From assembly GCA_014695195.1 (NCBI GenBank), contig JACJNW010000022.1, positions 1 to 64,000 of the forward strand: a stretch of DNA of 64,000 nucleotides. Direction: 5' to 3'. Shown here one piece after another: positions 1-64,000 of this stretch. The notes under the pieces are model-generated. The model saw only the letters and a list, made by a program, of their open reading frames with translations. It ran no database searches and had not been told where the DNA came from. Source of the stretch: Cyanobacteria bacterium FACHB-DQ100 (lineage in GTDB: Bacteria; Cyanobacteriota; Cyanobacteriia; Leptolyngbyales; Leptolyngbyaceae). The first letter of the stretch is position 1. Every line of letters starts with the position of its first letter. Position numbers and translations under genes: made by a program.

Positions 1-379
1 CGCTCAGGATCAGAATGAAGATCAATCGTTGCGCCCATTCGGAGAAGAAGCCTAGCGGAGATAGAACAATTCCACAGCTAATTATGATATGCCCGAGTAA
101 GCGATCGTCCTCAGAGGCTCCAAGAACCAAGATTTGCTTTCGTTGCTGCCAAAGACGATAGCCGCCGAGTCCAATCATGGTTGCCATCAACACACTTGCC
201 GAACCGTGAAAGGATCGAACAGTCAAGTTAAACAACCAGACCGGAAAATAAGCAACTCCGACCAGTAATCCTCCTGCAACGAGACGAGTATGTAGAGTCT
301 TGATACTTGTTCGCCAGAGATGGTGCGCGATCGCTTTTAGCTTCACAGAGTTGATTGCGCTTGCTTTTTGCCAGTTCAT
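1..379 (-). CDS. exosortase family protein, N-terminal part (cut by window edge)
   Basis: Reading the minus strand from an ATG at 377-379 gives 126 codons that stay open to base 1, so this is the N-terminal part of a longer protein. It has hydrophobic segments (GGLLVGVAYFPVWLFNL and LLGHIIISCGIVL) and an internal DDRLLGH stretch resembling the N-terminal half of cyanobacterial exosortases, which are multi-pass membrane proteases/transpeptidases that process C-terminal sorting signals. The catalytic Cys-Arg-His region would lie outside the window. The call rests on resemblance plus context: the gene lies 24 bases after an HpsJ-family gene and shares its orientation with a PTPA-CTERM gene. Another polytopic membrane protein is possible. 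Confidence 0.6.
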   Translation of the reverse strand, partial: MNWQKASAINSVKLKAIAHHLWRTSIKTLHTRLVAGGLLVGVAYFPVWLFNLTVRSFHGSASVLMATMIGLGGYRLWQQRKQILVLGASEDDRLLGHIIISCGIVLSPLGFFSEWAQRLIFILILS

Positions 380-403
380 GATGATTTCCCAAGCAAATCG
401 GGA

Positions 404-1015
404 CTAATATTTGCGGCTCAGTTGCAGCCCGATTCGCCCTAAGCCGAGTAATCCTAAGCCCACTACTGCTAGGTTTCCGACGGTCGAAGCTCCTGTTTTA
501 ATTACGGTACGCTTCGCATTCTCTTTAACGGTTAAAGCTTGCCCATTCAGTTGATTCGAGACTCGCTTAATGTCTTCTAAGCTGACATTTGCACCGAGCG
601 AAGCTGGGTTTGCTTGAGCGTTGCGGAGTTGGGTTTGCAGTTGGGAAGCTTGGGAGTCGATCGTAGAAACCGCTTGCTGTTGTAAAGATAATGTGTCGCC
701 GATCGCAAGAAAGCAAGACAGTAGATAAATCACACCGATCGCTAAACAAAACGTCGAAAACTGTCTGAGCCGACGACGTGCGCCAATACTACCGAAGATT
801 GTTAGAGCAGCTCCCAGAATGAAAATCAAACTACGATCGCTAAATTGTTGCAGAAATCCAACGCGCCATTCGATGCTGCCGAGTTGGGGTGGAAGCAGGA
901 CGATCAGCATATCGATCGTGAAACCCACTAGACAGACGAGACCGACAATTTGAGCGATACCTTTACCTGTCGGAGCCGATGCAAGTTTTTGAGGAGCCGA
1001 AGAAAGAGAAGCCAT
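404..1015 (-). CDS. HpsJ family membrane protein, probable exosortase partner
   Basis: The protein has 203 residues. Transmembrane segments lie near residues 20-42, 62-78 and 85-105, a coiled-coil-like Gln-rich stretch lies near 110-160 (SQASQLQTQLRNAQAN), and a last hydrophobic segment near 178-195 precedes the basic end SRKY. The early pattern with Pro-Pro, a Trp and a polar-flanked second helix matches HpsJ proteins, named for hormogonium polysaccharide and often found beside cyanoexosortase genes. The gene lies between the partial exosortase gene downstream and a PTPA-CTERM gene upstream on the same strand, which supports a role in sorting or exopolysaccharide secretion. The biochemical function of the family is not established. 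Confidence 0.65.
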   Translation of the reverse strand: MASLSSAPQKLASAPTGKGIAQIVGLVCLVGFTIDMLIVLLPPQLGSIEWRVGFLQQFSDRSLIFILGAALTIFGSIGARRRLRQFSTFCLAIGVIYLLSCFLAIGDTLSLQQQAVSTIDSQASQLQTQLRNAQANPASLGANVSLEDIKRVSNQLNGQALTVKENAKRTVIKTGASTVGNLAVVGLGLLGLGRIGLQLSRKY

Positions 1016-1061
1016 AATAACGATGAAACCAACTGTGGGATGTAGAAGACAAACATTTAAG

Positions 1062-1124
1062 TGAGCTAAGCTGCTCTGAAAAATCCGGCTAAAAGATTAA
1101 TCCGACTCTCAGAGCAGCGGCTCA
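1062..1124 (-). other. long inverted repeat between PTPA-CTERM gene and hpsJ-like gene
   Basis: The arms GCTGCTCTGA (1070-1079) and TCAGAGCAGC (1109-1118) pair perfectly over 10 bp. Outer TGAGC (1062-1066) and GCTCA (1120-1124) extend the pairing by 5 bp past a small bulge. There is no run of T after the stem on either strand, so it looks like an RNA-stabilising or processing hairpin between the substrate gene and the downstream secretion genes rather than a simple intrinsic terminator. Confidence 0.6.
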
Positions 1125-1137
1125 GAAGAGAAAGGGA

Positions 1138-1812
1138 TTAAGCCTTTACCTCTACTGTTTCAGTTTCTGCTTCAGGCGATGTTTCGCCTTTACGCTTGCG
1201 AAGAGCGGCAACACCAAAGCCAATCAAACCAGGTAGTAAAGCAGGAGTGGGAACAGTTGCAACTTGAATATTAGTCTCCGATTGACCCCCAAAGCTCAAG
1301 TTAGCAATTGTAGCTTCAGCAATCGCAGATCCGCCAGTAGCAGCAAACCTCAAGGTTCCACCAAGGCTGCTACCAGTGTAGTTGAAACCGCTGCGAGTGA
1401 AACTTGCATTATTGCCCGAGCCTCCAAGATCAAAGATCACAGCCTCACCACCCAGTTGCAGACCTGTGATGAATTCACTGACTGCATTATTTTTAAAGAG
1501 TTCAAGACCAGAAACAGTTCCGAGCGAGGTTAGAATCAGCGGATTGTTTAGCTTAATTCCACCCGATGCCGCACTGAGTCCTGTGAGTGCACCAGACAGT
1601 GACGTGAGGTTGAATGTCAGACCAGATAAGTTGAGGGTATCAGTACTGCCGCCTCCTGACCCCACCTCGGTCACAGTAGGGCCCCCTTGAGCTTGCAAAG
1701 CGAAACTGCCCGGAGCCAGACTGAGGGCATGGGAAGGAGTGGCTGTCGCGAACGATCCTGCAACTGCTGTCGCTGCGATCGCTGCTCCAAAGCCAATAGA
1801 CTTGAGATTCAT
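1138..1812 (-). CDS. PTPA-CTERM sorting domain-containing secreted protein
   Basis: The protein has 224 residues with a Sec signal peptide (hydrophobic residues 6-25, then ATPSHA) and a Gly/Ser/Asn-rich, low-complexity middle. Its C-terminal signal has the three parts expected for exosortase substrates: the motif VPTPALLPG near residue 187, a hydrophobic helix (LIGFGVAALRK) and a basic cluster RKRK. It ends with an acidic tail. Such proteins are thought to be cut and attached at the cell surface by a cognate exosortase; the partial exosortase and HpsJ-like genes follow on the same strand. A second protein with the same signal lies at 7291-7989. The individual role is unknown. Confidence 0.85.
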   Translation of the reverse strand: MNLKSIGFGAAIAATAVAGSFATATPSHALSLAPGSFALQAQGGPTVTEVGSGGGSTDTLNLSGLTFNLTSLSGALTGLSAASGGIKLNNPLILTSLGTVSGLELFKNNAVSEFITGLQLGGEAVIFDLGGSGNNASFTRSGFNYTGSSLGGTLRFAATGGSAIAEATIANLSFGGQSETNIQVATVPTPALLPGLIGFGVAALRKRKGETSPEAETETVEVKA

Positions 1813-3127
1813 GGTGATTTACCTACATGATCATGGATGGTTCAGTGAAAGATTCAAATTTGCTATCGAAGCATAAGAAGCAGTCAACTACTTCTATTCA
1901 GGTCAACGAAGGAGAAGTAAACAGCTTCCTCTCTTTCGACTCCAGGCAGAGCAATTTAATCACTCGCGTCGATAGCGGGATGCACCAGCGGTAGAAGCAA
2001 AACACCTGATTTCCTGGGTGGAAATCACGAAGCGCTGCTGATTTCCTTGCCTGAATTCTAGTAAAAAGCTTATAGAGCTTTAGGTAAAACATTGGAAACG
2101 CAGGAAAATCTCAATGAATCAGCAGAATCCGTAGCGTCACTCGCTTTTGCGACATCGCTACACTTCCCACCGACCGTATAACACTGAAAACTGCGATCGT
2201 AATTCCACTGACACGATTTACGCACCCTTCTGGAGCCGTTCCGGATAGATTGGATGTAGCGTAAAAGATTTAAACGACCTCTCCAGATATTAATCGAACG
2301 CAAACGGGACTCAATCAAGCTCTGCAAAACCCAGAGCGCTAGCAAACTATACCTAAGTGAAATCATTACAGTCCGGGGGCAAGAATCGAGGAAGCTAGGA
2401 TAACCAACTATGTCGTTCGAATGCAGTTGTTTCTATGTTGCTGAAGTTGAGAGCTAGCACTAATTTGCTATTAAGCAACTGAGCAAAAATGCAGCTTGAA
2501 ACGATCGTTCTGGCTCCTACAAAAGCTAAACGTTGAAAACCCTGAAACTTCTTCTTGTTAACTCTTTGTCGAACACTATTTCTTTTAATTCAAATAGTCT
2601 CAACTCAAAGGACAGATGCAGTGAAGGTGAGAGCGATTTAGAACGCTCGACCAAAACAACCCGGAAAACTCTACGAAAGCAATGCGTGATAATCAAATTC
2701 ATTCCACTCAGCATAGAAATTCACTGCTGCTGATCGAAATCGAGCGATTATCTTATTGTTTGTAGGATTACTTGCGGCTGCTGGAGAATAATGTACAGAA
2801 CTTTTGCGGTAATGATCCCATGCCGTAGTCTTACACACGGTTTCTTTATATACAGCTTGCTTTTCATAAAAGGCTAATAAAGTCGCAACGGCTTCACGCA
2901 GATTTACCCTGATTAGAAGACTTAGAGCCAGTGGAAACAGGACTTTGACGCTGATAAAACTCAAATTAACTTTAACTTCACCAAAGCTTCTTAGTCTCTA
3001 AAATCGTGGCGCACGATTCGTCATAATCCGAGTTTTTTACGTAGGTAATCCTGATCCAGACCTCGGCATCTGTATAAAAGAGGGAGCGACTTGCTGTTGT
3101 CCCTTCCCTATTTGTCCTTGTATAACG
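1813..3127. other. gene-poor stretch between PTPA-CTERM gene and polysaccharide export gene
   Basis: This 1.3-kb region has no coding frame with a recognisable family. The best frames are short minus-strand ones: 2070-2366 (98 codons, hydrophobic start and several Cys) and 2671-2964 (97 codons). Neither has a convincing ribosome-binding site or a known domain. The region separates two divergent transcription units, so promoters for both should lie at its ends. A TATAAA at 3073-3078 is a plausible -10 element for the export gene at 3128. It could also hold an unrecognised small RNA or decayed genes. Confidence 0.5.
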
Positions 3128-4933
3128 ATGCGCCTCCTCACCCTGGTACAGCTTTCTACCGCCGCGACCTGTCCGCTTCTCCTGCTCTCGCTGCCCAAGT
3201 TGGGTGCTCAGCCTGTAACACCCTCAGATTCATCTAAACCCGAAGAAAATAACGATTTTCAATCCCCTTTACGTTCTGCTGCGATCACTGCACCCACTCC
3301 AAGCGTTGCTCCTCCAAACGTTACCGCCCAAGCGACGATCGCAGCGCCTCAATTTAGTAGAAAATCTAGTACAAAGCCAATTACTGCTTCTCCAGCCGCC
3401 ACCGCTAAATCTCAAGCGAAGCCTGTTACGAAACCCCTTCCTCCTGCGATTCGGGCTAATTTCACTCAGCGACCCAATTTCTCCTGGGAGCGAATTGTCG
3501 AACGCTCTTTACCTGCCTCGCTGCTAAGCCGTCCCATCTCCCCCATTGCCACCAAAAAAGCGATCGTCCCTCCAAATCAAGTCAAAGCTTCAGAACCAAG
3601 ATCGAAACAAACCCAAACTCCAAATCAATTAAACACACCCTTAATCGCCGCAGTTCCACCTACATCCAATAATTCTTCCGCAGTATTACCCTCGATCAAT
3701 ACCCCTTATGTGCTAGGAGCAGGAGACACCATTCAGATCACTGTCGTTAACGTTCCAGAATTTAGTGGACAGCAGCAAGTTGGTATGGATGGCTCGATAT
3801 TGCTGCCCGTTGTCGGTCGAGTGCTGCTCACGGGTCTAACTTTGCCCGAAGCAGAAGCTTCGATCGCGAATCGTCTTTCTCGTGAACTTCGCCGCCCCCG
3901 GATTCTGGTTACAGTGCTAAAGTCACGCCCCTTACGGATTGGGATTGCAGGAGAAATTAAGCAACCCGGATTTTATACGATCGCGAGCGACTCTATTCAA
4001 GCTCCGAGCATTGCCCAAGCCATTCAGACCGCTGGAGGGTTAACGCTATCTGCAAATCTACAACAAATCGAAATTCGTCGCCGAGATCGCACAAAAGGCA
4101 GTCAAAGAATTGTCGTCAACCTTTCTGATCTCACTCAAGCTGGAGATTTGGATCAAAATCTTGCCCTGCGTGATGGCGACTCGATCTATATTCCAGCGGC
4201 TGATACGATCGATCTCGCAGCAGCCGGACGATTTGCAGATACCAATCTTGCAATTACCGCACAAGCAATTAATGTTGCTTTAGTCGGCGAAGTGACTCGA
4301 CCCGGTGCTTATAAACTTGAAAGCGCCAAGGATGGCAATCGTGCAACCCTGACGCAAGCGATTCAACAAGCAGGCGGCATCACTCAGCAAGCGGATTTGC
4401 GACAGGTTGAAGTTCGCCGTATGACCCGAAGCGGTCAGCCTCGCTTGTTTACCGTGGATGTGATGAAACTAATTCGCGAAGGTGACCTCAACCAAGATGT
4501 GCTGTTGCAATCTGGCGATACCATTCGCTTAGTCAAGGCTCCAGAGATGAGTCCTGAAGATCTGCTTCAGCAGGGAGCCGCGAACGTTTCGCCCGGTTCT
4601 ATTCGGGTCAATGTGGTCGGTGAAATCAAAGGCGGCGGTGCGTTGCAAGTCACGCCTGGTTCCACACTCAACCAAGCGATTCTCGCCGCTGGTGGACTCG
4701 ATCGCCGCGCGGCAAAATCTGTCGAACTCATTCGCCTGAATTCCAACGGAACAGTGACTCGTCGATCGATTCGAGTCGATTTGAGTCGCGGGATTGATCC
4801 GGTTAACAATCCTGTGCTTTGGAACAACGACGTGATTGTTGTCGGTCGATCGGGCTTTACCAGATTCTCTGATGGGCTTTCCGATATTTTGTCACCGGTT
4901 TTCCGTTTGCTTCCACTCCAATTCTTGTTCTAA
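3128..4933 (+). CDS. outer-membrane polysaccharide export protein (Wza/OPX family, SLBB domains)
   Basis: The protein has 601 residues. An N-terminal signal peptide (residues 1-27) is followed by about 165 residues rich in Pro, Ala, Thr and Gln. A polysaccharide-export domain begins near residue 195 with YVLGAGDTIQITV. Three SLBB-like repeats follow, marked by IAGEIKQPGFYTI, VALVGEVTRPGAYKL and VNVVGEIKGGGALQV, each with an AGG pattern. OPX proteins form the periplasmic and outer-membrane channel for capsule or exopolysaccharide. The Pro-rich insert before the export domain is longer than in enterobacterial Wza, as is common in cyanobacteria. The next gene, 4 bases downstream, encodes the inner-membrane co-polymerase/kinase, so the two form an export pair. 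Confidence 0.92.
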   Translation: MRLLTLVQLSTAATCPLLLLSLPKLGAQPVTPSDSSKPEENNDFQSPLRSAAITAPTPSVAPPNVTAQATIAAPQFSRKSSTKPITASPAATAKSQAKPVTKPLPPAIRANFTQRPNFSWERIVERSLPASLLSRPISPIATKKAIVPPNQVKASEPRSKQTQTPNQLNTPLIAAVPPTSNNSSAVLPSINTPYVLGAGDTIQITVVNVPEFSGQQQVGMDGSILLPVVGRVLLTGLTLPEAEASIANRLSRELRRPRILVTVLKSRPLRIGIAGEIKQPGFYTIASDSIQAPSIAQAIQTAGGLTLSANLQQIEIRRRDRTKGSQRIVVNLSDLTQAGDLDQNLALRDGDSIYIPAADTIDLAAAGRFADTNLAITAQAINVALVGEVTRPGAYKLESAKDGNRATLTQAIQQAGGITQQADLRQVEVRRMTRSGQPRLFTVDVMKLIREGDLNQDVLLQSGDTIRLVKAPEMSPEDLLQQGAANVSPGSIRVNVVGEIKGGGALQVTPGSTLNQAILAAGGLDRRAAKSVELIRLNSNGTVTRRSIRVDLSRGIDPVNNPVLWNNDVIVVGRSGFTRFSDGLSDILSPVFRLLPLQFLF

Positions 4934-4937
4934 CATC

Positions 4938-7100
4938 ATGCAATCTCCCTCGCAGAATTCGTCATCTACCGCGCTCAACGGCAGTGCTCCAAAAGTTCCT
5001 CAATCTCCATCACCGACGGGTGTTCCGAGTTCAGAAGAAAAGGACTTCCGGCAGTATTTACAACTCGTGCGACGACGCTGGTTGGCGATGTCTACCGTTG
5101 GACTTGCAGCCTTGTCGTTTTTTGTTTGGAGAACAGTCAATACCCAACCGATGTATGAAGGTGGCTTTCGATTATTAGTGGAGCCGCTAAATCAACGCAG
5201 TAGTATTTCCGGTCTGACAAACGAGGGTTCTGATCCGCAGTCGTATGACTATGACACTCAAATTCAAGTTTTACAGGGTCCTGAGTTGCTCTCCCGCTCC
5301 GCAGCGAAGCTTCAATCTTTTCAACCCGGAATTAACTATGGGACGCTACGCGGTGGCTTAACCATTAATCGTGTTCCCAGAACAAAGCTTTTGGAAGTTC
5401 GCTATCGCAGTTCAAATGCAGCCGAGATTCGAGCAGTTTTAGATCAATTGCTAAAGGACTATCTCAACTACAGCGTGAATGAGCGGCAAACTGATTTAAA
5501 TCAAGGATTAAAGTTTGTCGAGTCTCAAGTTAATTCGGCTCAAGGGCGAGTGGACCAATTGCAGCGACAACTTCAAGCGTTTCGGCAAACGTATAAGCTG
5601 ATTGAACCGGATACTGAGGGGGGGCGAGTGTCTACTCAAGCGGATCAGTTGAAACAACAACGATCGGCTTTAGAGCAAGAGATTAAAAAAGTGCAGGCAT
5701 CGTTAGATAGCCTAAGCGGCGCGACGGGTGCGATTGTGACGTTGAACAATAGTGCGACTTATCAGTCTTTGATTGAACAGATGCGCCAAATTGAGTCGAA
5801 GATTGCGTTGGAGTCTACTCGATTTGGCGATGGCAGCGTTGTAATTCAGGACTTGAAAGATAAACGCGCGAATTTGTTTATGTTGCTGCGCCAAGAAGCA
5901 AGAAATGTGGTGGGTGCGAAGTCGGCGGAAATCTTGACTCAACTTCAAAGCTTAGAAGCACAGCGACAAGCGCTTGCTGCAACAGAACGATCATTAAGTC
6001 AAGAGTTTCAGCAATTTCCGGTTCTTTCGCGACAATATACGGATCTTCAGCGGGAATTGAAAATTGTGACGACGAGCCTAGAGCGATTTTTAGAAACCCG
6101 TGAAAAGCTACAAGTTGAAGCTTCTCAGAAAAAGATTCCTTGGCAAGTGATGGAACCGCCTTCGCAAGCGGCTCTAGTTTCTCCAAATTCAAGTCAGGAG
6201 TTAATGACCGGAGCGATCGCATCGTTAGCTTTAGCGATCGGGACAGCCCTGTTGCTTGAGAAGATAGATACAAGTTATCGGAACCTTGAAGATATAAGAA
6301 AAGCAATCAAAGTTCCAATTTTGGGACAGATTCCGCATGAGCCAATGATTCAAACCGAGCGGGAGTGGCGGTTATTTCTGCGAAAGCGGTCTAGGAAATC
6401 GAAGAAGGGTGGAAAGCGACCGAAGTTAAAACGGATTGAAACGAGTGCAACAACGCTGCTGGCTCTGCCGATTACTTCACTGCGAGAGGAGATTGATCCG
6501 GATGAGGTTTCTGAACTGTCGGAAGCATTTCGAGTGCTACGTGCGAATCTCCAGCAATTAAATCCAACCCACCCAATCCGATCGATTGTGGTCAGTTCGC
6601 CAGCGGAGGCAGATGGAAAATCGACGATCGCGCTGTATCTGGCTCAAACGATCTCGGAAATGGGGCAGCGGGTGTTGTTGGTTGATGCGGATTTTCGACG
6701 ATCGCAGCTTCAGCAACGATTGCAGCTTCCCAACGAAAGTGGGCTGAGTCAAGTTTTGTTTGAAAATGCACCTGTTCAAGAAGTAATTCAGCAACCGTTC
6801 GCGGATTTGCCGTTTTTTGTGTTGCTGAAAGGGTCAGAGGTGTTTGATCCGGTGAAGGTATTGTCTTCTCCGAGAATGCCTGAGTTAAAGCAAATGTTTA
6901 CTCAAATGTTTGATTTTGTTATCTATGATGCGCCGTCCTTGGATGATGTGGCGGATGCGGTGTTGTTGGGACCGCATACGAGTGGATTGCTGCTTGTAGT
7001 TCGACTTCAGAAGACAGAGCGACTTCTAGTAACAAAAACACTAAACAATCTATCAACTTCAGGCATCCCCGTTTTAGGAATCGCTGTAAATGATACTTAG
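4938..7100 (+). CDS. Wzz/BY-kinase fusion, polysaccharide co-polymerase with tyrosine kinase domain
   Basis: The ATG at 4938 lies just after the stop of the export gene and gives 720 residues. A Wzz-type chain-length domain begins near residue 36 (DFRQYLQLVRRRW). Transmembrane helices lie near 48-68 and 421-441, with a long coiled-coil periplasmic part between them. The cytoplasmic bacterial tyrosine kinase domain has Walker A AEADGKST near 555, Walker A' LLVDADF near 580 and Walker B VIYDAPS near 660. The pair controls polymer length and export. The protein stops soon after the last strand (GIAVNDT), without the C-terminal tyrosine cluster that Wzc/CapB kinases phosphorylate, so regulation by cluster autophosphorylation looks unlikely or acts elsewhere. 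Confidence 0.9.
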   Translation: MQSPSQNSSSTALNGSAPKVPQSPSPTGVPSSEEKDFRQYLQLVRRRWLAMSTVGLAALSFFVWRTVNTQPMYEGGFRLLVEPLNQRSSISGLTNEGSDPQSYDYDTQIQVLQGPELLSRSAAKLQSFQPGINYGTLRGGLTINRVPRTKLLEVRYRSSNAAEIRAVLDQLLKDYLNYSVNERQTDLNQGLKFVESQVNSAQGRVDQLQRQLQAFRQTYKLIEPDTEGGRVSTQADQLKQQRSALEQEIKKVQASLDSLSGATGAIVTLNNSATYQSLIEQMRQIESKIALESTRFGDGSVVIQDLKDKRANLFMLLRQEARNVVGAKSAEILTQLQSLEAQRQALAATERSLSQEFQQFPVLSRQYTDLQRELKIVTTSLERFLETREKLQVEASQKKIPWQVMEPPSQAALVSPNSSQELMTGAIASLALAIGTALLLEKIDTSYRNLEDIRKAIKVPILGQIPHEPMIQTEREWRLFLRKRSRKSKKGGKRPKLKRIETSATTLLALPITSLREEIDPDEVSELSEAFRVLRANLQQLNPTHPIRSIVVSSPAEADGKSTIALYLAQTISEMGQRVLLVDADFRRSQLQQRLQLPNESGLSQVLFENAPVQEVIQQPFADLPFFVLLKGSEVFDPVKVLSSPRMPELKQMFTQMFDFVIYDAPSLDDVADAVLLGPHTSGLLLVVRLQKTERLLVTKTLNNLSTSGIPVLGIAVNDT

Positions 7101-7290
7101 AGAGCGTTATTTCTTCTATAGATATGAAAATCAATGAATTTGACGATTGAATTGTTATTCAAAGGCTGTTGTGATGTAAGGTACTAAGAGTTCGCGCCAT
7201 TCACCTGTTTGATTTTTTCACTCAAGGGTTGTCGCTTTGGATGCCTCACCAAGATTACTCTGTTCAGTCAACAATCTGTATAGGGCAACA

Positions 7291-7989
7291 ATGAAAAGAC
7301 AACTCTTAACTGGTGTTCTGGCTGCGAGTACCTTAACCTTAGCAGCGTTCTCTCAAGCTACCCCTGCTCATGCGTTAAGCTTCAGCGGTGGTACTGTCAA
7401 CCTTACTGCCAATGATGTTGGTTCAACTTTCCAGGTTAATTTTGATGGCAATGTGAACGGGAATAACGTTCCTGGACTCTCAGCGCAAGCGCTCTTTACC
7501 TTGACGAGCTATGCCACAAATCAGGCTAATTTCACTGTCAACCTGATTAACACAACGACTGTTCCGATTACGTCTAGAATCTCTCGCCTTGGATTCAATA
7601 CCAATCCTGGTGTGAACGTAGATGCCTCATCTGCAACGGGTGTTTTCACTGATGTTATTACTGGCTCTTTCCCAAATAAGTTTGGTGATGTTGAAGTTTG
7701 TTTCGTTCCTTCATCCCGGGGTACTTGCGGGGGTGGTCCAGGTGGTGTCACAACTACAGGCAACTTTACGACCAATTTAGTGTTTACAGGTTCACTCACC
7801 AACGGATTAAGCTTGAGCGACTTTGGCGTTCGCTACCAAAGCATTAATGGTGGTGGCTTTGACGATGCTAGTGGAACAGGACGTGGTACTCCCATCCCAA
7901 CTCCTGCACTGTTACCCGCCGTTCTGGGTATGGGTGCAGCCGTGCTTCGCAAGAAGAAGCAGGAAGCAAAGGTGGCAGAAAAAGTGTAG
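7291..7989 (+). CDS. PTPA-CTERM sorting domain-containing secreted protein
   Basis: The start at ATG 7291 puts a normal signal peptide at the N-terminus (MKRQLLTG..., cleavage after HA near residue 29); the longer frame from 7237 has no such signal. The protein has 232 residues. The middle is rich in Thr, Asn and Gly, typical of a beta-structured extracellular protein, with two Cys (VCFVPSSRGTC). The end carries IPTPALLPA, a hydrophobic helix and the basic cluster RKKK, the same sorting signal as in the protein at 1138-1812. It lies downstream of the polysaccharide export pair and has its own terminator. Its role is unknown; a surface protein linked to the exopolysaccharide layer is an inference. 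Confidence 0.85.
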   Translation: MKRQLLTGVLAASTLTLAAFSQATPAHALSFSGGTVNLTANDVGSTFQVNFDGNVNGNNVPGLSAQALFTLTSYATNQANFTVNLINTTTVPITSRISRLGFNTNPGVNVDASSATGVFTDVITGSFPNKFGDVEVCFVPSSRGTCGGGPGGVTTTGNFTTNLVFTGSLTNGLSLSDFGVRYQSINGGGFDDASGTGRGTPIPTPALLPAVLGMGAAVLRKKKQEAKVAEKV

Positions 7990-8069
7990 CGCCGCGCTAT
8001 GCAATCTAGCTGAGTTCAGCACCGTCGAGTCGTTTCGATTGTATCGGTGTTCGCTGAGTGACTTGATCA

Positions 8070-8105
8070 ATCGATCGTACTTTCTAGGAAGTGCGATCGA
8101 TTTTT
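8070..8105 (+). terminator. intrinsic terminator after PTPA-CTERM gene
   Basis: The arms ATCGATCG (8070-8077) and CGATCGAT (8094-8101) pair, and an inner ACTT/AAGT extends the stem. TTTTTG follows from 8101. It lies 80 bases after the stop codon at 7989. Confidence 0.75.
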
Positions 8106-8240
8106 GTAGCGTTGCTGAGTAAGAGTATGAGCTAGATGTGTACACAGTAGCCTTACTAAGGGGAGGTTGGGAGGGATCGGATCTGTCGCGATCATCAATC
8201 AGTTTGGTATAACATTGAGCAACGCTTGAATGTTCAAAGA

Positions 8241-8270
8241 TTAAATTAGAAGGGCGGCTTTCTAATTTAA
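8241..8270 (-). terminator. AT-rich perfect hairpin at the 3' end of the kinase operon
   Basis: An 11-bp perfect stem, TTAAATTAGAA (8241-8251) with TTCTAATTTAA (8260-8270), has an 8-base GC-rich loop. It lies 12 bases past the stop of the hybrid kinase gene on the minus strand. The stretch after the stem (TCTTTG) is only moderately T-rich, so termination is likely but not certain. Confidence 0.5.
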
Positions 8271-8282
8271 GTCAACGATCGT

Positions 8283-10613
8283 TCATCGGGCTAACCGCGA
8301 GACTGTCGCAACTAGCTCAGCCGGATTAATAGGCTTCGATAAGTGCTTTTGAAACCCAGCATTTAACACTTGACGTTCATTTGCTTCCCCCGCGTAAGCA
8401 GTTAGCGCGATCGCACGCACTTGAGAAGCCGGAGCAGGTAGCTGAGTGCGGATCGATTCAATCAGCATATACCCATCGATCTCTGGCATTCCGATATCGC
8501 TGACGAGCAAATCCGGCTGAATGTGTAGAATTGATCGCAGCACTTCGCTTGCCGAGGATAATGCCACGATTTCGGCACCGGCTTGCTCCAGCACAAAGGC
8601 AACAAAATCACGCGAATCAGGCTCATCGTCTACGACCACGATCTTTAACCCGCTCAGCGAAGCTTCGTCATCTGTTAACCGTGCATCATCAGGGTTAGTG
8701 TCTAACTGCATTGATTGCTTCAGGAGCGGCAACCGCACCATAAACGTAGCGCCTTGATCTTCACCTGCACTTTCGACCCTGACTGTCCCGCCATGTAATT
8801 CGACCAGTTGCCGCACGATCGCAAGTCCTAACCCTAATCCCCCGAACTTGCGCGTCGTCGCTCCGTCCTCTTGGCGAAAGTATTCAAACACATACGGTAG
8901 AAACCCTGGATGAATGCCTTTTCCGGTGTCTCGTACCTGCATTTGAGCGTGCGTTCCAAGCTGTTGTAACTCGATCTCGACTTGTCCCCCTTCCGGCGTG
9001 AACTTAATCGCGTTGGTCAGTAAGTTCCAGACCACTTGCTGAAGACGAGCCGAATCCCCCAGCACTTGCCCCACCTTCAAATCTAGATGCGTTTGAATCT
9101 GAATTGATTTGGCTTCTGCCGCTAGTCGTACGGTTTCCAGCGCTGCACGAATGATCACCGCGAGATCGATCGGTACTGGATTGAGCTTGAGTTTGCCTTG
9201 AAGAATCCGGGAAACATCGAGCAGATCTTCAATCAGTTGGACTTGTAGCTGGGCGTTGCGCTCGATCGTCTCTAGGGCATGAGCCGTTCTTTCAGCATCT
9301 AAACGACCTTTGCGAAGCAGACTTGACCAGCCGAGAATCGGATTGAGCGGAGAGCGTAATTCATGCGATAACACCGCCAAGAACTCGTCTTTGATGCGGT
9401 TAGCGGTTTCCGCTTGCTGCCGCGCCCCTTGCTCACTCACTAGAAGCTGTTCACGTTCCGCTTCCGCTTGCTTTTGTTTGGTAATGTCGCGTGACACAAC
9501 TAACAGTTGCGAAACCTGTCCGGCTGGATTTCGCACCGCAGAAACGATCACATCCCACCATCTCGGCTGACCTTTTCTGGTTGGGCAATAGCCGTTAAAC
9601 TGTCCCACGTTGCCCGCTTGAGCTACCTCGATCGCAGTTCTTGCCTTTTGTTGGTCTTCGCCTTGCCAAAAGGTGAGCCAATCTTTACCCAGAACCGACT
9701 CAGGCTGACCAATCTCAAGAAGCTGCAAGCTGCCTTTATTTAAGTACAAGATTCGCCCATCTAAGCCTAGAACTTTGATGCAGTCATGCGTGCTCTCTAA
9801 AATTCGCTGCTTTAACTCTTCACTTTCTCGCAGGTCTGCTTCGGCTTGTTTGCGTTCCGCTTCGCGGCGCTTGGCGGCGGTAATATCGGACAGGATGAGA
9901 ACCGCACCGGTAAACTTTCCCTGCGAATTGAAGATTGGATCAACGGTTTTGGCAAGCCAGCGTCCTTCTGCCCGAAGCTCTGTAACTTGACGCTGATGTG
10001 TTTCTCTAGCCAGACGAAAGCAGGCACCGTCACCGACTCCCAGTTCTGCCTGCATCAGTTCATAATGAAGACAGCCAGCAATCTCTTCAGCAGACTTACA
10101 AAAAAGCTGGCTCATCGCTCGATTACAGCGCAGAGATCTGCCTTCCGAATCTAATAAACACACGCCATCATTGATTGCATCGAACGTCGTTTGCCATTCT
10201 CGTGCCAGAGTAAAGGCTGATTCTTCAGCGCGACGAACTCGCAGCAGCGATCGCACCGTCGCTAACAGTTCGATCGGTTCCACGGGCTGAACGAGGTAGC
10301 CATCGGCACCGCTATCGAGTCCTTCGGCTTTATCTTGACTTTTGACAAAACTGGCTGAGAGATGCAGCACCGGAATAAAGGCAGTTTCGGGATTTGACTT
10401 AATCTGGCGACAGACTTCAAAGCCGTTGACATCGGGTAGCTTCACATCCAGAATCACAAGCGCGGGCTGATAATCCACGATCGCCTGGAGTCCTGCGGCT
10501 CCGGTTTCTGCTTCGACCACGGTGTACCCTGCCTCTTGCAGAACTCGCGTCACGATGTAACGAGTCGTTTCGTTGTCGTCGATATGCAAAATCGTGACTC
10601 GTGACTCAATCAT
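8283..10613 (-). CDS. hybrid sensor histidine kinase: REC-PAS-PAS-HisKA-HATPase-REC
   Basis: The protein has 776 residues and no membrane segment. An N-terminal receiver (about 1-125) carries the acceptor Asp56 in VILDVKLPD. Two PAS domains follow (about 140-255 and 265-385), then a HisKA box LSHELRSPLNPILGW with the His near residue 417. The HATPase domain has its N-box NLLTNAIKFTPEGG and its G-box GLGLGLAIV, and a C-terminal receiver carries LLVSDIGMPEIDG. A ribosome-binding site GGGAGAGG precedes the ATG. It is the last gene of the rsb operon, 10 bases after the previous gene, so it probably acts at the output end of the stressosome relay. No DNA-binding output domain is present; the final target is unknown. 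Confidence 0.9.
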   Translation of the reverse strand: MIESRVTILHIDDNETTRYIVTRVLQEAGYTVVEAETGAAGLQAIVDYQPALVILDVKLPDVNGFEVCRQIKSNPETAFIPVLHLSASFVKSQDKAEGLDSGADGYLVQPVEPIELLATVRSLLRVRRAEESAFTLAREWQTTFDAINDGVCLLDSEGRSLRCNRAMSQLFCKSAEEIAGCLHYELMQAELGVGDGACFRLARETHQRQVTELRAEGRWLAKTVDPIFNSQGKFTGAVLILSDITAAKRREAERKQAEADLRESEELKQRILESTHDCIKVLGLDGRILYLNKGSLQLLEIGQPESVLGKDWLTFWQGEDQQKARTAIEVAQAGNVGQFNGYCPTRKGQPRWWDVIVSAVRNPAGQVSQLLVVSRDITKQKQAEAEREQLLVSEQGARQQAETANRIKDEFLAVLSHELRSPLNPILGWSSLLRKGRLDAERTAHALETIERNAQLQVQLIEDLLDVSRILQGKLKLNPVPIDLAVIIRAALETVRLAAEAKSIQIQTHLDLKVGQVLGDSARLQQVVWNLLTNAIKFTPEGGQVEIELQQLGTHAQMQVRDTGKGIHPGFLPYVFEYFRQEDGATTRKFGGLGLGLAIVRQLVELHGGTVRVESAGEDQGATFMVRLPLLKQSMQLDTNPDDARLTDDEASLSGLKIVVVDDEPDSRDFVAFVLEQAGAEIVALSSASEVLRSILHIQPDLLVSDIGMPEIDGYMLIESIRTQLPAPASQVRAIALTAYAGEANERQVLNAGFQKHLSKPINPAELVATVSRLAR

Positions 10614-10623
10614 GACCTCTCCC

Positions 10624-12753
10624 TTAAGTATCTAGAACCAGTCTGGCTTTGATCAGTGCCTCTCGAAGTTGGGAGGATGCTGCTTGGGCAATCGTTTCTT
10701 TAGAAACAATTGCGATCCCCTGCTTGGTTAAACTGCTCTGCGTTTCCGCATCCAATTGAATAGATGAATGGATGATAACAGGAATCAATTGAGCAGTGGG
10801 ACTTTGCTGGAGCCGATCGAGGACATCAAGTCCGCTCATATCCGGCAGTTCCAGATCAAGCAGAATTGCGTCTGGCGATTCGAGAGTTGCCAATGCAATG
10901 CCTTCTTGTCCACTTACAGCTTCTAAAACTTGCAGTGGAGTATCAGACAATAGTTGCTCTATCACATAACGATGAGAGGAATCATCGTCAATCAGGAGCA
11001 GTTTTTGAGTTCTGCCTCGATTAATCAACCGATTTAGCTTATTCAGCATCGGCAATCTATCTACAGGCTTAATCAAGAATCCATCGGCTCCAAGGGCAAG
11101 AGCCTGCTTCTCGTTATCAACCACAGTCGCGACGATGACGGGAATCTTGCAGGTGGCACTATCGCCTTTAATTTCTTTGAGAAACGTCCAGCCGTTTTGC
11201 CTTTCAAGTAAAATATCCAGCACGATCGCGGCGGGTTGAATCTGCTGTAGGACAGATCTCGCTTGCTCTAGAGAACGGGCTGTAACTAGCTGATAGCTTG
11301 AATCTTGCAGGTGCTTTTCATAAATAAACAGCGTTTCGGTGTGGTCTTCGATCGCGAGAATCGGCAGTCGAGCGGGTTGGAGCGGCGCGATCGTTTGCAG
11401 TGAAGAGGTGAGTTCGGTAGTGTGGGGATAAACGATCGGGATCGAGGCTGAGAAGGTTGAGCCTTTTCCCAGTTCACTGATTAGTGAAACACTGCCTCCT
11501 AATAGCTCTGTCAGCTTTCGGGTAAGCGGCAGTCCGAGTCCTGTTCCTTTGGTTTGCTTTTGCAGATCAGACCCGATTTGCACAAAATCTTCAAAAATCC
11601 GCTCTTGGTCGTCTGGAGCAATACCGATTCCAGTATCCGCAACAGAAAAGGTAATCGTTTGACCCGTTTGCGCTGCTGTCACTCGCACTTCCCCTCGATC
11701 GGTGAACTTGAGCGCATTCGAGACAAAATTTCTCAGAATTTGGGCGACTTTTCCTTCATCGCTATAGAGCGGCGATAATCCAATCGGTTCTTCAAAAATC
11801 AGCGCCACAGAGCTATTTTGCACCAGCAAGGGGCGCAACATTCCCCGCATTGTGCCAAACAAGTCGCTAACCTCAAATGCACTGGGATGGACTTCGACTT
11901 TTCCAGCTTCTACTTTTGCTAGATCCAGTAGATCGTTGACTAGAACGGATAATCCGTCTGCCGCTTTTTGGATAAAGGTCACTTGTTTTGCTTGCTCTGA
12001 GGTTAAGTCTCCGTCTAAGTGGTTAAGCAGTATCCGAGACAACGAGAGGATCGAATTTAACGGTGTCCGAAACTCATGACTCATATTCGAGAGAAAGCGG
12101 GTTTTGAGTTCGTTTGCCTGTTGGAGAGAGTCCGCCTTTTCATCGAGTTCGGCATATAGAGCTAGGACACCGCGATTGGTATCTTCTAACTCTCGGTTAA
12201 GTTGAATCAGTTCTTCTTCACGCTGGCGCAGTTCTGCCATCGCTTGCAGCAGTTCTTGATTTTGGCGCTGAATCTCTTCGTAAGGATTCTGGGGCGATCG
12301 CTTGATCATCTCGTCCCGAATCTGCTGCAATTGCGCTTCAGTCAGCAGCGTTGATCGCTTCGGCAGCGCTTTGCCCATGACGATCGTAGTCCCGGTGGGC
12401 TGCGATTCTATCTCAAAGCGCTCCATCAATCGGCGCGTACCCAGGATGCCAAGCCCCATTCCTGTTTGGGAGGTGTAGCGTCCTGCCAACACTTCTGCAA
12501 GATGCGGAATGCCCTGACCCTGATCCCAAATCCGAATCAAAAAGGTCTGAGGATTTCCATCTAGATAGAATTCAACGGTTCCGCCCCCGGCATATTGAAA
12601 CGCATTGCGGCTAATTTCTGAAACTGCCGTTGCCAGTCGTGTTTGATCTTGCGGATCAAATCCTAAGTGATCGGCAAGTTCGCGGGTTCGTTGCCGCGCC
12701 TGTACGACATCTTGTTCGTAGTGAACTCTGAGCGTGAATAAAACAACCCTCAT
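10624..12753 (-). CDS. RsbT-like ATPase fused to hybrid histidine kinase with two receivers
   Basis: The protein has 709 residues. The first 135 form a GHKL ATPase of the RsbT/RsbW type (AVSEISRNAFQYAGGG; GMGLGILGTRRLMERF). A coiled coil (about 155-205) leads to a HisKA domain (SHEFRTPLNS, His near 224) and a second, full-size HATPase (NFVSNALKFTDRGEV; GTGLGLPLTRK). Two receivers follow, with acceptor Asp in VLDILLE and ILLDLELPD. The start overlaps the stop of the upstream gene by 4 bases (12750-12753), so translation is probably coupled. A switch kinase domain and a phosphorelay kinase in one chain suggest a direct bridge from partner switching to two-component signalling. This role is an inference. 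Confidence 0.88.
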   Translation of the reverse strand: MRVVLFTLRVHYEQDVVQARQRTRELADHLGFDPQDQTRLATAVSEISRNAFQYAGGGTVEFYLDGNPQTFLIRIWDQGQGIPHLAEVLAGRYTSQTGMGLGILGTRRLMERFEIESQPTGTTIVMGKALPKRSTLLTEAQLQQIRDEMIKRSPQNPYEEIQRQNQELLQAMAELRQREEELIQLNRELEDTNRGVLALYAELDEKADSLQQANELKTRFLSNMSHEFRTPLNSILSLSRILLNHLDGDLTSEQAKQVTFIQKAADGLSVLVNDLLDLAKVEAGKVEVHPSAFEVSDLFGTMRGMLRPLLVQNSSVALIFEEPIGLSPLYSDEGKVAQILRNFVSNALKFTDRGEVRVTAAQTGQTITFSVADTGIGIAPDDQERIFEDFVQIGSDLQKQTKGTGLGLPLTRKLTELLGGSVSLISELGKGSTFSASIPIVYPHTTELTSSLQTIAPLQPARLPILAIEDHTETLFIYEKHLQDSSYQLVTARSLEQARSVLQQIQPAAIVLDILLERQNGWTFLKEIKGDSATCKIPVIVATVVDNEKQALALGADGFLIKPVDRLPMLNKLNRLINRGRTQKLLLIDDDSSHRYVIEQLLSDTPLQVLEAVSGQEGIALATLESPDAILLDLELPDMSGLDVLDRLQQSPTAQLIPVIIHSSIQLDAETQSSLTKQGIAIVSKETIAQAASSQLREALIKARLVLDT

Positions 12754-13751
12754 CGTGCTTCTCTTGCCACCAGTACGGTCACGTCATCTCGATCGCGGTT
12801 AAAGTCTCGATACAATACCCCCGCGATCAGACTGGGATGTTTTTGGCGCAATCCAGGATAACGATCGAGCCTCCACTGCGTTGCCAATCCGTCAGAGTGC
12901 ATAATCAACAATCCGTTCGGATACCAGGGATGCGTAAACTCCTGAATTTTGCGGACTTCATGCCCAACCGTGCCATTGTGAGACACCAGATTGTGATGAT
13001 CCGTAAACGAAGAGATGCTGGTCGCAATGTTACCGATGCCTGCGTAGTGAACTGATCGCTGGTCAAAATTAATTTCCGTGATCGCTAATACTGCGCCGCG
13101 TGTACTTCGCAAAGCTTGATGTGCCGCTTCGACGATTTCATGGGGCGATCGCTGATAATTTTCCTCTAAAGTTCTGACGGCGGCTGAAGAAGCACTCGCC
13201 GCCGCAGACCCATGCCCTAACCCGTCTGCCACTAGCAATACACTACGATGCGGGTGAATTTGACTTGCCCAAGCATCTCCAGAAACTTCCTCGCCTCGCT
13301 TCGGTAAACAGACCGCTCCGATTTCTAATAGGATCTTGGGTGAATGGGAAAGCGGCTCTGACCAAAGTTGCATCAGAATTGCGGTTCCAGAGCCAGGAAT
13401 CGAATAAATTTCAAACAAATTAGAAAGGCGACGAACCGCGCCCAATCCATTGCCTGAGGTTCCAGCCGTCGAAAAGCCATCTTGTAAGCACTGATTCACA
13501 TCGATCATGCCTGGCCCTTGATCGAGGGCTAAAACCTCAATGCCGATCGCGGGCTCTTGGATTGCCCGCAGCAGCATCACTCCTCCCTGAGCGTGCTGTA
13601 GCAGATTGTTCGCAACCTCGGTCACGACAATCCCGACTCTACCGCGCTCGATCTCTTTGAACCCGAAACGAGTTGCCAAGTTCAGCGCTGCCCGTCGCGC
13701 TTCTCCTATTTGACTTGACTCAGTGATTGCAATGGCGATCGATTCTCTCAT
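12750..13751 (-). CDS. RsbT/RsbW-like ATPase domain fused to SpoIIE-type PP2C phosphatase
   Basis: The protein has 333 residues. The N-terminal half (about 1-130) is a GHKL ATPase (VVTEVANNLLQHAQGG; GNGLGAVRRLSNLF). The C-terminal half resembles SpoIIE/RsbX phosphatases, with Asp-containing motifs GDAWAS and VADGLGHG, and further conserved LLIMHSDGLATQW. In Bacillus, RsbX dephosphorylates RsbS and RsbR and resets the stressosome. This protein sits after rsbT in the operon, so it is the likely reset phosphatase, with an extra ATPase domain that Bacillus RsbX lacks. Whether the ATPase part still binds ATP was not tested. Confidence 0.85.
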   Translation of the reverse strand: MRESIAIAITESSQIGEARRAALNLATRFGFKEIERGRVGIVVTEVANNLLQHAQGGVMLLRAIQEPAIGIEVLALDQGPGMIDVNQCLQDGFSTAGTSGNGLGAVRRLSNLFEIYSIPGSGTAILMQLWSEPLSHSPKILLEIGAVCLPKRGEEVSGDAWASQIHPHRSVLLVADGLGHGSAAASASSAAVRTLEENYQRSPHEIVEAAHQALRSTRGAVLAITEINFDQRSVHYAGIGNIATSISSFTDHHNLVSHNGTVGHEVRKIQEFTHPWYPNGLLIMHSDGLATQWRLDRYPGLRQKHPSLIAGVLYRDFNRDRDDVTVLVAREAR

Positions 13752-13785
13752 GCCCTATTCTGACGCATTCCGAATCAAATCATCG

Positions 13786-14184
13786 CTATTTCCACCGAAC
13801 GATCGTCACCCGCGTTCCTTGTCCGATCGCAGATTCAATCACAAACTCATTCGCCAATCGTTTAGCGCCACCCAATCCCATTCCTAATCCGCTCCCCGTG
13901 GTAAATCCATCTTTGAGCGCTAGTTCAATATCCGGAATGCCCGAACCTTGATCTTCAAAAGTGAGCCGGAGTCCTCTGCGTCCTCCTGCCTCCAGCGTTT
14001 CTAGCTTCATCAGTCCGCCACCGCCATAATCTAGGGTGTTGCGGGCAAGTTCACTGGCGGCGGTGACAATTTTGGTTTGATCTACTAAGCCGAACCCAAT
14101 CGCGATCGCGGACTGGCGCACGGCTTGTCGGACTAAAATCACGTCTGTAGAAGATGCAATCGGTACCGTTTCAATCTTTTCCAT
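13786..14184 (-). CDS. rsbT: RsbT-like serine kinase of the stressosome
   Basis: From the ATG at 14184 (MEKIETVPI) the protein has 132 residues, close to Bacillus RsbT. Conserved blocks are GLVDQTKIVTAASELARN (N-box), DQGSGIPDIELALKDGFTT and GLGMGLGGAKRLANEF, and it ends TRVTIVRWK, much like RsbT. It should phosphorylate the STAS proteins RsbS and RsbR and then leave the complex to act on its output partner. The start overlaps the end of rsbS by 14 bases, so the two are translationally linked. A longer start at 14205 is possible. Confidence 0.88.
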   Translation of the reverse strand: MEKIETVPIASSTDVILVRQAVRQSAIAIGFGLVDQTKIVTAASELARNTLDYGGGGLMKLETLEAGGRRGLRLTFEDQGSGIPDIELALKDGFTTGSGLGMGLGGAKRLANEFVIESAIGQGTRVTIVRWK

Positions 14185-14587
14185 CGTCGTGTACACTCCG
14201 CCCACGCTCGACGATTGGAGGTTTGGCAGGTTCGCTCAGCGACGATCGCAGCAGCGCCATACCTTTTTCTAGGTTTAACGCAGTCCGAATTCCGGTGAGC
14301 GATAATCCCAACTCTACCAGAGTAATTGCCACGGCGGGCTGCATTCCAACGACGACGGTTTCGGCATCCAGCACCCGCGCCATTCTCGCAATGTTGCCTA
14401 AAACCCTGCCGATAAAAGAATCAACAATCTCTAAGGCAGAGATATCAATCAGAACGCCGTGCGCCGAAGTTTCGGAGATACGGTTCGTTAAGTCATCCTG
14501 TAGCGTCAGGGCTAAACGATCGTGCATATCGACCTGGATTGTGACCAAGAGAAAGTTGCCCATTTGCAGGATAGGAATGTGTTCCAT
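14171..14587 (-). CDS. rsbS: RsbS-like STAS domain protein, stressosome core
   Basis: The 138-residue protein is a single STAS domain over the first 115 residues. The block DISALEIVDSFIGRVLGNI contains Ser57, at the position phosphorylated by RsbT in Bacillus RsbS (DSF motif). Downstream VVVGMQPAVAITLVELGL is also typical. RsbS and RsbR build the cytoplasmic stressosome that holds RsbT inactive. The stretch after residue 115 (SSLSEPAKPPIVERGRSVHDDGKD) is a longer tail than usual and overlaps the rsbT start. Confidence 0.9.
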   Translation of the reverse strand: MEHIPILQMGNFLLVTIQVDMHDRLALTLQDDLTNRISETSAHGVLIDISALEIVDSFIGRVLGNIARMARVLDAETVVVGMQPAVAITLVELGLSLTGIRTALNLEKGMALLRSSLSEPAKPPIVERGRSVHDDGKD

Positions 14588-14597
14588 GCGGTTTCTC

Positions 14598-15458
14598 CTA
14601 TTTCGCCTGAGTGCGGACGATCGTCGCTCCCACTCGCGTCAGTGCCACTCGAAACGCATCGGCTAACGTGGCTTTTGTGATCACATTAGTTAAATCGATG
14701 CCGAGATACACGATCGTTTGAGCAATTTGAGGACGAATGCCGCTGATAATACAGTCTGCCCCCATTAATCGAGCCGCAGTCACAGTTTTGAGCAAGTGTT
14801 GAGCGGTGAGGGTATCGACAGTCGGAACCCCAGTAATATCGATAATCGCAACTTCTGATCCAGTCTCCACGATCGCTTGTAGCAGGGATTCCATCACCGT
14901 CTGAGTCCGAGCGCTATCAAGCGTTCCAATAACCGGCAGAGCGAGAATCCCGTCCCAAAGTTTTACAACGGGCGTAGAAAGCTCAAGCAACTCTTCCTGC
15001 TGGCGCTGAATCACTTTTTCCCGCGACTTTTGATACGCTTCCATCGCCAGTAATCCGAGTTGATCCAGCAAAGTGGTGGCTTGCCAAATTTCCTCACTTA
15101 ATGCAGCGGAATCTTTGAGATGCTGACGCATTCGATCGAACAGGGGTTGCTTGAACGAAAACACAAACATCGCCGTTTCAGTTGGCGTAAAGCCTTTTTG
15201 AGATCGCGATCGTGCCACGCTTTCCACCATTTCCCGCACGTCGCGCCACTCTGAAGCTTGAAGATTTGTCAGATTATTGTGCTGAGCAGCGCTCCGAAGC
15301 ACATTGAGAAATTCGCGGCATTCCTCTTGCATTTCTGCTTCTTTGATTAGCCCCCCGCGATTGTTCGCGATCGCCAGTTCTCGACTCCACTCTGCCAGTA
15401 AGTCTGCTTCATAGGCTTCAAGAATTTCCGGGATCGTACTGCGACTCGTCATATCCAT
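14598..15458 (-). CDS. RsbR-like stressosome protein (N-terminal sensor + STAS)
   Basis: The protein has 286 residues. An alpha-helical N-terminal domain (about 1-150: STIPEILEAYEADLLAEW, later FVFSFKQPLFDRMRQH) resembles the four-helix sensor of RsbRD-type proteins rather than a globin or PAS sensor. The STAS domain (about 165-280) has DITGVPTVDTLTAQHL, with Thr at the sites phosphorylated by RsbT in RsbR proteins, and IISGIRPQIAQTIVYLGIDL. It is the first gene of the rsb operon and lies 10 bases before rsbS. The input it senses cannot be read from the sequence. Confidence 0.88.
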   Translation of the reverse strand: MDMTSRSTIPEILEAYEADLLAEWSRELAIANNRGGLIKEAEMQEECREFLNVLRSAAQHNNLTNLQASEWRDVREMVESVARSRSQKGFTPTETAMFVFSFKQPLFDRMRQHLKDSAALSEEIWQATTLLDQLGLLAMEAYQKSREKVIQRQQEELLELSTPVVKLWDGILALPVIGTLDSARTQTVMESLLQAIVETGSEVAIIDITGVPTVDTLTAQHLLKTVTAARLMGADCIISGIRPQIAQTIVYLGIDLTNVITKATLADAFRVALTRVGATIVRTQAK

Positions 15459-15811
15459 GGGAGCATCTTCTCATAGTCCAAGCTTTAGTGTAGGACTGCT
15501 TCAACTCATCGAGATGGAGTGAACCATTTTTCATAAGGTTTCATTGTGATCCAGCCTGTACAAAGTCACGGGCGATTGGGTGAATCGAGACAGCTTAAAT
15601 ACAAGCCCTCAGACCGCAATCTATAAATTTAGACAACGGATAAAACCTGCTCAGCAGCGATCGCGCTCAACACTCAGGTTGATCAACACTTAGAAAGATA
15701 ACCGTTGCAGCAACCTTCCCTTCCCCGGTGGATGCAGTGTTGTCAAGTACGCCCTAAATTGAGCAATAAGCTTACTCTGCTCGTTAAGCAAGATGCGTTG
15801 TGTAGACCTTT
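15459..15811. promoter_or_regulatory. divergent regulatory region between rsb operon and membrane histidine kinase
   Basis: These 353 bases lie between two divergently transcribed signalling units and must hold promoters for both. No clear consensus -35/-10 pair, operator or small gene was recognised. Confidence 0.45.
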
Positions 15812-17842
15812 ATGACAAACCTTGCCCCTCTGCATCAAACCGCGCATCTCGATCTGACCAAACTCTTTCAGCGAGCCGCGATCGCCAGTAGCGCGATCGT
15901 GTTCTGCATCGGTTTGAGTGTCCTCATGGGATGGCAACTGCACATACCCTTACTGATGGGCAGCTTTGCCGATGACCTTGCCCCCATGAGCATCCAGAGC
16001 GCGATCGTGTTTATGATCGCCGCCCTGTCGTTGGGTTGCTTAAAATGGCGACCTCGGCATCAAGTCACGCAACGGATTTCGCAAATATTGGCGATCGTCG
16101 TGATTGCTTTCGGGCTTTTGAGCTTAAGCACAAGCCTCTCAAACTGGCAGCTTGATCAACACTGGATGCTGCCTTTTGTAAACTTCCAACTTAGTAACAG
16201 CATTCGTCCAACGGCGGTTAGCACTGGACTAAACTTTGCCCTAATTGGCAGTGCGCTATTGTCTTCGAGTCGAACCGATCGCACCTGGCAGCGTGTCGCT
16301 CAAGTGCTCACCTTGGCTGTCGCACTCATCGCAGTCAATGCACTCGTCAACAATGTGCATCCGATCGGCTTACCCCCGTTGTATCCCGCCCCAAAAATGG
16401 CATTGACAACCGCACTCACGTTTCTGATTCTGGGTGCAGGAATTCAGGCATTGCACCTGGATGAAGCCGTGATGCAAGTGATCCAAATCAGCGAGGGATC
16501 AAGCGAAGTCATGGTGTGTCAACTGTTGCAAGCCGCGATCGCGCTGGCAATTCTCGAAGCGTTTGTCACACTCTGGGGACAACCCCAAACCCCAGAAGAT
16601 ACGATTTTCAATTTGTCGTTGCTGACGCTAAAAACGGCTGTCATCTTTACCTTGCTGATCGGCTGGAGCATTTCGCTTTTAACTCGCATTCGACAAGATT
16701 ATCAGCAAGCGGAAGCCGTCGTCGAAGACCGGGAAGTCTGGCTAGAAATGGCACAGGAGGCGGCTCATTTAGGGTGCTGGGATTGGAATGTGCACCAGGA
16801 TCTGCTGCAATGGTGCGATCGACAAAGAAAACTCTTTGGTATTGCTGCTGAAGTGCTTAGTGGAACGCGTGAGACATTTTTATTGCGCGTTCACCCAGAC
16901 GATCGATCGCGAGTGCAGCACCATCTAAATCAAACGATCGAGGCACAACAGAACTATTACGATGAGTTTCGGATTGTCTGGGCGGATCAGAGTGTGCATT
17001 GGATCGCCTCGAAAGGACGGTGTTTCTACAACGAAACCGGACAAGCCATTCGCATGAGTGGAGTCAGTTTTGAGATTACAGAATATCGCCAGATGCAGGA
17101 GGAGCGAGATCGATTACTTCAGCTTGAACAAGCTGCCCGAACCAAAGCCGAAGCCGCCAACCGCACGAAAGACGAGTTTCTAACCATTTTGTCGCACGAG
17201 ATCCGGACTCCGCTGAATTCTGTGTTGGGCTGGATTCGCTTGTTTCGGTCTCGATCGCTCAATCCTGAGATGGTGGCACGCGGCATGGATGCGCTCGAAC
17301 GCAATGCAGAAGCACAGGCGCAAATCTTGGAAGATATGCTAGACATGGCGCGGGTCGTGCAGGGTAGACTCCAGCTGCAAATGTCGCCAACCGATGTCAG
17401 CACTGTAATTACAGCCGTTATTGATACCATTCGTCCGGCGGCTCAAGCGAAACGCATTCATATTCACACTCAGCTCGATCCGACAGTCGATCGACTCATC
17501 TGCGATCCCAATCGACTGCGCCAGATCGTGTGGAATTTGATGTGCAACGCGGTGAAGTTTACGCCGCCTGAAGGCAAGATAGAAGTGACCTTGATGCGAG
17601 TAGATCAGTTCATTCACATTCAGATTAGCGACACTGGAAGAGGAATTGATCCAAACTTTTTGCCGTATGTCTTCGATCGCTTTCGTCAAGAGGACAGTAC
17701 GCTGACTCGAAGTTACGGCGGATTGGGGCTAGGGTTAGCATTAGTGCGCTATCTGGCTGAGCTACATGGAGGAACGGTTGAAGCAACAAGCCCAGGCATC
17801 GATCAGGGTGCGACCTTTACGCTGAAGTTGCCCTGCGGTTAG
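15812..17842 (+). CDS. membrane-bound PAS sensor histidine kinase
   Basis: The protein has 676 residues. Six to eight transmembrane segments fill the first 300 residues (for example AIASSAIVFCIGLSVLMGW and TAVIFTLLIGWSISLL). A PAS fold follows (AAHLGCWDWNVHQDLLQWCD to about 420), then HisKA LSHEIRTPLNSVLGW with His near 462, and a HATPase with NLMCNAVKFTPPEG and GLGLGLALVRYLAELHGG. There is no receiver. Its kinase core is similar to that of the hybrid kinase at 8283-10613. It is transcribed divergently from the rsb operon, so both may serve the same pathway; the signal is unknown. Its partner could be one of the receivers in the operon. Confidence 0.88.
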   Translation: MTNLAPLHQTAHLDLTKLFQRAAIASSAIVFCIGLSVLMGWQLHIPLLMGSFADDLAPMSIQSAIVFMIAALSLGCLKWRPRHQVTQRISQILAIVVIAFGLLSLSTSLSNWQLDQHWMLPFVNFQLSNSIRPTAVSTGLNFALIGSALLSSSRTDRTWQRVAQVLTLAVALIAVNALVNNVHPIGLPPLYPAPKMALTTALTFLILGAGIQALHLDEAVMQVIQISEGSSEVMVCQLLQAAIALAILEAFVTLWGQPQTPEDTIFNLSLLTLKTAVIFTLLIGWSISLLTRIRQDYQQAEAVVEDREVWLEMAQEAAHLGCWDWNVHQDLLQWCDRQRKLFGIAAEVLSGTRETFLLRVHPDDRSRVQHHLNQTIEAQQNYYDEFRIVWADQSVHWIASKGRCFYNETGQAIRMSGVSFEITEYRQMQEERDRLLQLEQAARTKAEAANRTKDEFLTILSHEIRTPLNSVLGWIRLFRSRSLNPEMVARGMDALERNAEAQAQILEDMLDMARVVQGRLQLQMSPTDVSTVITAVIDTIRPAAQAKRIHIHTQLDPTVDRLICDPNRLRQIVWNLMCNAVKFTPPEGKIEVTLMRVDQFIHIQISDTGRGIDPNFLPYVFDRFRQEDSTLTRSYGGLGLGLALVRYLAELHGGTVEATSPGIDQGATFTLKLPCG

Positions 17843-17870
17843 AGCAACATCGAAGCCGCAGCTAATCTGA

Positions 17871-18059
17871 TTAATACCGGGGCTTTCTCTTAAACTGTCG
17901 ATGCTTTGCCAGCGCCTTGCGCTTCCGTTTTTCGATCGGCGTTTCAAAAAAGCGATGTTTTCTCATATCTGGGAAAATGCCCGCTTTAGAAACCTCGCGC
18001 TTAAATCGACGTAGGGTTGACTCAATTCCTTCATTCTCACCCGGAATAACTTGGGTCAT
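17871..18059 (-). CDS. rpsU: 30S ribosomal protein S21
   Basis: The 62-residue basic protein has the S21 pattern: an N-terminal [16 protein letters not shown], then [16 protein letters not shown] and a basic end. S21 helps initiation complexes form on the small subunit. It lies 146 bases downstream of an RRM-type RNA-binding protein gene on the same strand, an arrangement known from other cyanobacteria. A clear intrinsic terminator separates the two genes. Confidence 0.95.
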
Positions 18060-18091
18060 CTAATGTCCTCACTAATATTGAACAAATGCCG

Positions 18092-18122
18092 ATAAAAAAG
18101 GCTACTCACGATTAAGTAGCCT
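18092..18122 (-). terminator. intrinsic terminator/attenuator between rbp and rpsU
   Basis: On the minus strand AGGCTACT, an 8-base loop and AGTAGCCT form a perfect 8-bp stem followed by TTTTTATC. It lies between the rbp stop and the rpsU start, so rpsU expression depends on readthrough or on its own promoter in the 32 bases left. Confidence 0.85.
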
Positions 18123-18205
18123 CTTACCAGTCTTAACTTTGAGCATTCAGAGCACTACTCACGCACAGCACAAGCACACTCTTTAAACTGGTTCAGCTCC
18201 GGGGC

Positions 18206-18496
18206 TTAGTAACGCCGAGAGAATCCGCCTCTACCGCCCGAATCACCTCTTTCTTCGCGAGGTTTAGCTTTATTGACCTTGAGATCACGCCCCATCCACT
18301 CAGCTCCGTCAAGAGCCTCGATCGCTGCCGCTTCCTCGTCATCGCTTGACATTTCGACAAAGCCGAATCCGCGTAAGCGTCCCGTTTCTCGATCGGTGGG
18401 GAGTTGAATTCGCTTGACTGTTCCGAACTCAGCGAAAATTTGTGCAAGATTGTCTTGCACGACTTCGTAGGACAGATTACCCACGTAAATTGACAT
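18206..18496 (-). CDS. RRM-type RNA-binding protein (cyanobacterial Rbp)
   Basis: The ATG at 18496 gives 96 residues; upstream in-frame codons start with TTG and overlap the ribosome-binding site, so they were not chosen. One RRM spans residues 1-80 with RNP2 IYVGNLSY near the start and RNP1 RGFGFVEM in the middle, followed by a short Gly/Arg tail (GGRGGFSRRY). Cyanobacterial Rbp proteins are mostly cold-induced and some help place photosystem mRNAs at thylakoids. rpsU lies downstream, as in other cyanobacteria. The leader can form a hairpin covering the ribosome-binding site. Confidence 0.93.
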   Translation of the reverse strand: MSIYVGNLSYEVVQDNLAQIFAEFGTVKRIQLPTDRETGRLRGFGFVEMSSDDEEAAAIEALDGAEWMGRDLKVNKAKPREERGDSGGRGGFSRRY

Positions 18497-18502
18497 AAAA
18501 CA

Positions 18503-18543
18503 TTGCTCCAAAATGGATGTAGAGAGATTTAGATTCGGAGCAA
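18503..18543 (-). promoter_or_regulatory. rbp leader hairpin covering the ribosome-binding site
   Basis: In the mRNA sense TTGCTCC (18543-18537) is perfectly complementary to GGAGCAA (18509-18503), with a 27-base loop. The second arm contains the GGAG ribosome-binding site 9 bases before the ATG at 18496. Pairing would block initiation, so a temperature- or protein-dependent switch is possible. Confidence 0.5.
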
Positions 18544-18677
18544 CACTTAACGTAATGGAAAGGAATTACACAGCCGAAGAAAGTCTCTTGAATCTACAAC
18601 ATAACACAATCTTGAGCAGCGATCGCCATAACTTGGGCATATCTCGAAAAGTTTGATTAAGCGTAACAAAAGGGAAA

Positions 18678-19802
18678 TCAGTACAGTTCGTACTTCATCA
18701 ACTGACACGGCAGCGCTCCGTTATACACCGGGAATCTTTGCGCCGATCTTAGTCCGATCGATTGAGAGAGTTCCTTATTTCCACTCAATACAAATGCTGT
18801 CCACCCTTTGAATTGCTGCTTCAGCACATCGCCTAAACGCTTGTAAAAAGCGCTCAAGTCACTCTCTCGTCCCAATCTTTCTCCATACGGGGGATTGCAG
18901 AATAGCACTCCACTGTTTGCGGGAGCAGCAACTTCCGATAAGTCGAGTGTCGCGAAATAAACGTGATTTGAGACTCCACAATGAGTTGCGTTGACGATCG
19001 CTTGCTCAATCACTGCGGGATCGCGATCGCTCCCCCAAATTGGTGCAGGAAGCTGCTCTCGCTGACTCGCTTCTGCGGCTTGAATCAAGTCCTCTAATAA
19101 GGTCAAATCTGCATCCAGCCACGTTTCAAACCCAAACCGCTCCCGAAATAATCCTGGAGCAACATTTAATGCCTTTAAACTGGCTTCTAAGGGTAATGTC
19201 CCCGACCCGCAGAGGGGATCATAAAAAACCTGCTCCGGTTGCCAACCAGAGAGTTGAATTAGCGCTGCTGCCAAGGATTCCTTGAGCGGTGCGGAGCCGA
19301 CGGCTGGACGATAGCCTCGACGGTGTAAGCTCTCACCCGAACTATCGAGGCTTACGGTGCAGTGATTTTGATCAAGATGCACATTAATCTGAAGATCCGG
19401 GGCTTGAAGTTCAACATTAGAGCGATCGCCCAATCTGTCTTGCTGCTGATCTACGATCGCGTTCTTAACTTGAAGGGCTGTGAAATGCGTGTGATTAAGC
19501 TGTTTAGTTTTACCCGTGGCATTCACGGCTAAGGTCATATCCGGAGTGAGATACAGCGACCAGTCGATCGATTGCACACCCTGATAGAGATCTTCTGCAT
19601 CCTGGCAGGGAAATTCATGCAGCTTCATCAGGATGCGAAACGGTAGCCGCGCCCAAAGATTGACGCGATACAGGAGCGCCAGATCCCCTGTGAATGCGAC
19701 TCCACAAAATCCTGGCTCGATCGCGATCGCACCTAATTGCTCTAATTCTTGTGCTGCAAGCGTTTCTAGTCCTCGAGCAACAGTCGCAAAATACTGATTC
19801 AT
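18678..19802 (-). CDS. THUMP-domain class I SAM-dependent RNA methyltransferase
   Basis: The protein has 374 residues. An N-terminal ferredoxin-like/THUMP part covers about 1-150 (FATVARGLETLAAQELEQLG). The methyltransferase domain has the SAM-binding FYDPLCGSGTLPLEAS near residue 190 and the base-flipping motif NPPYGERLG near 303, typical of N2-guanine RNA methyltransferases of the RlmL/YpsC type. The probable substrate is 23S rRNA; the exact position is not shown by the sequence. The start overlaps the stop of the Uma2-family gene by 4 bases. Confidence 0.9.
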   Translation of the reverse strand: MNQYFATVARGLETLAAQELEQLGAIAIEPGFCGVAFTGDLALLYRVNLWARLPFRILMKLHEFPCQDAEDLYQGVQSIDWSLYLTPDMTLAVNATGKTKQLNHTHFTALQVKNAIVDQQQDRLGDRSNVELQAPDLQINVHLDQNHCTVSLDSSGESLHRRGYRPAVGSAPLKESLAAALIQLSGWQPEQVFYDPLCGSGTLPLEASLKALNVAPGLFRERFGFETWLDADLTLLEDLIQAAEASQREQLPAPIWGSDRDPAVIEQAIVNATHCGVSNHVYFATLDLSEVAAPANSGVLFCNPPYGERLGRESDLSAFYKRLGDVLKQQFKGWTAFVLSGNKELSQSIGLRSAQRFPVYNGALPCQLMKYELY

Positions 19803-20416
19803 GAGTGAATGCGATCTAGAACCTGATTCAAGCTTAGCTGTAATTCGGGAAAGACTTTTGATGTGATCGCTTGCTCTCCCCGAAATTGTCTCACTTCATA
19901 CTCTCCGGCTTCATTGAGTTGATACACCGAAAACGTGGGCTGTTTGGGTGAACCAATATACCGTTTTCCTCCTAATCCCAAGTAATCACAGACCCAATAC
20001 TCCTCAATTCCCAAAGCTTCGTAGTCCTCTAGCTTTAAGGCATAGTCATCACTCCAGTTCGTACTTGTCACTTCAATGATCAACTTTGCCGATTTGCCCT
20101 GAGTGATTGTTGATTCTTTTTCCCATCGTGGGTCATCTCCTAGCGTTTGTTCATTCAAAACGATGACATCTGGCTCATATCCAGAATCATCACACTTAAC
20201 AACACATTCCTTTGGCACAAAGTAAGGCAATTTTAAGCGTTCAATCTCATTCCCCAGTCGCAGCGCAATGTACCCGCACACCTTCGAGTGCTTACCGGTA
20301 GGCTTTGGCATTTCAATGATTTCTCCACTATGTAACTCATAACGATGCTCTGAGTGTTCGGGATACCAAGCGATAAACTCATCAAACGTGATTTGTTTGG
20401 GAAGAGATTGAACCAT
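19799..20416 (-). CDS. Uma2 family (DUF820) putative restriction-like endonuclease
   Basis: Using the ATG at 20416 (MVQSLPKQITFDEF) gives 205 residues and a 10-base gap to the upstream gene. The protein has the PD-(D/E)XK-like Uma2 fold: ELHSGEIIEM, YEPDVIVLNE with a candidate catalytic Asp, and AKLIIEVTSTNWSDD with a candidate Glu. The family is very abundant in cyanobacteria and of unclear function; association with mobile DNA has been suggested. No transposon feature is visible here. Confidence 0.85.
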   Translation of the reverse strand: MVQSLPKQITFDEFIAWYPEHSEHRYELHSGEIIEMPKPTGKHSKVCGYIALRLGNEIERLKLPYFVPKECVVKCDDSGYEPDVIVLNEQTLGDDPRWEKESTITQGKSAKLIIEVTSTNWSDDYALKLEDYEALGIEEYWVCDYLGLGGKRYIGSPKQPTFSVYQLNEAGEYEVRQFRGEQAITSKVFPELQLSLNQVLDRIHS

Positions 20417-20426
20417 CGGAATTACC

Positions 20427-23177
20427 TCACTGGGACTGTAATTGGGCATCTAGTGCTTTGGCAATACGATCGCGTGCCTCCTCTAAGTGTGCTTTGGTGT
20501 AAACTTCCTTCTCACTGACTCGACCGAGCGCACGATCGATAGACCGTCGAAGTTGTCTCAGTTCATACCGCGCAACCGTCCGAGCATCTTCGGGAACTGG
20601 CGCTTGTCGCAACAACATCGAAATCATTGCCTCCATGTATTGTCGTTGTAGGGCACGACGCAAGCCAGAGAGCTTGAGATTATCCTGTGGCTTAATCACA
20701 TCGCCCCAAATGCTCGACTGGAGACTATCAAACAACTCAGGAATTGTTAATCCCTGTCCGGCTTGGGTTTTAAGCTCAGAATCTCGCAGACGAGCTAAGC
20801 GATCGTAATCCAGCAGCGAATACAGTACAACACTTTGCAGAAATAGAATATTGTCATGAATCGGATAGTCTAGGTTTGGGGTCGGATCTGCACCCCAGTG
20901 CGCCCAGCGCGACGGAGCTAATTTGTTGAGAAAGTCCGGTGAGAAGCGGAACGGGTCTTCGCTAAACACATACTTCTCGATCAGGGCTAAGGCTTGGCGC
21001 TGTTGCTCGATCGGCACTGGCTCAAACGGCAATCTTCCTTTGGCATCCCCCGCCTTAAATCGATTAAAATACTGTCCTCCAATGTACTCGCTCAAGAAAG
21101 TCGAATACTGGAAGTAGTATTCAAACACCGCATTAAAAGCCACTCTGACTTCATTAAAGCCATCGCCCTCGAATGGATAGCGCTGATCAACGCGATTCCA
21201 CATCTGGCGAGCATTGTTCAATTGCCACTGAGCGTAAGTCAGTAGATCACCGCTCATGTCGAATACATTGATTTTAGGGTCGAGATAAGTCAGGTCTTCA
21301 TCCGTCGCGTAGGTCAGTTCGGGAGCAGGAGCGCGTTGAGCAATTTTATCTAACTCACGCTTTTCCGCGAGTGGAATAATTGCAGTGATCGGTTTGTATC
21401 CGTATTCGATCGCCCATTCGTCGTAGGGGCCAACTGTATGAGTGAAATAATCACCTTGCTTGGTTCCTTGGGGTGCAAGATTGACTGGAGCATATTCCAT
21501 CACTGATCCAACCAAGCCCTTAGATCGAGTAATCGCAGTATTGTTGAGTTCTTCAGGTTTGAGCATTGAACTCGCGCGGAAGTTGTGCCGTAAACCGAGC
21601 GTATGTCCAACTTCATGAGCAATTAAGCTCCGCATAAATTCTTGAGCAAACGCTTTCATTTCGGGACTGCTTGGCAAAGTATTTTGCATCAGTGCCAGCG
21701 AAAGATTTCCAACTGCGTATTGTTTAGCCGTATCTACACCAAAGCAAAGGTCTTGGTAGTTGCCTAAGTGAGAACCAAATCGGAGCCGCGCTGTGTTTTT
21801 CTTTTCGTCAGCTTTGGCTTGTTTACGAAGCGAATGGGCTGCCATGCCATAGTTACAAAGGTTGGCATTACCGGTGAGCTGTGCGGCAAATGGAGCCGAT
21901 CGCATCTGATTTTGTTCAACGATCGTGCGATAGTCCTCTTTCACCGCTCTGGTAAAGTCAGCAGAAACAATAATATCTGCATCGAGAATTTCGCCTGTGA
22001 GCGGATTAACGCGAGAAGGCCCCATTGCAAAGATGGCATCATTGGTATTGAACCAGCGAATAGTGTTATATCGAACATCCGCCGGGTCCCAATCCGCTTT
22101 ATCCGGCATCTGTTTGACTTCGATCGCGTCTTTGAAGCCAATTTTTTCAAAGGCACGATTCCACATCAAAACGCCATCTCGAACTGCATCGCGATACTCT
22201 AACGGGACACTGTTTTCAATCCAGAAAACGATCGGCTTTTTGGGTTTAGAGAGCGGTGCAGCGGGGTCTTGTTTTTGTAAGTTCCAGCGATTGATGTAGC
22301 GAACAAACGGTCGTCTAGCGTTGTCGTTGGTGTAGTCTTTGTAAGCGGTGATGAAATAGCCGATGCGATCGTCTGCAAGTCTTGGACGGTAATCGCTGTT
22401 CTCAGGCAGTTGGGACAAGCTGTAGCGTACCTTTAGAGTAAATGCCCGACTATCTGGCAGGGTTTCGATATAGGTGGGAAGGCTTTCATCGTTGCCGCTA
22501 CCGATAAAGCCAAACACTGTCTCAACTTCGATATTTTGTGGGAAAGCTTTTACTCTATCAAAGTACGAATTTTCTATATCTGGGCTGTAGTCGCCGCCGA
22601 GTGATTTTCCAAGAACGGGTAACAATCCTGGTAAGTCTGATAACAATAAGGGATTGAGTTCGACAAGAAAGCTCTTGCGCTCTGAATGAATACTACGGAT
22701 TGGCAAAGTTTCTAAAATCGAATCACTGAACGATCGCTGGATCGATCGCTGAATCGGTAATCCCTGTTCTGAGCGGAAATAGATATTCGGGACAACAAAT
22801 TGAATGGAGTCTTTGTTCCGTCGGAGTGTGAAGAGAAAGTCTCCGATCGGTAAACCACTATAGATTCCACGCTCCCCGACCCCGGATTCCAGCGTCATTG
22901 CCGCAAAGAAATTACGCTCTAGCTGATTCGGCATAATTTCTGCAAACAGTTTGCCGCTCTTTTCGTTGCGATATAGCGTAAAGAGTCCTTTGAGCGGTGT
23001 GGCATCTTTGATCACTTCATCGAAGGGGCGAAGTTGCGATCGATCCACTTCAGTTCTAGATCTTTGGGCTGATCGGGGGGATTCAGCGACTCCAGGTAAC
23101 ACCCAGCTGATGCTCACAGGCAACATCACCAGCATAAACCCCAATAGGAAAGCCAGGAATCGCGATACTCGTTTCAT
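20427..23177 (-). CDS. large secreted zinc-dependent metalloprotease (DUF5117-type)
   Basis: The protein has 916 residues. An N-terminal hydrophobic segment (about 5-30) acts as a signal peptide or anchor. The N-terminal 300 residues resemble DUF5117, with runs of beta structure. The zincin motif HEVGHTLGLRH lies near residues 520-530, matching HExxHxxGxxH of metzincins, so Zn binding by three His with a catalytic Glu is expected. A C-terminal helical domain follows. It probably acts in the periplasm or outside the cell on unknown proteins. The gene is the first of a tight series with the Uma2 gene and the RNA methyltransferase gene, with no obvious functional link. Confidence 0.85.
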   Translation of the reverse strand: MKRVSRFLAFLLGFMLVMLPVSISWVLPGVAESPRSAQRSRTEVDRSQLRPFDEVIKDATPLKGLFTLYRNEKSGKLFAEIMPNQLERNFFAAMTLESGVGERGIYSGLPIGDFLFTLRRNKDSIQFVVPNIYFRSEQGLPIQRSIQRSFSDSILETLPIRSIHSERKSFLVELNPLLLSDLPGLLPVLGKSLGGDYSPDIENSYFDRVKAFPQNIEVETVFGFIGSGNDESLPTYIETLPDSRAFTLKVRYSLSQLPENSDYRPRLADDRIGYFITAYKDYTNDNARRPFVRYINRWNLQKQDPAAPLSKPKKPIVFWIENSVPLEYRDAVRDGVLMWNRAFEKIGFKDAIEVKQMPDKADWDPADVRYNTIRWFNTNDAIFAMGPSRVNPLTGEILDADIIVSADFTRAVKEDYRTIVEQNQMRSAPFAAQLTGNANLCNYGMAAHSLRKQAKADEKKNTARLRFGSHLGNYQDLCFGVDTAKQYAVGNLSLALMQNTLPSSPEMKAFAQEFMRSLIAHEVGHTLGLRHNFRASSMLKPEELNNTAITRSKGLVGSVMEYAPVNLAPQGTKQGDYFTHTVGPYDEWAIEYGYKPITAIIPLAEKRELDKIAQRAPAPELTYATDEDLTYLDPKINVFDMSGDLLTYAQWQLNNARQMWNRVDQRYPFEGDGFNEVRVAFNAVFEYYFQYSTFLSEYIGGQYFNRFKAGDAKGRLPFEPVPIEQQRQALALIEKYVFSEDPFRFSPDFLNKLAPSRWAHWGADPTPNLDYPIHDNILFLQSVVLYSLLDYDRLARLRDSELKTQAGQGLTIPELFDSLQSSIWGDVIKPQDNLKLSGLRRALQRQYMEAMISMLLRQAPVPEDARTVARYELRQLRRSIDRALGRVSEKEVYTKAHLEEARDRIAKALDAQLQSQ

Positions 23178-23334
23178 TCTATTGTTCTACTCAGTGAGAT
23201 TGCGGGTAATCGGTACTATGAAGGCAGTGGATCGATACTAGCTTGCAGACAGAAGAGTGAATAAAATTTCAGACATTCTTAATTTGTGGGTCAAGTGTAC
23301 ACGCATTGTCTGAAGTTAGCGTGACATTTTGATT

Positions 23335-25689
23335 TCAAGCGCGATCGTAAACCAGCAGAATTGCCCAAATTGCCATTGCTCTAAGATAATGACTGGCGCG
23401 AAATGTTCCTGCTGCTGTGATCGCTTCGGGTGTCCTAAATTGCAGTCCGTGATTGTAGATTTGTTGTACCACTGATTCAGTAAGTGTCCAAGCTTGTGTT
23501 TTCATTTCCATTTGCATCAAAAACGCTGCCAATCCAAAGTTGATGCCTGTCCAAACTTCAAGAGGATGGGTTGCGTTTGGATTTTCGGGAGATCCATTGG
23601 GGCGAACTCCATTGGCTGCACCGATTTTAACGCCCATCTTTTCACTGAACTTCACAAAGCAAGCGTCATAAACGGTTTGCAGTGCGGATCGAGCGCAGTC
23701 GATCGGAACAATATCCGGTAAGTTCAACAACTTTGCATAGAACTGTCCACAGAGTTGATCCGCCATCACCACATCTGAGCCGCTACCACTATCTAAGCGG
23801 TAGTAAGTTCCATTCCAGAGCGTGTCTTGATAAACCTTGCGTGATTGTGTGAGCCAAGATTGATACAGTTCCACAGGTCGATCGAGAATATTTCCAATGG
23901 CGATCGCGCTTTCTAATGCTGCAATCCACAATCCACCACAATAAGCACTAACACCTTGTAATCGCCAGTCATCAAAGGTTTGATCCGGTGCGCCTGAGTT
24001 TTCAGGAATGCCATCCTCGTCGAGATCAAACTGTTTGAGATACTGCAAGGTTTCAACGATCGCATCCCAACATTCTTCTAGAAATTCCGTGTCAGTTGCG
24101 CCCGTTAATAGATAATCCCGATAAACCTGCAACACAAAATCTGAGCCAAGATCTTTCCATAAGTTGCAGTCTTGGTAAGCGGTATAGTTCGTTTTCTCCC
24201 AAACGTGCTCATTTGGTGCGCCTAAATCATGTGGCGTTGCACCTTTGACTTTGCGAAGTGCCATCGGGCTTTCGGCTCCGATCGTATAGTAGTAACCAAT
24301 CACACGAGTTCGATCGTCTTGCTGTGGAATAGCGCGGGCAAACGATCTCATCACCGCTTTTTCTAACTCTGCCCACAGCATCAACAATCCAAACGAACCA
24401 TACAACCGCACATCTAAGCTTTCATACCAGCGATAATCAATGCACTCTAGCACTGCAAATTGTCCGACTGGATCGTGCTCATCTGCTGCGCTCCACAATG
24501 TTCCACCTTGAGTTAAATCGTAGAGTTCATTGAACAATGCCATCTTGAACCAATCCGGTAGATCAGTTCGATCGAGAATGGGTTGTTGCCAAGCCTGAAT
24601 CTTTTCTTGCCACGAGCGATGATGCTTCAATGCCGTTCGAGCAATTGACCAAGCGTTCTGCCCACTGCGACCGAAAAAATCTGTGTAACGCCGAAAATAC
24701 TCAACACCTTCAGCAAACTCTGTAATTGGAAGATCCCAGCTCAGAACAAAGGGAATTTGCAGCGTTTGACCGGGTTTTAAGGTAAATCGAACGGCGATCG
24801 CGCTACCAATTCGCTCACCTGCTGAGGGTGTTTCGTCGTCTCGATCGTTCAATGATCCATCCCACGAAAAGCTTTCCCACAGCTCAGAGCCATCTTCAGG
24901 ATTCCATCGCGTGTGATAGAACACTTCCCACAGATAAGGATTGATCGATGTTGCGATCGCCCATTGTCCGTCGCCTTCTTTCGGTTGATCCACAGCGCGA
25001 GACATGACGATCGCTAATTGATGTTCATTTCCCGTAAGTTGATTAAAGTTTCCAGCACTCTCGCCCAATCGTGGCTGATATTCATACACTGGACTTCCAT
25101 CGTCTCTGAGGCGAATTTCCGGCGATTTGAGCGCATTGGTGAACCAACCGACCATATTCTCCCAGGTCAGCATAATGCTCAGGGTAATCGGCTGATTTGT
25201 GGGATTGTGTGCTGTCCATTGGAACACAGCAACCGGATAGCTCGTTTCTTGATAGTTGTTCGCAACGATCGGCGAGAATTGCTCACAGGTTAACTGTGCT
25301 TGGAACACATTCTCATACTTAAACCAGCTACGCGGATACAGTGCTGCATAAGTTCCAGATTGTTCGGGATACGATCGCCAACTCTCTAATGTTTGATCAG
25401 TTGTTAGCGCATACGCTTGGGATTGTTCACCCACTTGCTCAAACACACTAAATTGACAAGCAGGCATCGATGCAAACAGATGCTCACCACCATCAACGTG
25501 CCACAGATTAAAATCGCCCCTCGACGATCGACCAATACACCCCGCTCCAAATCCCCCTAGCGGCGCACCATGCCAAGCCCCATCATCTAAATTACTGGGA
25601 TAGCGCACTGTGTAAGGCTTTTCCCACCCTTGCCCGATCGAGCGCTGCCAAGCACAAGCGGGAATTTGAACGGAATTAGATTGAGTCAT
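23335..25689 (-). CDS. GH116 family glycosidase (glucosylceramidase/beta-glucosidase-like)
   Basis: The start at ATG 25689 (MTQSNSVQIP) gives 784 residues; an upstream in-frame start at 25722 is less likely. The N-terminal domain has the Gly-rich APLGGFGAGCIGRSSRGDF typical of the GH116 beta-sandwich, and an (alpha/alpha)6 catalytic domain follows. FNELYDL near residue 388 and PDQTFDDW near 567 resemble the nucleophile Glu and acid/base Asp regions of bacterial GH116 and human GBA2; this assignment is by motif resemblance. No signal peptide is seen, so it is probably cytoplasmic. The natural substrate in cyanobacteria is not known to me. Confidence 0.85.
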   Translation of the reverse strand: MTQSNSVQIPACAWQRSIGQGWEKPYTVRYPSNLDDGAWHGAPLGGFGAGCIGRSSRGDFNLWHVDGGEHLFASMPACQFSVFEQVGEQSQAYALTTDQTLESWRSYPEQSGTYAALYPRSWFKYENVFQAQLTCEQFSPIVANNYQETSYPVAVFQWTAHNPTNQPITLSIMLTWENMVGWFTNALKSPEIRLRDDGSPVYEYQPRLGESAGNFNQLTGNEHQLAIVMSRAVDQPKEGDGQWAIATSINPYLWEVFYHTRWNPEDGSELWESFSWDGSLNDRDDETPSAGERIGSAIAVRFTLKPGQTLQIPFVLSWDLPITEFAEGVEYFRRYTDFFGRSGQNAWSIARTALKHHRSWQEKIQAWQQPILDRTDLPDWFKMALFNELYDLTQGGTLWSAADEHDPVGQFAVLECIDYRWYESLDVRLYGSFGLLMLWAELEKAVMRSFARAIPQQDDRTRVIGYYYTIGAESPMALRKVKGATPHDLGAPNEHVWEKTNYTAYQDCNLWKDLGSDFVLQVYRDYLLTGATDTEFLEECWDAIVETLQYLKQFDLDEDGIPENSGAPDQTFDDWRLQGVSAYCGGLWIAALESAIAIGNILDRPVELYQSWLTQSRKVYQDTLWNGTYYRLDSGSGSDVVMADQLCGQFYAKLLNLPDIVPIDCARSALQTVYDACFVKFSEKMGVKIGAANGVRPNGSPENPNATHPLEVWTGINFGLAAFLMQMEMKTQAWTLTESVVQQIYNHGLQFRTPEAITAAGTFRASHYLRAMAIWAILLVYDRA

Positions 25690-25775
25690 CGTTAAGTTTG
25701 GCGAACGCGTAGCGCGGTGCAAGCATCGGCAATGCCCAATATACTACGATCGAACAACGTCGCCCGCCGAATCCT

Positions 25776-26297
25776 ATGACCGAAATTCCTACCTTAGCCG
25801 ATTTAGCCTTCATTCCCTACGTTGATGAGAATGGTCAACTGCCCGAACAATTTCAAGGGAAAGTCGGCATTTATGCCATTTTTGATCAATCTCAAACGCT
25901 AAAATTTATTGGCTTTTCGCGGGATGTTTTTCTCAGCTTAAGACAGCATTTAGTTCGATGCCTTTCTGAGTGCTACTGGATCAAAGTGCAGACCTTCGAT
26001 CGACCCAACCGCACGCTTCTCGAAACAATTCGCGCGGCTTGGATTGAAGAGAATCATTTATCGATCGCCAACGAAGCCAAATGGACAGAACCAATCCAGG
26101 TCAAGTCTTTGATGACTGACCAAGAGCGATCAACCTACGAAAGTGCGATCGATGAATTCACACAGGGAAAAGCACTAAAGAACGTTGCTCGCCGCATTGA
26201 AGCTGAGATCATGGCTCAACTGAAAGCGCGAAATGTTCAAACAGAAATCCGATTCAATCCAAAACTCAAGGAAGAAGGCTTACTCGACCTGAAATAG
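25776..26297 (+). CDS. GIY-YIG nuclease family protein
   Basis: The 173-residue protein has a GIY-YIG-like core near residues 30-50 (KVGIYAIFDQ then LKFIGFSRD), followed by SLRQHLVRC and a conserved Glu in AAWIEENHL. The second half is charged and helical. This form occurs in cyanobacteria and plastid-bearing plants; its activity has not been established to my knowledge. It is divergent from the GH116 gene, 86 bases away. Confidence 0.75.
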   Translation: MTEIPTLADLAFIPYVDENGQLPEQFQGKVGIYAIFDQSQTLKFIGFSRDVFLSLRQHLVRCLSECYWIKVQTFDRPNRTLLETIRAAWIEENHLSIANEAKWTEPIQVKSLMTDQERSTYESAIDEFTQGKALKNVARRIEAEIMAQLKARNVQTEIRFNPKLKEEGLLDLK

Positions 26298-26360
26298 CAG
26301 CATTAAAAATTTTTGAGTACAAGAGCCCTCTACATTGCAAAAAATTGCAACTCTCAAAGT

Positions 26361-26387
26361 CCCCCACTCGTGGGGGATTTAGGGGGC
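26361..26387. repeat. GC-rich palindromic repeat common in cyanobacterial intergenic regions
   Basis: CCCCCAC (26361-26367) and GTGGGGG (26370-26376) form a tight hairpin, followed by ATTTAGGGGGC. This sequence resembles a dispersed cyanobacterial repeat. It lies between two convergent genes and may help end both transcripts. Confidence 0.55.
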
Positions 26388-26421
26388 AGCCCAACGCTAC
26401 AAACGCAGCCCCCAATCCTTC

Positions 26422-27507
26422 CTACTTCCGCTCCGGATGAGCAGAAATCTCTGGCGGTGGATTCCCCAGCATATTAATCGCTGCAATCAGTTGATACAGC
26501 TTGCCTAAATCCCGCTGATTAAAGTTCATCATCAAGCGCGGTAAAGCATAAGTCTCATCTTTAGCCTCTTGTGGAAGCGGTTTCGTCTTCTCGATCCGAC
26601 CTGTGACGAGAATATCCCTGAACCGATCGTTCAACTCATCCACCGCCGCATCACTCAGTTCCGTCTTCAATCGCAGCACTAGCTGGCTGCCAACATAACG
26701 ACTGGAGTGATACACCTGATAGAAATTAGAGATCGCCGCACAAGCCACATCAATATCATCGGTAATCGTGAACAGGCTCGGATCATCCGCGCTAATCAAG
26801 CCGCGCTTCAGCAACTGCTTATCAATGTACTCCGTCCAATCGTCCCAATATTTGCCGCCCGGCTTATCCACCAGCACCAGTGGCACCGGAGCCGATTTCC
26901 CGGTCTGCGTCAGCGTCAAACATTCAAACGCCTCATCTTGAGTCCCAAACCCACCCGGAAACAGCGCTAATGCATCGCTTTCCTTCAGAAAGAACACTTT
27001 ACGCGTGAAAAAATACTTAAACGGAATCAGCTTTGGATCGCCTTGAATAAATTGATTTGCACCTTGCTCAAACGGCAACTGAATATTTAAGCCAAACGAT
27101 TTTTCTGCTCCTGCGCCCTCGTTGCCCGCTTCCATAATGCCGCCGCCCGCACCCGTGATCACCATGTATCCCTGCTGCGTTACACATTGGGCAAACTCTT
27201 TTGCAAGCTGATACTCCTCAGTATTCGGCTTAATTCGAGCAGAACCAAAAATCGCAATCTTCCGCACATGACGATACGGATAGAACACAGTAAACGCCCG
27301 CTCCATATCTTGCAGCGACGCATTCAAAATCTTCCAGTCCAGCCGATCGATCTCATCACCCGACATTCGCGCAATCAGGTTCAGCGCTTGGGCAATTAAC
27401 GCCCCGTGCTGCATATTTGGGAGATGATCGAGTAGGTCGTTCAGCGTCGATCGCAACGGCTCGACATTCAACATCGATGGGGACGGTTGGGACGGGTCAA
27501 CAGGCAT
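26422..27507 (-). CDS. LOG family protein (Rossmann-fold nucleotide-binding)
   Basis: The protein has 361 residues. The LOG/lysine-decarboxylase-like domain spans about 80-260, with IAIFGSARI, the nucleotide-binding GAGGGIMEAGNEG and the signature PGGFGTQDE. Members include cytokinin riboside 5'-monophosphate phosphoribohydrolases and purine nucleotide nucleosidases. The flanking N- and C-terminal helical parts make this longer than plant LOG enzymes. The nucleotide substrate cannot be told from the sequence. Confidence 0.88.
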   Translation of the reverse strand: MPVDPSQPSPSMLNVEPLRSTLNDLLDHLPNMQHGALIAQALNLIARMSGDEIDRLDWKILNASLQDMERAFTVFYPYRHVRKIAIFGSARIKPNTEEYQLAKEFAQCVTQQGYMVITGAGGGIMEAGNEGAGAEKSFGLNIQLPFEQGANQFIQGDPKLIPFKYFFTRKVFFLKESDALALFPGGFGTQDEAFECLTLTQTGKSAPVPLVLVDKPGGKYWDDWTEYIDKQLLKRGLISADDPSLFTITDDIDVACAAISNFYQVYHSSRYVGSQLVLRLKTELSDAAVDELNDRFRDILVTGRIEKTKPLPQEAKDETYALPRLMMNFNQRDLGKLYQLIAAINMLGNPPPEISAHPERK

Positions 27508-27574
27508 GAGCGATTCCTCACAAGGGCATTCTATTTTAGCGAGATTGGGCAGAATGCGATGCCCTCATCAATAC

Positions 27575-27609
27575 TGAAAAACGCCCCAGAATTTTACTCC
27601 GGAGCGTTC
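27575..27609 (-). terminator. intrinsic terminator after trxA
   Basis: On the minus strand AACGCTCC (27608-27601) pairs with GGGGCGTT (27587-27580), with one G-T pair, and TTTTTC follows. It lies about 55 bases past the trxA stop. Confidence 0.75.
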
Positions 27610-27662
27610 TCAGCACTGTGACAAATGAGTTTAGCAAATGAGACGAATCCAGGGACGTAACC

Positions 27663-27989
27663 TTAAAGAAGATGCTTGTCAAGTGTGCTTGCAAGCGTCG
27701 TTTTCGGGACAGCACCGACGACCATATCCACCCGCTGACCGCCCTTGAAAATCATCAGCGTGGGAATGCTGCGAATTCCAAATCTGCTAGCAACTTGGGG
27801 ATTTTCATCCGTGTTGACTTTGACCACTTTGACTTTGCCTTCGTATTGCTCTGCAATCTCATCGACTACAGGTGCAACCATTCGACAGGGACCACACCAG
27901 GGTGCCCAGAAGTCTACCAGGACTGGGACCTCACTCTGAATCACTTCCTGGTCAAAAGAAGAATCGGTAACTTGTGCGGTTGCTGACAT
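27663..27989 (-). CDS. trxA: thioredoxin
   Basis: The ATG at 27989 gives a normal 108-residue thioredoxin; the longer frame to 28082 has no family match. The active site WCGPC has Cys32 and Cys35 and is preceded by VLVDFWAP. The cis-Pro lies in RSIPTLMIF. It reduces disulfides in many target proteins, using electrons from thioredoxin reductases. Its terminator is at 27575-27609. The small RNA Yfr1 is encoded upstream on the same strand, the known conserved location. Confidence 0.96.
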
Positions 27990-28099
27990 TCCTGAAAATC
28001 CTTGCCTTTGTTTCATTTGACGAAATTCTAACATAGCAAAAACGACAGGAAGTATTCTCAGCCCAGACATAATTAGATACAAATCGGTGGCTCGTTCGG

Positions 28100-28132
28100 T
28101 TGAGAAATCTCTAAAACTTGAGAAATCTCTAA
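28100..28132. repeat. 15-bp direct repeat upstream of trxA
   Basis: TTGAGAAATCTCTAA occurs twice, at 28100-28114 and 28118-28132, 3 bases apart. Each copy contains the inverted GAGA/TCTC. The pair lies about 110-145 bases before the trxA start, where a transcription factor could bind as a dimer on each copy. Confidence 0.7.
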
Positions 28133-28212
28133 GAGAAATGGGGAGTAGGAAGTTAGGAAAAACTGAAATGATTAGCCCTGCTTCCGCTCCTCATTTCCCT
28201 ACTTCTCGCTTT

Positions 28213-28290
28213 AAAAACAAGGAACCGCCTAAACCGAAGTCCAGGCGGAGTGTGGTGTGAGGAGTGAACGGAAACTTGCGTCTCCGCTTC
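28213..28290 (-). ncRNA. yfr1: small RNA Yfr1
   Basis: The minus strand contains the Yfr1 core ACTCCTCACAC (28265-28255), which is unpaired and known to bind target mRNAs. A 5' stem-loop (GCGGA, loop, TTCCG, starting near 28287) precedes it. A 3' terminator stem CCGCCT (28248-28243)/AGGCGG (28230-28225) follows, with TTCCTTGTTTTTAA after it. The position between guaB and trxA is the conserved location of Yfr1 in cyanobacteria. In other species it is an abundant RNA needed under stress that regulates outer-membrane protein and sbtA mRNAs. The ends are estimated from the promoter and terminator. Confidence 0.92.
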
Positions 28291-28294
28291 CTCT

Positions 28295-28300
28295 ATTCTA
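28295..28300 (-). promoter_or_regulatory. -10 element for Yfr1
   Basis: TAGAAT on the minus strand lies 6-7 bases before the expected 5' end of Yfr1 (near 28288-28290). No strong -35 was identified. Confidence 0.55.
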
Positions 28301-28447
28301 AACGACGGATTTGGATTTACCCGCCAATATTGCAAGTCGTGGCAAAACTCTTAAGCTTTTAATAAAAACTTTATTTTGCGGTCACGACTTCGTGTGCCAA
28401 GGGTATCGCGGCTGGTGAATTTAGAGGCTGCGATCGCGCCTTCGCGC

Positions 28448-29611
28448 TTATTTGCCCATTCCAAGCTGCTGGGCTTTCTGGTAGACTTTGCCTTCGGTTA
28501 ATAGGGATGGAGCAATCACGACATCGACCTGCTGCATCTCCTTAATATTCTTCGCGCCTAGCGTTCCCATACTGGTTTGCAGCGCTCCGAGAAGGTTGTG
28601 CGTTCCATCATCTAATTGAGCGGGACCGCGCAAGATTTGTTCCAAGGTTCCGGTCGTGCCCACGCGAATCCGGGTTCCTCTGGGAAGGACGGGGCTAGGC
28701 GTTGCCATTCCCCAATGGAATCCGCGTCCCGGTGCTTCTTTGGCACGGGCAAACGGCGATCCAATCATCACCGCATCAGCACCACAAGCAATACATTTAC
28801 AGATGTCGCCACCTGTGATCAGTCCACCGTCAGCAATCACAGGAACATACCGCCCCGTTTCGCGCTCGAAATCGTCGCGAGCGGCAGCACAATCTGCAAC
28901 GGCGGTCGCTTGAGGCACTCCGACACCCAAGACTCCGCGAGATGTACAAGCGGCACCCGGCCCAATTCCAACGAGAATAGCGGCAGCTCCCGCTTTCATC
29001 AGATTCATCGTGACTTCGTAAGTGACGCAGTTTCCGAGAATTACGGGAATTGGCATTTCTTCGCAGAACTTCGCTAGATCCAAAGGAGCGATCGATTCCG
29101 GCGACAAGTGCGCGGTCGAAACCACGGTTGCCTGAATGAAGAACAAATCTGCTCCCGCTTTTGCGGCAATCTGTCCGAATCTGTCGGCACCCGCAGGAGT
29201 CGCACTCACGGCAGCGATTCCACCTTGGGATTTAATTTCTTGAATTCGCTTTTCGATTAATTCGGGCTTAATCGGTTGCGAATAAAGTTCTTGCATCAAC
29301 GGCACAAATTCTGTTGTCCCGACTGAAGCGATGCGATCGAGAATCGGATTGGGGTCATCGTAGCGAGTTTGAATGCCTTCCAAGTTCAGAACGCCAAGTG
29401 CGCCTAACTGTGAAAGTTTGACCGCCATCTCGACATCGACGACTCCATCCATTGCCGACGCGATGATCGGAATTTCGCGATCGATGCCGCCGATCGTCCA
29501 GCCCGTCTCTGCCAGTTTCGGATCGAGTGTCCGCGCTCCAGGAGAAAGCGCAATTTCATCGAACCCATACGCTCTTCGAGCTGTTTTGCCCCTGCCGATT
29601 TGAATATCCAC
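28448..29611 (-). CDS. guaB3: GuaB3 family IMP dehydrogenase-related protein
   Basis: The GTG at 29611 gives 387 residues starting (M)DIQIGRGKTARRAYGFDEI, as in related proteins. GGGG lies 9 bases upstream as ribosome-binding site; the longer frame would start with TTG at 29626. The TIM-barrel enzyme has the catalytic Cys loop GIGPGAACTSRG and IADGGLITGGDI. There is no CBS pair, and the length is shorter than classical GuaB. GuaB3 converts IMP to XMP in guanine nucleotide synthesis. The flap region is QLDDGTHNLLGALQ. It lies upstream of Yfr1 and trxA on the same strand. Confidence 0.9.
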   Translation of the reverse strand: MDIQIGRGKTARRAYGFDEIALSPGARTLDPKLAETGWTIGGIDREIPIIASAMDGVVDVEMAVKLSQLGALGVLNLEGIQTRYDDPNPILDRIASVGTTEFVPLMQELYSQPIKPELIEKRIQEIKSQGGIAAVSATPAGADRFGQIAAKAGADLFFIQATVVSTAHLSPESIAPLDLAKFCEEMPIPVILGNCVTYEVTMNLMKAGAAAILVGIGPGAACTSRGVLGVGVPQATAVADCAAARDDFERETGRYVPVIADGGLITGGDICKCIACGADAVMIGSPFARAKEAPGRGFHWGMATPSPVLPRGTRIRVGTTGTLEQILRGPAQLDDGTHNLLGALQTSMGTLGAKNIKEMQQVDVVIAPSLLTEGKVYQKAQQLGMGK

Positions 29612-29780
29612 GCCAATGTTCCCCAAGCACTAATTGGATAAGAGTATCAAATTTCAATCCTAGTTGTGTGAGAAAAACAAGGGGCGATCGCGGTTCATTC
29701 TGTCAAACCTCTAGGAATTGCAAAACCCGTTAAACCAATCACCGGGACTTATAATTTTGAAATATTGGATTTGTCTTGCC

Positions 29781-30098
29781 ATGTCACAAGAGTCTCAAGA
29801 GAATTGGCGTGATCGAATGGAGCGCCTAGAAGCAAACCTTGATCAATTTATCGATTTCGTTTCCCAGAATCAGCGTAATCAAGCCGTACAACTTCAAATT
29901 CATCAAGAACTGCTTGCATCTCATCAAGAACAAATTAATGAGATTAGGGAACTCTCCCGGCGGCTTGCCGAAACTCAGATTGCGACGTTTGCTCGCATTG
30001 ATGAGATGCAGGCTGAAATTCGTGGACGTCAAATCGAGACTCAGCGAATGCTCGCCCTTTATTTGAACCGAGACCCCGATGAAGACACCCAAAACTAA
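29781..30098 (+). CDS. small coiled-coil hypothetical protein
   Basis: The ATG at 29781 (MSQESQENW) gives 105 residues, almost entirely helical and rich in Gln, Glu and Arg. Heptad-like stretches occur from MERLEANLDQF to IEIRGRQIETQ-like repeats near the end. No domain, signal peptide or membrane segment is seen. It is 23 bases upstream of the ycf51-like gene and probably co-transcribed with it. Function unknown. Confidence 0.65.
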   Translation: MSQESQENWRDRMERLEANLDQFIDFVSQNQRNQAVQLQIHQELLASHQEQINEIRELSRRLAETQIATFARIDEMQAEIRGRQIETQRMLALYLNRDPDEDTQN

Positions 30099-30121
30099 AT
30101 TCACCCTGACCCATCACCATC

Positions 30122-30640
30122 ATGTTTGAAACCGCACAGTTAATTGAAAAAACTCAATGGTTAGGCATTGCGACGATCGCGTTTGCCGTTCTGACGATCG
30201 TTGCGTTTCTGTTCAAATGGGGAATTCGCTTCCGACTCGTCGGCGTGACCGGATTTACCGCCGTTCTCACCGGAGGGGTGTTCGCGCTCAGTTTAGGACT
30301 GTACAACCGTCCCAATATTCCTGGAAATGTTCATTACTCGCGGGTGTTTGATGCCGGAGCAGCTCAGGTCGTCATCGCTGTGCCTCCAACCATTACCGAA
30401 TCTCAACTCGAAGCGACCCTCAAACAAGCTGCGATCGATATCTTCTCCTACGGTCGTCTTGGACAAGGATCAAATCAAATGACCATTCGGGCGCGAACCA
30501 TTTTGCATCCTCAAGAGGGGATATCCCAACCTTTATACTTAGGTGAAATTCAGCGATCGCTCTCGATGCGCGAGGATGAAAACGCTACGATTAAGCTGTA
30601 TCGCGAGAACTTGGCGCAGTTACCGCAGCCAACCGCATAA
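30122..30640 (+). CDS. ycf51: Ycf51 family protein (DUF2518)
   Basis: The 172-residue protein has two N-terminal membrane helices (GIATIAFAVLTIVAFLF and LVGVTGFTAVLTGGVFALSLGL). A conserved soluble part includes VIAVPPTITESQLEATLKQAA and GRLGQG. It matches the Ycf51 family of cyanobacteria and red-algal plastids. The function is not known; a thylakoid or plasma membrane location is expected. Confidence 0.88.
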   Translation: MFETAQLIEKTQWLGIATIAFAVLTIVAFLFKWGIRFRLVGVTGFTAVLTGGVFALSLGLYNRPNIPGNVHYSRVFDAGAAQVVIAVPPTITESQLEATLKQAAIDIFSYGRLGQGSNQMTIRARTILHPQEGISQPLYLGEIQRSLSMREDENATIKLYRENLAQLPQPTA

Positions 30641-30661
30641 AGTTTGTTTCTTATTCCAAAT

Positions 30662-31819
30662 ATGTCTACTCAATCAAATTCTGTGGTTTCGTTGATGATT
30701 GCTCCTGCCCAAGTGGTACGCGGTTCAGGAGCGATCGAGCAAGTCGGAGATTGCATCGCTCGCTTGGGAACTCGTCCGCTCTTAGTTGGTGGAGAACGAT
30801 CGCTTGAGGTGGTTAAATCTCGACTGAAATCAGTGTTTAAGTCGCACTCGCTTCAGGCTGCAAAAGCGTCTTACGGCAACGACTGTAGCGAGATTACGCT
30901 GGCAAATTTGAAAAAGGCAGTTGCAGACCATCAAGCCGATTTGATCATCGGAGTCGGAGGCGGTAAAGCGCTCGATACGGCAAAGCTTTTAGCCTATCAG
31001 TGCCATTTGCCGATCGTCACGATTCCGACTTCCGCCGCCACTTGTGCCGCTTGGACAGCGTTATCGAACGTATATTCTGAACAGCACGCTTTTCTGTACG
31101 ATGTCGGATTGCCGCGCTGTCCGGAGCTGCTGGTGTTGGATTACGATTTGGTTGCAACCGCGCCCCAGAGAACATTAGTTGCTGGCATCGGAGATGCGAT
31201 CGCGAAATGGTACGAAGCTTTGGTCAGTAGCGGTCACTCTGACAAAACCTTACTGATTGCCGCCGTTCAACAAGCGCGAGTTTTGCGCGATATCCTATTC
31301 CAGAAATCCGAAGCCGCTTTGCAGAATCCTTTAGGAGCAGAGTGGCAGGAAGTCGTGGATGCTTCAGTGCTGATGGCGGGTGTAATTGGTGGAATTGGTG
31401 GAGCGCAATGTCGAACCGTTGCGGCTCACGCGGTTCACAACGGATTAACTCACCTGCTCGAAAGTCATCACGCTTTACACGGCGAAAAAGTTGCGTTTGG
31501 AATTTTGGTGCAGCTTAGACTTGAAGAAATGGTTCAAGGCAATCAGCTTGCTGCGACCTCCCGCCAACAGTTGCTGAAGTTTTATGACCAAATTGGCTTG
31601 CCGAAGACGTTGGCGGACTTAGGACTGGGGAATGTGACGATCGCGCAGCTTCAACAGGCGGCGGAGATTGCTTGTAATGACACTTCAGACATTCATCGCT
31701 TACCGTTCCCGGTTGTTCCGAGTCAGCTGATGGCAGCAATGGTATCAACCACAGCACCGACAATATCGGCCCGCACTGACCTGAGTGATTTATCTATGGT
31801 TGGATCTGCGGTAGAATAG
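30662..31819 (+). CDS. iron-containing alcohol dehydrogenase family protein (glycerol dehydrogenase-like)
   Basis: The start at ATG 30662 gives 385 residues. The N-terminal Rossmann-like domain has IGVGGGKALDTAKLLAY, the NAD(P)-binding motif of the family, and TIPTSAATCAAW. The metal site is suggested by AGIGDAIAKWYEA and by His residues in AAHAVHNGLTH and HALHGEKVAFG. Members oxidise polyols or act on sugar phosphates; the closest type is glycerol dehydrogenase. It follows ycf51 by about 20 bases and precedes the aminotransferase gene by 36 bases, so these may form one transcript. Confidence 0.85.
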   Translation: MSTQSNSVVSLMIAPAQVVRGSGAIEQVGDCIARLGTRPLLVGGERSLEVVKSRLKSVFKSHSLQAAKASYGNDCSEITLANLKKAVADHQADLIIGVGGGKALDTAKLLAYQCHLPIVTIPTSAATCAAWTALSNVYSEQHAFLYDVGLPRCPELLVLDYDLVATAPQRTLVAGIGDAIAKWYEALVSSGHSDKTLLIAAVQQARVLRDILFQKSEAALQNPLGAEWQEVVDASVLMAGVIGGIGGAQCRTVAAHAVHNGLTHLLESHHALHGEKVAFGILVQLRLEEMVQGNQLAATSRQQLLKFYDQIGLPKTLADLGLGNVTIAQLQQAAEIACNDTSDIHRLPFPVVPSQLMAAMVSTTAPTISARTDLSDLSMVGSAVE

Positions 31820-31855
31820 CCAACTCAGTCATTATTTGTCGATCGCTTCACACTC

Positions 31856-33040
31856 ATGAATTTGCCCTGGATTTCTCCTGCCAATCGCTTAACAAAGCTG
31901 CCTCAATATGTGTTTGCGCGTCTGGATGAGCTAAAAGCCAACGCCAGAGCGCAAGGAGTTGATCTAATCGATTTGGGCATGGGAAATCCAGACGGGGCGA
32001 CTCCAAGCCCGATCGTTGAGGCGGCGAGCAATGCGATTAAAGATTCTAGAAATCACGGATATCCGCCTTTTGAGGGCACAGCCAGCTTTCGCAAAGCTAT
32101 TACCGATTGGTATCGACGACGCTATGGAGTTGATCTCAATCCTGACGGTGAAGCCCTGCCACTATTGGGATCAAAAGAAGGACTGACGCATTTAGCCTTG
32201 GCATATCTCGATCCGGGTGATGTTGTTTTGGTTCCGAGTCCTTCCTATCCGCCCCATTTTCGAGGGCCTTTAATTGCGGGTGCAACGTTATATCCACTAA
32301 TGTTGAAAGCTGAGCAAAATTGGCTTATTGACCTCAGCGCCATTCCCGAAGAAGTGGCTCAGAAAGCGAAGATTTTGTATTTCAACTATCCGAGCAATCC
32401 CACAACTGCAACTGCTCCACGCGAGTTCTTTGAAGAAATTGTTGCCTTTGCGCGTCGGTATGAAATTTTGCTGGTACATGATCAAGCCTATGCAGAATTA
32501 GCGTTTGACGGATATCAGCCCACAAGTTTATTAGAAATTCCAGGCGCGAAAGAGATCGGAGTTGAGTTTCATACGCTGTCAAAAACGTACAACATGGCAG
32601 GCTGGCGCGTGGGGTTTGTTGTAGGAAATCGCCACGTGATTCAAGGATTGCGGACGCTGAAAACGAACCTTGATTACGGCATTTTTTCCGCCATTCAGAC
32701 CGCAGCAGAAACCGCTTTGAACTTGCCCGATCGCTACCTTGTCGAAGTGCAGGAGCGCTATCGAACTCGCCGCGATTTCTTAATTAATGGACTTTCTGAA
32801 TTAGGCTGGTCGATTCCGAAGCCCAACGCCACGATGTATCTTTGGGTTCCTTGTCCGCCGGGAATGGGTTCAACTGATTTTGCGCTGACCGTTCTGCAGA
32901 AAACGGGGGTTGTTGTCACTCCTGGAAATGCGTTTGGCGCAGGGGGGGAAGGCTATGTGCGAATTAGCTTAATTGCAGAGTGCGATCGCTTAGGTGAAGC
33001 CCTAAACCGATTAAAGCAAGCCAACATCCGTTTCGCTTAA
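31856..33040 (+). CDS. class I/II PLP-dependent aminotransferase (aspartate/LL-diaminopimelate type)
   Basis: The protein has 394 residues with the class I/II fold. The PLP lysine lies in LSKTYNMAGWRVGF. Other conserved parts are FNYPSNPTTATAP (Asn contacting PLP), VHDQAYAELAFDG and GGEGYVRISLI with the substrate-binding Arg. The N-terminal LIDLGMGNPDGATP is typical of the DapL/AlaC-like subgroup. It may make LL-diaminopimelate, alanine or aspartate; the sequence alone does not decide. Confidence 0.88.
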   Translation: MNLPWISPANRLTKLPQYVFARLDELKANARAQGVDLIDLGMGNPDGATPSPIVEAASNAIKDSRNHGYPPFEGTASFRKAITDWYRRRYGVDLNPDGEALPLLGSKEGLTHLALAYLDPGDVVLVPSPSYPPHFRGPLIAGATLYPLMLKAEQNWLIDLSAIPEEVAQKAKILYFNYPSNPTTATAPREFFEEIVAFARRYEILLVHDQAYAELAFDGYQPTSLLEIPGAKEIGVEFHTLSKTYNMAGWRVGFVVGNRHVIQGLRTLKTNLDYGIFSAIQTAAETALNLPDRYLVEVQERYRTRRDFLINGLSELGWSIPKPNATMYLWVPCPPGMGSTDFALTVLQKTGVVVTPGNAFGAGGEGYVRISLIAECDRLGEALNRLKQANIRFA

Positions 33041-33116
33041 AACAACTCAAACTTTCTCAGCAAAATCGCGATTGCAAGCTATTATATTGCGGCAGATTAA
33101 TGCTGAGGAAATGACG

Positions 33117-34751
33117 ATGAGCCGCCATCTACTGTCGATCGAGCCATTTGATATGAATGGGTTTCGCTTTCCGGGGTATATGGTGAGCAGCACTGCTCCG
33201 ATCAATGTTGAAGATAAAGACGAAACGACTATCGATCGAGATCCCAGCGAGGTTTTGAAGGAGATTGCGGATTACCTACAGCAGCATGAAGATGCTGAAA
33301 TTTTGATTGCAATTCACGGTTATAACTCCAGCAAATCAGGAGCAAGATGGTGGTACGAAGAAATCCGCAGATATGTTAATCAAAACTTCGCAAACCATGT
33401 TTCACCAGGCTTGATGGTCATTGGTTACCGATGGTCTTCAGAAAACGTATTTCCGAATGAGTCGGGTCAGAAATCTTCGAGCATTCTTAAGGTTTTGCCA
33501 GGAACGATTAAGGCATTCAAAGCTTTACCAAAACCTCTAGCGATCGCAGGTATTTTTGGAGTATTACTTGCGGTGATTGGTGGCATTTTTAATCTTGTCA
33601 TTGCGCTATTCAATCTTGTTGATAGTCTTACTATTCTGATTGCTTCCTCTTTGGCACTAACGCTCTCTTTATCGATTGTTGTGGTTATTTTGACAATCTT
33701 TATTCTGAGAATCTCAGGATATTTTCGAGATACTTATCGTGCAGCAAATTTTGGTGTTTCAGATTTAGTTGAATTTATTCGACAGCTAGATAATCAATTG
33801 GTAGGGCAATCGACAAATCGGCAAAAACGAGTCCGTCTTAGTTTCATTGGGCACAGTATGGGTGCTTTTGTAGTGACAAATACGGTGCGAATTTTGTCAG
33901 ATGTATTCGATCGAGATTCGATCGGAAATCTACACATCAAAAATCAGAAAAAGCTTCCTTCTTCAGATATTGGTAATGCCTTTCGGTTGAGCCGATTAGT
34001 ATTAGTTGCACCTGATATTTCTGCTGAAGCGATCATCTCAGGACGAGGGAATCCGTTAAAGTCTTCGTTGCGTCGTTTTGATGAAGCTTATCTCTTCAGC
34101 AACGAAGGCGATATGGTGCTGAAAATTGCTTCAACTGCGGCAAATTACTTCAGTTTTCCGACAAGCACCCGAGATGGAGGATATCGCTTAGGAAATGTGA
34201 TTGTGAGAAGTCCGGGGAAATTTGGACTTGAGAAAAGCGGCATCGTGAATCTAGATAATTCTGGGCAATTAATTCCGTTATGTGGAATTGAGTTTTTAGA
34301 GCGTTTGTATCTACGAGAAGGAATGCCACTGTCGAAGCGGCAAGAACAAATTGACTTGGAGAGCGATCGTTTTATTGCAGAATTATTTACTTATTTCGAT
34401 TGCACAAACTACCAAGAAAACGGTAGAGGAATTGTTAGTCAAGCGCTTGGTAAATCCTTCCTAAATTTCAAAGATTATGTTGCTTTGATTCTCTCTGGAG
34501 CAGACGGACACGGTGGATTTTTATTTGCTAAAGATGCGAATTTTAGTCGTCGCTTAATTTACGGATTGAGCAGTATTGGACTTGAAAAGTTGCTCATGAC
34601 GATCGATGCAAATCAGGGAGATCACCAGGTTTTACTCAAGCTTTTTTCTCAACAATGCGGCGAAAAAGGCATTCAAGTTTTGCTTGCGAATGAGCGGTAC
34701 GATCGTCTTGGTTTAGCTAGTGGAAAGCTGAGCGATCGAAAAGCATTCTAG
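33117..34751 (+). CDS. alpha/beta-hydrolase with internal membrane segments
   Basis: The ATG at 33117 has GAGG 8 bases upstream, so it is preferred over the ATG at 33111 and the frame from 33072. The protein has 544 residues. An oxyanion-type motif ILIAIHGYNSS lies near residue 65, and the nucleophile elbow GHSMGAFV lies near 245. Two or three hydrophobic helices between them (about 140-200: AIAGIFGVLLAVIGGIF, LTILIASSLALTLSLSIVVVILTIFIL) interrupt the hydrolase fold. It resembles DUF900-type hydrolases. The substrate is unknown. The inserted membrane helices suggest a membrane-bound esterase or lipase, which is an inference. Confidence 0.7.
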   Translation: MSRHLLSIEPFDMNGFRFPGYMVSSTAPINVEDKDETTIDRDPSEVLKEIADYLQQHEDAEILIAIHGYNSSKSGARWWYEEIRRYVNQNFANHVSPGLMVIGYRWSSENVFPNESGQKSSSILKVLPGTIKAFKALPKPLAIAGIFGVLLAVIGGIFNLVIALFNLVDSLTILIASSLALTLSLSIVVVILTIFILRISGYFRDTYRAANFGVSDLVEFIRQLDNQLVGQSTNRQKRVRLSFIGHSMGAFVVTNTVRILSDVFDRDSIGNLHIKNQKKLPSSDIGNAFRLSRLVLVAPDISAEAIISGRGNPLKSSLRRFDEAYLFSNEGDMVLKIASTAANYFSFPTSTRDGGYRLGNVIVRSPGKFGLEKSGIVNLDNSGQLIPLCGIEFLERLYLREGMPLSKRQEQIDLESDRFIAELFTYFDCTNYQENGRGIVSQALGKSFLNFKDYVALILSGADGHGGFLFAKDANFSRRLIYGLSSIGLEKLLMTIDANQGDHQVLLKLFSQQCGEKGIQVLLANERYDRLGLASGKLSDRKAF

Positions 34752-34809
34752 TTCAGCCCTTATCTTCGGAGAACTCCTGCTTCGAGGTAGTCTTTAATTT
34801 TTAAGGACA

Positions 34810-35706
34810 ATGCGATCGAATACGCTCACATTAGCGATCGTTCTGACGATCGGAATTCTTTCAGTTTCAACGGCTGCAATTCTGATTCGACTGGCGACAA
34901 CCGTTTCAGGTGTTTCAGGCGTTGGGTTTAGTCTTGTTTTAGCAGCATCCCGCTTGTCGATCGCAGCGCTGGTTCTGGTTCCAACTTGGCGGTCTTTTCA
35001 GACCGCTTCACCGAGTGCGACCAAATTCGCGATCGGTGCAGGGATTTCGCTGGCGGTGCATTTTGCGACCTGGATTTCGTCGCTGTCTTATACGTCGATC
35101 GCAGCTTCGACAACGCTTGTAACAACGAATCCACTCTGGGTTGCTCTGCTTAGTTGGGCTTGGTTTCGAGAAAAGCCAACTCGTGCAACGTTTTGGGGAA
35201 TTGGAATTGCCATGATTGGGGGCATCTTAATTGGATTTGATCAAACCAGTCGAGATGGTTCAAATCCACTGCTGGGAAATGGATTAGCGATCGTCGGCGC
35301 GTGGGCAGCAAGTTTATATCTGTTATTAGGACGAGAAGCACAACGGCAAGGATTAAACGTAAAAATTTACGTCACGATCGCCTATAGTGTTGCAGCAATC
35401 GTACTGTTTCCCTTGCCGTTCCTATTCGCCTCATCTTACATTGGCTATCCCATTCTCACTTATGTTTACATTGCATTGATGGCAGTGTTTCCACAACTGA
35501 TTGGACATACCAGTTTCAATTGGTCAATGCGACATCTACCACCAACGATCGTGACGCTGATTATTTTGCTAGAGCCAGTTGGATCGACGATTTTTGCGAT
35601 CGCACTATTTCAAGAAATTCCTGGAACGCAAGTGATTGCAGGAGCTTTGGTCTTATTAATCGGAGTCGCGATCGCAATTTTAGGAAATTCTGCAAAAGTA
35701 TCCTGA
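34810..35706 (+). CDS. EamA/DMT family transporter
   Basis: The 298-residue protein has ten hydrophobic helices in two EamA halves. The second half contains GHTSFNWSMRHLPPTIV and ILLEPVGSTIFAIALFQEIPG, the usual signature region. Members export or import small metabolites or amino acids; the substrate cannot be read from sequence. A terminator follows at 35758-35783. Confidence 0.9.
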   Translation: MRSNTLTLAIVLTIGILSVSTAAILIRLATTVSGVSGVGFSLVLAASRLSIAALVLVPTWRSFQTASPSATKFAIGAGISLAVHFATWISSLSYTSIAASTTLVTTNPLWVALLSWAWFREKPTRATFWGIGIAMIGGILIGFDQTSRDGSNPLLGNGLAIVGAWAASLYLLLGREAQRQGLNVKIYVTIAYSVAAIVLFPLPFLFASSYIGYPILTYVYIALMAVFPQLIGHTSFNWSMRHLPPTIVTLIILLEPVGSTIFAIALFQEIPGTQVIAGALVLLIGVAIAILGNSAKVS

Positions 35707-35754
35707 TTTACCCGAATCTCTGAGTAAAGGGGAATGGTAGATGCACCCTGATAA

Positions 35755-37005
35755 TTACCCCTGGCTTCGGTCGGGGGTTTTTTGTTCCAGCGCTTCGATT
35801 GCCGCTTCGAGCGCGATCGCTACATGCGTCCAATGCGTTCCACCTTGGCAAAACACAACATAAGGTTCACGTAAAGGGCCATCGGCAGAAAATTCCGAAG
35901 TGCTGCCATCGATAAAAGTTCCACCTGCCATCACCAACTCACTCTCATAGCCAGGCATTCCCGACGGAACCGGATCGAGATAAGAGCCGATCGGTGAATT
36001 CTGCTGAATTGATCGGCAAAACGCAATAATCTTTTCCGGCGAACCTAGCTTAATCGCTTGAATCACATCGCGCCTCGGAGCCATCGGAGCCGGATTTACC
36101 GGATAGCCCAACTTGTCAAACACATAAGCGGTCAGATGATTGCCTTTCATCGCTTCACCCACCATTTGAGGTGCAAGAAACAAGCCCTGAAATAACAAGC
36201 GATTTTGATCAAACGTCGCACCGCCGGAACTGCCAATTCCCGGAGCAGTTAACCGACAAGCTGCCATTTCTACCAAATCAGCTCGACCTGCAACGTATCC
36301 GCCCGTCGTGACGATCGTCCCCCCCATATTTTTAATCAAAGACCCCGCAATCAAGTCTGCTCCAACCGCCGTGGGTTCTCGATCTTCCACAAACTCTCCA
36401 TAGCAGTTATCCACAAAGCAAACCGTATTCGGATTCTGTTCCTTGACGATCGCAACGATCTTCTCAATTTCGACGATCGACAAACTCGGTCGCCACGAAT
36501 AGCCACACGATCGCTGAATCGAAACTAATTTTGTATTCGCTCGAATCGCCGTCCGGAGCGCGTGCCAGTCGATTAACCCGTCCGGCGTAAGTTCCAACTG
36601 CCGATACGAAACGCTAAGATCTTTGAGAGAGCCTTGCTGATGTCCCCGCAAGCCAATCACTTCTTCTAAGGTGTCGTAGGGCGCACCCGCAACGCAGAGC
36701 ATTTCATCACCCGGACGTAACACTCCGTAAAGCGCCGAGGCGATCGCATGAGTTCCAGACACAAACTGCACCCGAACGATCGCAGCCTCAGCCTGAACGA
36801 TCTCTGCAAAGACCCGATCGAGCACTTCTCGTCCTAAATCATCATGACCATAGCCGGAGACACTGGCAAAATGATGAACTCCCACTCGATGATGGCGATA
36901 AGCAGCCAGCACCCTTTGTAAATTTTTCTTGACCTGAGAGTCAATACCAGAAAAAATTGCAGATAGCGCCTGTTCTGCTTCTTTTATCAAGATCGAGCCG
37001 TCCAT
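35755..37005 (-). CDS. methionine gamma-lyase/aluminium resistance family PLP enzyme
   Basis: The protein has 416 residues and belongs to the Cys/Met-metabolism-like PLP family often annotated as aluminium resistance protein. Conserved parts include GYGHDDLGREVLDRVFA, VSGTHAIASALYGVLRPGD and VDNCYGEFVEDREP (PLP-binding Asp). The probable PLP lysine is in GSLIKNMGGTI. The true substrate and link to metal resistance are poorly established. The end of the gene carries the terminator of the facing EamA gene. Confidence 0.88.
   Translation of the reverse strand: MDGSILIKEAEQALSAIFSGIDSQVKKNLQRVLAAYRHHRVGVHHFASVSGYGHDDLGREVLDRVFAEIVQAEAAIVRVQFVSGTHAIASALYGVLRPGDEMLCVAGAPYDTLEEVIGLRGHQQGSLKDLSVSYRQLELTPDGLIDWHALRTAIRANTKLVSIQRSCGYSWRPSLSIVEIEKIVAIVKEQNPNTVCFVDNCYGEFVEDREPTAVGADLIAGSLIKNMGGTIVTTGGYVAGRADLVEMAACRLTAPGIGSSGGATFDQNRLLFQGLFLAPQMVGEAMKGNHLTAYVFDKLGYPVNPAPMAPRRDVIQAIKLGSPEKIIAFCRSIQQNSPIGSYLDPVPSGMPGYESELVMAGGTFIDGSTSEFSADGPLREPYVVFCQGGTHWTHVAIALEAAIEALEQKTPDRSQG
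35758..35783 (+). terminator. intrinsic terminator of the EamA gene, inside the end of the convergent gene
   Basis: CCCCTGGC (35758-35765), loop TTCG and GTCGGGGG (35770-35777) form an 8-bp stem with two G-T pairs, followed by TTTTTT. The stem lies within the last codons of the convergent PLP enzyme gene, whose stop is at 35755. Confidence 0.8.
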
Positions 37006-37044
37006 CGTCTGCCTCGTTCATTAATATTTACAGTAGAGATTGCG

Positions 37045-37076
37045 CTAACCCGAATAACTCAGTCGGTTAGAGCGGG
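37045..37076. other. inverted repeat and tRNA D-arm-like sequence upstream of desC
   Basis: CTAACC (37045-37050) and GGTTAG (37065-37070) form an inverted repeat with a 14-base gap. The stretch AACTCAGTCGGTTAGAGC (about 37056-37073) also reads like a tRNA D-arm, but no acceptor, anticodon or T-arm follows. It lies about 50 bases before the desC start and may be an operator or leader element. Confidence 0.4.
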
Positions 37077-37124
37077 TTCTATTGTCGCGCAAATTGGTAT
37101 CGTATTCCGTTTAGAGATTCTTTC

Positions 37125-37943
37125 ATGACTATTGCAACTTCCGAAAAACTGAAAATAGACTATCCCACGCTAGGCTTCATGGTGGCGATTCACATCGGCG
37201 CACTGTTCGCCTTTTTGCCCGGAAACTTTAGCTGGAGCGCAGTCGGATTAGCAATCTTCCTTCACTGGCTGACCGGAGGCTTAGGAATTACCCTCGGCTG
37301 GCACCGTCTCATGAGTCACCGCAGCTTCCAAGTCCCAAAATGGCTCGAATACACCCTAGTTTTCTTTGGTTCATTGGCAATGCAGGGCGGGCCAATCTGG
37401 TGGATCGGGCTACATCGTCATCATCATCTTTATTCTGATCAGCCCAACGATCACCACGATTCGACCAAGGGATTCTGGTGGAGCCATATGGAATGGATGC
37501 TGCGGGATGTTCCGGCTGAAAATGAAGTTCCTAAATTCACAAAAGATATTGCCGACGACAAGTTTTATCAGTTCTTAGAAAACTATTTTGCACTGCTGCA
37601 AATTGCATTAGGCGTGTTGCTGTATGCGATCGGCGGTTGGTCATTCGTGGTTTGGGGAATCTTTGTTCGCTTGGTGCTGGTTTACCACTGCACTTGGCTT
37701 GTCAACAGTGCAACCCATAAATTCGGCTACCGCACCTATGAATCCGGTGACAACTCCACAAACTGCTGGTGGGTAGCGCTTCTGGTTTACGGCGAAGGCT
37801 GGCACAACAATCACCATGCGTTTCAGTATTCCGCCCGTCACGGTCTGAAATGGTGGGAAATCGATATGACTTGGATGACGATTCGGCTACTGCAAGTTCT
37901 TGGTCTTGCAACCAAGGTGAAACTTGCAGAAGAAAAAGCTTAG
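37125..37943 (+). CDS. desC: delta-9 acyl-lipid desaturase
   Basis: The protein has 272 residues with four hydrophobic helices and the three His boxes of membrane desaturases: HRLMSH (60-65), HRHHH (97-101) and HNNHH (227-231). The spacing and length match cyanobacterial DesC, which puts the first double bond into stearoyl or palmitoyl chains on lipids at the C9 position, using ferredoxin. It acts in thylakoid and plasma membranes and is basic to cold acclimation. A strong terminator follows. Confidence 0.93.
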   Translation: MTIATSEKLKIDYPTLGFMVAIHIGALFAFLPGNFSWSAVGLAIFLHWLTGGLGITLGWHRLMSHRSFQVPKWLEYTLVFFGSLAMQGGPIWWIGLHRHHHLYSDQPNDHHDSTKGFWWSHMEWMLRDVPAENEVPKFTKDIADDKFYQFLENYFALLQIALGVLLYAIGGWSFVVWGIFVRLVLVYHCTWLVNSATHKFGYRTYESGDNSTNCWWVALLVYGEGWHNNHHAFQYSARHGLKWWEIDMTWMTIRLLQVLGLATKVKLAEEKA

Positions 37944-37957
37944 AGTCAGATTTCAAT

Positions 37958-38002
37958 AAAAAATCCCGGACGATAAACAGCGCGATCGTCCGGGATTTTT
38001 TA
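37958..38002 (+). terminator. strong intrinsic terminator after desC
   Basis: AATCCCGGACGAT (37962-37974) pairs perfectly with ATCGTCCGGGATT (37985-37997), followed by TTTTT. A run of A precedes the stem, so it could also work in the other direction. Confidence 0.93.
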
Positions 38003-38092
38003 TTAGAGAAGGGCTACTTCGCGCCCTCCGGAAACTTGGGAATTCGACCCGAAAAGGTTAGCATGATGGGATTGTGGGTAGGAGCTTAGCGC

Positions 38093-39676
38093 ATGAAATT
38101 ACGGATCGGTGCAAGTCTTCAGAACGGAAAGTACCAACTCAATCAAGTTCTAGGGCGCGAGAGCTTAGGCGCAACTTATCTAGCAACGCAAACGCTCCTT
38201 CAGCAATCGGTCGTAATTAAAACGATCGACCCTAGCCTGCAAGTGATGCAAAGCTTCCCCCAACTCAAAACTCGATTCATCGAAGAAACTCGGCTTCTCG
38301 CTCGTTCCCAGCACCCCAGTATTGTGCGAGTTCTCGACTTTTTCCAAGAAGATGGTCTACCGTTTCTGGTGATGGAATACATTCCGGGTCAGACTCTGCA
38401 CGATCGCATTTCTACGTTTAATGCACCACATCTAACCGAAGCCGAAGCGATTCACTATCTGCGGCAAGTCGCCTCAGCGCTCAGCGTTGCTCATCGTAAC
38501 GGACTGATTCACCGCAATATTCGACCCGAAACGATCGTGCGTCGTCAAGGCACTAATTTAGGCGTTCTCGTCGGCTTCGGGTTTGCTCACGACCTTGCAC
38601 CCCCGGTTGAGAAAAGCCCCTTTCTTCCTCTTGATGCCAATTGGAGCCAAGACAATCGATTCGCGATCGACCTCTACTCGCTGGCTGCAACTCTTTACTT
38701 TATCCTGACCGGACAATTCCCGAACGGCTCACCGTCGCTTGAACACCACTCTTGGAGTCCTGCAACCAAGCAAGCCATCTTTCGAGGACTGACCCGTGAT
38801 CCCCAGTGGCAGCTTCAAACTGCGGATGAGTGGTTGCGCCTCCTTCCCAACACAACGCTCCCACTGATGGCAACGAACCCCACCAGCAATGGTGCAAACA
38901 GTGCAGCCAATAATATTGTTCAGAGTACTCCGACAACTGGCAATTCCACATCGTCTCAAAACGGTCGGGGACGCTCGATCGAGCCAGAAGTCACGCTGGC
39001 TTCATTCCCGGTACAGAACGGACGCTCGGCGGCTCCTCCCACTAAAGCTCCTACCGCGCCACCCGCCCCAACCTTGACGGCACTTCCCACAACTGCCGTA
39101 GAAGCGACTCCGGCATCAGCAGTCCTTGTATCCCCGACCCCTCGCTTGCCAAAATCTTTAGTCCTAACGATGGTGACGGCTGGCGCGATCGGCGTAGGAT
39201 TCGGATTAGCGCTGCGAATTAGCGCGACCAAAGCACCCGGAACGACTTTGCTACAGCCTGTACAGCCTTTTCCCGAAAAAGAATGGAAAGGCACACTCAA
39301 TCCAAATGATAAGGATGCCGCCGATCTTCCCCTTGAATCCAGCAGCGCCAATTCCAACAAAACACCCTTAAAACCCGTTACCCCAGAAGTCGATCGCTCT
39401 ATCTATACCCCCCCAAAAATAGAAACGCCGTCGCCTGAACCGATTCGCCCGCGCCGTCATCCACTCACCGAGGAGATCGTACCCACCAACCCTGTGAAAC
39501 CCAAGCCCTCAGTTGAACCGAGCGAACCTGAGATCGAGCCAACTGAGCCTTTACCCGAAACGAGTACAACCCCTGAACCTGTCGTTCCGCCGGCAACCGC
39601 TCCGGCTCCCGTTGCGCCTGCACCTTTGAAACCCAGTTCTCGCGAAGTCACGCCGACTCCACCCACAACACCCTAA
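38093..39676 (+). CDS. membrane-anchored serine/threonine kinase-like protein, predicted pseudokinase
   Basis: The protein has 527 residues. A Hanks-type kinase fold covers about 13-265, with a loose glycine loop (LGRESLGATYLA) and the ATP-binding Lys43 in VVIK. The catalytic loop reads HRNIRPETI, with Asn142 where the catalytic Asp should be. The metal-binding DFG is GFG, with Gly161 in place of Asp. Both changes would normally abolish phosphotransfer. A transmembrane helix near 355-377 is followed by about 150 residues rich in Pro, Glu and Thr. A role as a scaffold or ligand-binding regulator is an inference. ABC1-kinase and PP2C genes follow within 4 kb. Confidence 0.85.
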   Translation: MKLRIGASLQNGKYQLNQVLGRESLGATYLATQTLLQQSVVIKTIDPSLQVMQSFPQLKTRFIEETRLLARSQHPSIVRVLDFFQEDGLPFLVMEYIPGQTLHDRISTFNAPHLTEAEAIHYLRQVASALSVAHRNGLIHRNIRPETIVRRQGTNLGVLVGFGFAHDLAPPVEKSPFLPLDANWSQDNRFAIDLYSLAATLYFILTGQFPNGSPSLEHHSWSPATKQAIFRGLTRDPQWQLQTADEWLRLLPNTTLPLMATNPTSNGANSAANNIVQSTPTTGNSTSSQNGRGRSIEPEVTLASFPVQNGRSAAPPTKAPTAPPAPTLTALPTTAVEATPASAVLVSPTPRLPKSLVLTMVTAGAIGVGFGLALRISATKAPGTTLLQPVQPFPEKEWKGTLNPNDKDAADLPLESSSANSNKTPLKPVTPEVDRSIYTPPKIETPSPEPIRPRRHPLTEEIVPTNPVKPKPSVEPSEPEIEPTEPLPETSTTPEPVVPPATAPAPVAPAPLKPSSREVTPTPPTTP

Positions 39677-39709
39677 CGGTCGATCGCGGAGATTCTCCCT
39701 CCGCCTGGG

Positions 39710-39737
39710 TTGTCCTCTCGACGGCTCACGCTATAAT
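39710..39737 (+). promoter_or_regulatory. sigma-70-type promoter for the small protein gene at 39762
   Basis: TTGTCC (39710-39715) and a perfect TATAAT (39732-39737) are 16 bases apart, and the ATG is 24 bases after the -10. The transcript would have a very short leader. Confidence 0.55.
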
Positions 39738-39761
39738 TCAGGCAGCGCTAGGAAAAATTTT

Positions 39762-40094
39762 ATGAGTACCCCCTTAGTTCATGCTTTCTTTGTAGGTCGA
39801 GCGATCGCTGAAATTGCTTACGAGCGGCTTGAAGCAGGTCTTACCGATGCCTTGAGCGAGCTAGGAAAATTCGATGCCGAACAGCGAGAAAACCTGCGGC
39901 AGCTTGTCGATGAAGTGATGGCACGGGCAGAGCGTGAAGCCACGATCGCCACCCAAGCTCAAACGACGACCGCGATCGTTCCGTTAGACTTACAAACAAG
40001 CGGCGACCTGCAAGCGACGATCGACGATCTGCGGGCAGAAATCGCGGAATTGCGGTCTGAACTTCAGCGCTACCGGACGCGATCGACTCAGTAA
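39762..40094 (+). CDS. conserved cyanobacterial small protein with C-terminal coiled coil
   Basis: The 110-residue protein starts MSTPLVHAFFVGRAIAEIAYERLE, with ALSELGKFDAEQRENLRQL further on, a pattern I recognise from conserved cyanobacterial and plastid-related proteins (possibly DUF6825). The last 30 residues form a coiled coil (LQATIDDLRAEIAELRSEL). There is no signal peptide or clear membrane helix. Function unknown. The gene has its own promoter and sits 58 bases before the ABC1-kinase gene. Confidence 0.7.
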   Translation: MSTPLVHAFFVGRAIAEIAYERLEAGLTDALSELGKFDAEQRENLRQLVDEVMARAEREATIATQAQTTTAIVPLDLQTSGDLQATIDDLRAEIAELRSELQRYRTRSTQ

Positions 40095-40152
40095 GATTCG
40101 CGTTTGTAATAATAAAGTTGAGTTTAACATTCAGTGTTAGTTGAGAAATCGC

Positions 40153-42024
40153 GTGTCTGTTTCTTCCAATGACTCCAGCCCTTCGGCATTCTCGACGGAG
40201 CCAATCGAGTCTGAGCGCTCCGAAAACGTGACCGACCCCGACCTGCCTAGTGTTGAGAAGGTAACTTCCTTGCCTGAACCAGCCCCCCATGAGCCTGAGT
40301 TTGATGGAGCAGCCAGAAGCATCACGCGGCGGCGCAAAGCTCCAGAAATTTTGCATTCCAATAAAGCGTATCGTTGGAACCGGGAGAAATACTCGCGGCA
40401 GCGCAGATTTATCGATATTTGGTCGTTCGTGCTGAAGTTGATGGGCGCGCGCTGGCTGTACACGAAGCGCTGGAGCTACAAGGGCGGAATCAGCGACGCG
40501 AAAAAAGCGGCTCGACGCAAATCTCTTGCCATCTGGATTCGAGAAACCTTACTGGATTTAGGTCCGACCTTCATCAAAATTGGTCAGCTCTTCTCAACGC
40601 GGGCAGATCTGTTTGCGAGTGAGTTTGTCGAGGAACTGTCTAAACTGCAAGATCGTGTGCCTGCATTCAGCTACGAACAGGTCGTTGCGATTATCGAACA
40701 GGATTTGGGCAAGTCGATCGAAGAACTCTATCGCAGCTTTGACCCGATTCCGCTTGCGGCTGCCAGCCTCGGTCAAGTACACCGCGCTCAACTGCACTCC
40801 GGCGAAGAAGTCGTTGTAAAAGTGCAGCGCCCTGCATTAAAGCAGTTATTTGAAATCGACTTGCAAATCCTCAAGGGCATCACTCGCTATTTTCAGAATC
40901 ACCCAGAGTGGGGCAAAGGACGCGATTGGATTGGCATTTACGAAGAATGCTGCAAAATCCTGTGGGAAGAAATCGACTACCTCAATGAAGGACGTAACGC
41001 CGATACATTTCGCCGAAATTTCCGGGGTCACGAGTGGGTTCATGTTCCGCGAGTCTACTGGCGCTACGCCTCTCCGCGTGTTCTGACCCTGGAATATATG
41101 CCCGGAATTAAGATCAGCCATTACGATGCGCTGGAGGCAGCAGGACTCGATCGCAAACTCCTCGCCCAACTGGGAGCCAGAGCCTACCTGCATCAACTTC
41201 TTGATGATGGCTTCTTTCATGCCGATCCGCATCCGGGAAATATTGCGGTGAGTCCCGATGGCGCACTAATTTTCTACGATTTCGGCATGATGGGACAAAT
41301 CAAGCCCATTACTCGCGAACGATTGCTCGATACATTCTTTGGAGTTGCTCAAAAAGACGGCGATCGCGTGGTGAAGTCGCTGATCGATCTGGGTGCGCTG
41401 GCTCCGACTGATGATATCGGCCCGGTGCGGCGCTCGGTTCAGTTCATGCTAGATCACTTCATGGATAAACCGTTTGAGGAACAATCGGTCAACGCTATCA
41501 GCGACGATTTGTATGAAATTGCGTATGATCAACCCTTCCGATTTCCTGCAACGTTTACCTTCGTCATGCGGGCATTCTCAACCTTAGAAGGAGTCGGCAA
41601 AGGACTCGACCCGGAATTTAACTTTATGGAGGTTGCAAAACCATTTGCAATGCAGCTTATGAGCAACGGAAATTCCCCGGATGGTGGACTTTTGAACGAA
41701 TTAAGTCGTCAAGCAGTACAAGTCAGTAGCACCGCATTCGGGCTACCGCGTCGAATTGAAGATACCCTCGACAAGCTAGAGCGCGGCGATTTGCGCGTCA
41801 GAGTTCGATCAACCGAAACCGATCGCATCTTGCGGCGCATCGGCGGCGTAAATGTAGGGACAAACTACACACTACTAACTTGTGCGTTTACGATTTCCTC
41901 AACCATTTTATTGGTGAATCAACTTTATTGGGTTGCCGGAATTGTCGCGATCGCTGCGGTAGTTAGCGGAATCGCTCTGATTCGATTGATGATGAAGCTC
42001 GATCGGTTCGATCGAATGCCTTAA
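40153..42024 (+). CDS. ABC1/UbiB family atypical kinase
   Basis: The GTG at 40153 was preferred; an in-frame TTG at 40141 is possible, and neither has a strong ribosome-binding site. The protein has about 623 residues. The ABC1 core has the family KxGQ motif in FIKIGQLFSTRADLF, AAASLGQVHRAQL as the Ala-rich nucleotide loop, EIDYLNEGRNADTF, HADPHPGNIAV and FYDFGMMG. A C-terminal hydrophobic pair (YTLLTCAFTISSTILLV, WVAGIVAIAAVVSGIAL) anchors it in the membrane. The family supports quinone and prenyl-lipid metabolism in bacteria and plastids. The N-terminal 60 residues are acidic and disordered. Confidence 0.9.
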   Translation: MSVSSNDSSPSAFSTEPIESERSENVTDPDLPSVEKVTSLPEPAPHEPEFDGAARSITRRRKAPEILHSNKAYRWNREKYSRQRRFIDIWSFVLKLMGARWLYTKRWSYKGGISDAKKAARRKSLAIWIRETLLDLGPTFIKIGQLFSTRADLFASEFVEELSKLQDRVPAFSYEQVVAIIEQDLGKSIEELYRSFDPIPLAAASLGQVHRAQLHSGEEVVVKVQRPALKQLFEIDLQILKGITRYFQNHPEWGKGRDWIGIYEECCKILWEEIDYLNEGRNADTFRRNFRGHEWVHVPRVYWRYASPRVLTLEYMPGIKISHYDALEAAGLDRKLLAQLGARAYLHQLLDDGFFHADPHPGNIAVSPDGALIFYDFGMMGQIKPITRERLLDTFFGVAQKDGDRVVKSLIDLGALAPTDDIGPVRRSVQFMLDHFMDKPFEEQSVNAISDDLYEIAYDQPFRFPATFTFVMRAFSTLEGVGKGLDPEFNFMEVAKPFAMQLMSNGNSPDGGLLNELSRQAVQVSSTAFGLPRRIEDTLDKLERGDLRVRVRSTETDRILRRIGGVNVGTNYTLLTCAFTISSTILLVNQLYWVAGIVAIAAVVSGIALIRLMMKLDRFDRMP

Positions 42025-42118
42025 ATGAATGGTGTGTTTGTGGGGCGAGGTGTGAATACTTAGACTCAGAGTAAATTTAACTTAGCTTCGACGCTTTTTA
42101 CCCGATACGCTGAACACC

Positions 42119-42844
42119 ATGAAACGCTTCTTTACTGCAGGGATGACTGATACCGGACTGATCCGATCTGTCAACCAAGACGCTTATTCTGTCGATCCAG
42201 ATGAGCGATTTTTCATTGTCACTGATGGTATGGGTGGACACGCAGGCGGACAAGAAGCCAGTCGCATCGCGATAGAGACGATGCAAGCAGTTCTGACGCA
42301 GCAGTGGGAAACCGATCTCGATTCGGAAACGCTGTTGCAGCAAGCAGTCTTAGAGGCGAATCAAGCCATTCTCAAGGATCAGCGCCTCCACCCGGAACGA
42401 GCAGATATGGGAACTACGGCAGTTGCGGTGATTTTCCGGGATGACCAACCGCTTTATACCCATATTGGAGATTCGCGACTATATCGACTGCGAGGAGCTA
42501 AACTCGAACAAATCACCGAAGACCATACTTGGGTCGCAAGAGCAATGCGCCTCGGTGAAATTACGCCGGATCAAGCGCGAGTCCATCCCATGCGCCACGT
42601 CTTAGCTCAATGTTTAGGACGACCTGAATTAGAAACCGTAGAAGTACGATCGCTCTCCGTGCAGTCGGGCGATCGTTTGCTGCTCTGTAGCGACGGACTG
42701 ACCGAAGAACTCTCTGATCAACTCATCGCGAACCATCTGAAATCAATTCGAGCCTGCGAAAAGGCAGCCACTGCGTTGATTAATGCAGCAAAAGATCGCG
42801 GCGGACGAGACAATATCACTGTGGTGATTGTCGCAATTCCGTAA
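42119..42844 (+). CDS. PP2C-family serine/threonine phosphatase (Stp1-like)
   Basis: The 241-residue protein has the bacterial PP2C motifs: RSVNQDAY, FFIVTDGMGGHAGGQEAS, MGTTAVAV, THIGDSRLYRLR, LLLCSDGLTEEL and GGRDNITVVIV, so the metal-binding Asp residues are all present. It removes phosphate from Ser/Thr sites in a cytosolic signalling network. It follows the ABC1-kinase gene by about 95 bases. Its partner kinase cannot be the upstream pseudokinase if that protein is inactive. Confidence 0.92.
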   Translation: MKRFFTAGMTDTGLIRSVNQDAYSVDPDERFFIVTDGMGGHAGGQEASRIAIETMQAVLTQQWETDLDSETLLQQAVLEANQAILKDQRLHPERADMGTTAVAVIFRDDQPLYTHIGDSRLYRLRGAKLEQITEDHTWVARAMRLGEITPDQARVHPMRHVLAQCLGRPELETVEVRSLSVQSGDRLLLCSDGLTEELSDQLIANHLKSIRACEKAATALINAAKDRGGRDNITVVIVAIP

Positions 42845-42894
42845 TCTGAATCTGCTTTATCACCATCACTCTAAAGTAAGATTCTGGCAATCTG

Positions 42895-42910
42895 TGTACG
42901 AAACCGTACA
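42895..42910. promoter_or_regulatory. perfect inverted repeat upstream of the receiver gene
   Basis: TGTACG (42895-42900), spacer AAAC and CGTACA (42905-42910) form a 6-4-6 palindrome about 75 bases before the receiver gene. It looks like a dimer-binding operator. The spacing does not fit the cyanobacterial LexA box. Confidence 0.45.
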
Positions 42911-42985
42911 GACAGAAATTCACGCTGCCCGATACCGTAGCTCTTAGCGAATGTAAGCAGCGAGAGTATTTACTCTGCCTGGACT

Positions 42986-43450
42986 ATGGCTCTTTCTCCT
43001 CAGCGGGTTCAACTGATTGGCTCAAAATCTTACATGGATACCTTTCCCCTACAAGCCCTGCGGATCTTGGTCGTAGATGATAATCAAGATTCGCGAGAAA
43101 TGATGATCGCGGCACTTGAAGCAGAAGGAGCAGAAGTCATTGCGGCTGAGTCTGTCCAAGCAGCCTTGATCACCTTATCGACTTGGAAACCCAATCTTCT
43201 CATTAGCGACATTCGGATGCCCGATGCTGATGGATATAGCTTTCTAAAAGCGCTACGATCTCGATCGATTACTATCCCTGCGATCGCGGTGACTGCATTT
43301 GCCCGCGAAGACGATCGTCAAGAAGCCCTCGCCGCCGGATACCAATCGCACTTATCGAAGCCAATTGATCTCGAACTGCTCTACAGCACAATCGCCACGC
43401 TGATTCGGGAGTCTGGTGCTCAATGTCGCATTTGCGACCAAAAGGAATAG
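42986..43450 (+). CDS. single-domain response regulator
   Basis: The 154-residue protein is one receiver: LRILVVDDNQDSRE, acceptor Asp in LLISDIRMPDADGY, Thr in IAVTAFAR and Lys in HLSKPID. There is no output domain. A second start at ATG 43034 would remove 16 residues outside the fold; neither site has a clear ribosome-binding site. The receiver resembles the C-terminal receivers of hybrid kinases. The short Cys-containing end (AQCRICDQKE) is odd for a receiver. Confidence 0.85.
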   Translation: MALSPQRVQLIGSKSYMDTFPLQALRILVVDDNQDSREMMIAALEAEGAEVIAAESVQAALITLSTWKPNLLISDIRMPDADGYSFLKALRSRSITIPAIAVTAFAREDDRQEALAAGYQSHLSKPIDLELLYSTIATLIRESGAQCRICDQKE

Positions 43451-43630
43451 CTAAATCTCGGCTAGTTCCTCAACTCTGCCCATCTATAGAGAGGATAGAG
43501 AGATAGATACGATACGATAGCGGTCATATTCACTGAAGCAAAATTTTATAAACAACAGGCGTGAGACGCTAGCATTTTAGCCCGCTCTTTTGAGCTACCG
43601 TCCAGTCGTCTCTTGTTGCTCGATTTACCC

Positions 43631-44404
43631 ATGACTAGAGATTTCACCGATTCTGTAGCTCCAGATGTTCAACGGGCAACCAGTCTACGGTGGCTCCTGC
43701 AAGCCATGTCTCCGCCCTGCAACCAACTCCTAACCGCACTTCCTTCAGGCGATTACGAGCGTCTGACTCTACTTCTAGAACCTGTTACCCTGTCCTTGGG
43801 CCAAGTTCTTTATGAACCGAATCAATCCATTGAGTACGCCTACTTTCCCACCACCGCTGTTATTTCCCACTTGAATGTGATGGAGGGCGGGCGAGAAGTC
43901 GAAACTGTCACGATCGGCAACGAAGGAATGATTGGCGTTCCGCTCATTCTGGGAACCGATCACATTCCGACGCGAGCGATCGTTCAAATTCCTGGTACGG
44001 CGCTTCGTGTTTCTGCAAAAGCCATTCAAGCTGAACTCAGTGTGAGCCGATCGCTGCAATTTCTCTTGCTGCGCTACATTCAGACGCTGATGAATCAGAT
44101 TGCCCAAAATCTTGCCTGCACTCAATTGCATTCGAGCCAAGAACGCTGCTGCTACTTGTTGCTATTAACGCATGATCGTCTGGGAGAGCCAATCTTGCCG
44201 CTTACCCACGACCTACTTTCCCGAATGGTGGGAGTGCGGCGCGATCGCATCGGCGAAATTATTGACACGCTAGAGCGGGCTGGATTAATTCAGCATCAGC
44301 GCGGTCGTTTGACCCTTTTGGATCGATCAGGCTTAGAATCTGCGGCGTGTGAATGCTACCAAATTTTACGATCGCAGTTTGACCAACCGTTTGAAGAGCT
44401 GTGA
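43631..44404 (+). CDS. Crp/Fnr family transcriptional regulator (first of a tandem pair)
   Basis: The ATG at 43631 was chosen; the longer frame would start with TTG. The protein has 257 residues. A cyclic-nucleotide-binding-like beta barrel spans about 35-160 (LTLSLGQVLYEPNQSIEYAYF; VTIGNEGMIGVPLIL), then a winged helix (LTHDLLSRMVGVRRDRIGEII). The phosphate-binding cassette of true CRP is not clear. It ends with a CECYQ motif shared by the next gene. It lies about 120 bases before a close paralogue, so one duplication is likely. The ligand and targets are unknown. Confidence 0.88.
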   Translation: MTRDFTDSVAPDVQRATSLRWLLQAMSPPCNQLLTALPSGDYERLTLLLEPVTLSLGQVLYEPNQSIEYAYFPTTAVISHLNVMEGGREVETVTIGNEGMIGVPLILGTDHIPTRAIVQIPGTALRVSAKAIQAELSVSRSLQFLLLRYIQTLMNQIAQNLACTQLHSSQERCCYLLLLTHDRLGEPILPLTHDLLSRMVGVRRDRIGEIIDTLERAGLIQHQRGRLTLLDRSGLESAACECYQILRSQFDQPFEEL

Positions 44405-44524
44405 TAAACCACCCTGATCCTATGTACGGTAAGGGACAGACAACGGTGACACAAGACTTATACCTTAGAAACCGCATTCGGATTGCGGTCTGAGTGGTTG
44501 TGTGTCGCGGGTCTGTTGGCTTTC

Positions 44525-45256
44525 ATGCCTCAAAATCGTTCTCGTCCTACTCAAAATAAACTCTTACGCGCTCTGTCCCAAGAAGAGTACGAGCAACTGT
44601 CGCCGCATTTGGAGTTTGTCACACTGCCGTTCAAGCACGTCTTGTATGAGCCGCATCAGCCTGTTGATTATGTGTATTTCCTCAATCATGGTGTTGTTTC
44701 AATGGTGACGATTACCGAAGAGGGAGAAACGGTCGAAGCGGCGACGATCGGCAATGAGGGCATGGCGGGCATTCATGTTTTACTGGGGGTGAATCACCTC
44801 TCGCTACAAGCAATCGCGCAAGTGGCAGGCAACGGAATGCGAATGCGAGTCGATGCGTTCCGCCGAGTCGTCACACCTGACACTCGGTTATATGAGCTAC
44901 TGTTGCGCTACATTCAGGCGTTAATTAGCCAACTGTCCCAAACGGTTGCCTGTAATCGGTTGCATTCGGTTGAGGAGCGCTGTTGTCGCTGGTTGCTGAT
45001 GTGTCACGATCGCGTCCCGACCGACGAGTTTTTTCTCACTCAAGAATTATTGTCTCAGATGCTGGGAGTCCGGCGGGCGAGTGTGAGTGTTGTGGCAGCG
45101 ATTTTGCAAAAAGCGGGACTAATCACCTACAGTCGCGGCAGAATTCGGATTCTCGATCGCCAAGGACTCGAATCTGCCTCTTGCGAGTGCTATCACTTAG
45201 TCAAGATAGAATTCGATCGGTTGTTAGGCGACGAGCTAAGAGATTCGGAAGATTAA
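44525..45256 (+). CDS. Crp/Fnr family transcriptional regulator (second of a tandem pair)
   Basis: The ATG at 44525 gives 243 residues; upstream in-frame codons begin with TTG. It has the same layout as the gene before it: a beta barrel (VTLPFKHVLYEPHQPVDYVYF; AATIGNEGMAGIHVLLG), a dimer helix, and a winged helix with LTQELLSQMLGVRRASVSVVA. The C-terminal SASCECYHL matches the partner's end. The two are related paralogues rather than recent copies, since many positions differ. Different effectors or overlapping targets are both possible. Confidence 0.88.
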   Translation: MPQNRSRPTQNKLLRALSQEEYEQLSPHLEFVTLPFKHVLYEPHQPVDYVYFLNHGVVSMVTITEEGETVEAATIGNEGMAGIHVLLGVNHLSLQAIAQVAGNGMRMRVDAFRRVVTPDTRLYELLLRYIQALISQLSQTVACNRLHSVEERCCRWLLMCHDRVPTDEFFLTQELLSQMLGVRRASVSVVAAILQKAGLITYSRGRIRILDRQGLESASCECYHLVKIEFDRLLGDELRDSED

Positions 45257-45313
45257 ACTGCAAAAACCGAAATAATTCAGAAGAATTTCAAAGACTCGAT
45301 AAAGATGTCCTTA

Positions 45314-45357
45314 GTGGAATAGTCGAGGTATCCGTAAGATTGCTAGGATGCCCCCAC
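45314..45357 (+). other. possible structured RNA element between crp paralogue and metK
   Basis: GGTATCC (45327-45333) pairs with GGATGCC (45346-45352), and outer GTGG (45314-45317) with CCAC (45354-45357). It lies upstream of the metK promoter, so it may belong to the 3' end of the preceding transcript or to an unknown RNA. The rest of the 308 bases between the genes holds no recognisable gene. Confidence 0.3.
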
Positions 45358-45497
45358 GGAGATTAGAACTATCATGTCAGAGCGCGGCGATTGAGAAAAT
45401 GCTGCCCAAAAGGACTGCATTTGTTTGAAAATAGAGAAAAAAGGTTCCGCTTGCGTTAATCTCTATCTCGCGTTCAAACCTCCTTCCCAAAGCTGAG

Positions 45498-45506
45498 TGA
45501 TATAAT
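45498..45506 (+). promoter_or_regulatory. extended -10 promoter of metK
   Basis: TGATATAAT is a perfect extended -10 (TGn plus TATAAT at 45501-45506). No -35 is visible at the usual distance, as often with extended -10 promoters. It lies about 60 bases before the metK start. Confidence 0.6.
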
Positions 45507-45564
45507 TCCCGCACCTGTATTCAGGCTGACTGTTTCACACCTTTAGATAGAAAGGAGATTGCCC

Positions 45565-46821
45565 TTGTCCCGTCGTTATTTTTTTACGTCTGAGTCCGTC
45601 ACTGAAGGACATCCAGACAAGATTTGCGACCAGATTTCTGACACGATTTTAGATGCGCTTCTAAGCCAAGATCCGAGCAGTCGGGTTGCGGCTGAAGTCG
45701 TTGTCAACACAGGGTTGGTTCTCATTACAGGTGAGATCACCACCCAAGCAAATGTCAATTACATCGATCTTGCTCGCAAAAAAATCGCTGAAATCGGTTA
45801 TACCGGAGCCGAGAACGGATTTAGCGCCAATAGCTGCGCTGTGATGATCGCACTTGATGAACAATCCCCGGACATCGCTCAAGGCGTTGACACCGCTCAA
45901 GAAAGCCGCGAACATCTCAGTCAAGAAGCGCTCGATGCGATCGGGGCTGGCGACCAAGGCATTATGTTTGGGTTTGCCTGCAACGAAACGCCAGAATTGA
46001 TGCCGCTCCCAATTTGTTTAGCACACCGGATTTCTCGTAAGCTTGCCGCCGTTCGCAAAACGGGTCAACTGCCCTATCTGCGTCCCGACGGTAAAACTCA
46101 AGTCACTATTCTTTACGAAGACGATCGACCCGTTGGCATCGATACAATTTTAGTTTCGACGCAGCATACCGCCACGATCGGCGACATTAGCGACGAAGTT
46201 GCGATCCAAGAAAAGATTAAAGCAGATCTCTGGGCACTCGTAGTAGAGCCTTGCTTTGCGGATATCGACGTGAAGCCTGACGAAAACACTCGATTCTTGG
46301 TGAACCCCACAGGCAAATTTGTCATTGGTGGGCCTCAAGGCGATTCTGGCTTGACCGGGCGGAAAATCATCGTTGATACTTACGGCGGTTATTCGCGTCA
46401 TGGTGGCGGTGCATTCTCTGGAAAAGATCCCACCAAAGTCGATCGCAGTGCTGCATATGCAGCACGATATGCCGCGAAAAACATCGTTGCAGCCGGTTTA
46501 GCTGACAAGTGCGAAGTTCAGTTAAGCTATGCGATCGGTGTGGCGCGCCCCGTCAGCATCATGATCGAAACCTTCGGCACCGGCAAGGTGAGCGATGAAG
46601 TCTTGCTGTCATTGGTGCAGGAGAATTTTGATCTGCGTCCAGCAGGCATTATTCAGGCGTTCGGCTTGCGGACGCTTCCTGGAGAGCGCGGTGGTCGTTT
46701 CTACCAAGATGTTGCCGCCTACGGTCATTTTGGTCGTCCTGATCTCGAACTGCCTTGGGAGCAAACGGATAAGGCTGCACTGTTAAAGGAAGCTGCTTTA
46801 TCGACGACCGCAATTAGCTAA
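45565..46821 (+). CDS. metK: S-adenosylmethionine synthetase
   Basis: The ribosome-binding site AAGGAG (45551-45556) lies 8 bases before TTG 45565, which gives (M)[18 protein letters not shown] as in relatives; the TTG at 45559 is too close to it. The protein has 418 residues. It has GHPDK, the P-loop-like [10 protein letters not shown] and the active-site loop [16 protein letters not shown]. It makes SAM from methionine and ATP for methylation, including the RNA methyltransferase in this window. A terminator follows. Confidence 0.96.
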
Positions 46822-46838
46822 AAGGTTCGATTCAATCT

Positions 46839-46874
46839 GCCCCCAAGAGACTGCTCTCTGGGGGCTATTTTTTG
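46839..46874 (+). terminator. intrinsic terminator after metK
   Basis: GCCCCC (46839-46844) pairs with GGGGGC (46860-46865) and AGAGA with TCTCT inside, followed by TATTTTTTG. Confidence 0.88.
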
Positions 46875-47007
46875 TTCCAAGCTGAAATTCTGATGGAAAC
46901 TGCACAATTAAACAGAATTTACGATCGTCCCCTAGTTTCTTTGGTAGGAGTCTTCCCTTAAAATTAAGGCGGAATTGCACTGTGAAAAAGCGTAAATTAC
47001 TAGCCCT

Positions 47008-47967
47008 ATGAGAATTCTTGCCCTCGTTCCTGGTGGAATAGGCGATCAAATCCTATTTTTTCCAACCTTAGACGATCTAAGAGCGACCTATCCCGATGCT
47101 CAAATCGATGTTGTTGTTGAGCCAAGAGCGAAGGCAGCCTACCGCATTTCTAAATCCGTTAACGATATCATTCTGTTTGATTTCAAAGGCAGTAACAGTC
47201 TGTCGGACTGGAGCAATTTGCTTGGGGTACTGCGAGATCGCGAATACGATGTCGCAATTTCTCTCGGTCAGCGCTGGGGGATTGGCTTCCTGCTGTGGCT
47301 GAGCGGCATTGAAACTCGTGTTGGATACGACAGCGGAGCTAAAACCTTTTTTACGAGAACCATCCCGCTTAATCAAAATCAGTATGCGGCGGCGATGTAT
47401 CACGACTTGCTGAAGGGCATAGGCATCGATCGTCCCGTCTCTGACATTGCAATCAGCGTTCCAGCAAAAGATTTGGAGTGGTCGGATGCTGAGCGCAAAC
47501 GGCTTGGGCTGCAAGATGGCGGATACGTTTTGATTCATCCTGGAGCAAGCCAACTTTCCCAGCGTAAGGGAATCGATAAGATTTATCCGGCTGAAAACTG
47601 GAAAAAAATTATCCAGGACTTTCAGCAAAAGCAGCCAGATTTACCGATCGTTCTGATTAAAGGTGAGGAAGATGCAGCGATCGTCGCTCAATTAGCGGCG
47701 CTATGTCCTGGAATTAAGGTGACTGCACCCGAAAATACTGGGCAACTGGTTGCAATGGTGGCAGGGGCGAGCTTGATGCTTTGTACTGATAGCGCACCGA
47801 TGCACATTGCAATCGCAGCTCAAACGTTTACCTTGGCATTGTTTGGCGCAACTGATCCAGAGAAGCTTCTACCTAAGAGCGATCGAGTGACAGCGATCAA
47901 ATCTCCAACAGGCAAAATGGCAGATATTTCACCGCAAATGGTACTTGATCGCGTTTGGGGCGGTTAG
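47008..47967 (+). CDS. glycosyltransferase family 9 protein (heptosyltransferase-like)
   Basis: The 319-residue protein has the GT9 two-domain GT-B fold: MRILALVPGGIGDQILFFP at the start, YVLIHPGASQLSQRKGI at the second domain, and LMLCTDSAPMHIAIAAQTFTLALFG, the typical donor-site block. GT9 enzymes add heptose or related sugars to lipopolysaccharide cores. In cyanobacteria, whose LPS often lacks heptose, the acceptor is uncertain. Its 3' end overlaps the facing pentapeptide-repeat gene by 4 bases. Confidence 0.88.
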   Translation: MRILALVPGGIGDQILFFPTLDDLRATYPDAQIDVVVEPRAKAAYRISKSVNDIILFDFKGSNSLSDWSNLLGVLRDREYDVAISLGQRWGIGFLLWLSGIETRVGYDSGAKTFFTRTIPLNQNQYAAAMYHDLLKGIGIDRPVSDIAISVPAKDLEWSDAERKRLGLQDGGYVLIHPGASQLSQRKGIDKIYPAENWKKIIQDFQQKQPDLPIVLIKGEEDAAIVAQLAALCPGIKVTAPENTGQLVAMVAGASLMLCTDSAPMHIAIAAQTFTLALFGATDPEKLLPKSDRVTAIKSPTGKMADISPQMVLDRVWGG

Positions 47968-48398
47968 TATTCGCCACCTGCCGAAATGCCGCTACCGTAA
48001 ATCTCCGCGTTTCTGATATTGATGCCATTGAGAACTGCGCCGAGCGTCTGCGCGTTAATCAGGCTAGCACCAGATAGATTTGCATCGGTAAGATTGGCAT
48101 AATCAAGGGTGGCATTGCTCAGATAGGTAGTCGTGAGATTTGCATTTTTCAAATTTGCGCCTGTTAAGTCTGCACCCTCAAGATTCGCACCTGTGAGATT
48201 CGCACCTTCAAGATTGGCGTTTCGCAAATCAGCGCCCAACACATGGATTTCTTTCAAGTCTGCGCCTGCAAGATTACAACCGGAACATTCTCCGGTTGTG
48301 AGCAGTCGTTGAACGTGCTGAGGATCGGCTGCTTTCCCTGGTGCTGAGATCGAGACGACAGCGAGACAAGCGAGTGTAATTCCAACTTTTGCAAACAT
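47964..48398 (-). CDS. secreted pentapeptide-repeat protein
   Basis: The ATG at 48398 has GGAGGA 7-8 bases upstream and gives 144 residues. A signal peptide (cleavage near GKAA, about residue 24) is followed by a short Cys-containing part (GECSGCNLAGADL) and about 80 residues of A(N/D)LxG pentapeptide repeats forming a beta helix. It probably sits in the periplasm or thylakoid lumen. Many cyanobacteria have such lumenal proteins of unknown role; the two Cys may form a disulfide. Confidence 0.88.
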   Translation of the reverse strand: MFAKVGITLACLAVVSISAPGKAADPQHVQRLLTTGECSGCNLAGADLKEIHVLGADLRNANLEGANLTGANLEGADLTGANLKNANLTTTYLSNATLDYANLTDANLSGASLINAQTLGAVLNGINIRNAEIYGSGISAGGEY

Positions 48399-48653
48399 AA
48401 AAGTATCCTCCAAAAATTGAGTGGAGCGAGCCTATCAACAAGGTAAAGTAGCAGTCTTATTTATTACTTCAAGCGTAGACAAACGAGTTCCAGAAAACCT
48501 CATTCTCTGGATGTCATTCGATCGGATGAATTGTGGAAAAAGTACGAACACCCTGATCGAGACAAGACAAATTCTAAGTTTTGTTGAAGCTGCTAAGAAT
48601 TTGGGCTTATCTTTATTTTGGCAAACTTTTTCTGCGGTGGCAAAGTCCCTCAG

Positions 48654-48683
48654 CTTCTTCTAACAATTCTTCTTCTAACAATT
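48654..48683. repeat. perfect 15-bp tandem duplication
   Basis: CTTCTTCTAACAATT occurs twice in direct succession (48654-48668, 48669-48683) in the 380 bases between the pentapeptide-repeat gene and the gene at 48778. The rest of this gap, apart from the inverted repeat at 48733-48755, holds nothing I recognise; a short frame at 48421-48663 has no family match. Confidence 0.85.
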
Positions 48684-48732
48684 GAAAGTGCAATCAAAAC
48701 CGCACTATGACACTCATAAATTTGATAAAATT

Positions 48733-48755
48733 TAACATCATCACTATTGATGTTA
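48733..48755. promoter_or_regulatory. perfect 8-bp inverted repeat, probable operator
   Basis: TAACATCA (48733-48740) and TGATGTTA (48748-48755) are perfect inverted copies 7 bases apart, 22 bases before the ATG at 48778 and just upstream of the ribosome-binding site AGGAG. A dimeric repressor site or an mRNA hairpin are both possible. Confidence 0.5.
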
Positions 48756-48777
48756 CGCTCAGCAGTTAGGAGACCTC

Positions 48778-49191
48778 ATGACCGGATTCATTCGAGGATT
48801 ATTTTCAAAATCTAAATCGAACGAGACAGAAGCACCCGTAGAACGTCCGAAGAAAGAGAAAGCCGAGCGTCCGAAAAAAGAAAGCGCTGCCTTCTTTCTG
48901 GAAGCTACTGAAGCTCAGACGTTTGGCAATTCGGAGTATATGAAGGCATCTAAAAGGATTCGACGGACTTTCCCTAAAACAGTGGACAGTCCAGACGAGA
49001 AGGAATACATCCAAGAGCTTTCTGCTATGGGTCGCGTGACTCCGGGTAAAGCCAAAGTAGAAATTGTTGATCCGAAGCAAGAAGCTAAATCGTCTCCAAC
49101 TGCTCCGATCGAGGATGCGGCTGCTCAACGTCGAAAAGCTGCGTCGGATATGGATATGTTCCGCAAGATGGCGAAAGACATTCGTAAATAG
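48778..49191 (+). CDS. conserved small basic hypothetical protein
   Basis: The 137-residue protein follows a good ribosome-binding site (AGGAG, 6 bases). It starts MTGFIRGLFSKSKSNETEAP, is rich in Lys, Glu and Pro, and has a short conserved-looking core AAFFLEATEAQTFGNSEYMKASKRIRRTFPKT and an end RRKAASDMDMFRKMAKDIRK. There is no signal peptide or membrane helix. I do not recognise a domain. A terminator follows at 49214-49248, and an inverted repeat upstream suggests specific regulation. Confidence 0.7.
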   Translation: MTGFIRGLFSKSKSNETEAPVERPKKEKAERPKKESAAFFLEATEAQTFGNSEYMKASKRIRRTFPKTVDSPDEKEYIQELSAMGRVTPGKAKVEIVDPKQEAKSSPTAPIEDAAAQRRKAASDMDMFRKMAKDIRK

Positions 49192-49213
49192 TTCGGGTGC
49201 TTGTGGTGTTATC

Positions 49214-49248
49214 ATCTCCAGTTTCCTTGCGAAATTGGAGATTTTTAT
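49214..49248 (+). terminator. intrinsic terminator after the small protein gene
   Basis: ATCTCCA (49214-49220) pairs with TGGAGAT (49236-49242), followed by TTTTATTG. Confidence 0.75.
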
Positions 49249-49329
49249 TGTTTGACGATCATTGATTCAATCAAGAGAGATCCATTTTCCTGGTAGATTG
49301 AGCGATGTATAGCGCTTAGAGGCAGGAAG

Positions 49330-50646
49330 ATGCAGCCAAAAATCATTGTTTTAGATGATGATCCAACAGGGTCGCAAACTGTGCATAGCTGTCTGCTTCT
49401 AATGCAGTGGGATGTCGAGACTTTGCGTGTGGGATTGCGCGATCAAGCGCCGATTTTCTTTGTGCTGACGAATACGCGATCGCTGGCTCCCGAAGCTGCA
49501 AAAAGCGTGACTCAGGAAGTTTGTCGCAATTTGAAGCAGGCGATCGCGCTTGAGTCGATTCAAGATTTTCTGGTGGTAAGTCGATCCGATTCGACTTTGA
49601 GAGGACATTACCCGATCGAAACGGATGCGATCGCGGAAGAACTCGGTTCGTTTGATGCTCATTTCCTCATTCCTGCATTTTTTGAAGGCGGACGAACGAC
49701 TCGCGACAGTGTGCATTATTTGAAAGTCAATGGTGTCGATACGCCAGTTCACGAAACTGAATTTGCTAAAGATTCTGTGTTTGGATACAAGTACAGCTAT
49801 TTGCCGGATTATGTGGGAGAAAAAACACAGGGTCGCATTCATGCCGATCAAGTCGAGCGATTTCTGCTAGCAGACATACGAGCAGGAATTCAGCCGAGAT
49901 TAAAAAATTTACACAATAATCAATGCTGTGTGGTTGATGCAGAAACACAGGCAGACATGGATCAATTTGCATCAGATGTATTAACTGTTGCATCGGAAGG
50001 AAAACGCTTTTTATTCCGTAGTGCAGCAAGTCTGCTGACATCGCTAGCAAATTTGGGAGCGCAACCGATCGCACAAGCAGAAATGGCACGTTACGTCCGG
50101 GGAGGCAAACCCGGAGCCGTAATCGTTGGATCGCACGTAAAGAAGACCACCGAGCAGCTACAGAAATTACTCGAAGCTCCTGGAGCGGTTGGCGTTGAGA
50201 TCGAGGTTGCACAATTGACTGGATCAGATGAGGCGCACGATCGTTTACTGAGTGACGCAGTTGAAAAAATTAGCGAAATTCACAACGCTGGAAAAACTCC
50301 TGTCGTCTTTACCAGCCGTAAAGAATTGACCTTTGATGATGCCCAAACTCGCTTGGATTTCGGCGAATCTGTTTCAACACTTTTGATGGACATTTTGCAG
50401 CAGCTTCCAGCAGACATCGGTTTCCTGATTAGCAAAGGCGGCATCACCTCAAACGACACCCTGAGCAAAGGATTAGCGCTCCGAACTGCGCGACTTTTAG
50501 GTCAAGTTTTGGCAGGCGTTTCGATGGTTAGAACCGCAGAAGATCACCCACAGTTCCCAAACCTTCCCGTCGTTCTCTTTCCCGGAAATGTCGGAGATGA
50601 AGCCGCATTAGCAACCGTTTATCAACGCTTAAATCAACACATCTAA
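49330..50646 (+). CDS. four-carbon acid sugar kinase family protein (DUF1537)
   Basis: The protein has 438 residues. The N-terminal domain has IIVLDDDPTGSQTVHS and SRSDSTLRGHYPIETDAI, with the substrate-binding part of the OtnK/DtnK family. The C-terminal nucleotide-binding domain has ISKGGITSNDTLSKGL. Members phosphorylate four-carbon acid sugars such as threonate or erythronate. The reductase gene follows 4 bases downstream, so the pair probably works on related acids. The actual substrate in a photoautotroph is unknown. Confidence 0.88.
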   Translation: MQPKIIVLDDDPTGSQTVHSCLLLMQWDVETLRVGLRDQAPIFFVLTNTRSLAPEAAKSVTQEVCRNLKQAIALESIQDFLVVSRSDSTLRGHYPIETDAIAEELGSFDAHFLIPAFFEGGRTTRDSVHYLKVNGVDTPVHETEFAKDSVFGYKYSYLPDYVGEKTQGRIHADQVERFLLADIRAGIQPRLKNLHNNQCCVVDAETQADMDQFASDVLTVASEGKRFLFRSAASLLTSLANLGAQPIAQAEMARYVRGGKPGAVIVGSHVKKTTEQLQKLLEAPGAVGVEIEVAQLTGSDEAHDRLLSDAVEKISEIHNAGKTPVVFTSRKELTFDDAQTRLDFGESVSTLLMDILQQLPADIGFLISKGGITSNDTLSKGLALRTARLLGQVLAGVSMVRTAEDHPQFPNLPVVLFPGNVGDEAALATVYQRLNQHI

Positions 50647-50650
50647 CCCC

Positions 50651-51526
50651 ATGGAACGCATCGGATTTATTGGACTTGGCATCATGGGAAAGCCAATGGT
50701 GCAAAACCTGCTGAAAGCTGGTTATCCTGTGACGGTGTTTAACCGATCGCCCTCCCCCATTTCAGAACTCGCCGCTCAAGGGGCAACCCCCGCAACTTCC
50801 CCCAAGCAAGTTGCTGAACAATCCGACGTTGTGATTACTTGCCTGCCGGATTCTCCAGACGTTGAATCCGTTGTACTAGGACAGGACGGAGTTTTAACCG
50901 GATCGCGATCGGGACTGTTGTTTATCGATATGTCTACGATCGCGCCTGCAACCTCTAAGAAAATTTACACAGAACTGCAAGCCCGCGGAATTCAGGCGCT
51001 GGATGCGCCAGTTTCAGGGGGCGATATTGGTGCACAGCAGGGAACCCTATCAATTATGGTCGGGGGAGAAAAAGCGGCGTTCGATCGTGCCCTCCCCGTT
51101 CTGCAAGCAATGGGAAAAAATATTGTTCACATCGGCGAAGCAGGCGCAGGACAAGTCACGAAAGCGTGTAATCAAATCGTGGTTGCAATGACGGTTCAAG
51201 CGGTTGTAGAAGCACTAACGCTAGCGAAAAAATCAGGCGTTGATCCGGCAAAAGTTCGCGATGCCTTACTGGGTGGATTTGCTCAGAGCCGAGTGCTAGA
51301 AGTTCACGGGCAACGCATCTTGGATGGCAGTTTTCAGCCTGGATTCAAGCTCGATCTGCATCGAAAAGATATGAATATTGTTTTGCAGACTGGACGAGAA
51401 GTGGGAGTCCCTTTGCTGGGAAGCAGTCAAGTGACTGTTTTAATGGATTCCCTGATTGCTCAAGGCAAGGGAAACCTTGATAACGCTGCGATCGCGCTCC
51501 TTTACGATCTGCTTTCAAATGCCTGA
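50651..51526 (+). CDS. garR: 2-hydroxy-3-oxopropionate (tartronate semialdehyde) reductase
   Basis: The 291-residue beta-hydroxyacid dehydrogenase has GFIGLGIMGKPM (NAD(P)-binding), DAPVSGGDIGAQQGTLSIMVGG (substrate loop) and the catalytic Lys region GAGQVTKACNQIV. It reduces tartronate semialdehyde to glycerate, a step of the bacterial-type glycerate pathway that can support photorespiration in cyanobacteria. Relatives act on other short-chain hydroxyacids. It is joined to the acid sugar kinase gene. Its 3' end overlaps petJ on the other strand by 12 bases. Confidence 0.88.
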   Translation: MERIGFIGLGIMGKPMVQNLLKAGYPVTVFNRSPSPISELAAQGATPATSPKQVAEQSDVVITCLPDSPDVESVVLGQDGVLTGSRSGLLFIDMSTIAPATSKKIYTELQARGIQALDAPVSGGDIGAQQGTLSIMVGGEKAAFDRALPVLQAMGKNIVHIGEAGAGQVTKACNQIVVAMTVQAVVEALTLAKKSGVDPAKVRDALLGGFAQSRVLEVHGQRILDGSFQPGFKLDLHRKDMNIVLQTGREVGVPLLGSSQVTVLMDSLIAQGKGNLDNAAIALLYDLLSNA

Positions 51527-51907
51527 GATCTGCTCAGTTGGCTCCACTCGCGCGGTTGACCAACCCGCCTCAGCCTGTCCTAAAACGTAGGTCGCGATCG
51601 CTTCGATCTCTTCTTCGCTCAAGCGTCCCCCAAATGCAGGCATCGCATTTTTACCGTTGATCACTTGATGCCGAATCGCCTCTAGAGACTTCATTTCATA
51701 CTTCTCTAGGGCTTCCTTTTTCAGAGTTTTGTGCGAAATGATCACATTGTTACCGCCAATGTGACAGGCAGAACAATTTGCATTAAACAGATGTTCACCA
51801 TCTGATGATTCTGCTGATGCTGGAGAAATTGTCATAAAAATTGCGATCGCGCACATCAAAAGCGCGATCGCATTCCGAAACCAAGACGTTTGCCAATTTG
51901 AGTTCAT
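51515..51907 (-). CDS. petJ: cytochrome c6
   Basis: The ATG at 51907 gives 130 residues with a signal peptide (cleavage after ASA, about residue 32). The heme site is CSACH (Cys45, Cys48, His49) and the axial Met is in NAMPAFGG. It carries electrons from cytochrome b6f to photosystem I or cytochrome oxidase in the thylakoid lumen, usually when copper is low. It lies next to petE, its copper-dependent alternative, and to psbV2 and psbV. The longer frame from 52120 runs into petE and was rejected. Confidence 0.93.
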   Translation of the reverse strand: MNSNWQTSWFRNAIALLMCAIAIFMTISPASAESSDGEHLFNANCSACHIGGNNVIISHKTLKKEALEKYEMKSLEAIRHQVINGKNAMPAFGGRLSEEEIEAIATYVLGQAEAGWSTARVEPTEQISGI

Positions 51908-52001
51908 TCTCCTTAGTCCTGCGCCAATATGGGTAAAAGCACTGATTTCATTGTAAGCCGAGATCAAAGTGCAACCGTAGAACCAAGGAGAATAGCGGAA
52001 A

Positions 52002-52415
52002 TTAACCTTGGACGACAACTTTACCGACCATGCCCGCGCCACGATGAGGCAAGCAGTAATAGGTGTACTCTCCAGCAGGAGCGTCAGCCGGAATCGTAAT
52101 TTCAAAGCTCTTCTTCGCACCTTCTAGAGCTTTGTGCGATAAGGAAGCAGCCAACTCTGCATTCCCACCAGGAACTTTTGCAGCATCAAAGATCACGTTA
52201 TGAGGAGGCAATTGACCTACCGCAAATTCAATCGTGTCTCCAGGCTTAACGGTGACAATTGCGGGTTCAAACACTAGACCCTTTGCACCGCCCATTTTCA
52301 CTTTCACGGTATCTGCTGAAGCAGGAGCAGCAGAAAGGAAAAGGCTACCCATAATTAGTAGAACTGCACAGAACGCCAGGGTCAGTCCCCGGATAGCAGA
52401 AGCGATCGATTTCAT
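52002..52415 (-). CDS. petE: plastocyanin
   Basis: The 137-residue precursor has a signal peptide (cleavage after ASA, residue 34). The copper ligands are His72 in PPHNVIF and Cys121, His124 and Met129 in YCLPHRGAGM. It shuttles electrons from cytochrome b6f to photosystem I in the lumen when copper is available. It is set between psbV2 and petJ, all on the same strand, with its own promoter and a hairpin in its leader. Confidence 0.96.
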   Translation of the reverse strand: MKSIASAIRGLTLAFCAVLLIMGSLFLSAAPASADTVKVKMGGAKGLVFEPAIVTVKPGDTIEFAVGQLPPHNVIFDAAKVPGGNAELAASLSHKALEGAKKSFEITIPADAPAGEYTYYCLPHRGAGMVGKVVVQG

Positions 52416-52441
52416 AGTTCACTCTCGAATCGAAATGGTTT

Positions 52442-52476
52442 TCTAGAGGGGTTCTCTAGATTGTTTTTACATTTTA
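52442..52476 (-). promoter_or_regulatory. petE promoter -10 and leader inverted repeat
   Basis: TCTAGAG (52442-52448) and CTCTAGA (52454-52460) form a perfect 7-bp inverted repeat with a 5-base loop, 26 bases before the petE start. TAAAAT on the minus strand (52476-52471) is a plausible -10, placing the hairpin at the 5' end of the mRNA. It may stabilise the message or be an operator. Confidence 0.5.
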
Positions 52477-52535
52477 CAGCCTGTCGTACTCACATTGACC
52501 GGGTTCTAACCGAAAATCATTTCCAGAAATCCGCT

Positions 52536-53039
52536 CTAAAAATTCGCGATCCCCCATCCTTTTGCTTTTTCGGCAGCTCTTAAGATAAAGCCTGCAAGAT
52601 TTTCGACTTCAGTCTGAGAGAGCCAGGACTCTGGCACTTCACGACAGAGGAGGCTGTCTTCGCTGCCATCATAGGTCATCGGTTGCCGCATGAATTTTAC
52701 TAATTGTTCCACTGTGTCGCGGGGTGGTATCGCGTGTCTTAGCGCTGCTAACGATAAAGAGACAGTAGGGTTCGGTAAGGTTGCACCGCCGACATGACAG
52801 GAAGCACAGTGAAGCTCAAATAGGTTTTTTCCTTTAATTAAGTCCTCAGCGGAAAACGATCGCGTTTCTCCTCGATCATTCATCACCACTGGAACCGGAT
52901 CTGTCACTTGTAAATAATTTCTAACGTATGGATTAACTTTGGCATACGCAGGAAGGCTGATCGCTCCCCAACTGAACAAAGCAAAACAGAAGATTAGAAG
53001 GCAGCGTTGCCAGAATGTTCGGAAAGCTTGTATCAGCAT
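52536..53039 (-). CDS. psbV2: PsbV2, cytochrome c-550-like protein
   Basis: The 167-residue protein has a signal peptide (cleavage near AYA, residue 33) and a heme site CASCH (Cys78, Cys81, His82). Similarity to PsbV is clear around HVGG and MTYDG. Where PsbV has its second heme-ligand His, this protein has LLCREVPES with Cys132 nearby. This fits the His-Cys heme ligation described for PsbV2 of Thermosynechococcus; that comparison is from memory. It lies 23 bases after psbV and is probably co-transcribed. Its role is not settled; a backup or assembly role at photosystem II has been proposed. Confidence 0.9.
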   Translation of the reverse strand: MLIQAFRTFWQRCLLIFCFALFSWGAISLPAYAKVNPYVRNYLQVTDPVPVVMNDRGETRSFSAEDLIKGKNLFELHCASCHVGGATLPNPTVSLSLAALRHAIPPRDTVEQLVKFMRQPMTYDGSEDSLLCREVPESWLSQTEVENLAGFILRAAEKAKGWGIANF

Positions 53040-53062
53040 CAGAGGATCAGCCTAAATTTGGG

Positions 53063-53554
53063 TTAGTAGTAGATTTTGCCGCCGCCCCATTTGTCGCCAA
53101 CGACTTTGGGTTGCAGCAAGATGTGACCTGCGATCGCAGTTAGATCTTGATCGGTCAGGTTCCGCATTGCCGGGAAGGTATCTTTGCTCTTGAGGCTCGG
53201 ATGTACTTCCGCGATCGATGTGGTTCCGTCATAGCTGGTCGGATCTTTCATGTAATCGACTAGCGCGTCAATGTTATTGCGAGGCGGGGTCGCGAGTGAA
53301 AGCGCTTCAGGGTCAAGCCCAACGTTGGGGTCGGTTTTGGTAACACCGCCCACATGACATTGAGCACAAGCGTATTGAAACAGGCGCTTGCCTTCTTTTA
53401 CTTGCTTGGGGGTGAGGGTAACAGTACCCCCGCTCGCATCTTTTACCACCGTGCGGGTTGCGGCATCAAGTTCAGCAGCATTGGCAGACGGTGCAAAGAC
53501 CTGAAAAGCAAAAAAGACAGTGGCAACAGCAAGCCAAAGAAATCTTTTAAGCAT
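53063..53554 (-). CDS. psbV: cytochrome c-550, photosystem II extrinsic subunit
   Basis: The 163-residue precursor has a signal peptide (cleavage after SANA, residue 26). The heme site is CAQCH (Cys63, Cys66, His67), and the second axial ligand is His118 in AEVHPS, equal to His92 of the mature protein. It stabilises the oxygen-evolving complex on the lumenal side of photosystem II. The gene leads a series psbV-psbV2-petE-petJ. Confidence 0.96.
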   Translation of the reverse strand: MLKRFLWLAVATVFFAFQVFAPSANAAELDAATRTVVKDASGGTVTLTPKQVKEGKRLFQYACAQCHVGGVTKTDPNVGLDPEALSLATPPRNNIDALVDYMKDPTSYDGTTSIAEVHPSLKSKDTFPAMRNLTDQDLTAIAGHILLQPKVVGDKWGGGKIYY

Positions 53555-53728
53555 GGTTCTCCTTAAATGTGGCTCAGTAATCGGACTTCACAACACAACA
53601 ATCGATAATGGCAGCCCGAAGGCAATCGGCAAATCGCTCGAATCGGCTTTGCTGATGATGAGAATAGACCTCTTTAATACCAATATCATGCCGTTGTGAC
53701 AATGCTTTCACCAATCTTGAGATTCCAC

Positions 53729-54649
53729 CTAGTCAGGAGTCGTGGTAAAGGTTTTTATCCCTGGAATCTGAACGCCGTGAGCGGTCGGAATGACAGGCTG
53801 ATGCAGGCGAATCAGTTGCGCTAAGGTCTTTTTCAGTTGGGTGCGCGGCACGATCGCATCAACAAATCCATGATTTAGCAAATATTCCGCCGTCTGAAAA
53901 TCATCGGGAAGTTTTTGGCGTAAGTTCTGTTCGATCACTCGTCGCCCAGCGAACGCAATCATGGCTTTCGGTTCTGCCAGAATGATATCTCCCAGCATGG
54001 CAAAACTCGCCGTTACACCGCCAGTCGTTGGATGAGTTAGGACTGGGATGTAAAGCAGGCGGCTTTCCCGGTGACGCTGTAGCGCTCCGGAGATTTTTGC
54101 CATCTGCATCAGGCTCAGCATTCCTTCCTGCATTCTCGCGCCACCAGAGGCGCACACAATTACAACCGGAAGGCGCTGCTGAGATGCGCGTTCAATCAGA
54201 CGGGTAATTTTCTCACCCACGACCGACCCCATACTCCCCCCGATGAAGCGGAAATCCATTACGCCGAGCGCAACTTGGCAACCATCGAGTTGACCGATTC
54301 CGGTTTGTACGGCTTCAGTCAGCTTGGTTTTCTCTTGGGTATCGCGCAGGTAGTCACTGTAAGATTTGCGAGCGCGGAATTTTAGCGGGTCGGTCGGAAG
54401 GATATCTTCATCGATCGGGACCCACGTGTCTGCGTCGATCAATTGTCGAATCCGTTCTGGACTAAAAACACGCATATGATGGCTGCATTCTAGGCAGACC
54501 ATCTGATTTGCTCTGAGGTCTTTGGTGTAAGTCAATACACCACACATTTCGCACTTTTTCCAAAGTCCATCAGCAATCTCTCGCTCTTGAGCCTGAGGAA
54601 CTTTCGGATCAGATTTTCGCCGATTTGCAAACCAATCAAATAGTGACAT
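53729..54649 (-). CDS. accD: acetyl-CoA carboxylase carboxyltransferase subunit beta
   Basis: The 306-residue protein has the N-terminal zinc ribbon CEMCGVLTY ... MVCLECSHH (about residues 33-56). The carboxyltransferase fold has [36 protein letters not shown] and [17 protein letters not shown]. With AccA it transfers carboxyl from biotin to acetyl-CoA, making malonyl-CoA for fatty acids. It is followed downstream by the psbV group, 174 bases away, with its own unit likely. Confidence 0.95.
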
Positions 54650-55028
54650 TAGTGAATCTACCTACTACCACGAATAAAAGTTAACGGCTTATATAAAAGC
54701 GAGTAACATGTCGCTAGTTCAATCAAATCGTATTAAAAAATGCGTTCTTTTCTATACTCTACACGTACTAAATTTGACTACCTTAACAGTATGAAAGCTT
54801 GTACGTAACCCATCTCTGATGAGAAATCATTTTTGTCGCTGTATTCTCTCGTACCTCATTTAACCGCTCGATTGAGAAATATTTTCTCGACGCGTTCTTG
54901 GTTTATCCAATTCCCAAGACTTTGGCAACTCTTATCTTAAATTGTTGTCATTGACATCCGTTAATCCTACCAAAATCTGGGAATTCTAAGCGCGAGTGCC
55001 GTGGCAAGTCCGAAATTTACCTGTTGAT
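54650..55028. promoter_or_regulatory. divergent region between accD and the phytoene synthase-like gene
   Basis: These AT-rich 379 bases must hold promoters for both flanking genes. No clear consensus promoter, operator or small gene was recognised. Confidence 0.4.
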
Positions 55029-56027
55029 ATGAACACGTCTACTGCTGAGTTGTTTGGGTCGTCTCATTATCGTGCCATTGCGGATGATGCTTTGAAAGAC
55101 GAAGATAATGCTGCTTGGGTGATGGAGTTAGATCCAGACGTTCGACAAGCTTGGATTGAGCGGATTCGTTGGATTCGTTTAGCAGATCGTTTAGCGGAAA
55201 ATGAACTGATTGAGGAGAGATCTGGACAGTTTCAAGCATTTTGTAATTCGTGGCGCTGGCTGAGCGCGACTGGAACGGTGCAGCCGACGGGAGATCATCG
55301 ATCGCTGTTTGAGTCGATGCGAGACTGCTGGTTTGACCAGGCTGATCCAAGTAGTCAATTTTCCCGGCAGGCTTGGCAGCAGTATTTAACGGCGCTGAAT
55401 CGGTATAGCCAGAAGAATTTAGTCTTTGATACGATCGCTGAGTTTGAGACGATGCTGCGGGAGTTAGCTGCATCATTTTTTCAGGTTTTACCGTTTTTGT
55501 CCGATCAGACTTGCCAGGTGGTTGGCGCGTTCGGGGTCGTCGATCAGTTTTACAATACGCTACGAGATTTACGTGAGGATGCAGAGCAAGGAATTTGCTA
55601 TTTGCCCAACGAATTGCTCGATCGCTTCGCTGTGACACGATCTGAGATTCTAGACCTTAGAGCCTATGACAATCCGGGATTTCGATCGATGATGCAGTTT
55701 TGGATTTATGATTATTTGCCAACCCTACAGCGTCGCACTTATCCATTTCTTTTGTCGTCTGATTTGCATCCGTCTTGGCAGATTTTGCGCGATTGGTCGC
55801 TGAATCGGTACCGTCGCATTGAGCGGGTGATGCGCCATTGCGATTATGATTATGTGCGATTTCCGCAAGTCTATTGGCGTGAGGTGCAGCGCGATTTAGT
55901 GCTGTTGATGCCTGCAAGATGGGGGAACGCAACCGCGCCGAAGCAGTCTAGCAAAGCGGTATCGTTTCACGATCGACATTGTAAGCTGCGGAAATTTGTC
56001 GCAACCGATCTTTCACAGTGCGGGTAA
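55029..56027 (+). CDS. divergent squalene/phytoene synthase family protein
   Basis: The ATG at 55029 gives 332 residues; the longer frame starts with GTG at 54996. The central helices resemble phytoene synthase: TIAEFETMLRELAASFF, then VVGAFGVVDQFYNTLRDLREDAEQGICYLP, which contains the second Asp motif DLRED (about 180-184). The first motif DxxxD appears as DRLAE (53-57), with Glu for the last Asp. The N-terminal 30 residues and the C-terminal half diverge strongly, and the true crtB of this organism must lie elsewhere. It may bind or convert prenyl diphosphates; activity is uncertain. Confidence 0.75.
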   Translation: MNTSTAELFGSSHYRAIADDALKDEDNAAWVMELDPDVRQAWIERIRWIRLADRLAENELIEERSGQFQAFCNSWRWLSATGTVQPTGDHRSLFESMRDCWFDQADPSSQFSRQAWQQYLTALNRYSQKNLVFDTIAEFETMLRELAASFFQVLPFLSDQTCQVVGAFGVVDQFYNTLRDLREDAEQGICYLPNELLDRFAVTRSEILDLRAYDNPGFRSMMQFWIYDYLPTLQRRTYPFLLSSDLHPSWQILRDWSLNRYRRIERVMRHCDYDYVRFPQVYWREVQRDLVLLMPARWGNATAPKQSSKAVSFHDRHCKLRKFVATDLSQCG

Positions 56028-56104
56028 CTTCAGAAGATTCTGCCGAACAGCAATACTCTCGCTGCTTCAACTTAAAGCGGTTAGACAGCGAGAGCAACTC
56101 GCCT

Positions 56105-57826
56105 TTAATAGGCGCTTGCGGTTTTACGGTGCTGAACTGCGGTTACGCCTGTGGGTTCAAGCACTTTACCATTCTCAATCGTGGCATAAAGCAGCCAGTG
56201 GTCGCCGCAATCCATCCGATTCTCGATTTTGCATTCGAGGTAGGCAAGAGCATCTAAAAGAATAGGGCAACCATTAGAGGCGTGATCGGTGCTGAGTTCA
56301 GCAAAACGATTTTCACCGGGAGCGGTTGCTTTTAAGAAGGTGCGCCGAACGTTTCGCCCTTCCTTCAGAATGTTGAGCACAAAGGGAATTTCAGGATGGT
56401 CTAGAACGCCTTCTGCTCGATCTTTCGGTAAGGCAACCGTAATTCCAGGAGGGTTAAAGGTCGCTTGCGACACCCACGAGGTTAGAATCCCAAACGGTGT
56501 TTCTCCCTGATTTGCAGTCACAACACAGAGCGAACCGACAACGCGCCCGATCGCTTGCTCGGTACGATCGGTTTGAGCTTCGACGGCTCCTTGACGCGGC
56601 GCTCTGATTTTTTTCATTTTTTTCAGAGCTTGAGCGAATTCGGCTCCGGCGGCTTCACAGTGTTGCAGCACTTCTTCTGAAGGTGTGAATTTGACGCGAA
56701 TGGTGTCGAAGCCAAAGGCAAATCCGGCATCTTGCAGTCTGCCTTCGAGTAGGTCGATCGCTTCACCACTCCAGCCGTAAGAACCAAAAACACCTGCAAT
56801 TTTGGTTTTTGAAGCGGTAGAAAGCACTAATCCTAGAGCAGTCTGCATTTGGGTTGGAGCGTGTCCGCCCAGCGTTGGAGAGCCGATGACGAATCCGTCG
56901 CATTGCTCGATCGCGGCTGTGATTTCGCTGGGGTCAACGAGTTCACAATTAATCAATTCGACTTTGATTTCAGCATCGGTGAGTCCTTTAGCGATCGCGT
57001 GGGCGACGGTTGCGGTGTTGCCGTAAGCAGAGGTATAAAGCAGCGCTACAGAAAGTTCTTGATTCTCTTGCTGTTCGCACCATTCGAGGTATTCGAGCTT
57101 GAGGCGGCTGAGGCTGTAGCGCACGATCGGGCCATGTCCAACCGCGTACCATTTCGGACGAAACCGAGCCATCTTGTCGATCGCGTCTTCGACTTGTTTT
57201 GACTGTGCTGCGTGGAGGCAATCGAAGTAGTAATGGCGATCGTCGTCGAGTTGCTTCCAGTTCTCGTCGAAAATGGCATCATCGCAAACGTGAGCGCCGA
57301 AGAATTTATCAGTATAGAGAATACGGGTTGCCGGATCGTAAGTGCAGAGTCCATCTACCCAGCGCGGGGTGGGCGTAAAGGCAAACTGAAGCTCGTGCCC
57401 TTTTCCGAGGTCGAGGACTTCTTCACCTCGAACGGGGTTGATGTTTAGGGGCTGATTGGAGAATGCAGCCTTGAGGCTATTGGCGGCAGGGCGAGAGCAA
57501 ACGATCGTAATTTGTGGCGCAATTTCGAGCAGGCGTTTGATCGTTTCGATCCGATTGGAGTTGACGTGACCCAGAATTAGGTAGTCGAGCTTTTGGAAAT
57601 ACTGGTGGTCGTGGAGTTCCTTGAGAAAGATATCGGTAAAGGAGCCGCCCGGTGGGTCAAACAGCGCACTTTTTTCGGCTTGAATGAGGTAGCTGTTTGC
57701 AGTTGTTCCTTTTTGACGGGCGTATTCGGTTTCAAATTTCAGCCGATCCCAGGTGCGCGATCGTAAGATCCAAGTATCTTGAGCGATTTCGGCAACTTGG
57801 ACATCTCTAGGTCGAGTTTGAAGCAT
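56105..57826 (-). CDS. flv1: flavodiiron protein Flv1 (diflavin flavoprotein A)
   Basis: The 573-residue protein has the cyanobacterial three-part layout: a beta-lactamase-like domain (1-255), a flavodoxin-like domain (about 260-410, LLYTSAYGNTATVAHAIAKG) and a C-terminal flavin reductase domain (about 425-573). The metal ligand motif HxExDH is replaced by GHVNSNRIE near residue 85, and other ligand positions also differ (TDKFFGAH), as in Flv1/Flv2. Flv1 works with Flv3 to reduce oxygen to water at photosystem I, protecting it under fluctuating light. Its gene follows flv3 by about 96 bases. Confidence 0.9.
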   Translation of the reverse strand: MLQTRPRDVQVAEIAQDTWILRSRTWDRLKFETEYARQKGTTANSYLIQAEKSALFDPPGGSFTDIFLKELHDHQYFQKLDYLILGHVNSNRIETIKRLLEIAPQITIVCSRPAANSLKAAFSNQPLNINPVRGEEVLDLGKGHELQFAFTPTPRWVDGLCTYDPATRILYTDKFFGAHVCDDAIFDENWKQLDDDRHYYFDCLHAAQSKQVEDAIDKMARFRPKWYAVGHGPIVRYSLSRLKLEYLEWCEQQENQELSVALLYTSAYGNTATVAHAIAKGLTDAEIKVELINCELVDPSEITAAIEQCDGFVIGSPTLGGHAPTQMQTALGLVLSTASKTKIAGVFGSYGWSGEAIDLLEGRLQDAGFAFGFDTIRVKFTPSEEVLQHCEAAGAEFAQALKKMKKIRAPRQGAVEAQTDRTEQAIGRVVGSLCVVTANQGETPFGILTSWVSQATFNPPGITVALPKDRAEGVLDHPEIPFVLNILKEGRNVRRTFLKATAPGENRFAELSTDHASNGCPILLDALAYLECKIENRMDCGDHWLLYATIENGKVLEPTGVTAVQHRKTASAY

Positions 57827-57884
57827 AAGGCGAGCATGATGAAGGGTGGGACATAAAGGACAGGTTCATCCTTTTGCAAACTCC

Positions 57885-57909
57885 CACCCTGACTGGACAA
57901 GTCGGGGTG
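57885..57909 (-). other. hairpin between flv3 and flv1
   Basis: CACCCTGACT (57885-57894) pairs with AGTCGGGGTG (57900-57909) with one G-T pair and a 5-base loop. There is no T run, so it is more likely an RNA processing or stability element in the flv3-flv1 transcript. Confidence 0.5.
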
Positions 57910-57922
57910 AGGAGATTCGGTA

Positions 57923-59659
57923 TTAATAGTGATTGCCAACTTTGCGATGGTGTACAGCCGTTAACGCATCCGCTTTCGCGACTCGCCCTGTGGTAACGAT
58001 GCTGTAAACAATCCAGTGATCGGGGCATTCCATCCGGCTCACAACTTCACACTCTAGATAAGCCAGCGATTCAGCCAGAATCGGTGAGCCATTAGTCGCA
58101 GGATAGGTGGTGACATCGGCAAAGCGATCGGCTCCCGGCGCAAACCGCTTGAGGAAGTGCTTCATTAATGCCTGATATTTTCCTTCTTCCAGCGCATTTA
58201 GCACGAAGTGATCGCCAATGTGCAGGAACGATTCGATCGCCCGATCTTTGGCAACCGCGATCGAGACTCCGAGCGGTTCAGAACTTGCCTGCGCGACCCA
58301 AGATGCCAGCATTGCACTAGAGATGTCGCCCTTTTTGGCAGTAATGATGTACAGACCGCCGCTAATGCGACCGAGGGCTTTATCTAGCTCGGTGTCGAGG
58401 GCTTTCATTTGTTTGACGGTACGATCGCGAGTGAGCCATTGTCCTAAGTCTGTGCCGGACTCCTCGCAAAGCTGGTAGATCGCTTCGGTCGGTTCGTCTG
58501 CGATTTTGATTGGCTCAAATTTCTCAACCAAGCCAATCTCCCGGATTCGGTTGCGAATCGGATAAACGGCTTCATCGTTACCGCCGCCGACTTCAAACAG
58601 TCCAAAGTTCTGCTTGGAATTTACGGCAGCAAGAATGGTACCGATTGCGGCGGCAGCGTTTTCAGCAACTTCTCCAGATTGCGGGGGCATTCCCAGAACG
58701 ATCGCGCTGGAGAGTTCGACCAGTTCGCGGACTTCCTGCGGTTCAGCAACGCGCAGATCCATGATTTCAACGGCGACTCCGGTTTTGGTAATTCCGGTTG
58801 TGATCGCTTGCGCGAGTTGATCGCCGTACCCATGTCCTGCCACATAGAATAAGCCAACGGTGGTGGTCGCTTTTGCTTGGGTTTGGCTCCAATCTTGGTA
58901 GCGTCCGACTAATTCTTCGATGTTGTAGCGCAGCAGTGGCCCGTGACCTGTGGCGATCGTCGTAATTTCGGGAAGTTCTTTGATGCGTTTGATCGCTCCG
59001 AGTACCGATCGAGCGTTCGGAGCCATGAGGCAGTCGTAGTATAGACGAAACTCGGCTTCGAGAATATCAAGGTCTTCATCGTAGGTGTGATCGTCGCAGA
59101 AGTGCATCCCGAACGCATCACAGGTGAATAGCGTTTGCGTTTTGTGGTCGTAGGTGAAAATTGTGTCGGGCCAGTGTAAGTTCGGTGCAGAGACAAATTC
59201 AAGTTCGTGTCCATTGCCGAGTTCCAGACGATCGCCGCTCTTGACAACTTTGCTCTTGAACGGCTGATGCACCAAGTTTTCGAGAAATTGGATCGCAACT
59301 TTTGCACCCACGACGATGATATCCGGATTGAGTTCTAGGACATCGCGGACTAAGCCACTATGATCTGGCTCGGTGTGACTGATGATTAGATACTCAATGT
59401 CTTGTGGATCAATCAACTCATTTAGAGCATCAATGTAGAGTTCACGGAATTTCGCATGTGAGGTATCAACTAGAGCAACTTTCTCGCCTTTAATTAAAAA
59501 AGAATTGTAAGTTGTTCCATTCTCAAGAGAAAATTCGATATCGAAGCGATCGCGATCCCAATCGAGCGATCGGATCGTGGTAGTTTCGGGTGCAATATCG
59601 CTGATTTCGGTAGTGAGACGAACTCGTGATCGAGCTGAGCGAGGAGCAGAAGCGACCAT
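57923..59659 (-). CDS. flv3: flavodiiron protein Flv3 (diflavin flavoprotein)
   Basis: The 578-residue protein has the same three domains as Flv1, but a complete diiron site: SHTEPDHSGLV near residue 92, HWPDTIF, CDAFGMHFC and ATGHGPLLRY. This is the pattern of Flv3/Flv4. Because no small partner gene such as sll0218 lies between it and its neighbour, the pair is Flv3-Flv1 rather than Flv4-Flv2. Its N-terminal residues 1-25 (SAPRSARSRVRLTTE) form an extension before the core. It is divergent from coaX. Confidence 0.9.
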   Translation of the reverse strand: MVASAPRSARSRVRLTTEISDIAPETTTIRSLDWDRDRFDIEFSLENGTTYNSFLIKGEKVALVDTSHAKFRELYIDALNELIDPQDIEYLIISHTEPDHSGLVRDVLELNPDIIVVGAKVAIQFLENLVHQPFKSKVVKSGDRLELGNGHELEFVSAPNLHWPDTIFTYDHKTQTLFTCDAFGMHFCDDHTYDEDLDILEAEFRLYYDCLMAPNARSVLGAIKRIKELPEITTIATGHGPLLRYNIEELVGRYQDWSQTQAKATTTVGLFYVAGHGYGDQLAQAITTGITKTGVAVEIMDLRVAEPQEVRELVELSSAIVLGMPPQSGEVAENAAAAIGTILAAVNSKQNFGLFEVGGGNDEAVYPIRNRIREIGLVEKFEPIKIADEPTEAIYQLCEESGTDLGQWLTRDRTVKQMKALDTELDKALGRISGGLYIITAKKGDISSAMLASWVAQASSEPLGVSIAVAKDRAIESFLHIGDHFVLNALEEGKYQALMKHFLKRFAPGADRFADVTTYPATNGSPILAESLAYLECEVVSRMECPDHWIVYSIVTTGRVAKADALTAVHHRKVGNHY

Positions 59660-59767
59660 AAACGATCTCCCAGAGGTAATGTAAACGATAACGCAGTTCT
59701 CTTATAGCTTGATTGTCGCGCCTTGTATCTCAATTTGTAAAGTTTCAATAAGTAAGCATACCTATAA

Positions 59768-60565
59768 ATGAAACTAATTACAAATCGTTGGATCGCGCTA
59801 AATATTGGAAACTCCCGACTTCATTGGGCTTTGTTTGAAAATGACCAAATTCAACAAAGATACAATATGTCACATATCGCCGAGGATTCAGTGATTCTGC
59901 TGAACGATCGTGATTCCAACTCTACAGCAAAACCGATTAGCTTAGTTTATCAATCGCTGCCTTGGATGAGCATCGATTCAGAGCTATGGGTCGCGTCAGT
60001 TGTCCCGAAGCAGGTTGATTACTGGCGGAATGTTCCCAATTTTCACGGCATCTCTCTCAGCGAAATTCCTCTTCATCAGCTTTATTCTACGCTCGGTGTC
60101 GATCGTGCTCTAGCTCTATGGGGTGCTATCCAAGTCTATGGTAGTCCAGCCTTAGTCATCGATTGCGGAACAGCAATGACTTTTACAGGTGCAAACGAAA
60201 AGCATGAGTTGATTGGCGGCGCGATCGTGCCTGGAGTGCGGCTACAGTTTCAAGCTCTGGGACAACAGACCGCAGCGCTTCCTACGATCGGGCAAGTTGA
60301 AACTCTGCCTGAGCGATGGGCAAGGAATACCCAAACCGCGATCGAGAGCGGAATTTTGAACACACTTTTAGCAGGAATTCGCAGTTTTGTCGAAGACTGG
60401 AATCAGCAGTTTGAAAGGAGTACGATCGTCTTGACCGGGGGTGATGCGGAGTTAATTTATCGGCTCTTTGAGCAGACCGAGCCGCGAATTTTTGAGCAGC
60501 TTCGACTCGATTTGGATTTAGTGTTTTGGGGAATGCGATCGGTTCGCAACGCCTTGAAACCTTAA
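59768..60565 (+). CDS. coaX: type III pantothenate kinase
   Basis: The 265-residue protein has the ASKHA-like fold of CoaX: WIALNIGNSRLHWALF (phosphate loop), LGVDRALALWGA, VIDCGTAMTFT and GGAIVPGVRLQFQALGQQTAALP. It phosphorylates pantothenate in the first step of coenzyme A synthesis. The N-terminal lobe is divergent from textbook CoaX (IGNSRLHWAL in place of the usual Asp-Gly-N-T motif), as in other cyanobacteria. Confidence 0.92.
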   Translation: MKLITNRWIALNIGNSRLHWALFENDQIQQRYNMSHIAEDSVILLNDRDSNSTAKPISLVYQSLPWMSIDSELWVASVVPKQVDYWRNVPNFHGISLSEIPLHQLYSTLGVDRALALWGAIQVYGSPALVIDCGTAMTFTGANEKHELIGGAIVPGVRLQFQALGQQTAALPTIGQVETLPERWARNTQTAIESGILNTLLAGIRSFVEDWNQQFERSTIVLTGGDAELIYRLFEQTEPRIFEQLRLDLDLVFWGMRSVRNALKP

Positions 60566-60577
60566 GCGCTTGAAACT

Positions 60578-61033
60578 TTAAGCGATCGTAGTCCTGCCCT
60601 CAAAATAATCTTGTAGCTGCTGATCGTGATCATGTGAGAGCTTACCGGGGGGTAGATGTAAGCAATGGAACGCCTGCACATCTGCTACTTCATCGATATC
60701 CTTTGGGTTGAAGGTTCCAGTTGCTTCCACTTCCACAACGATGCAAATTGAGTGCATTCGTGGATCGCGATCGGGAGCCGAGTAAATTCCGACTAATCGC
60801 CGAATTTTGGTCAGTTCTAAACCTGTTTCCTCGACAAGCTCGCGGCGAATCGCCGTCGGCAAGTCTTCGCCCCAATCGACAATGCCTCCGGGAAGGCTCC
60901 ACAGTCCGTTATCTCGTCGCCGAATTAGCACAATGCGATCGTCCGGTAAAACTGTAATGATGCTTGTCCCAGTAATCGGGTGGCGGAAGATCACACCCAG
61001 AATGGTTTGGAAATATCGCCAAAACCGACGCAT
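60578..61033 (-). CDS. Nudix hydrolase
   Basis: The ATG at 61033 (MRRFWRYFQTI) gives 151 residues; a longer frame from GTG 61138 is possible and would overlap the bcp stop by 4 bases. The Nudix box is complete: GGIVDWGEDLPTAIRRELVEETGLEL, with the RE and EE metal ligands. Upstream of the box is IVLIRRRDNGLWSLP, typical of NDP-sugar or NTP hydrolases. The substrate is not known. Confidence 0.88.
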   Translation of the reverse strand: MRRFWRYFQTILGVIFRHPITGTSIITVLPDDRIVLIRRRDNGLWSLPGGIVDWGEDLPTAIRRELVEETGLELTKIRRLVGIYSAPDRDPRMHSICIVVEVEATGTFNPKDIDEVADVQAFHCLHLPPGKLSHDHDQQLQDYFEGRTTIA

Positions 61034-61134
61034 AAATTCACGATATGAGGTGAAGGGGTTGAAGTGCCTAAAAGTTGATAGAAGCAGTCGAGCGGGAATT
61101 TCTGGTAGATACGAGACGCTGGAGGATAAGCAAT

Positions 61135-61593
61135 TCACGCGAGATCGGCGAGGACTTGTGCTGCGTGAAACTCAGGTTTTACTTTGCGGTAGATTTTCTC
61201 GATCGTACCATCTGGGCTAATGACAAAGGTGTTCCGGATTACGCCTAAGAACTCTTTGCCCATGAATTTCTTCAATCCGTAACTTTCATAAGTCTCCGCT
61301 ACTTTACCGCCTTCATCACACAGCAGCGGAAACGGCAAATTGTACTTCGTCACAAACTTCTCATGGGAATTAGCGTCATCCGCGCTAATTCCCATGAGAA
61401 CGATATCTTGCGTCTGATATTGCTCGTAAGCATCCCGAAACCCACAAGCTTCTTTAGTGCATCCGGGAGTATTATCGCGAGGGTAGAAATACAAAACGAC
61501 TCGCTTACCTTTGAAATCCGCAAGCTTGACTAAATTCCCCTGAGTATCGGGTAAACAGAAGTCAGGAGCGCGATCGCCTACAGTTAGTCCCAT
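61135..61593 (-). CDS. bcp: peroxiredoxin Q/BCP
   Basis: The 152-residue protein has the peroxidatic Cys45 in [11 protein letters not shown] and the resolving Cys50 five residues later, the PrxQ arrangement. It reduces hydroperoxides using thioredoxin. Other motifs are [11 protein letters not shown] and [12 protein letters not shown]. The gene begins only 2 bases after argH ends, so they share a transcript. Confidence 0.94.
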
Positions 61594-61595
61594 AC

Positions 61596-63005
61596 TTAGC
61601 TCTGTTGAAATCGTTGTTTTGCGGATGCGATCGCCTGATTAATCTGCTCGAATCCAGTTCCACCGAAACTATTTCGGGCTGCAACGACCTGCACAGGTGA
61701 GATCGCGTCGTAGATATCTGACTCAAACGCCGGATGAAGTTCTTTCCATTCTGCAAGGGTTAGGTCTTTGAGCAGCTTATTGGCTGAGAGGCACGATCGC
61801 ACCACTTTCCCAACCAGGTTATACGCTTCTCTAAAGGGAATTCCTTTTGCTGCAAGGTAATCCGCCACATCAGTTGCATTTGAGAAATCTTCTGTCACCG
61901 CTTCGTTCAATCGTACCGTGCGGAACTCTAAGCCTTCTTGAAATAAAATTGTCATCGCTTCTAGACAAGCCTTGACGGTGTTCACAGAATCGAACAAGGC
62001 TTCTTTGTCCTCTTGCAAATCTTTGTTGTAAGCGAGCGGCAGTCCTTTCATCAGCACCAACATTCCCTGCAAATGCCCGAAGACTCGCCCTGTTTTACCG
62101 CGCACGAGTTCTGGTACATCGGGATTCTTTTTTTGCGGCATGATGCTCGATCCTGTAGCGCAGCTATCTTTCAGCGTGACAAAACTGAATTCTTGAGATG
62201 CCCAAAAAATTACTTCTTCGGACAAGCGGCTAAGATGCACCATGATCAAGCTTGCAGCGCAGAGGAATTCGATCGCAAAATCTCGATCGCTCACGCCATC
62301 TAAGCTGTTTTCGTACAGTCCCCCGAACTCTAACAATTCGGCGGTGTAATGTCGGTCGATCGGAAAGGTTGTTCCCGCTAGCGCCCCTGATCCCAAGGGT
62401 GAAACGTTGACTCGCTGATAAATTTCGCCGAGTCGCGTCCAGTCGCGCTGCGTCATCTCGAAATACGCCAGCAAATGATGTGCCAAACTAATCGGCTGCG
62501 CCCGTTGCAGATGGGTGTAGCCTGGAATTAGGGTCTTAACGTGCTGCTCAGCGAGTCCGAGTAAAACGCCTTGAAAGTCTCGAAGCTGCTGACGAATTTG
62601 GTGAATTTGGGCGCGGAGATAAAGGCGGGTATCGGTTCCAACCTGATCGTTGCGCGATCGAGCGGTATGCAACTTCTTACCAACATCGCCCACAATCTCG
62701 GTGAGACGGTGTTCTACCGCGAAATGCACGTCTTCTGCATCAATGCCGGGTTGAAACTGTCCTTGGCGATATTCTTGCCGGATCTGCTCTAGTCCTTTGA
62801 CTAACTGATCGCCCTCTTCCGCAGAAATAATGCCAGTTTTTGCCAGCATTTTTGCGTGTGCTTGCGATCCCGTTAAATCATATTCAATTAGCGCGATATC
62901 AAATCCGATGCTGGCGTTAAACTGCGCGATCGCGGGATGCAATGCCGTTTCAAAACGCTGGCTCCAAGTTTGAGAAGGTTTAGATTCAGGAGACTGCTGA
63001 CTCAA
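61596..63005 (-). CDS. argH: argininosuccinate lyase
   Basis: The 469-residue enzyme has the signature [30 protein letters not shown] and the conserved [20 protein letters not shown]. It splits argininosuccinate into arginine and fumarate, the last step of arginine synthesis. It is transcribed before bcp. Confidence 0.96.
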
Positions 63006-63113
63006 GGGAACTCTTTGTCGATCGACTGCAAGTTCTAAGCCTACCGCAAACGGTTGAAAAGAAGGGATGAAGCTCAGATTAATTTTTCATCCCAGTAAAG
63101 AGACTCGCCGGAA

Positions 63114-63344
63114 TTAGCCGAACGAAGTAAAGGTTCTGACGAAGTACCCTAGTCCAGCTCCTAACACAAATGCCCAAACCTGACCGGTTCTGACAAAGTG
63201 ATTCCAGCTTTTGCCGACATTCCCAGCAATATCGGTTTGCTTGAATTCCTGAGCCAGAATGTTGACATCGATCGATTGCACAACATCGCTCAGATGAAGG
63301 GTGTGATCGAACCAGGTGGATAGATCTAAAACAAGATGAATCAT
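63114..63344 (-). CDS. small conserved membrane protein
   Basis: The ATG at 63344 (MIHLVLDLSTWFDHTLHL) gives 76 residues. A soluble N-terminal part ends in KSWNHFVRTG, and a C-terminal membrane helix is VWAFVLGAGLGYFVRTF. The pattern resembles a small protein conserved in cyanobacteria, judged from memory. Its function is unknown. It lies between argH and the response regulator gene. Confidence 0.6.
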   Translation of the reverse strand: MIHLVLDLSTWFDHTLHLSDVVQSIDVNILAQEFKQTDIAGNVGKSWNHFVRTGQVWAFVLGAGLGYFVRTFTSFG

Positions 63345-63418
63345 GTGATTGTGCCGTGATTGGTTTGCTTTCAGCACAGTCTTATCACAGGAATCAAGTT
63401 AGAGAGTCCGAGAAAATG

Positions 63419-64000
63419 CTAGTTCAGAAGCGGCATTACTGAGGTCGCGATGATCGCCGCCTGCGTACGATCGCGTAGATTCAAACGCCCTAAAATGCTG
63501 GCGACGTGGTTTTTCACGGTTCCTTCTGAGATTTCGAGCGATTGGGCAATTTCCCGGTTGCTCGATCCTTCTGCGATCAGTCTTAACACTTGGCGCTCAC
63601 GAGCAGTCAGCTTAGCAAATCCAGGCGGTAAGCTAGGAGCAGGAGTACGCCGCTGGGACGGCATAAACGGCAGAACGTTCGTCATTGATGGTTCGGGACT
63701 GGTTTCTTCGATCGGCGGAGCAAGCACTTTCTGCAAAATTCCGGGACTGAGTTGAGTAAAGCCTCTGTGTGCAGTCCGAACGGCATTGGCTAACTCGTCA
63801 GGCGACATATCCTTGAGCAAATAGCCCCGCGCTCCAACTCGCAAAGCGGTTCGGACTGAGGCTTCATCATCAGTAGCGGTCAGAACTAAAACGCGGGTTT
63901 TTGGGCAGCGCTCACAAATGGCTTGAGTTGCAGTGATGCCGTCCATTTTTGGCATTTTCAAATCCATCAGCACCACATCTGGCTGGAGGGCTTCCGTTTG
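63419..64000 (-). CDS. NarL/LuxR-family response regulator (5' part beyond window)
   Basis: The frame is open to base 64000, so the N-terminus lies outside the window. The visible part begins QTEALQPDVVLMDLKMPKMDG, with the acceptor Asp, then VLVLTATD, the Lys in GYLLKDMSP, a Pro-rich linker and a LuxR helix-turn-helix (LTARERQVLRLIAEGSSNREIAQ ... VKNHVASILGRLNLRDRTQ). A DNA-binding transcription factor is expected; its kinase is unknown. Confidence 0.9.
   Translation of the reverse strand, partial: QTEALQPDVVLMDLKMPKMDGITATQAICERCPKTRVLVLTATDDEASVRTALRVGARGYLLKDMSPDELANAVRTAHRGFTQLSPGILQKVLAPPIEETSPEPSMTNVLPFMPSQRRTPAPSLPPGFAKLTARERQVLRLIAEGSSNREIAQSLEISEGTVKNHVASILGRLNLRDRTQAAIIATSVMPLLN

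Follow-up and report, generated by a model that had tools for sequence, protein, structure and literature searches.

The stressosome operon and its parts

The window, meaning the whole 64,000 nucleotide stretch of DNA that was analysed, carries between positions 8283 and 15458 six genes which by ORF calls follow one another on the minus strand in the order RsbR, RsbS, RsbT, X, K1 and K2. A first-pass annotation had described six same-strand genes with short gaps or overlaps, and this layout is borne out by the ORFs and by Pfam. The parts are:

14598..15458, minus strand: RsbR, RsbRD_N sensor and STAS, 286 aa (Pfam)
14171..14587, minus strand: RsbS, STAS, 138 aa, phospho-site S57 in VDSFIGR (Pfam)
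13786..14205, minus strand: RsbT, GHKL Ser/Thr kinase, 139 aa called from GTG; R26, Q27, E52, N56 (Pfam and alignment)
12750..13751, minus strand: X, RsbT-like head and RsbX-type PP2C phosphatase, 333 aa (Pfam HATPase_c_2 and SpoIIE; structure match)
13362..13751, minus strand: X head, RsbT-like, residues 1-130; R19, E45, N49 (RsbT search and alignment)
10624..12753, minus strand: K1, RsbT-like head - coiled coil - HisKA - HATPase_c - REC - REC, 709 aa (ORF and Pfam)
12364..12753, minus strand: K1 head, RsbT-like, residues 1-130; R20, Q21, E46, N50 (RsbT search, alignment, fold model)
12103..12285, minus strand: K1 conserved helix, the link from head to HisKA, about residues 157-217, containing ELEDTNRGVLALYAELDEKA (alignment)
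11902..12105, minus strand: K1 HisKA, phospho-acceptor H226 (Pfam and alignment)
11437..11760, minus strand: K1 HATPase_c, the histidine-kinase ATPase (Pfam)
10627..11361, minus strand: K1 REC1 and REC2 (Pfam and alignment)
8283..10613, minus strand: K2, REC-PAS-PAS-HisKA-HATPase_c-REC, 776 aa (Pfam and alignment)

Gaps of 10, 34 and 10 nucleotides separate RsbR from RsbS, RsbT from X and K1 from K2, while X and K1 overlap by 4 and RsbS and RsbT by 35 with RsbT read from its GTG or by 14 with the in-frame ATG at 14184. Pfam places HATPase_c_2, HisKA, HATPase_c and two REC domains on K1, and HATPase_c on RsbT, where HATPase_c_2 is matched only at E 1.7e-5, below its cut-off. A scan gave no excess over chance of promoter-like sites (2 vs a shuffle mean of 6.7) or terminator-like sites (8 vs 7.6). 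A divergent histidine kinase at 15812-17842 adjoins the operon and has a counterpart in the same place in locus L004; it was considered as a seventh part and left out.

The genes have the make-up of an RsbRSTX module, with an RsbR consisting of sensor and STAS, an RsbS, an RsbT with its Glu and Asn and an RsbX-type PP2C beside rsbRST; X departs from a plain RsbX in that it also bears an RsbT-like head. Comparison with 80 RsbT loci (64 non-Streptomyces and 16 Streptomyces) shows the expected sites to be widely kept. The RsbR positions S182 and T216, placed by their spacing against T175 and T209 of Listeria RsbR, hold Ser in 78/78 rows having a residue at 182 and either Thr (63/79) or Ser (16/79) at 216, and the phospho-Ser of RsbS is present in 81/81 rows. 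The best match of X among solved structures is Bacillus subtilis RsbX (3w40, E 2e-17), and the Asp of SGD and DGLGHG is found in 79/79 rows. K1 and K2 have the HisKA His, HATPase_c and REC Asp of hybrid histidine kinases, with a Gln (Q109) in the first REC of K2 where Lys is usual.

RsbT-type heads on X and K1

The ATPase domain which the first-pass annotation reported on X and K1 is there, but its RsbT type had been missed. Searching its own genome with RsbT (E 0.001) returned as sole other matches the heads of K1 (38%, E 5e-19) and X (32%, E 7e-16). Since histidine kinases came up in the 50 matches listed for K1 residues 1-445 as a fold query, the head was modelled alone, upon which the top 13 structure matches were SpoIIAB/RsbW, the first being 1til at E 3e-8, before any histidine kinase. 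A sequence search with the K1 head among structures did not find SpoIIAB, which came via the RsbT query and via the fold, and its marginal matches to engineered proteins and carboxylases were ignored. In a tree of 24 of the 80 loci plus the window the heads cluster by type and not by organism, the RsbW-like rows being long-branched and flagged by the tool. Search, tree and fold place the K1 and X heads closer to RsbT than to the ATPases of RsbW-like proteins and histidine kinases, and mark both as RsbT paralogues.

The residues of interest are strongly conserved across the 80 loci and the window. The catalytic Glu and Asn are present in 81/81 T, 79/79 X and 59/59 K heads, and the same rows keep the Arg aligned with SpoIIAB Arg20, on whose contacts we found nothing usable in the available portions of the literature. 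The position of T Q27 is Gln in 78/81 T and in 59/59 K heads and Arg or Val in X; it sits at the same spacing as Gln20 of Listeria innocua RsbT, which according to a published docking model touches the linker of RsbR. The G1-box Asp is found in 57/59 K heads, with deviating glycine boxes in L020, L042 and L055, and the K1 head and helix stay alike in front of diverged kinase cores (L056, L065). One RsbR/RsbS pair with intact phospho-sites adjoins three RsbT-type heads, those of free T, X and K1.

Recurrence and relation to known stressosomes

A search for the same gene order in other genomes, as the first-pass annotation had suggested, found S-T-X-K1 in 58 of the 64 non-Streptomyces loci, the contig ending before the K1 position in the remaining six, so that the arrangement is more than chance. 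RsbR stands in front in 56 of these 58; in L046 the contig is cut there and in L055 (S-T-X-K1-K2) about 9.6 kb of upstream sequence yielded no RsbR. K2 is present in 43/58. In loci of the Microcoleus type K1 has no REC and K2 is absent (Pfam on L049); a regulator was looked for in the place of K2, and in L049 the next same-strand ORF of at least 110 aa is an MBOAT acyltransferase. All-against-all BLAST of flanking ORFs from the non-Streptomyces loci revealed no linked output regulator beyond the six genes, with families of at most nine loci which, among the 14 largest listed, are lineage-local. Of 292 cyanobacterial genomes nine carry the fusion, and it is these nine that have an RsbT of at least 63% identity; genomes that are related do not count as independent observations. 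The recurrence of the order across phyla and the co-occurrence of fusion and RsbT support the proposal that histidine kinases, and not a sigma-B cassette, are coupled to this stressosome module. The chain of fusions is not singular, as Deinococcus radiodurans MP1 and many cyanobacteria have it.

Bacillus and Listeria sigma-B stressosomes (RsbRST-U-V-W-SigB-X) share RsbR, RsbS and RsbT with corresponding phospho-sites and an RsbX-type phosphatase, but their output is RsbT binding RsbU_N, whereas in the present case the search for RsbU_N came up empty and the kinase at the output bears a paralogue of RsbT. The window's genome has no RsbU_N match at E 0.01, and a sigma-B type output (RsbU-V-W-SigB) with RsbU_N as the target of RsbT was not found in it. 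None of the nine fusion genomes has an RsbU_N above cut-off while both RsbT genomes without the fusion have one; matches below threshold are seen in 6/9 fusion genomes, and those of G099 and G008 are KaiA. Both RsbT modules seen in G044 end in RsbU_N-HisKA proteins, and in G041 the above-cut-off RsbU_N does not adjoin RsbT, each of these two genomes having an estimated contamination of 7%.

RsbRSTX modules beside phosphorelays are already known. As far as the available portions of the Vibrio vulnificus papers describe it (PMC9237108, PMC10014275), that RsbRSTX stressosome likewise runs R-S-T-X and then two-component proteins with no sigma-B cassette, but its RsbX is a single-domain PP2C in contrast to the head-bearing X here, its RsbR sensor is a globin rather than RsbRD_N, and its downstream kinase is said to have no RsbU_N, an RsbT-like head going unmentioned. 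Heinz et al. (PMC9237108) found no RsbU_N in most of the downstream proteins that they considered and could report no positive outcome for binding of RsbT to the Vibrio downstream kinase. Our literature search, which did not extend to the Pane-Farre et al. 2005 survey, found no description of an RsbT-headed kinase.

On plasmid MP1 of D. radiodurans, whose laboratory strain R1 has this operon, all six genes recur in unchanged order (DR_RS15570-DR_RS15595), X and K1 again bearing RsbT-like heads; the differences are a K1 with one REC and a K2 without PAS and second REC. The genes are annotated merely as STAS, anti-sigma or ATP-binding proteins, and the RsbT is taken to be DR_B0026 of PMC7143949. 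Streptomyces loci read R-S-T-X-(GAF-PP2C), with a head on X and a similar helix, TNQGVVALHAELD, in the next protein (16/16 loci), but there the output domain is GAF-PP2C, the putative head in front of it is degenerate and there is no K1. The N-terminus of the GAF-PP2C protein reached hhalign probabilities of 22% against K heads, 15% against T and 94% for head and helix (15/16 proteins; L074 is without the start motif), which is suggestive only of a weak, catalytically degenerate RsbT-like head. In Bacillus cereus RsbY is a REC-PP2C protein, and to our knowledge RsbK has no RsbRST core and no RsbT-like head. RsbK is described, in the part of the literature available, as a hybrid sensor kinase giving phosphate to RsbY in the sigma-B pathway, the likeness to K1 lying in the hybrid kinase output.

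A histidine kinase as a proposed stressosome client

Because the ATPase of X and K1 is of RsbT type, the likely mechanism would be that the RsbT-like head makes the kinase a client of the stressosome and not that RsbT acts on the kinase. As the most likely reading, which we hold at about even odds, the operon encodes a complete minimal stressosome with the histidine kinase K1 as its output, the RsbT paralogue at the head of K1 docking in the way RsbT does. The K1 head would sit on the STAS core of RsbS and RsbR as RsbT does, keeping the kinase inactive or out of reach. Once the RsbR sensor domain is triggered RsbT would phosphorylate RsbS S57 and RsbR, the docking surface would be lost and K1 released, its freed head, by way of the conserved coiled coil, prompting the HisKA dimer to autophosphorylate at H226. 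From there phosphate would move on, within K1 to the two RECs and beyond it to K2 or to response regulators in trans, and X, reaching the core through its own head, would dephosphorylate RsbS and RsbR and thereby reset the system. Such a pathway would dispense with RsbU: stress would free the histidine kinase itself, in place of an RsbU being activated by RsbT. How the head docks, which way the signal runs and where it ends are inferred from the sequence, which fits flow from the two-component proteins to the stressosome or the reverse.

The K1 head might instead be a receiver of RsbT, switched on when released RsbT binds or phosphorylates it as with RsbU, which we regard as improbable. GHKL Ser kinases form dimers, making a heterodimer of T and K1 head plausible, and in G044 RsbU_N, the binding partner of RsbT in Bacillus, occupies the place of the head on the kinase; however, the K1 head resembles RsbT and not RsbU_N, and it retains two residues of the putative STAS-docking face, the Arg and the Gln, for which a protein that is only a target of RsbT should have no use. 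We regard as similarly improbable a reverse flow, in which K1 and K2 sense via PAS and REC and steer the K1 head as an active Ser/Thr kinase on RsbS or RsbR, with output via RsbT or STAS proteins elsewhere. The invariant catalytic Glu and Asn of the K heads, which also fit a third Ser/Thr kinase and not a passive docking head, speak for this, as do the two PAS domains of K2 and nine further STAS stretches elsewhere in the genome, but RsbR has a sensor domain already, the K1 of Microcoleus-type loci lacks REC and has no K2 beside it, and head and helix precede HisKA in the place usual for input domains and persist in front of divergent kinase cores.

It is less probable still, and in our view quite unlikely, that the kinases are mere neighbours and RsbT has an ordinary target elsewhere, the output being an unlinked anti-sigma or STAS/RsbW-type switch. 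Contig 41 does have REC-SpoIIE, REC-GAF-SpoIIE, STAS and RsbW-like genes, but no RsbU_N match at E 0.01 was found in the genome, and chance neighbours would not bring fusion and close RsbT together in 9/9 genomes. These same genes qualify the first-pass reasoning that, with no sigma pair present, the output is a phosphorelay: the operon indeed has no sigma or anti-sigma gene among its six, but the inference was overstated given partner-switching genes elsewhere in the genome. With STAS and RsbW-like partners, the REC-SpoIIE phosphatases, of which contig 41 has two, are candidates for the final step, so that a relay from the RsbT-headed kinase could end in a second partner switch.

On a stressosome the RsbT-type domain normally stands by itself; its additional copies on output kinase and reset phosphatase suggest how a stressosome could directly control a histidine kinase. 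For some of the RsbRSTX modules a kinase bearing such a head offers a concrete answer as to how signals leave without RsbU or sigma B, and it would join Ser/Thr partner switching to His-Asp phosphorelay within a single polypeptide. Rather more tentatively, the stressosome core may provide one seat for which three RsbT-type heads compete, those of a free Ser/Thr kinase, a phosphatase and a histidine kinase, with head and coiled coil a portable plug for output enzymes in Cyanobacteriota, Deinococcota, Pseudomonadota, Acidobacteriota and Planctomycetota. If true, this plug makes histidine kinases, and GAF-PP2C proteins in Streptomyces, direct clients of the stressosome, a readout beside that of RsbT and RsbU_N.

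RsbT-like heads in the six-gene operon

The six genes and domains described by the first-pass annotation were borne out by ORF and Pfam analysis, all on the minus strand and in the order RsbR, RsbS, RsbT (T), X, K1 and K2, with gaps of at most 34 bases and overlaps of 4 and 35 bases, the latter falling to 14 if RsbT begins at its ATG. The last three genes and two other genes of the window, on the opposite strand, are as follows.

12750-13751, minus strand: X, an RsbT-like head on an RsbX-type PP2C phosphatase
10624-12753, minus strand: K1, RsbT-like head-coiled coil-HisKA-HATPase_c-REC-REC
8283-10613, minus strand: K2, REC-PAS-PAS-HisKA-HATPase_c-REC
15812-17842, plus strand: divergent PAS histidine kinase adjoining rsbR; the close relative L004 has a corresponding gene in this position
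42119-42844, plus strand: further PP2C phosphatase, by position unrelated to the operon

The source genome is 5.5 Mb with an estimated completeness of 99.9% and the window lies on its contig 22; the closest RsbT among the best 80 of 170 loci is that of L004 from Cyanobacteria bacterium FACHB-63 (91%), on which basis the window is cyanobacterial. The genome contains 33 HATPase_c_2 matches, yet an RsbT query of the whole genome at E 0.001 reached three places, namely RsbT itself and the N-termini of K1 (38% identity, E 5.4e-19) and X (32% identity, E 7.0e-16). A model of the K1 head (residues 1-152, 22 sequences, mean pLDDT 93.7) returned SpoIIAB as top fold followed by RsbW, with no histidine kinase before rank 14. 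In a tree of 79 head domains (the window, 24 of the 80 loci, the relative loci L130 and L131 and four RsbW-like rows) the three types required 3 changes, the minimum possible, with organisms intermixed within each type, and the same-genome RsbW-like rows make up one side of a branch (100/98); the tree has few columns and long RsbW-like branches and its K group is not one resolved clade. The cyanobacterial genome G044 encodes a free-standing RsbT-like protein between RsbT and a headless PP2C, which groups with the X heads (95/99) and looks like the unfused state.

Conserved residues were counted in the window plus loci from the best 80 of 170 RsbT matches. SpoIIAB Arg20 contacts SpoIIAA and sigma F, and the Arg aligned to it by PDB profile alignment is present in 81/81 T, 79/79 X and 59/59 K heads, the stretch from this Arg through the N-box Glu being 27 residues (both ends counted) in every row. 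The N-box Glu and Asn are equally complete (81/81, 79/79 and 59/59) and the G1-box Asp is found in 81/81, 79/79 and 57/59; the histidine kinase ATPase of K1 itself has Asn at the motif position where the heads have Glu. This Glu corresponds to Glu45 of Listeria innocua RsbT, the proposed catalytic base, while Gln20 of the same protein touches the RsbR linker helix in a docking model (PMC9237128). Placed by the Arg-to-Glu spacing, the Gln20 equivalents are Q27 in T and Q21 in K1, the position being Gln in 78/81 T and 59/59 K rows and Arg (63/79) or Val (16/79) in X. RsbS S57 is present in 81/81 rows and RsbR S182 in all 78 having a residue there, with RsbR position 216 Thr in 63/79 and Ser in 16/79. 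The first REC of K2 retains its phospho-Asp in 44/44 K2 rows, the usual receiver Lys is replaced by Gln (Q109, in YLVQPV) in 42 of these 44, window included, and it may therefore not switch in the usual way.

Distribution of the gene order and of the K1 helix

A search of genomes for the same gene order showed that it recurs. Our RsbT scan of genome contigs used the best 80 of 170 loci, so the counts cover close relatives of the window RsbT; T was extracted from 80/80, X from 78 (two contigs stop earlier) and K1 from 58, spanning Cyanobacteriota, Planctomycetota, Acidobacteriota and Pseudomonadota. The 22 loci without K1 comprise 16 from Streptomyces and six with a contig end before or inside K1 (L018, L026, L043, L045, L062 and L075, the K1 head still being visible in L045). 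RsbR is present in 56/58 K1 loci, the exceptions being L046, which is cut there, and L055, an Acidobacteria MAG with S-T-X-K1-K2 in which RsbR was not matched within the 20 kb examined. K2, scored by its first REC with a minimum of 100 bits, follows in 43/58; some of the other 15 are truncated at contig ends, and in Microcoleus-type loci K1 has no REC matches and K2 was not found after it (Pfam on L049).

Searching plasmids brought in 20 more records, 17 from Deinococcus and one each from Caballeronia, Sphingomonas and Paraburkholderia. On the Paraburkholderia sp. D15 plasmid the operon copy (L134) has the catalase gene katE and two Hsp20 genes beside it, a hint that its setting is oxidative or heat stress. 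Plasmid MP1 of D. radiodurans R1 carries six genes in matching order (RsbRD_N-STAS, STAS by annotation, ATPase, ATPase-SpoIIE, ATPase-HisKA-HATPase-REC and REC-HisKA-HATPase), differing from the window in the single REC of K1 and a K2 without PAS or a second REC. DR_B0026, annotated 'sigma B regulator, RsbT', is one of four genes with discordant qRT-PCR and proteome results in the available text of an H2O2 proteomics study (PMC7143949), and would be the RsbT of this operon.

The helix ELE-TNRGVVALYAELD belongs to the least variable stretches of K1, and a search at E 0.01 found it nowhere else in the source genome. It is retained in relative loci L056 and L065, where identity to K1 over the aligned stretch is 36% and 40%, compared with 56-80% in the others; the low values come from divergence of the kinase core, which by Pfam is still HisKA and HATPase_c. 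Among 3274 ORFs of at least 120 residues in the collected loci, some of which overlap, 97 matched a helix profile, and 81 of these ORFs also encode an RsbT-type head. The other 16 are a GAF-PP2C gene after X, one per Streptomyces locus. The N-terminus of these proteins (15 of 16 aligned) resembles the N-terminal half of the K head, with an Arg retained and the Glu/Asn not. Its profile probability was 22% when compared with K heads, 15% when compared with T and 94% once the helix was included; on this sequence comparison it is likely linked to the head by descent.

Head fusion, RsbT and RsbU_N in Cyanobacteria

The head fusion co-occurs with a close RsbT. A 301-residue K1 stretch matched in 31/292 cyanobacterial genomes, spanning head, helix and HisKA in nine (E 7e-98 or better) and covering only residues from 130 onward, the kinase side, in the other 22. 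RsbT at E 1e-20 was found in 11/292, the nine fusion genomes (at least 63%) plus G041 and G044 (41-45%; contamination 7% each). Pfam RsbU_N was above cut-off in 0/9 fusion genomes and in both RsbT genomes without the fusion. In G044 both RsbT modules end with an RsbU_N-HisKA-HATPase protein; in G041 the above-cut-off RsbU_N is on a different contig, and only a 19-bit match was seen in the kinase encoded upstream of RsbR. The G041 RsbR (L131:3075-4028) has a protoglobin sensor domain, like Vibrio, and a headless RsbX-type PP2C follows RsbT. Sub-threshold RsbU_N matches occur in 6/9 fusion genomes; those in G099 and G008 are the circadian clock protein KaiA, with C-terminal domains L136:941-1876 and L137:547-1470 matching at E 0.0015 and 0.0018. 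Contact between RsbT-type proteins and KaiA is a speculative idea.

Possible mechanism and receivers

The available text of PMC9237108 and PMC10014275 describes RsbRSTX modules as widely conserved, with Cyanobacteria among the hosts, and HisKA/REC phosphorelays downstream of them. RsbX is called single-domain in the globin-type set (PMC9237108), whereas the window X has an RsbT-like head; an RsbT-like domain on a downstream kinase or RsbX is not mentioned in the available parts of these two papers or of PMC4976288 and PMC7522486. We found no description of a fused RsbT-like ATPase in the stressosome literature searched, as far as its accessible text extends, and Pane-Farre et al. 2005 may show one.

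In known systems, according to the accessible portions of PMC9237108, PMC9237128 and PMC6614362, RsbT sits on the RsbS/RsbR core and upon stress phosphorylates both, departs and activates RsbU, with RsbX performing the reset. We found no RsbU_N in the source genome at E 0.01, and RsbT-type heads are carried by X, the reset phosphatase, and by the kinase K1. Read most simply, X and K1 would both be clients of one RsbR/RsbS core, on which their heads would dock and for which they would compete. The X head would bring the phosphatase to its substrate on the core, and K1 would be held by the core and then released, becoming active on release and relaying to K2. Contig 41 of the source genome also encodes a REC-GAF-SpoIIE with an RsbW-like ATPase and, at C41:116000-124000 (L123), a cluster in which a REC-SpoIIE lies near a STAS protein, a fusion of STAS with a bacterial sugar transferase, and an RsbW-like ATPase. 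Both sets, with no link to the operon seen, would be natural candidate receivers for such a relay, and the L123 cluster may be a partner switch acting on polysaccharide synthesis.
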